Positions 1-12,270 of a stretch of 12,270 nt of DNA are shown here, piece by piece. The stretch covers positions 1-12,270 of the forward strand of contig CAKZMS010000473.1 in the NCBI GenBank assembly GCA_937128785.1, in the 5' to 3' direction. The notes beneath the pieces are model-generated. The model saw only the letters and a list, made by a program, of their open reading frames with translations, was not told the origin of the DNA and made no database searches. The stretch is from an uncultured Opitutaceae bacterium (GTDB taxonomy: Bacteria > Verrucomicrobiota > Verrucomicrobiia > Opitutales > Opitutaceae). Both the position numbers and the translations under genes were made by a program. Position 1 is the first letter of the stretch. Each line of letters starts with the position of its first letter.

Positions 1-828
1 CTCGGCTGACGTTTGGGTTTCCAACCACCGCCGTGGGGGCATGCCGTGTTTGCCCCGGAACAATCGGTAAAAGTGGGATAGGTCCTCAAAGCCCGCCGAG
101 AACGCGGCTCCCGTCACACTGTGTCCTCGGCTGCGCAACAACCGCTCCGCATGGGCCAACCGCAGGCCGTTGAGGTGAGCCACGAAAGTCTCCCCAGCCA
201 CTGACTTGAACTGCAATGTGAACTGCCTTCGCGATAGTCCCGCTCGCTGAGCCGCGCGATCAATCGTCCAGTCTTCAAAAAACGTTTCCCGCACCTGCCG
301 TTGCACCCGGCGCACCCGCTCGACGGTTGTATCATCCATCGGGCGCGCGACGTGGCGATCCGCTGCCACCAGGACCTGCATCGCCATCGCGCGCACCGTG
401 ACCCCATATCCGGGACCACGCAGCGTCTGCTCCAAGACGGCTCGCCGCCACCACCCGGCGAAACCGCCCTCCATCATCCGGCCATCCACCGGATGCACCA
501 GCAGCCGTTGCCAAATCTCCCACATGTCCGGGTCGCGACGCAAAAACGCATGACCCAACCCGAGCACCAGAATCACCGATGATTCATGATCCAAGAGACG
601 ATGCCTGACCCCCGCCGGAATCGCCAACAACGTACGCTCGGGTCCCATCACCGTGGTGGTGCGGCGCCCCCGCTCGGAAATCAGCTCCAACCGGCCGCGC
701 TGGACAAAGATGATCTTGTGAAAATCGTCCGACTGGTGGGCCATTTCAAACTCCCGGCTGTGGAAACTCTCGGCAAAGAATACCCCATCGGGCGGCACTT
801 CGAACTGAACCGGGCGGGAAGTCGTCAC
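1..828 (-). CDS. AraC/XylS-family transcriptional regulator, cut by the window edge
   Basis: Reading the minus strand from 828 gives 276 codons with no stop before the left edge, so the C-terminus is missing, probably only by a few residues. The N-terminal half looks like a cupin-type sensor domain, with a segment HQSDDFHKIIFVQRGRLEL (codons around 735-679) typical of AraC effector domains. The C-terminal 100 residues (codons from about 300 to 1) form the double helix-turn-helix: WTIDRAAQRAGLSRRQFTLQF is the first helix-turn-helix and GAAFSAGFEDLSHFYRLFR the second, the hallmark of the family. The start is taken at GTG 828 because it is the first possible start in this frame downstream of 1,000; no ATG, GTG or TTG lies between it and the divergent gene. 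A good Shine-Dalgarno is absent. Divergent placement next to an arabinofuranosidase gene suggests that it controls that unit, probably in response to a sugar; the effector is not predictable from sequence. Confidence 0.9.
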   Translation of the reverse strand, partial: MTTSRPVQFEVPPDGVFFAESFHSREFEMAHQSDDFHKIIFVQRGRLELISERGRRTTTVMGPERTLLAIPAGVRHRLLDHESSVILVLGLGHAFLRRDPDMWEIWQRLLVHPVDGRMMEGGFAGWWRRAVLEQTLRGPGYGVTVRAMAMQVLVAADRHVARPMDDTTVERVRRVQRQVRETFFEDWTIDRAAQRAGLSRRQFTLQFKSVAGETFVAHLNGLRLAHAERLLRSRGHSVTGAAFSAGFEDLSHFYRLFRGKHGMPPRRWLETQTSAE

Positions 829-942
829 TTCTGCATTGAGACCATATCGCCCAATATGCCAATTATTTTCACCCCGGAAGCAAAGCCACCAATGCGAACG
901 ATCTGCTAGGCTATTACCTTCCCCGTATAACCCAATCCGCCA
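829..942. promoter_or_regulatory. Divergent intergenic control region (AraC regulator / GH51 unit)
   Basis: This 114-bp gap separates two divergent GTG starts and must hold both promoters. The motif CCAAT occurs four times in the same orientation at 851-855, 859-863, 889-893 and 932-936, which could be half-sites for the neighbouring AraC protein. A possible -10 for the rightward gene is TATAAC at 926-931, but no convincing -35 lies upstream of it. If it is used, the transcript would start only about five bases before the GTG at 943. I see no convincing promoter for the leftward gene. Functional assignment is inference. Confidence 0.45.
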
Positions 943-2454
943 GTGACTACTTCCGCTGCCCCACTCCACCTTTCGATCGCAACCAATTCCCCTAGTGGGC
1001 GTATTCCCCGTGAGCTCTACGGCCACTGCGCCGAGCATCTCGGTCGTTGTATCTACGAAGGGATCTGGGTCGGGGAGGACTCGGAGATTCCAAATCAGCG
1101 CGGACTGCGAACCGATGTCCTAAACGCGCTTAAGCAACTCTCCATCCCCGTCCTGCGTTGGCCCGGTGGTTGTTTCGCCGACGAGTATCATTGGCGCGAC
1201 GGCATCGGTCCCCGCGCGGATCGCCGGGCCATGATCAACAACCACTGGGGCGGCGTCATCGACTCCAATCAGTTCGGCACGCACGAATTCATGAACCTGG
1301 TCGAAGCCCTCGGCTGCGACGCCTACATCGCGGGCAACGTGGGTAGCGGTTCCGTTCGCGAAATGCAGGAATGGGTTGAGTATCTTACCGCCGACGTCGA
1401 CTCGACCCTCGTGCAGGAACGCCGGGCCAATGGGCGCGAGGCGCCATGGAGCGTGCACTACTTCGGGGTGGGCAATGAAAACTGGGCCTGCGGGGGCAAC
1501 ATGCGGCCCGAATACTACGCCGACGAATATCGCCGCTACCAAACCTACGTGCGGCACCACGACCCCGAGCATAAAATATTCCGCATCGCCTGCGGGCCCA
1601 ATCAGGACGATTACCGCTGGACGGAAGTGCTGATGGAGCGTGCCGCCGAGCACATGGACGGGCTTTCCATGCACTACTACTGTCTGCCCACCGGCGATTG
1701 GCAGAACAAAGGCGCGGCCACCAACGTCGACGAGGCGGACTGGATCGGCATGTTTGTGCGGGCGGCGCGCATGGATGAACTCATCGCCAAACACAGCGCG
1801 ATCATGGACCGCTTTGACCCGAAGAAACGGGTGGCCCTCATCGTGGATGAGTGGGGTGCGTGGTATGATGTCGAACCGGGGACCAACCCGCGGTTCCTCT
1901 ACCAGCAAAACAGACTGCGGGACGCGCTGATCGCCGCCCAGCACCTCCACATTTTCCACCACTACCGTGATCGCGTGCGGATGGCCAACATCGCCCAAAC
2001 GGTCAACGTGCTCCAAGCCATGATCCTGACCGATGGCCCCCGCATGGTGTGCACGCCCACCTACCACGTCTTCGAAATGCTGCAGGTACATCAGGACGCC
2101 ACCTTCCTGCCAATCGAGCTGTCACCGATTCCTGAATACATCCATGCGGACCAATCAATTCCCGCCGTCGATGCATCGGCTTCGCAGGCCGGCGACGGCA
2201 CCGTCAATCTCTCGTTGATCAACTTCGATCCCGCGAACGGCCATGACCTCAAGCTGCAGCTGCCGGCCGAAGCGTTCGCCGCCAGATCCATCAGCTCCCG
2301 TGTCCTCACCGCCGATGCGATGGATGCCCACAACACCTTCGATGCCCCCGCGCGCGTCGTGCCCACCACCGGCGATCCAGCGAGCATCACCGCAGACGGC
2401 ACGCTCCGATTTCATCTTCCGGCCAAGTCCGTCGCGCTTCTCTCCATTTCCTAA
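943..2454 (+). CDS. GH51 alpha-L-arabinofuranosidase (intracellular)
   Basis: The 503-residue product is a retaining exo-acting alpha-L-arabinofuranosidase of glycoside hydrolase family 51, which releases terminal arabinofuranose from arabinan, arabinoxylan or arabinogalactan oligosaccharides. Visible hallmarks: [20 protein letters not shown] near the N-terminus, [15 protein letters not shown] around residues 70-84, the acid/base Glu179 in GVGNENW and the nucleophile Glu303 in [12 protein letters not shown] (beta/alpha)8 barrel occupies roughly residues 30-390, followed by a C-terminal beta-sandwich ending in VALLSIS. The length matches the usual compact intracellular GH51 of about 500 residues. 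There is no signal peptide, so substrates must be imported first. The start is GTG 943; it has no Shine-Dalgarno, but the family N-terminus aligns from here. Only 6 bp separate its stop from the next start, so the two are cotranscribed. GH51 also contains a few endoglucanases, but the motif set fits arabinofuranosidase. A family name such as abfA would be conventional. Confidence 0.95.
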
Positions 2455-2460
2455 AACCAG

Positions 2461-4761
2461 ATGAATCAAATCACGATCTCCACCGCGGCCACGTTGGCCG
2501 AAAAAGAAGCCGCTGCCGTGCTCGCCGAACGCACCGCTGCCCCTGTCGCCGTGTCCGATCAGGCGGGCGCCGGATTCAACATCGCCTTGGCCGAACGGGG
2601 CTGGCCGGGGCCGACCGAGCCCCCCGCGGAAGACCAGTGGATCTGGCTGCGGCAATCCGCTGATGGCGCCGGCGAGTTGGTCGCCACCCAAGGCAGCTTC
2701 CTCTTCACCGGCCTGCATCTGCTCGCCCAGGGCTTGCCCGAGAATCTACGGGATTCACTCGCCGACGGGATTTTGTTGCCTGCTTCCTTTTCCCTTCACC
2801 GTCCGCACTACGATGCCTGCCTGACCCAATACTGGCGTTCCGCCCGGGGCTTCCAGGACGAGGCCTATGTGCGCAAACTGGCGGAGACCGGCTTCACCCA
2901 CTGTGAGGTCAACGCCCTGCAGGCCCACTTCCCCTACGAAGAATCAATCGAGTCGGAATTTTACCCGCAGTTCTACACTTACTGCGCCGGCTTCAATCAC
3001 TTCGTGAACAGCAAACTCACGGAAGGCCTCTGGCCGGAGCACTATCTCGAAGCCAACCTCAACCGGCTCAAACACATCGCCACCCTCGCCAAACGCTACG
3101 GTCTGAAGCCGGGGCTGCTCATGTTCGAACCGCGCAACCTGCCGGAGAAGTTTTTTGTCAAATACCCCACCTTGCGAGGTGCCCGCATCGACCATCCGTT
3201 CCGGTCGCGACTACCCCGCTACTGCTTGGCCCAGGATCACCCGATTTCCCAGCGGCACTACCGCGAGGTGATGGAGCGACTGATGGATGCCGTGCCCGAG
3301 CTCGACTACCTTTCCGTCTGGTCGAATGACAGCGGGGCCGGATTCGAACACACCTCCTCCCTCTACATCGGCCGCAACGGTGGCCCCTACATGATCCGCG
3401 AATGGCGCGACCACGACCAGATCGCCGAAACCGCCGGCAAGGGGGTGGTCCAATGGATGGAAAACCTCCGCACCGCCGCCGCCAAAACCAACCCGGATTT
3501 CAAGGTCGCCCTGCGCCTGGAGCCCTTCAAAAACGAACACGACGCCATCGTGTCCGGCCTCGGTGGCAATCTCACCTGGGAAGGCCCCTCCATGCTGGTC
3601 AAGGGCTACGACCTTCCGTATCCACATCCCAAATACCCAAAACTCATGGGCGTGGCGGGCTCGGCGCTGCACAATACCATGGATGAATCCGAGGGCCCGG
3701 CCCTGGCGAAATCACAGGCGGCGGGAGTGGACCCCCTGCTGAACTACAGCGGTTCCGGCGTGATGAATCACGAACCGCTGCTGGGCATCCCCTTTCCCCG
3801 GATGCTGCATCAGAAAATCTCCGCCCTGCGCGAGACGGGATTCAACCGGGCGAGCTGTTTCGGAGGCTTGGCCCACGCCGAGGCCACGCCCTATTGGCCG
3901 AACCCCATCGCCATCCGGGCCGCGCAGTTCATGCCGGACGAGTCCATCGACGACCTGTTGCTCAACTACGCCACCGACCTCGTCGGTCCGGCCCACTCGG
4001 CCAACCTTGATGCCGCCTGGGCGGAATTCGAAGCCGCGATGATCTGGCAGCCTCTGGTGGGGCTCTACAGCGCCTTCGGCTACTGCTGGCAGCGCACGTG
4101 GGATCGCCCCTTTGTTCCGGATATCGAGGCCGTGCCGCTGCACGAACGGCGCTACTACGAGAAACACGGGTGCTTCCAGCACAACAACCCGGGCGTCAAC
4201 GATCTCGGCAAGGATGTGCTCTTCGACCTCATCACCCGCGAGCAAGGTGACAAAATGGGCCGCGACATGGACACCCAGGTGCTGCCGCGGCTGCGTGAAT
4301 TGATCGCGAAACTCACCACCATCATCGAATCCCTCGACGGCGAGGCCGATGAACCCGCCCATCGCGTTTTCGTCGACCTCCGGGACCGCGTGCGCGGCTT
4401 CCTCCACTGGGTCACCGCCTTGCGCAGCGTCTGCACGTGGTGCGCGACGGTTTACGGCTACCTCGAAGCGAAGGATGAGACCGAACGCGCCGAACACGAA
4501 GCACGCCTCCAGGCCGCCATCGATCTGGACCTCGAAAATACGGCCGGCTTGCTCGAGCTCATCGAAACCAGCGACACCGAGTTCATGGTCGTTTCCGGGG
4601 CCGGCAATCACACCTCCTTCTACGGCGAAGACCTGCCCGATCTGCTGCGCAAGCGCATCGCCCTGACGCAGCAATACCGCCATCACAAACCCCGCATCGA
4701 ACGCGGCATCCTTTGGCGCCCCACCCCCGGCACCCAGTGGCCGGAAGGCTGGCTGGAGTAA
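2461..4761 (+). CDS. Glycosidase-like TIM-barrel protein with GH67/GH20-type N-terminal domain, family unassigned
   Basis: The 766-residue protein has no signal peptide and so is probably cytoplasmic. Residues 1 to about 110 look like the small alpha/beta domain that precedes the barrel in GH20 and GH67 enzymes (ATLAEKEAAAVLAERT, then a strand-helix segment SFLFTGLHLLAQG). Residues about 115-500 read as a (beta/alpha)8 barrel: strand-end motifs include FTHCEVNALQAHF (145-157), KPGLLMFEPRNLPEKFF, LSVWSNDSGAGFEH (284-297) and VALRLEPF (349-356). Asp290, Glu296 and Glu354 sit at strand ends and are the best candidates for catalytic acids. Residues about 500-766 are mostly helical, as in GH67 alpha-glucuronidases, but the diagnostic GH67 signatures are not evident, so I do not call it alpha-glucuronidase. 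It lies 6 bp after the GH51 gene, which implies a joint role in oligosaccharide trimming, possibly on glucuronoarabinoxylan fragments. No Shine-Dalgarno is visible; ATG 2461 is the natural start. No strong terminator is seen in the 72 bp after the stop. Confidence 0.72.
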   Translation: MNQITISTAATLAEKEAAAVLAERTAAPVAVSDQAGAGFNIALAERGWPGPTEPPAEDQWIWLRQSADGAGELVATQGSFLFTGLHLLAQGLPENLRDSLADGILLPASFSLHRPHYDACLTQYWRSARGFQDEAYVRKLAETGFTHCEVNALQAHFPYEESIESEFYPQFYTYCAGFNHFVNSKLTEGLWPEHYLEANLNRLKHIATLAKRYGLKPGLLMFEPRNLPEKFFVKYPTLRGARIDHPFRSRLPRYCLAQDHPISQRHYREVMERLMDAVPELDYLSVWSNDSGAGFEHTSSLYIGRNGGPYMIREWRDHDQIAETAGKGVVQWMENLRTAAAKTNPDFKVALRLEPFKNEHDAIVSGLGGNLTWEGPSMLVKGYDLPYPHPKYPKLMGVAGSALHNTMDESEGPALAKSQAAGVDPLLNYSGSGVMNHEPLLGIPFPRMLHQKISALRETGFNRASCFGGLAHAEATPYWPNPIAIRAAQFMPDESIDDLLLNYATDLVGPAHSANLDAAWAEFEAAMIWQPLVGLYSAFGYCWQRTWDRPFVPDIEAVPLHERRYYEKHGCFQHNNPGVNDLGKDVLFDLITREQGDKMGRDMDTQVLPRLRELIAKLTTIIESLDGEADEPAHRVFVDLRDRVRGFLHWVTALRSVCTWCATVYGYLEAKDETERAEHEARLQAAIDLDLENTAGLLELIETSDTEFMVVSGAGNHTSFYGEDLPDLLRKRIALTQQYRHHKPRIERGILWRPTPGTQWPEGWLE

Positions 4762-4833
4762 GCGCCTAGAGTTTTACCACCGGGCCAAAGGAACGAGCGG
4801 AACAAAATTTCGGGTGGCTCCGAACGATTTGAG

Positions 4834-5682
4834 CTACTCGCCGTGCGCCTTTCGGCGGAACTGGGAGGGCGTTTCGCCGACCACCTGCCGGAAGGTTTTG
4901 GAGAAGTGGAACACGTCACAGAAACCCAACTCATCGGCGAGAGCCTTGAAACTGTGCGTGCCCTGATAGATCGCCGCACACGCGTGTTCGATGCGCCGAC
5001 GTTTTTGATAATGCCCCGGCGACTCGCCCACCCGGTCAGCGAACTTCTTGCGGAAATTCTCGTAACTCAAACCCACCTCGCGGGCAACCGCCTGTGGGGT
5101 CATGGAGCGCTCGGACATCCGCCCGCCCAGCAAACGCTGACTTTCCCACAGCCAACTTTCGTCGGCTGAATGCACGGACTCCTCATGCGTCGCCAGAAGG
5201 TCGAGCATCGCCTGCGTGACCCCACCCAAAACCCGCAGGGCGGCGGCATGATTGGGGGTGCCATCCGCTGGAAAGGCCTCGTGTAAACGCCCGCGCCAGT
5301 AATCGACGGGCTCGGCGTGCGTGACGGGTCGACGGGGATCCAAAATTCCCTCAGCTGCCCAGTGCTCCCACTGCGCCCCCTCCAGAATCACGTAAACCTG
5401 CGTCCAGTTCCGCCCCTGGTTCGGACCATACGCGTGCGCCACCCCCGGATGTATCCAAACCACGTCGCCCGAACACAGCTCCGAACGCTCCCCCAATTCA
5501 TCGATATAATAGCCTTCGACATCGGCCATGTAGACGAATCCGTAGGATCCCATAACGCGCATCGCCTGAGGATCAATTCCGCCGACGTCCTTTACCTGTC
5601 CCGCCGCCACGATCGTGGTCTTCCCCACTGATACAGGCTGCGTAAGCCACGGCTCGTCTTTGATTCGGTTAATAGCGGACAT
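4834..5682 (-). CDS. AraC-family transcriptional regulator with cupin sensor domain
   Basis: The 282-residue regulator is complete. Residues about 25-110 form a cupin-like effector-binding fold, seen in EGYYIDELGERSELCSGDVV followed by IHPGVAHAYGP, with the GD and PG..H pattern typical of AraC arabinose/rhamnose-type sensors. The C-terminal 90 residues hold the double helix-turn-helix: MTPQAVAREVGLSYENFRKKF, then HSFKALADELGFCDVFHFSKTF and GETPSQFRRK. It is not closely similar by eye to the other AraC protein in the window. ATG 5682 is supported by a perfect TATAAT 10 bases upstream, although that spacing would give a very short leader. The gene converges with the glycosidase-like gene (72 bp between stops) and diverges from the oxygenase gene, which makes the oxygenase unit its likeliest target. 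Control of the glycosidase or symporter units is also possible. Confidence 0.93.
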   Translation of the reverse strand: MSAINRIKDEPWLTQPVSVGKTTIVAAGQVKDVGGIDPQAMRVMGSYGFVYMADVEGYYIDELGERSELCSGDVVWIHPGVAHAYGPNQGRNWTQVYVILEGAQWEHWAAEGILDPRRPVTHAEPVDYWRGRLHEAFPADGTPNHAAALRVLGGVTQAMLDLLATHEESVHSADESWLWESQRLLGGRMSERSMTPQAVAREVGLSYENFRKKFADRVGESPGHYQKRRRIEHACAAIYQGTHSFKALADELGFCDVFHFSKTFRQVVGETPSQFRRKAHGE

Positions 5683-5811
5683 GAGCTCCCAAATTATACA
5701 AATTTAATCCCAATTCAACCATGTTCGATCGGGTCCGACATGTGTATCTTTCCGACCTCGCTTAACCCACGGCCACACCGCCTCCTTCTCACCTTATCCC
5801 CGAGACTTATC
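5683..5811. promoter_or_regulatory. Divergent promoter region (AraC / PhyH unit) with minus-strand TATAAT
   Basis: This 129-bp gap serves two divergent genes. On the minus strand a perfect -10 TATAAT lies at 5698-5693. TTGAAT lies 14 bp upstream, too close for an ideal -35; the better-spaced hexamers (16-17 bp) match the consensus poorly. Around it is the inverted repeat AAATT (5691-5695) and AATTT (5701-5705). A second imperfect dyad pairs CATGT (5720-5724) with ACATG (5738-5742), a plausible operator between the two promoters. No convincing plus-strand promoter was identified; TATCTT at 5745-5750 is a weak candidate. All functional roles are inferred. Confidence 0.5.
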
Positions 5812-6738
5812 ATGAGCACGCTCGCACCTGCCCTGCCGCAAATCCGTTCCTACGGACACGACCTCGACATGGACGAAGACAAAATCGGTCTTCTCCGCGA
5901 CTCTTCCGACGCGGAAACCGACTTCGAGGAACTGCGCCGCCGCTTCGACGAAGATGGTTACCTCTACATGAAGGGCTACCTCGGCCGAGACAACGTGCTC
6001 GAAGCGCGTCGCGAGATCGCCAGCCGACTCGCTGGCGCCGGGGCGCTGCATCCCGACCATCCGAGCATGGACGGAATCAAAGCAGACGACTTTGACGCAT
6101 TCTTTCGCCCGGAGCTTTCCGAGAACAACGCCCCTCTGCAGAACCTGCTCTACGGCGAACGTATGGCGGGATTCTACCAGAAGTTCTACGAAGAGGACAT
6201 CCGCCATTACGACTTCACCTGGTTGCGCGCCATGCCGCCGGGCAAAGGAACCAACCCGCATTGTGACCTTCCCTACATGGGCCGCGGCACCCACCGCCAC
6301 ATGACGGCGTGGGTTCCCTACGGTGACATCTCCTTTGAACTCGGTGGCCTGATGGTTCTGGAGGGTTCCAACAAACGCATGGATCTCCTCGAGAATTACG
6401 TTTTCCGCGACGTCGATGGCTACTGCGAGAACAAGCCCGAGCAAGTCGCCCGCGCTGAGGATGGCGGTTGGACCTTTACCGGTTCGCTTTCCCACAACCC
6501 TCCAATCGTCCGCAACAAGTTTGGCGGGCGCTGGCTGACGACCGAATTCGAGGCCGGCGATTTTCTCACCTTCGGCATGTTCCTCGTGCACGCCTCTCTC
6601 GACAACCAAACCGAGAACCGCTTGCGCATTTCCAGCGACAGCCGCTACCAACGCGCCTCCGAACCCATCGATGAGCGCTGGGTCGGCCCAAACCCTCCGG
6701 GCCACGCCAAAGCCGGCAAGCGCGGTCGCATCTGCTGA
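5812..6738 (+). CDS. Phytanoyl-CoA dioxygenase (PhyH)-family Fe(II)/2-oxoglutarate oxygenase
   Basis: The 308-residue cytoplasmic protein belongs to the PhyH branch of non-haem Fe(II)/2-oxoglutarate-dependent oxygenases, which hydroxylate small molecules while turning 2-oxoglutarate into succinate and CO2. The iron triad is visible: His150 and Asp152 in NPHCDLPYMG, and distal His260 in FGMFLVHASLDN. Arg272 in RLRISSDSRYQ is the expected 2-oxoglutarate carboxylate binder. The N-terminal FDEDGYLYMKGYL is the usual PhyH opening. I chose ATG 5812 because the family homology begins shortly after it. An in-frame ATG at 5740 would add 24 proline- and arginine-rich residues unlike the family and would overlap the promoter region. 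A weak GAGA lies 8 bases upstream. The substrate cannot be told; many bacterial PhyH proteins act on secondary metabolites or osmolytes. The following diiron gene starts 42 bp downstream and is probably cotranscribed. Confidence 0.92.
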   Translation: MSTLAPALPQIRSYGHDLDMDEDKIGLLRDSSDAETDFEELRRRFDEDGYLYMKGYLGRDNVLEARREIASRLAGAGALHPDHPSMDGIKADDFDAFFRPELSENNAPLQNLLYGERMAGFYQKFYEEDIRHYDFTWLRAMPPGKGTNPHCDLPYMGRGTHRHMTAWVPYGDISFELGGLMVLEGSNKRMDLLENYVFRDVDGYCENKPEQVARAEDGGWTFTGSLSHNPPIVRNKFGGRWLTTEFEAGDFLTFGMFLVHASLDNQTENRLRISSDSRYQRASEPIDERWVGPNPPGHAKAGKRGRIC

Positions 6739-6780
6739 GCCTTCTCCTCTCCCTGCCACCAACCTCCATCGCCTCATCCC

Positions 6781-8100
6781 GTGGTCGCTCCGCAATCTTC
6801 CTCCCCTTCCACCTCTTCACCATCCGGATCCCGCACCGCTGCCGTCCAGGAGATGGCCAAGCTGCAACGCCAGCTGTTCGAACTCGAGCGGGCGTTCATT
6901 GCCGGTGCCACGACCCTGGTTCCCCGGGTCGGCGAACCGGAACTGAAGTATCTCATCTGCCAGCATGTCTGGGAAAGTGCCGGGCATGGTCGCTTCCTTC
7001 GTGAACGCGGACGGGAGCTCAGCGGATTCGGCAAATCCGACTCGATCAGCGACGAAATCTGGAAAATTTTCCACGAGGCCGCGGTCGCCAATGATGAGGA
7101 CAAGGCACTCGCCGGATTCTACCGCGTGCTCAAGCCCCACCTCCTGGCGACCTACCGTCACTATCTGGAAACCACTCATCACCTGGCTGACTGGCCTTCC
7201 CGCAAACTCGTGGAGGAGTTTATCTCCGACGAAGAACGCCACCTCGAGGAAATCGAACCTTGGCTGAAGAGCAGCGATGCCATCCAGGCTTGGTGCGGAC
7301 ACCTGCGCGTGGCCCTGACCTCACTACCGCGTTCCGCCAGCAAGACGCCCGCCATTGAACTCCCCGACTCGTTCCGGTGGTTTCACGCGGAATCTCCCTA
7401 CCAACATCCGGAGACCTGCAACCGCGCCCCTTATCCGACCTGCTCCAGCGTGTTCAGCGAGGACCCCAAGGAAACTCCCATCGTGCGCGCATGGCTCCAA
7501 GATCCCCAGACCGATCCGCGCACGATACGCGCAATGATCTACGTCTGGCTCATGATGGAGTTGGATGCCGTCGACTATCTTTCCACCGTATTTGTCGAAA
7601 CCCTCCAGGCACCGTTTGACCTGCATCACGACCTCGCCCGTCACCTGTGGGATGAGTCCCGTCACAGCCAGTTCGGTTTCCGCCAGTTACCGAAACTCGG
7701 ATTCGATCTCATGACGGTCGAGCACTCGCTGGATCTCTACAACATCCTGGTAAAGATGCCGCCGGCGGAACGCTACGCCATGATGACCATGGAATTTGAA
7801 GCGGGCAGCTTCCCGATCAAAGCCCACATCATGGATCGGGTGCGGGAGCTCAACGACTTCGAGGCCGACACCCTCTTGGCCTTCGATCGAAACGATGAGC
7901 AGAACCACGTGCGTTACGGTCACCAGTGGCTGCCTACGATCATGAAACTCTGCGGCCACGAGGAACCGGTGGAGGACTTTGTGAAATCCACCCAGGCCAA
8001 TTTCGCCAAGATGGCTGAGCTCCATGGGGGCAAAACCCCCCATGCGCTTGCCCCCGAGGAGCGGCTAACCGGCGAGAAGATCCTCGCGGGCATCAGCTGA
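6781..8100 (+). CDS. Two-domain ferritin-like diiron protein, function unknown
   Basis: The 439-residue product contains two successive four-helix bundles of the ferritin-like type. The C-terminal bundle has the full diiron ligand pattern: Glu260 in helix 1 (WLMMELDAVDYL), Glu292-x-x-His295 in helix 2 (HLWDESRHSQFG), Glu338 or Glu340 in helix 3 (MTMEFEAG) and Glu373-x-x-His376 in helix 4 (RNDEQNHVRYG). The N-terminal bundle has Glu34 or Glu36, Glu130 and Glu151-x-x-His154, but its second helix reads WESAGHGRF. Aligned with WDESRHSQF, this puts Ser66 at the ExxH glutamate. A linker around residues 175-235 includes three cysteine or proline-rich turns. There is no signal peptide. The gene starts at GTG 6781 or at ATG 6853; the 24 extra residues are serine- and proline-rich and dispensable. 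I do not recognise a characterised family; candidate roles are an oxygenase, an oxidase, or a partner of the adjacent PhyH enzyme. It ends the unit at a strong terminator. Confidence 0.8.
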   Translation: MVAPQSSSPSTSSPSGSRTAAVQEMAKLQRQLFELERAFIAGATTLVPRVGEPELKYLICQHVWESAGHGRFLRERGRELSGFGKSDSISDEIWKIFHEAAVANDEDKALAGFYRVLKPHLLATYRHYLETTHHLADWPSRKLVEEFISDEERHLEEIEPWLKSSDAIQAWCGHLRVALTSLPRSASKTPAIELPDSFRWFHAESPYQHPETCNRAPYPTCSSVFSEDPKETPIVRAWLQDPQTDPRTIRAMIYVWLMMELDAVDYLSTVFVETLQAPFDLHHDLARHLWDESRHSQFGFRQLPKLGFDLMTVEHSLDLYNILVKMPPAERYAMMTMEFEAGSFPIKAHIMDRVRELNDFEADTLLAFDRNDEQNHVRYGHQWLPTIMKLCGHEEPVEDFVKSTQANFAKMAELHGGKTPHALAPEERLTGEKILAGIS

Positions 8101-8133
8101 GACTACCTCCCCCCTCCACCTCATTTCTCCGGT

Positions 8134-8157
8134 GCCGACGCGGTCGGCCCCTTTTTT
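8134..8157 (+). terminator. Intrinsic terminator after the oxygenase/diiron unit
   Basis: A perfect 6-bp GC-rich stem, GCCGAC (8134-8139) and GTCGGC (8143-8148), with a three-base loop is followed after CCC by six T residues (8152-8157). It starts 34 bases after the stop at 8100. This is the textbook layout of a Rho-independent terminator for rightward transcription, and it separates this unit from the symporter operon. Confidence 0.85.
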
Positions 8158-8175
8158 GTGCTCCTTGGAGAGCAC
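8158..8175. repeat. Second inverted repeat immediately after the terminator
   Basis: GTGCTC (8158-8163) and GAGCAC (8170-8175) form a perfect 6-bp inverted repeat with a six-base spacer, directly abutting the T-tract of the terminator. It has no T-run of its own on either strand. It may be a backup stem that stabilises the transcript end, or an operator for the downstream operon. Confidence 0.5.
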
Positions 8176-8224
8176 CGCATGCGATTTACGCCGGCTCTCA
8201 CCGCCAAAATGCGACCAAACCCGA

Positions 8225-8236
8225 ATGAAATTTCAT
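8225..8236. promoter_or_regulatory. Perfect 12-bp palindrome upstream of the symporter operon (putative operator)
   Basis: ATGAAATTTCAT is fully self-complementary and sits 111 bases before the symporter start, in the most AT-rich part of the 247-bp gap between 8101 and 8347. It is followed by TGAAATAAATTTGGCTTGAG, which adds a half-copy of TGAAAT and a TTGAGC hexamer (8251-8256) that could be a weak -35; no good -10 is seen at proper spacing. The palindrome fits an operator for a dimeric repressor or activator, but no such regulator lies in the window. The rest of the gap holds the terminator hairpins and no visible gene. Confidence 0.4.
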
Positions 8237-8347
8237 GAAATAAATTTGGCTTGAGCCTCGTAAATTCTGAAAAGTTGTTCAGGGTTTCACCGGTCTTCCC
8301 CCCGACGCTCGCCCGACCGTCCGACCACCCAAACCCTCCAGGTTTTC

Positions 8348-10270
8348 ATGCTCCGTCCTACCCCCTTTAGAATCTTTTCCGTTCTGCTTTGCTGCCTTTG
8401 GCTCCAGGCCGATCTCGTCGCCGAAAACGAGTTGGTGAAGGTCGAATCCAGAGCCATCGCGAGCACCGACATCTCCGGACTCGTTCGCGAAGCCACGCCG
8501 CTTCCCGAGGGCCATGCGACGCCACCCTCCGAGCTGATCGATGGCGTCACGAGTGCATCCGGCCAGGCCTTCATCCTCGGACTGACCCACTTGGCAGGCG
8601 ATGAGTATGGCATCCTCACTTATCACGCCATCACCGACACCTGGGTGCTGGCGGGCCGCAATCAATTGGATGCGGCCCCGACGTCCGTGCAGCCGATCGA
8701 CCGCGGATTCTTGGTCACCACCGACGACCCGTCCTCTCCCGTCGCCCTGGAGCTGGTTCAAATCAAGAAGTCGCTGCCCGTCATCGATTGGGTGATGATC
8801 GTAGGCTACCTCCTCGCGATGCTCGGGGTAGGCTGGTATTGCTACAACCGTGAGAAACGCAGCGCCGGATCGACCACCGACTATTTTCTGGCCGGCCGGG
8901 ACGTTCCTTGGTGGGCCGCGGGGCTGAGCCTTTACGCCACCGGCACGAGTGCGATCAGCTTCATCGCCATCCCCGCCCTCTCCTTTCGCACCGATTGGCT
9001 GTATCTGTCGCAACAATGTATCGGGGTCTTCGGACTGTTGATCGTGGCCTACAAGATCATCCCGGTGATCCGTCGGCTGAATCTCATCTCCATCTACACG
9101 TATCTGGAGACGCGCTTCCATCCGTCGATTCGCTTAATGGCCAGTGCCCTGACGATCCTGTTCCAACTGGTGGGCCGATTGAGTATCGTACTCTACCTGC
9201 CGGCCTTGGCCATCGCCAGTGTGACGGGAGCGGATGTGGTGATGTGCATCGTGCTGATGGGTATCGTCACCACGCTCTATACCCTCGTAGGTGGCATGAA
9301 GGCAGTGATCTGGACCGATGTCATTCAGGTGTTTGTCATGGTCGGCGGGGCGCTGTTTGCGATCGGCTATGTGATTGCCGGCGTGGACGGGGGCGTGGGC
9401 GAAATCATCTCCATCACGAGTGCCAACGATAAGGCTCACCTGTTCGACTTCAGCTGGGATTTCGCCACTCCGACCGTTTGGGCCATTATCCTCGTGGTGT
9501 TGACCGATGTTCCCACCTGGCCGAAGGAACAGATCATGATGCAGCGGGTGTTGGCGACGCGGGATGACAAGCAGGCGCGCTCATCCGTGCTCATGCTCGC
9601 CGCCGCCGTTATTCCGGGCAGCTTCCTGTTCTACTCGATCGGCACCGCGCTCTACGCGTTCTACAAATCCAATCCCGAACGACTCAATCCGCTGATCGAT
9701 ACGGATGCCACCTTCCCAGTCTTCATCGCGGCTGAACTCCCCATGGGCATCACCGGATTGATCATCGCCGGCCTGTTCGCCGCATCGATGTCGACTCTCT
9801 CCAGCGGTCTGAACAGCGTGGCCACGCTCACCTCCATCGATTTCTACGAACGGTTGGCCAAGAACGCCTCGCAGAAGACCAGTCTAAAACTTGCTTACGC
9901 TGTCACGATTCTCTCGGGTATCATCAGCACGGCCGTCGCTGTGCTCTTCACTTTCTTCGATATCAAATCGATGTTCGACGCGATGCTTCAACTTACAGCC
10001 ATTTTGGGCGGCGGATTCGCCGGCACCTACGCGCTGGGTCTCTTCACCAAACGGGCCACCTGGCAGGGCGCTTTGTTGGGCACCGCAGCCAGCGTGGCCG
10101 TCGCTCTGATGTTGCGCACCGTCATCAGTCCCATCCTGCTGAACCCCGCCGCGATTGCCGCCTGCATGATCGTAGGCTACGGCGCCTCGTATCTCTTCCC
10201 GGCTCCCAAACAAAATTTGGACGGCCTCACCATATTCTCCGTTCGCTCAAAACCTACCGAATCACCATGA
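8348..10270 (+). CDS. Sodium:solute symporter (SSS family) with signal peptide and Kelch-like N-terminal extension
   Basis: The 640-residue inner-membrane protein is a sodium-coupled transporter of the SSS family, which includes sugar, sialic acid and carboxylate carriers. Residues 1-25 look like a signal peptide (a basic start, hydrophobic FSVLLCCLWL, possible cleavage at LVA-E). Residues 26-145 form a soluble segment that should face the periplasm; within it Y92 to W99 (YHAITDTW) matches a single blade of the Kelch propellers that are fused to SSS carriers in related proteins. The first transmembrane helix starts near residue 146 (VIDWVMIVGYLLAML), and about 13 helices follow. Family marks include DYFLAGRDVPWWAAGLSLYATGTSAIS, YTLVGGMKAVIWTD and LFAASMSTLSSGLNS, the last near the conserved sodium site. 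ATG 8348 is preceded by a weak CAGG. It is first in an operon and its stop overlaps the next start by 4 bp. The substrate is likely a sugar or sugar acid, by context. Confidence 0.93.
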   Translation: MLRPTPFRIFSVLLCCLWLQADLVAENELVKVESRAIASTDISGLVREATPLPEGHATPPSELIDGVTSASGQAFILGLTHLAGDEYGILTYHAITDTWVLAGRNQLDAAPTSVQPIDRGFLVTTDDPSSPVALELVQIKKSLPVIDWVMIVGYLLAMLGVGWYCYNREKRSAGSTTDYFLAGRDVPWWAAGLSLYATGTSAISFIAIPALSFRTDWLYLSQQCIGVFGLLIVAYKIIPVIRRLNLISIYTYLETRFHPSIRLMASALTILFQLVGRLSIVLYLPALAIASVTGADVVMCIVLMGIVTTLYTLVGGMKAVIWTDVIQVFVMVGGALFAIGYVIAGVDGGVGEIISITSANDKAHLFDFSWDFATPTVWAIILVVLTDVPTWPKEQIMMQRVLATRDDKQARSSVLMLAAAVIPGSFLFYSIGTALYAFYKSNPERLNPLIDTDATFPVFIAAELPMGITGLIIAGLFAASMSTLSSGLNSVATLTSIDFYERLAKNASQKTSLKLAYAVTILSGIISTAVAVLFTFFDIKSMFDAMLQLTAILGGGFAGTYALGLFTKRATWQGALLGTAASVAVALMLRTVISPILLNPAAIAACMIVGYGASYLFPAPKQNLDGLTIFSVRSKPTESP

Positions 10271-11343
10271 GCAAAACCTATCGCGCCGTTCTCGTCGGCA
10301 CCGGATCCATCTGCGACGCCCACCTGCGGGCGGTTGAGTCAATCAATGACCGCGTCGAGCTGGTGGCCGCAGTTGATATCGACCCCGAACGCGTGAAGAC
10401 CTTTTGCGAGCGCGCCAAAGTGCCGCACGCCTTCACCGACTTCGACGAAATGCTTGAGGAGATCGGTCCGGATTTGGTGTTGATCGCGACCCCTCCGAGC
10501 AGCCATGCCGAAATGAGCATCAAGGCCATGGAAAAAGGTGCCTGGGTGCTGTGCGAAAAACCACTTTGCGGCTCTCTGGCCGAACTCGACGAAATCCGCG
10601 CGGCCGAACAACGCACGGGGTGCTACACCGGCTGCGTGTTCCAGATGCGGTTCGCCTCCTCCAATCTCCACCTCAAGCGCCTCGCCGCCGCCGGTCAGCT
10701 GGGCAAGCCGCTGATCGGTGTGTGCAATACCCTGTGGTATCGCGATGAGGCCTACTACGCCGTGCCGTGGCGCGGTCGTTGGGAGACCGAACTCGGCGGC
10801 CCCACTATGGGACTCGGCATCCATGCGATGGACCACTTTCTCGATATCTTCGGCGAGTGGGCAGAAGTCCGCGCCATGGCCGGCACGCTCGATCGCGACA
10901 TTGAAGTGGAAGATGTCTCGATGGCGTTGGTGCGCTTCCAGAGCGGCGCCTTCGGTTCCATCGTCAACAGTGCTCTCAGCCCGCGGCAGGAGACCTACCT
11001 GCGACTCGACTACCAACGCGCCACCGTCGAGCTCACCCATCTCTACGGCTACACCAAGGACGACTGGAAACTCACCCTCACTCCGCCCGCGCAAGACGAT
11101 GCCTTGCAGCAGGCCTGGCAAAGCTCGCCGCCCGACGTCGGCTCCTCCCACGGTGCCCAACTGCGCGCCTTTGTGCAGGACATGGACCGCGGGGAGTGCC
11201 CCCACACTTCCGGCGTTGAAGCCCGCCGCACCCTGGAGTTTTTGACCGCGATCTATAAGTCCGCGTTCACCAACCAGCCGATCGCACGGGACTCGATCCA
11301 AGCGGGCGACCCCTACTACCAGAAGCTTTCCGGGGACCGGTAG
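10267..11343 (+). CDS. Gfo/Idh/MocA-family NAD(P)-dependent oxidoreductase
   Basis: The 358-residue cytoplasmic enzyme has the two-domain layout of the Gfo/Idh/MocA family, which oxidises, reduces or epimerises sugars and cyclitols using NAD(P). The Rossmann fold opens with AVLVGTGSICDAHLRAV, followed by VAAVDIDPERV for the adenosine ribose and LVLIATPPSSHAEMSIKAM. The catalytic lysine is Lys98 in CEKPL. The C-terminal alpha/beta domain carries GGPTMGLGIHAMDHFLDIFG, with His186 and Asp189 in the usual GIHxxD position. The ATG lies within the symporter's stop (ATGA, 4-bp overlap), which implies translational coupling. Coupling to a transporter and an epimerase-like gene points to metabolism of the imported sugar. 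The exact substrate, and whether the reaction is oxidation or a transient oxidation-elimination step, cannot be told. Confidence 0.93.
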   Translation: MSKTYRAVLVGTGSICDAHLRAVESINDRVELVAAVDIDPERVKTFCERAKVPHAFTDFDEMLEEIGPDLVLIATPPSSHAEMSIKAMEKGAWVLCEKPLCGSLAELDEIRAAEQRTGCYTGCVFQMRFASSNLHLKRLAAAGQLGKPLIGVCNTLWYRDEAYYAVPWRGRWETELGGPTMGLGIHAMDHFLDIFGEWAEVRAMAGTLDRDIEVEDVSMALVRFQSGAFGSIVNSALSPRQETYLRLDYQRATVELTHLYGYTKDDWKLTLTPPAQDDALQQAWQSSPPDVGSSHGAQLRAFVQDMDRGECPHTSGVEARRTLEFLTAIYKSAFTNQPIARDSIQAGDPYYQKLSGDR

Positions 11344-11352
11344 ATTCCTGCC

Positions 11353-12207
11353 ATGCTCAAGCTGGCCAACGATCAGCTCCGGATCGACGTGCTTGATCCC
11401 ACCGCCAACGCGGATTTGCTGGGACCTCGATTCTGCGCCGGGGCCTTTGTCTGGCAGATCCATGATGCCGCGGCCGGCCCCTTGTTGAGCGGCCCCGAGG
11501 GTCCCGAGCCCACACCCGATCCCTTCAACGGTCATGGCATCCCGGAAGCATGCCGGGATCGCGCGCGCTCGGGCCAGGCCTGGCTGTGGCAGGACGACGA
11601 AGGTTTCGCTCCCGGCGTCGGAACCCTGCAGCGCAATGCCGACGGCGTGTTCATCAGCCAACCGTGCAACTGGCACCTGGACATCGGACCCACCCGGGCA
11701 GAGTTCCGATCCCGCCACGCGGCCGCCGGCTATGAAGCCGAGCTGACCCGCACGCTCGAACTCGACGGACGTACCCTCCAAAGCCACAGCCGCCTGACCA
11801 ACCGCGGAAAAAAACCAATGGAATTGGAGTGGTTTGCGCATCCCTTTTTCGCCCTCGATTCCCAGGGTGCGATCGCCGTCGAACTGCCGCCAGGTGCTTC
11901 GATCGCTCCGGATAGCGGGTTCCTCCTCGAGGCCAACATCCTCCGCGGCGCGCGGCGCTACTTCGGTAAAGACGATGGCGCGTTCACCCTTCCCGACGGA
12001 TTAACCCAGCGGACCCTTGACGTTAACATCTCCCACCCGGCGCTGAAAAACGGCATTCAATTTAATACGGACTTCGTGCCATCCGAGTGCCCGATCTGGA
12101 TGAATGGATTCACCTTCTCCATCGAGCCCTATCAACGGCTGTCGGTGGCAACCGGAGAAACCCGCGAGTGGCAACTCACCTACGTCTTCAGTCCGGCCCT
12201 GACATAG
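11353..12207 (+). CDS. Aldose-1-epimerase-like (galactose mutarotase-fold) protein
   Basis: The 284-residue cytoplasmic protein reads as the beta-supersandwich of the aldose-1-epimerase superfamily, which interconverts anomers of free or phosphorylated sugars. Candidate active-site residues fall in the family order: His61 in FNGHGIPEA, His163 in EWFAHPFFALD (compare NHxYFNL in GalM) and Glu258 in FSIEPYQRLS (compare EPQ in GalM, the general base). The opening LGPRFCAGAFVWQI is the usual first sheet. It is shorter than E. coli GalM by about 60 residues and clearly divergent from it, so it may act on another sugar or serve only in binding. It follows the dehydrogenase after 9 bp and is probably the last gene of this operon. 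ATG 11353 is chosen because no earlier start fits; no Shine-Dalgarno is visible. No obvious terminator follows within the 63 bases left in the window. Confidence 0.85.
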   Translation: MLKLANDQLRIDVLDPTANADLLGPRFCAGAFVWQIHDAAAGPLLSGPEGPEPTPDPFNGHGIPEACRDRARSGQAWLWQDDEGFAPGVGTLQRNADGVFISQPCNWHLDIGPTRAEFRSRHAAAGYEAELTRTLELDGRTLQSHSRLTNRGKKPMELEWFAHPFFALDSQGAIAVELPPGASIAPDSGFLLEANILRGARRYFGKDDGAFTLPDGLTQRTLDVNISHPALKNGIQFNTDFVPSECPIWMNGFTFSIEPYQRLSVATGETREWQLTYVFSPALT

Positions 12208-12224
12208 TCACGACTAGGTTCAAA

Positions 12225-12239
12225 GTTCGTATTACGAAC
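12225..12239. promoter_or_regulatory. Perfect 15-bp palindrome (putative operator) after the operon
   Basis: GTTCGTATTACGAAC is a perfect inverted repeat of 7-bp arms around a single T, 17 bases after the stop of the epimerase-like gene. A one-base centre cannot form a stable hairpin and no T-tract follows, so it is not a terminator; it resembles a repressor operator of the LacI or GntR type. The gene it controls would lie beyond the right edge. The remaining bases to 12270 hold no gene I can support. Confidence 0.5.
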
Positions 12240-12270
12240 ATTGGGCTTGGAGGAAATTTGGCGGCTTGAA

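What the first reader, a model, noticed from the sequence alone, without database searches (positions are those of the whole stretch)
2461..4761. Unclassified 766-residue glycosidase-like enzyme cotranscribed with a GH51 arabinofuranosidase
The protein combines a GH20/GH67-type N-terminal alpha/beta domain, a TIM barrel and a long helical C-terminus, yet lacks the signatures I would need to place it in GH67, GH20 or GH115. Strongly polar strand-end motifs (SNDSGAGFEH at 288-297, RLEPF at 352-356, FEPRNLPEKFF) look catalytic. Six bases separate it from a GH51 gene, so it probably removes a different decoration from the same oligosaccharide. It could define a new glycoside hydrolase family.
Basis: partly seen in the sequence, partly recalled or inferred. 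Interest (0 to 1): 0.7.

Follow-up and report, generated by a model that had tools for sequence, protein, structure and literature searches.

The report
Unclassified GH67-like sugar-cutting enzyme family
This gene encodes what is probably a cell-internal sugar-chain-cutting enzyme from a common but unnamed family; it is distantly related to plant-fibre enzymes, has a changed active-site motif, and travels with an oxygenase gene far more often than with its arabinose-cutting neighbour.

Summary
ORF 2461-4761 (766 aa) follows a genuine GH51 gene after 6 bases, matches no Pfam or NCBIfam model at E<=1 and no PDB sequence meaningfully. Its AlphaFold model (pLDDT 91.5) has the GH67/GH89/GH20/GH138 architecture.

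A second unclassified group ("SEN") links it to GH67: TARGET-SEN 99.8% probability over 474 columns, SEN-GH67 95.5% over 123. In that register the conserved GH67/SEN Glu falls on Ser291, while the preceding Asp290 is invariant (60 of 60). It fails GH67 membership and is a credible new family with Asp290 as candidate acid. Activity is unproven.

The GH51 link is local: within 2 kb in 5 of 80 genomes with close relatives, all in the window's genus. The recurrent partners are a PhyH-type oxygenase (co-occurring in 84 of 94 genomes; within 2 kb in 60), a ferritin-like protein, a Gfo/Idh oxidoreductase, an epimerase-like protein and an AraC regulator. Methyl-removal genes recur near a minority. Most likely a cytoplasmic glycosidase for an oxidised or O-methylated oligosaccharide; substrate unknown.

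The parts
2461..4761 (+). The 766-aa unclassified GH67-like protein (TARGET). I see no signal peptide at MNQITISTAATLAEKEAAAVLAERT, so probably cytoplasmic (my reading; no predictor was run).
2461..2814 (+). N-terminal alpha/beta domain (about residues 1-118)
   Evidence: secondary structure of the model; alignments to GH20C, GH67 and GH89 begin at residues 1-9
2815..3930 (+). TIM barrel (about residues 119-490); strand 4 = 283-287
   Evidence: barrel-only matches span about 109-494
3127..3129 (+). Glu223 at the end of barrel strand 2 (59 of 60)
3190..3192 (+). Asp244 of the RGxRxD motif (60 of 60)
3328..3330 (+). Asp290 of the N-D-S-G motif just after strand 4 (60 of 60); candidate general acid
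3331..3333 (+). Ser291 (60 of 60); occupies the column of the conserved Glu of GH67 (DSEG) and of the SEN group
3520..3522 (+). Glu354 (RLEPF), just after strand 5; 51 of 52 close/intermediate, 0 of 8 distant relatives
3580..3582 (+). Glu374, in strand 6; 51 of 52 close/intermediate, 0 of 8 distant
3772..3774 (+). Glu438 (NHEPLLG), after strand 7; 51 of 52 close/intermediate; Asp in 3 of 8 distant; candidate base
3931..4758 (+). Long helical C-terminal domain (about residues 491-766)
943..2454 (+). GH51 alpha-L-arabinofuranosidase, 6 bases upstream; within 2 kb only in the window's genus among the genomes examined
4834..5682 (-). AraC-type regulator, divergent; recurrent neighbour (15 of 20 loci; query taken from one of them)
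5740..6738 (+). PhyH-type Fe(II)/2-oxoglutarate oxygenase; strongest partner; keeps HxD...H and R
6781..8100 (+). Protein with two ferritin-like segments carrying ExxH motifs (PF04305 DUF455 over its second half); recurrent partner
8348..10270 (+). Sodium:solute symporter (PF00474), possible importer; near 5 of 20 relatives, 1 of 20 controls
10267..11343 (+). Gfo/Idh/MocA oxidoreductase; recurrent partner (13 of 20)
11353..12207 (+). 284-aa protein with no family hit; looks aldose-epimerase-like to me (inference); recurrent partner (12 of 20)

Best explanation
TARGET is a cytoplasmic, probably exo-acting glycoside hydrolase of an undescribed family in the GH67/GH89/GH20/GH115/GH138-like superfamily. 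An oligosaccharide or glycoside, perhaps imported by the adjacent symporter, would bind at the top of the TIM barrel. Asp290, in the invariant D-S motif at the end of strand 4, would protonate the leaving group, replacing the Glu that GH67 and the related SEN group carry one residue later. A second carboxylate (Glu354, Glu374 or Glu438) would act as base. The freed sugar would pass to the epimerase-like protein and the Gfo/Idh oxidoreductase. The PhyH oxygenase, with the ferritin-like protein, would oxidise or O-demethylate it. Shown by computation: fold (predicted), homology, conservation, gene linkage. Inferred: hydrolysis, acid identity, substrate class, roles of the partners.
Against: No activity, ligand or coordinates were available, so pocket geometry is unknown. 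The GH67/SEN Glu is missing (Ser291), which could mean another chemistry or none. Direct TARGET-GH67 and TARGET-GH89 comparisons are weak (E 8.8e-4 and 0.04), and the distant relatives against GH67 give E 0.15. SEN also resembles GH20 and GH89 weakly (E 7.6e-4, 8.4e-4), so GH67 is not singled out strongly beyond its 123 columns. No candidate base is universal. Gfo/Idh and AraC genes are common in general (recalled); PhyH is not within the fetched region of 7 of 20 close relatives, so the oxygenase may be a separate module. At least 64 of the 80 genomes with close relatives lack an orthologue (69% or more) of the Rieske gene.
Confidence: 0.55

Rival explanations
1. One reading: an accessory glycosidase that strips a second decoration from the same arabinose-containing oligosaccharide as the GH51.
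For: 6-base gap in the window; GH51 directly adjacent in G000, G090, G111, G128; order URO-D, GH51, Rieske, TARGET in G020.
Against: Only 5 of 80 genomes with close relatives have GH51 within 2 kb, all one genus; 8 more have it 14-21 kb away. GH51 is near 3 of 20 relatives, against 13 for PhyH and Gfo/Idh.
Confidence: 0.2
2. A sugar-active enzyme that is not a hydrolase (lyase, isomerase, epimerase or phosphorylase): the superfamily acid was lost and Asp290 serves another chemistry.
For: Conserved Glu of GH67/SEN replaced by invariant Ser291; recurrent oxidoreductase and epimerase-like partners.
Against: The listed structural matches that span most of the model are glycosidases. GH115 and GH67 share a fold with no conservation of active-site residues, and both are hydrolases (PMC3879575, passages seen).
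Confidence: 0.15
3. A non-catalytic sugar-binding or regulatory pseudoenzyme.
For: Loss of the superfamily Glu; adjacent divergent AraC regulator.
Against: Invariant Asp, Arg and Tyr over relatives down to 20-25% identity, and several further conserved acids in close relatives, are more than simple binding would need.
Confidence: 0.1

Closest known systems
GH67 alpha-glucuronidases
   Different: No PF07488 match; the conserved Glu of the DSEG motif is Ser291; direct profile comparison only 23% probability.
SEN group (unclassified 715-767-aa Verrucomicrobiota proteins; my label)
   Same: Homologous over barrel and C-terminal domain (474 columns, 99.8%); shares the EPRxxPxxFF block and the strand-4 region.
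   Different: Has a Glu where TARGET has Ser291 (11 of 11 proteins; S-E-N in 9). Itself uncharacterised: 3 of 9 scanned proteins had sub-threshold DUF4838, GHL6 or GH67M matches, and one more (L115) scores over the GH67M cut-off, 25.5 against 23.5 bits.
GH89 alpha-N-acetylglucosaminidases
   Different: Below the Pfam cut-off; weak profile comparison (E 0.04; distant relatives 0.0041).
GH138 (BP0997, pectin RG-II enzyme)
   Same: Top Foldseek hit, E 1.4e-15, TM about 0.5.
   Different: 11-12% identity; not found by sequence among PDB chains.
GH20 and GH84 hexosaminidases
   Same: Shared fold; acidic residue just after strand 4.
   Different: No Pfam match and no profile match (E 0.25, 0.52); N-D here where these have D-E and D-D (recalled).
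GH115 alpha-glucuronidases
   Different: No Pfam family match; no GH115 profile was built here.

Membership tests
GH67 | Match to PF07488 (GH67 middle domain) above cut-off | tested here: not met
   0 Pfam families at E<=1 for TARGET; PF07488 not among the 5 families hit by any of 60 relatives at E<=0.1
GH67 | Conserved Glu of the DSEGxPGP motif (general acid, recalled) | tested here: not met
   Ser291 in that column in the TARGET-GH67 alignment and through TARGET-SEN, distant-SEN and GH67-SEN; Ser in 60 of 60
GH67 | Alpha/beta N-domain + TIM barrel + helical C-domain fold | tested here: met
   (predicted model)
GH89 | Match to PF05089 above cut-off | tested here: not met
   none for TARGET; 1 of 60 relatives at E 0.016, below cut-off
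GH20 | Match to PF00728 above cut-off and a D-E pair (recalled) after strand 4 | tested here: not met
   no Pfam hit; N289-D290 instead
GH84 | Match to PF07555 above cut-off | tested here: not met
   hhalign E 0.52
GH115 | Match to its Pfam model above cut-off | tested here: not met
   0 Pfam families at E<=1
GH138 | Sequence similarity to the characterised member BP0997 (in the PDB) | tested here: not met
   not among PDB sequences at E<=10 with the single sequence or the 60-row profile; fold similarity only
Any other CAZy family without a Pfam or PDB representative | Match to the CAZy/dbCAN model | not testable with these tools
   no CAZy/dbCAN library available
Glycoside hydrolase (as a function) | Hydrolysis of a glycosidic bond | not testable with these tools
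   no experiment possible

The most novel reading that the evidence does not exclude
TARGET founds a new glycoside hydrolase family in which the superfamily's acid has moved from Glu (S-E-N / S-E-G) to the preceding Asp (N-D-S-G). It would be the dedicated glycosidase of a cytoplasmic oxidative pathway (PhyH oxygenase, tandem ferritin-like diiron protein, Gfo/Idh, with Rieske, URO-D and MetE-type demethylation modules in some genomes) that consumes O-methylated or otherwise capped plant or algal oligosaccharides in Opitutaceae.
Probability: 0.25. Interest if true: 0.7.

Novelty: new variant of a known kind. Interest (0 to 1): 0.5.

Why it matters
Close or intermediate relatives occur in 94 of 200 sampled genomes of this bacterial family, yet among the 120 listed database relatives the source-given names are 'hypothetical' or 'uncharacterized', with one exception (P0019, a GH42-type name not supported by Pfam). 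If it is a hydrolase, it adds a family and an active-site variant to a well-studied superfamily. Its linkage to an oxygenase and a ferritin-like protein points to a possible unrecognised route for processing modified sugars, testable with one purified protein.

Full report
What is there. ORF 2461-4761 encodes 766 aa and starts 6 bases after the stop of a genuine GH51 gene at 943-2454. The window lies in a draft genome (774 contigs); the two named relatives found in genome contigs are Opitutaceae MAGs. The protein matches no Pfam or NCBIfam model at E<=1 and no PDB chain meaningfully by sequence. A search of 5.8 billion proteins found 977 relatives at E<=1e-3; none of the 120 listed has a precomputed Pfam domain. 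Matches of any strength occur in 106 of 200 genomes of the same family and 58 of 387 across the phylum, 22 of them in the same family; the others are distant or weak. The same draft genome holds two paralogues, at 55% and about 33-37% identity.

Sequence links. Weak phylum-wide hits led to a second unclassified group of 715-767 aa, which I call SEN after its strand-4 motif. In 11 of 11 such proteins a Glu stands there; 9 read S-E-N. Pfam gave sub-threshold DUF4838, GHL6 or GH67M matches for 3 of 9 scanned, and one further member, L115, scored over the GH67M cut-off in the genome search (25.5 against 23.5 bits). Profile comparison: TARGET-SEN 99.8%, E 8.4e-29, 474 columns; distant TARGET relatives-SEN 99.7%, E 4.4e-26; SEN-GH67 95.5%, E 1.3e-8, 123 columns; SEN-GH20 25% and SEN-GH89 24% (E 7.6e-4, 8.4e-4); SEN-GH84 E 0.068; ten comparisons with five unrelated families, all E>=0.02. 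TARGET-GH67 directly was 23%, E 8.8e-4; distant relatives-GH67 E 0.15. The printed alignments agree on the register after strand 4: N289-D290-S291 stand against M-S-E in SEN and D-S-E in GH67. That this Glu is the GH67 general acid is recalled. So TARGET has Ser at the acid column and an invariant Asp just before it.

Conservation. In 60 rows (48 close at 54-100% identity, 4 intermediate at 33-34%, 8 distant at 20-25%), Asp290, Ser291, Arg242, Asp244 and Tyr302 are in 60 and Glu223 in 59. Glu354 is in 48, 3 and 0; Glu296 in 48, 4 and 0; Glu374 in 48, 3 and 0; Glu438 in 47, 4 and 0, with Asp in 3 of the 8.

Neighbourhood. In 200 genomes, TARGET (80 genomes close, 14 intermediate) and orthologues of the window's PhyH gene co-occur in 83, or 84 when a 72% fragment in G032 that I had left out is added. 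That leaves 10 with TARGET only, 6 with PhyH only and 100 with neither, uncorrected for phylogeny. Among the 71 co-occurring genomes with a close TARGET, 65 have both on one contig and 60 within 2 kb. Of 13 intermediate-relative genomes with PhyH, 7 have both on one contig and 6 within 13 kb. GH51 is within 2 kb in 5 of 80, all the window's genus, and at 14-21 kb in 8 more. In 20 hand-picked close-relative loci against 20 control regions: AraC 15 vs 0, Gfo/Idh 13 vs 0, PhyH 13 vs 0, ferritin-like 13 vs 0, epimerase-like 12 vs 0, ABC exporter-type 6 vs 0, SSF 5 vs 1, Rieske 5 vs 0, URO-D 5 vs 0 (one of them only 30% identical), MetE-like 4 vs 0, GH141-like 4 vs 0, GH51 3 vs 0. The AraC, ABC, Rieske, URO-D, MetE and GH141 queries came from these loci, so one hit of each is by construction.

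Methyl theme. A VanA-type Rieske gene, orthologous at 69% or more, occurs in 22 of 200 genomes. Of these, 16 have a close TARGET, and it lies within about 6 kb of TARGET in 6 (G064, G020, G116, G197, G071, G047; four genera); in G004 and G174 it is 38 and 56 kb away and in the other 8 it is on another contig. Hence 64 of 80 close-TARGET genomes show no such gene. In G020 the order is URO-D, GH51, Rieske, TARGET. L065 adds methylene-THF reductase, pterin-binding and amidohydrolase genes; L066 has a P450. A cytochrome P450 takes part in oxidative demethylation of 6-O-methyl-D-galactose in marine bacteria (PMC10033563, start of abstract seen). The window itself has no Rieske gene of this type, so this is a lead only.

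Mechanism. I favour a cytoplasmic glycosidase with Asp290 as acid, feeding an oxidative sugar pathway. Fold, homology, conservation and linkage are computed results; hydrolysis, the acid role and the substrate are inferred. Among 10 scanned neighbours of distant relatives were UxuA, RraA-like and Gfo/Idh genes (L085), GH39-type and Gfo/Idh (L087), Gfo/Idh and sigma-54 (L097), but also a GntR/solute-binding fusion (L096), a TonB plug protein (L086) and a beta-helix protein (L084). This fits carbohydrate catabolism loosely.

Verdict. A credible unclassified family in a known superfamily with a changed strand-4 motif; the GH51 link is local. New variant of a known kind.

Noticed in passing
window 5740-8100: PhyH-type oxygenase (HxD...H...R kept) followed by a 439-aa protein with two ferritin-like segments. 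In the clustering both occur in the same 14 loci, window included; the ferritin-like protein is very conserved (mean column identity 78% in 14 rows).
   Followed up: partly
L143-L151, L153, L115: SEN group: 715-767-aa Verrucomicrobiota proteins with a conserved Glu (mostly S-E-N) after strand 4, unclassified, linking TARGET to GH67.
   Followed up: partly
L065:12015-19001: Cluster of URO-D, MTHFR (DUF5981), pterin-binding, amidohydrolase, VanA-type Rieske and MetE-like genes near a TARGET homologue.
   Followed up: partly
window 11353-12207: 284-aa recurrent partner with no Pfam or NCBIfam match at E<=1 and no meaningful PDB sequence match.
   Followed up: no
G115, G152, G095, G119, G073, G065, G136, G166, G099, G049: TARGET homologues occur as adjacent or near-adjacent pairs, 53-59% identical to the window protein.
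   Followed up: no
L073, L076, L077: Near TARGET homologues: amidohydrolase, 2-hydroxyacid dehydrogenase, SDR and zinc alcohol dehydrogenase genes that look to me like an oxidative sugar (fucose-type) pathway.
   Followed up: partly
L005 / L008 (G111:C77): A homologue at about 80% identity with an in-frame TGA near its start.
   Followed up: no
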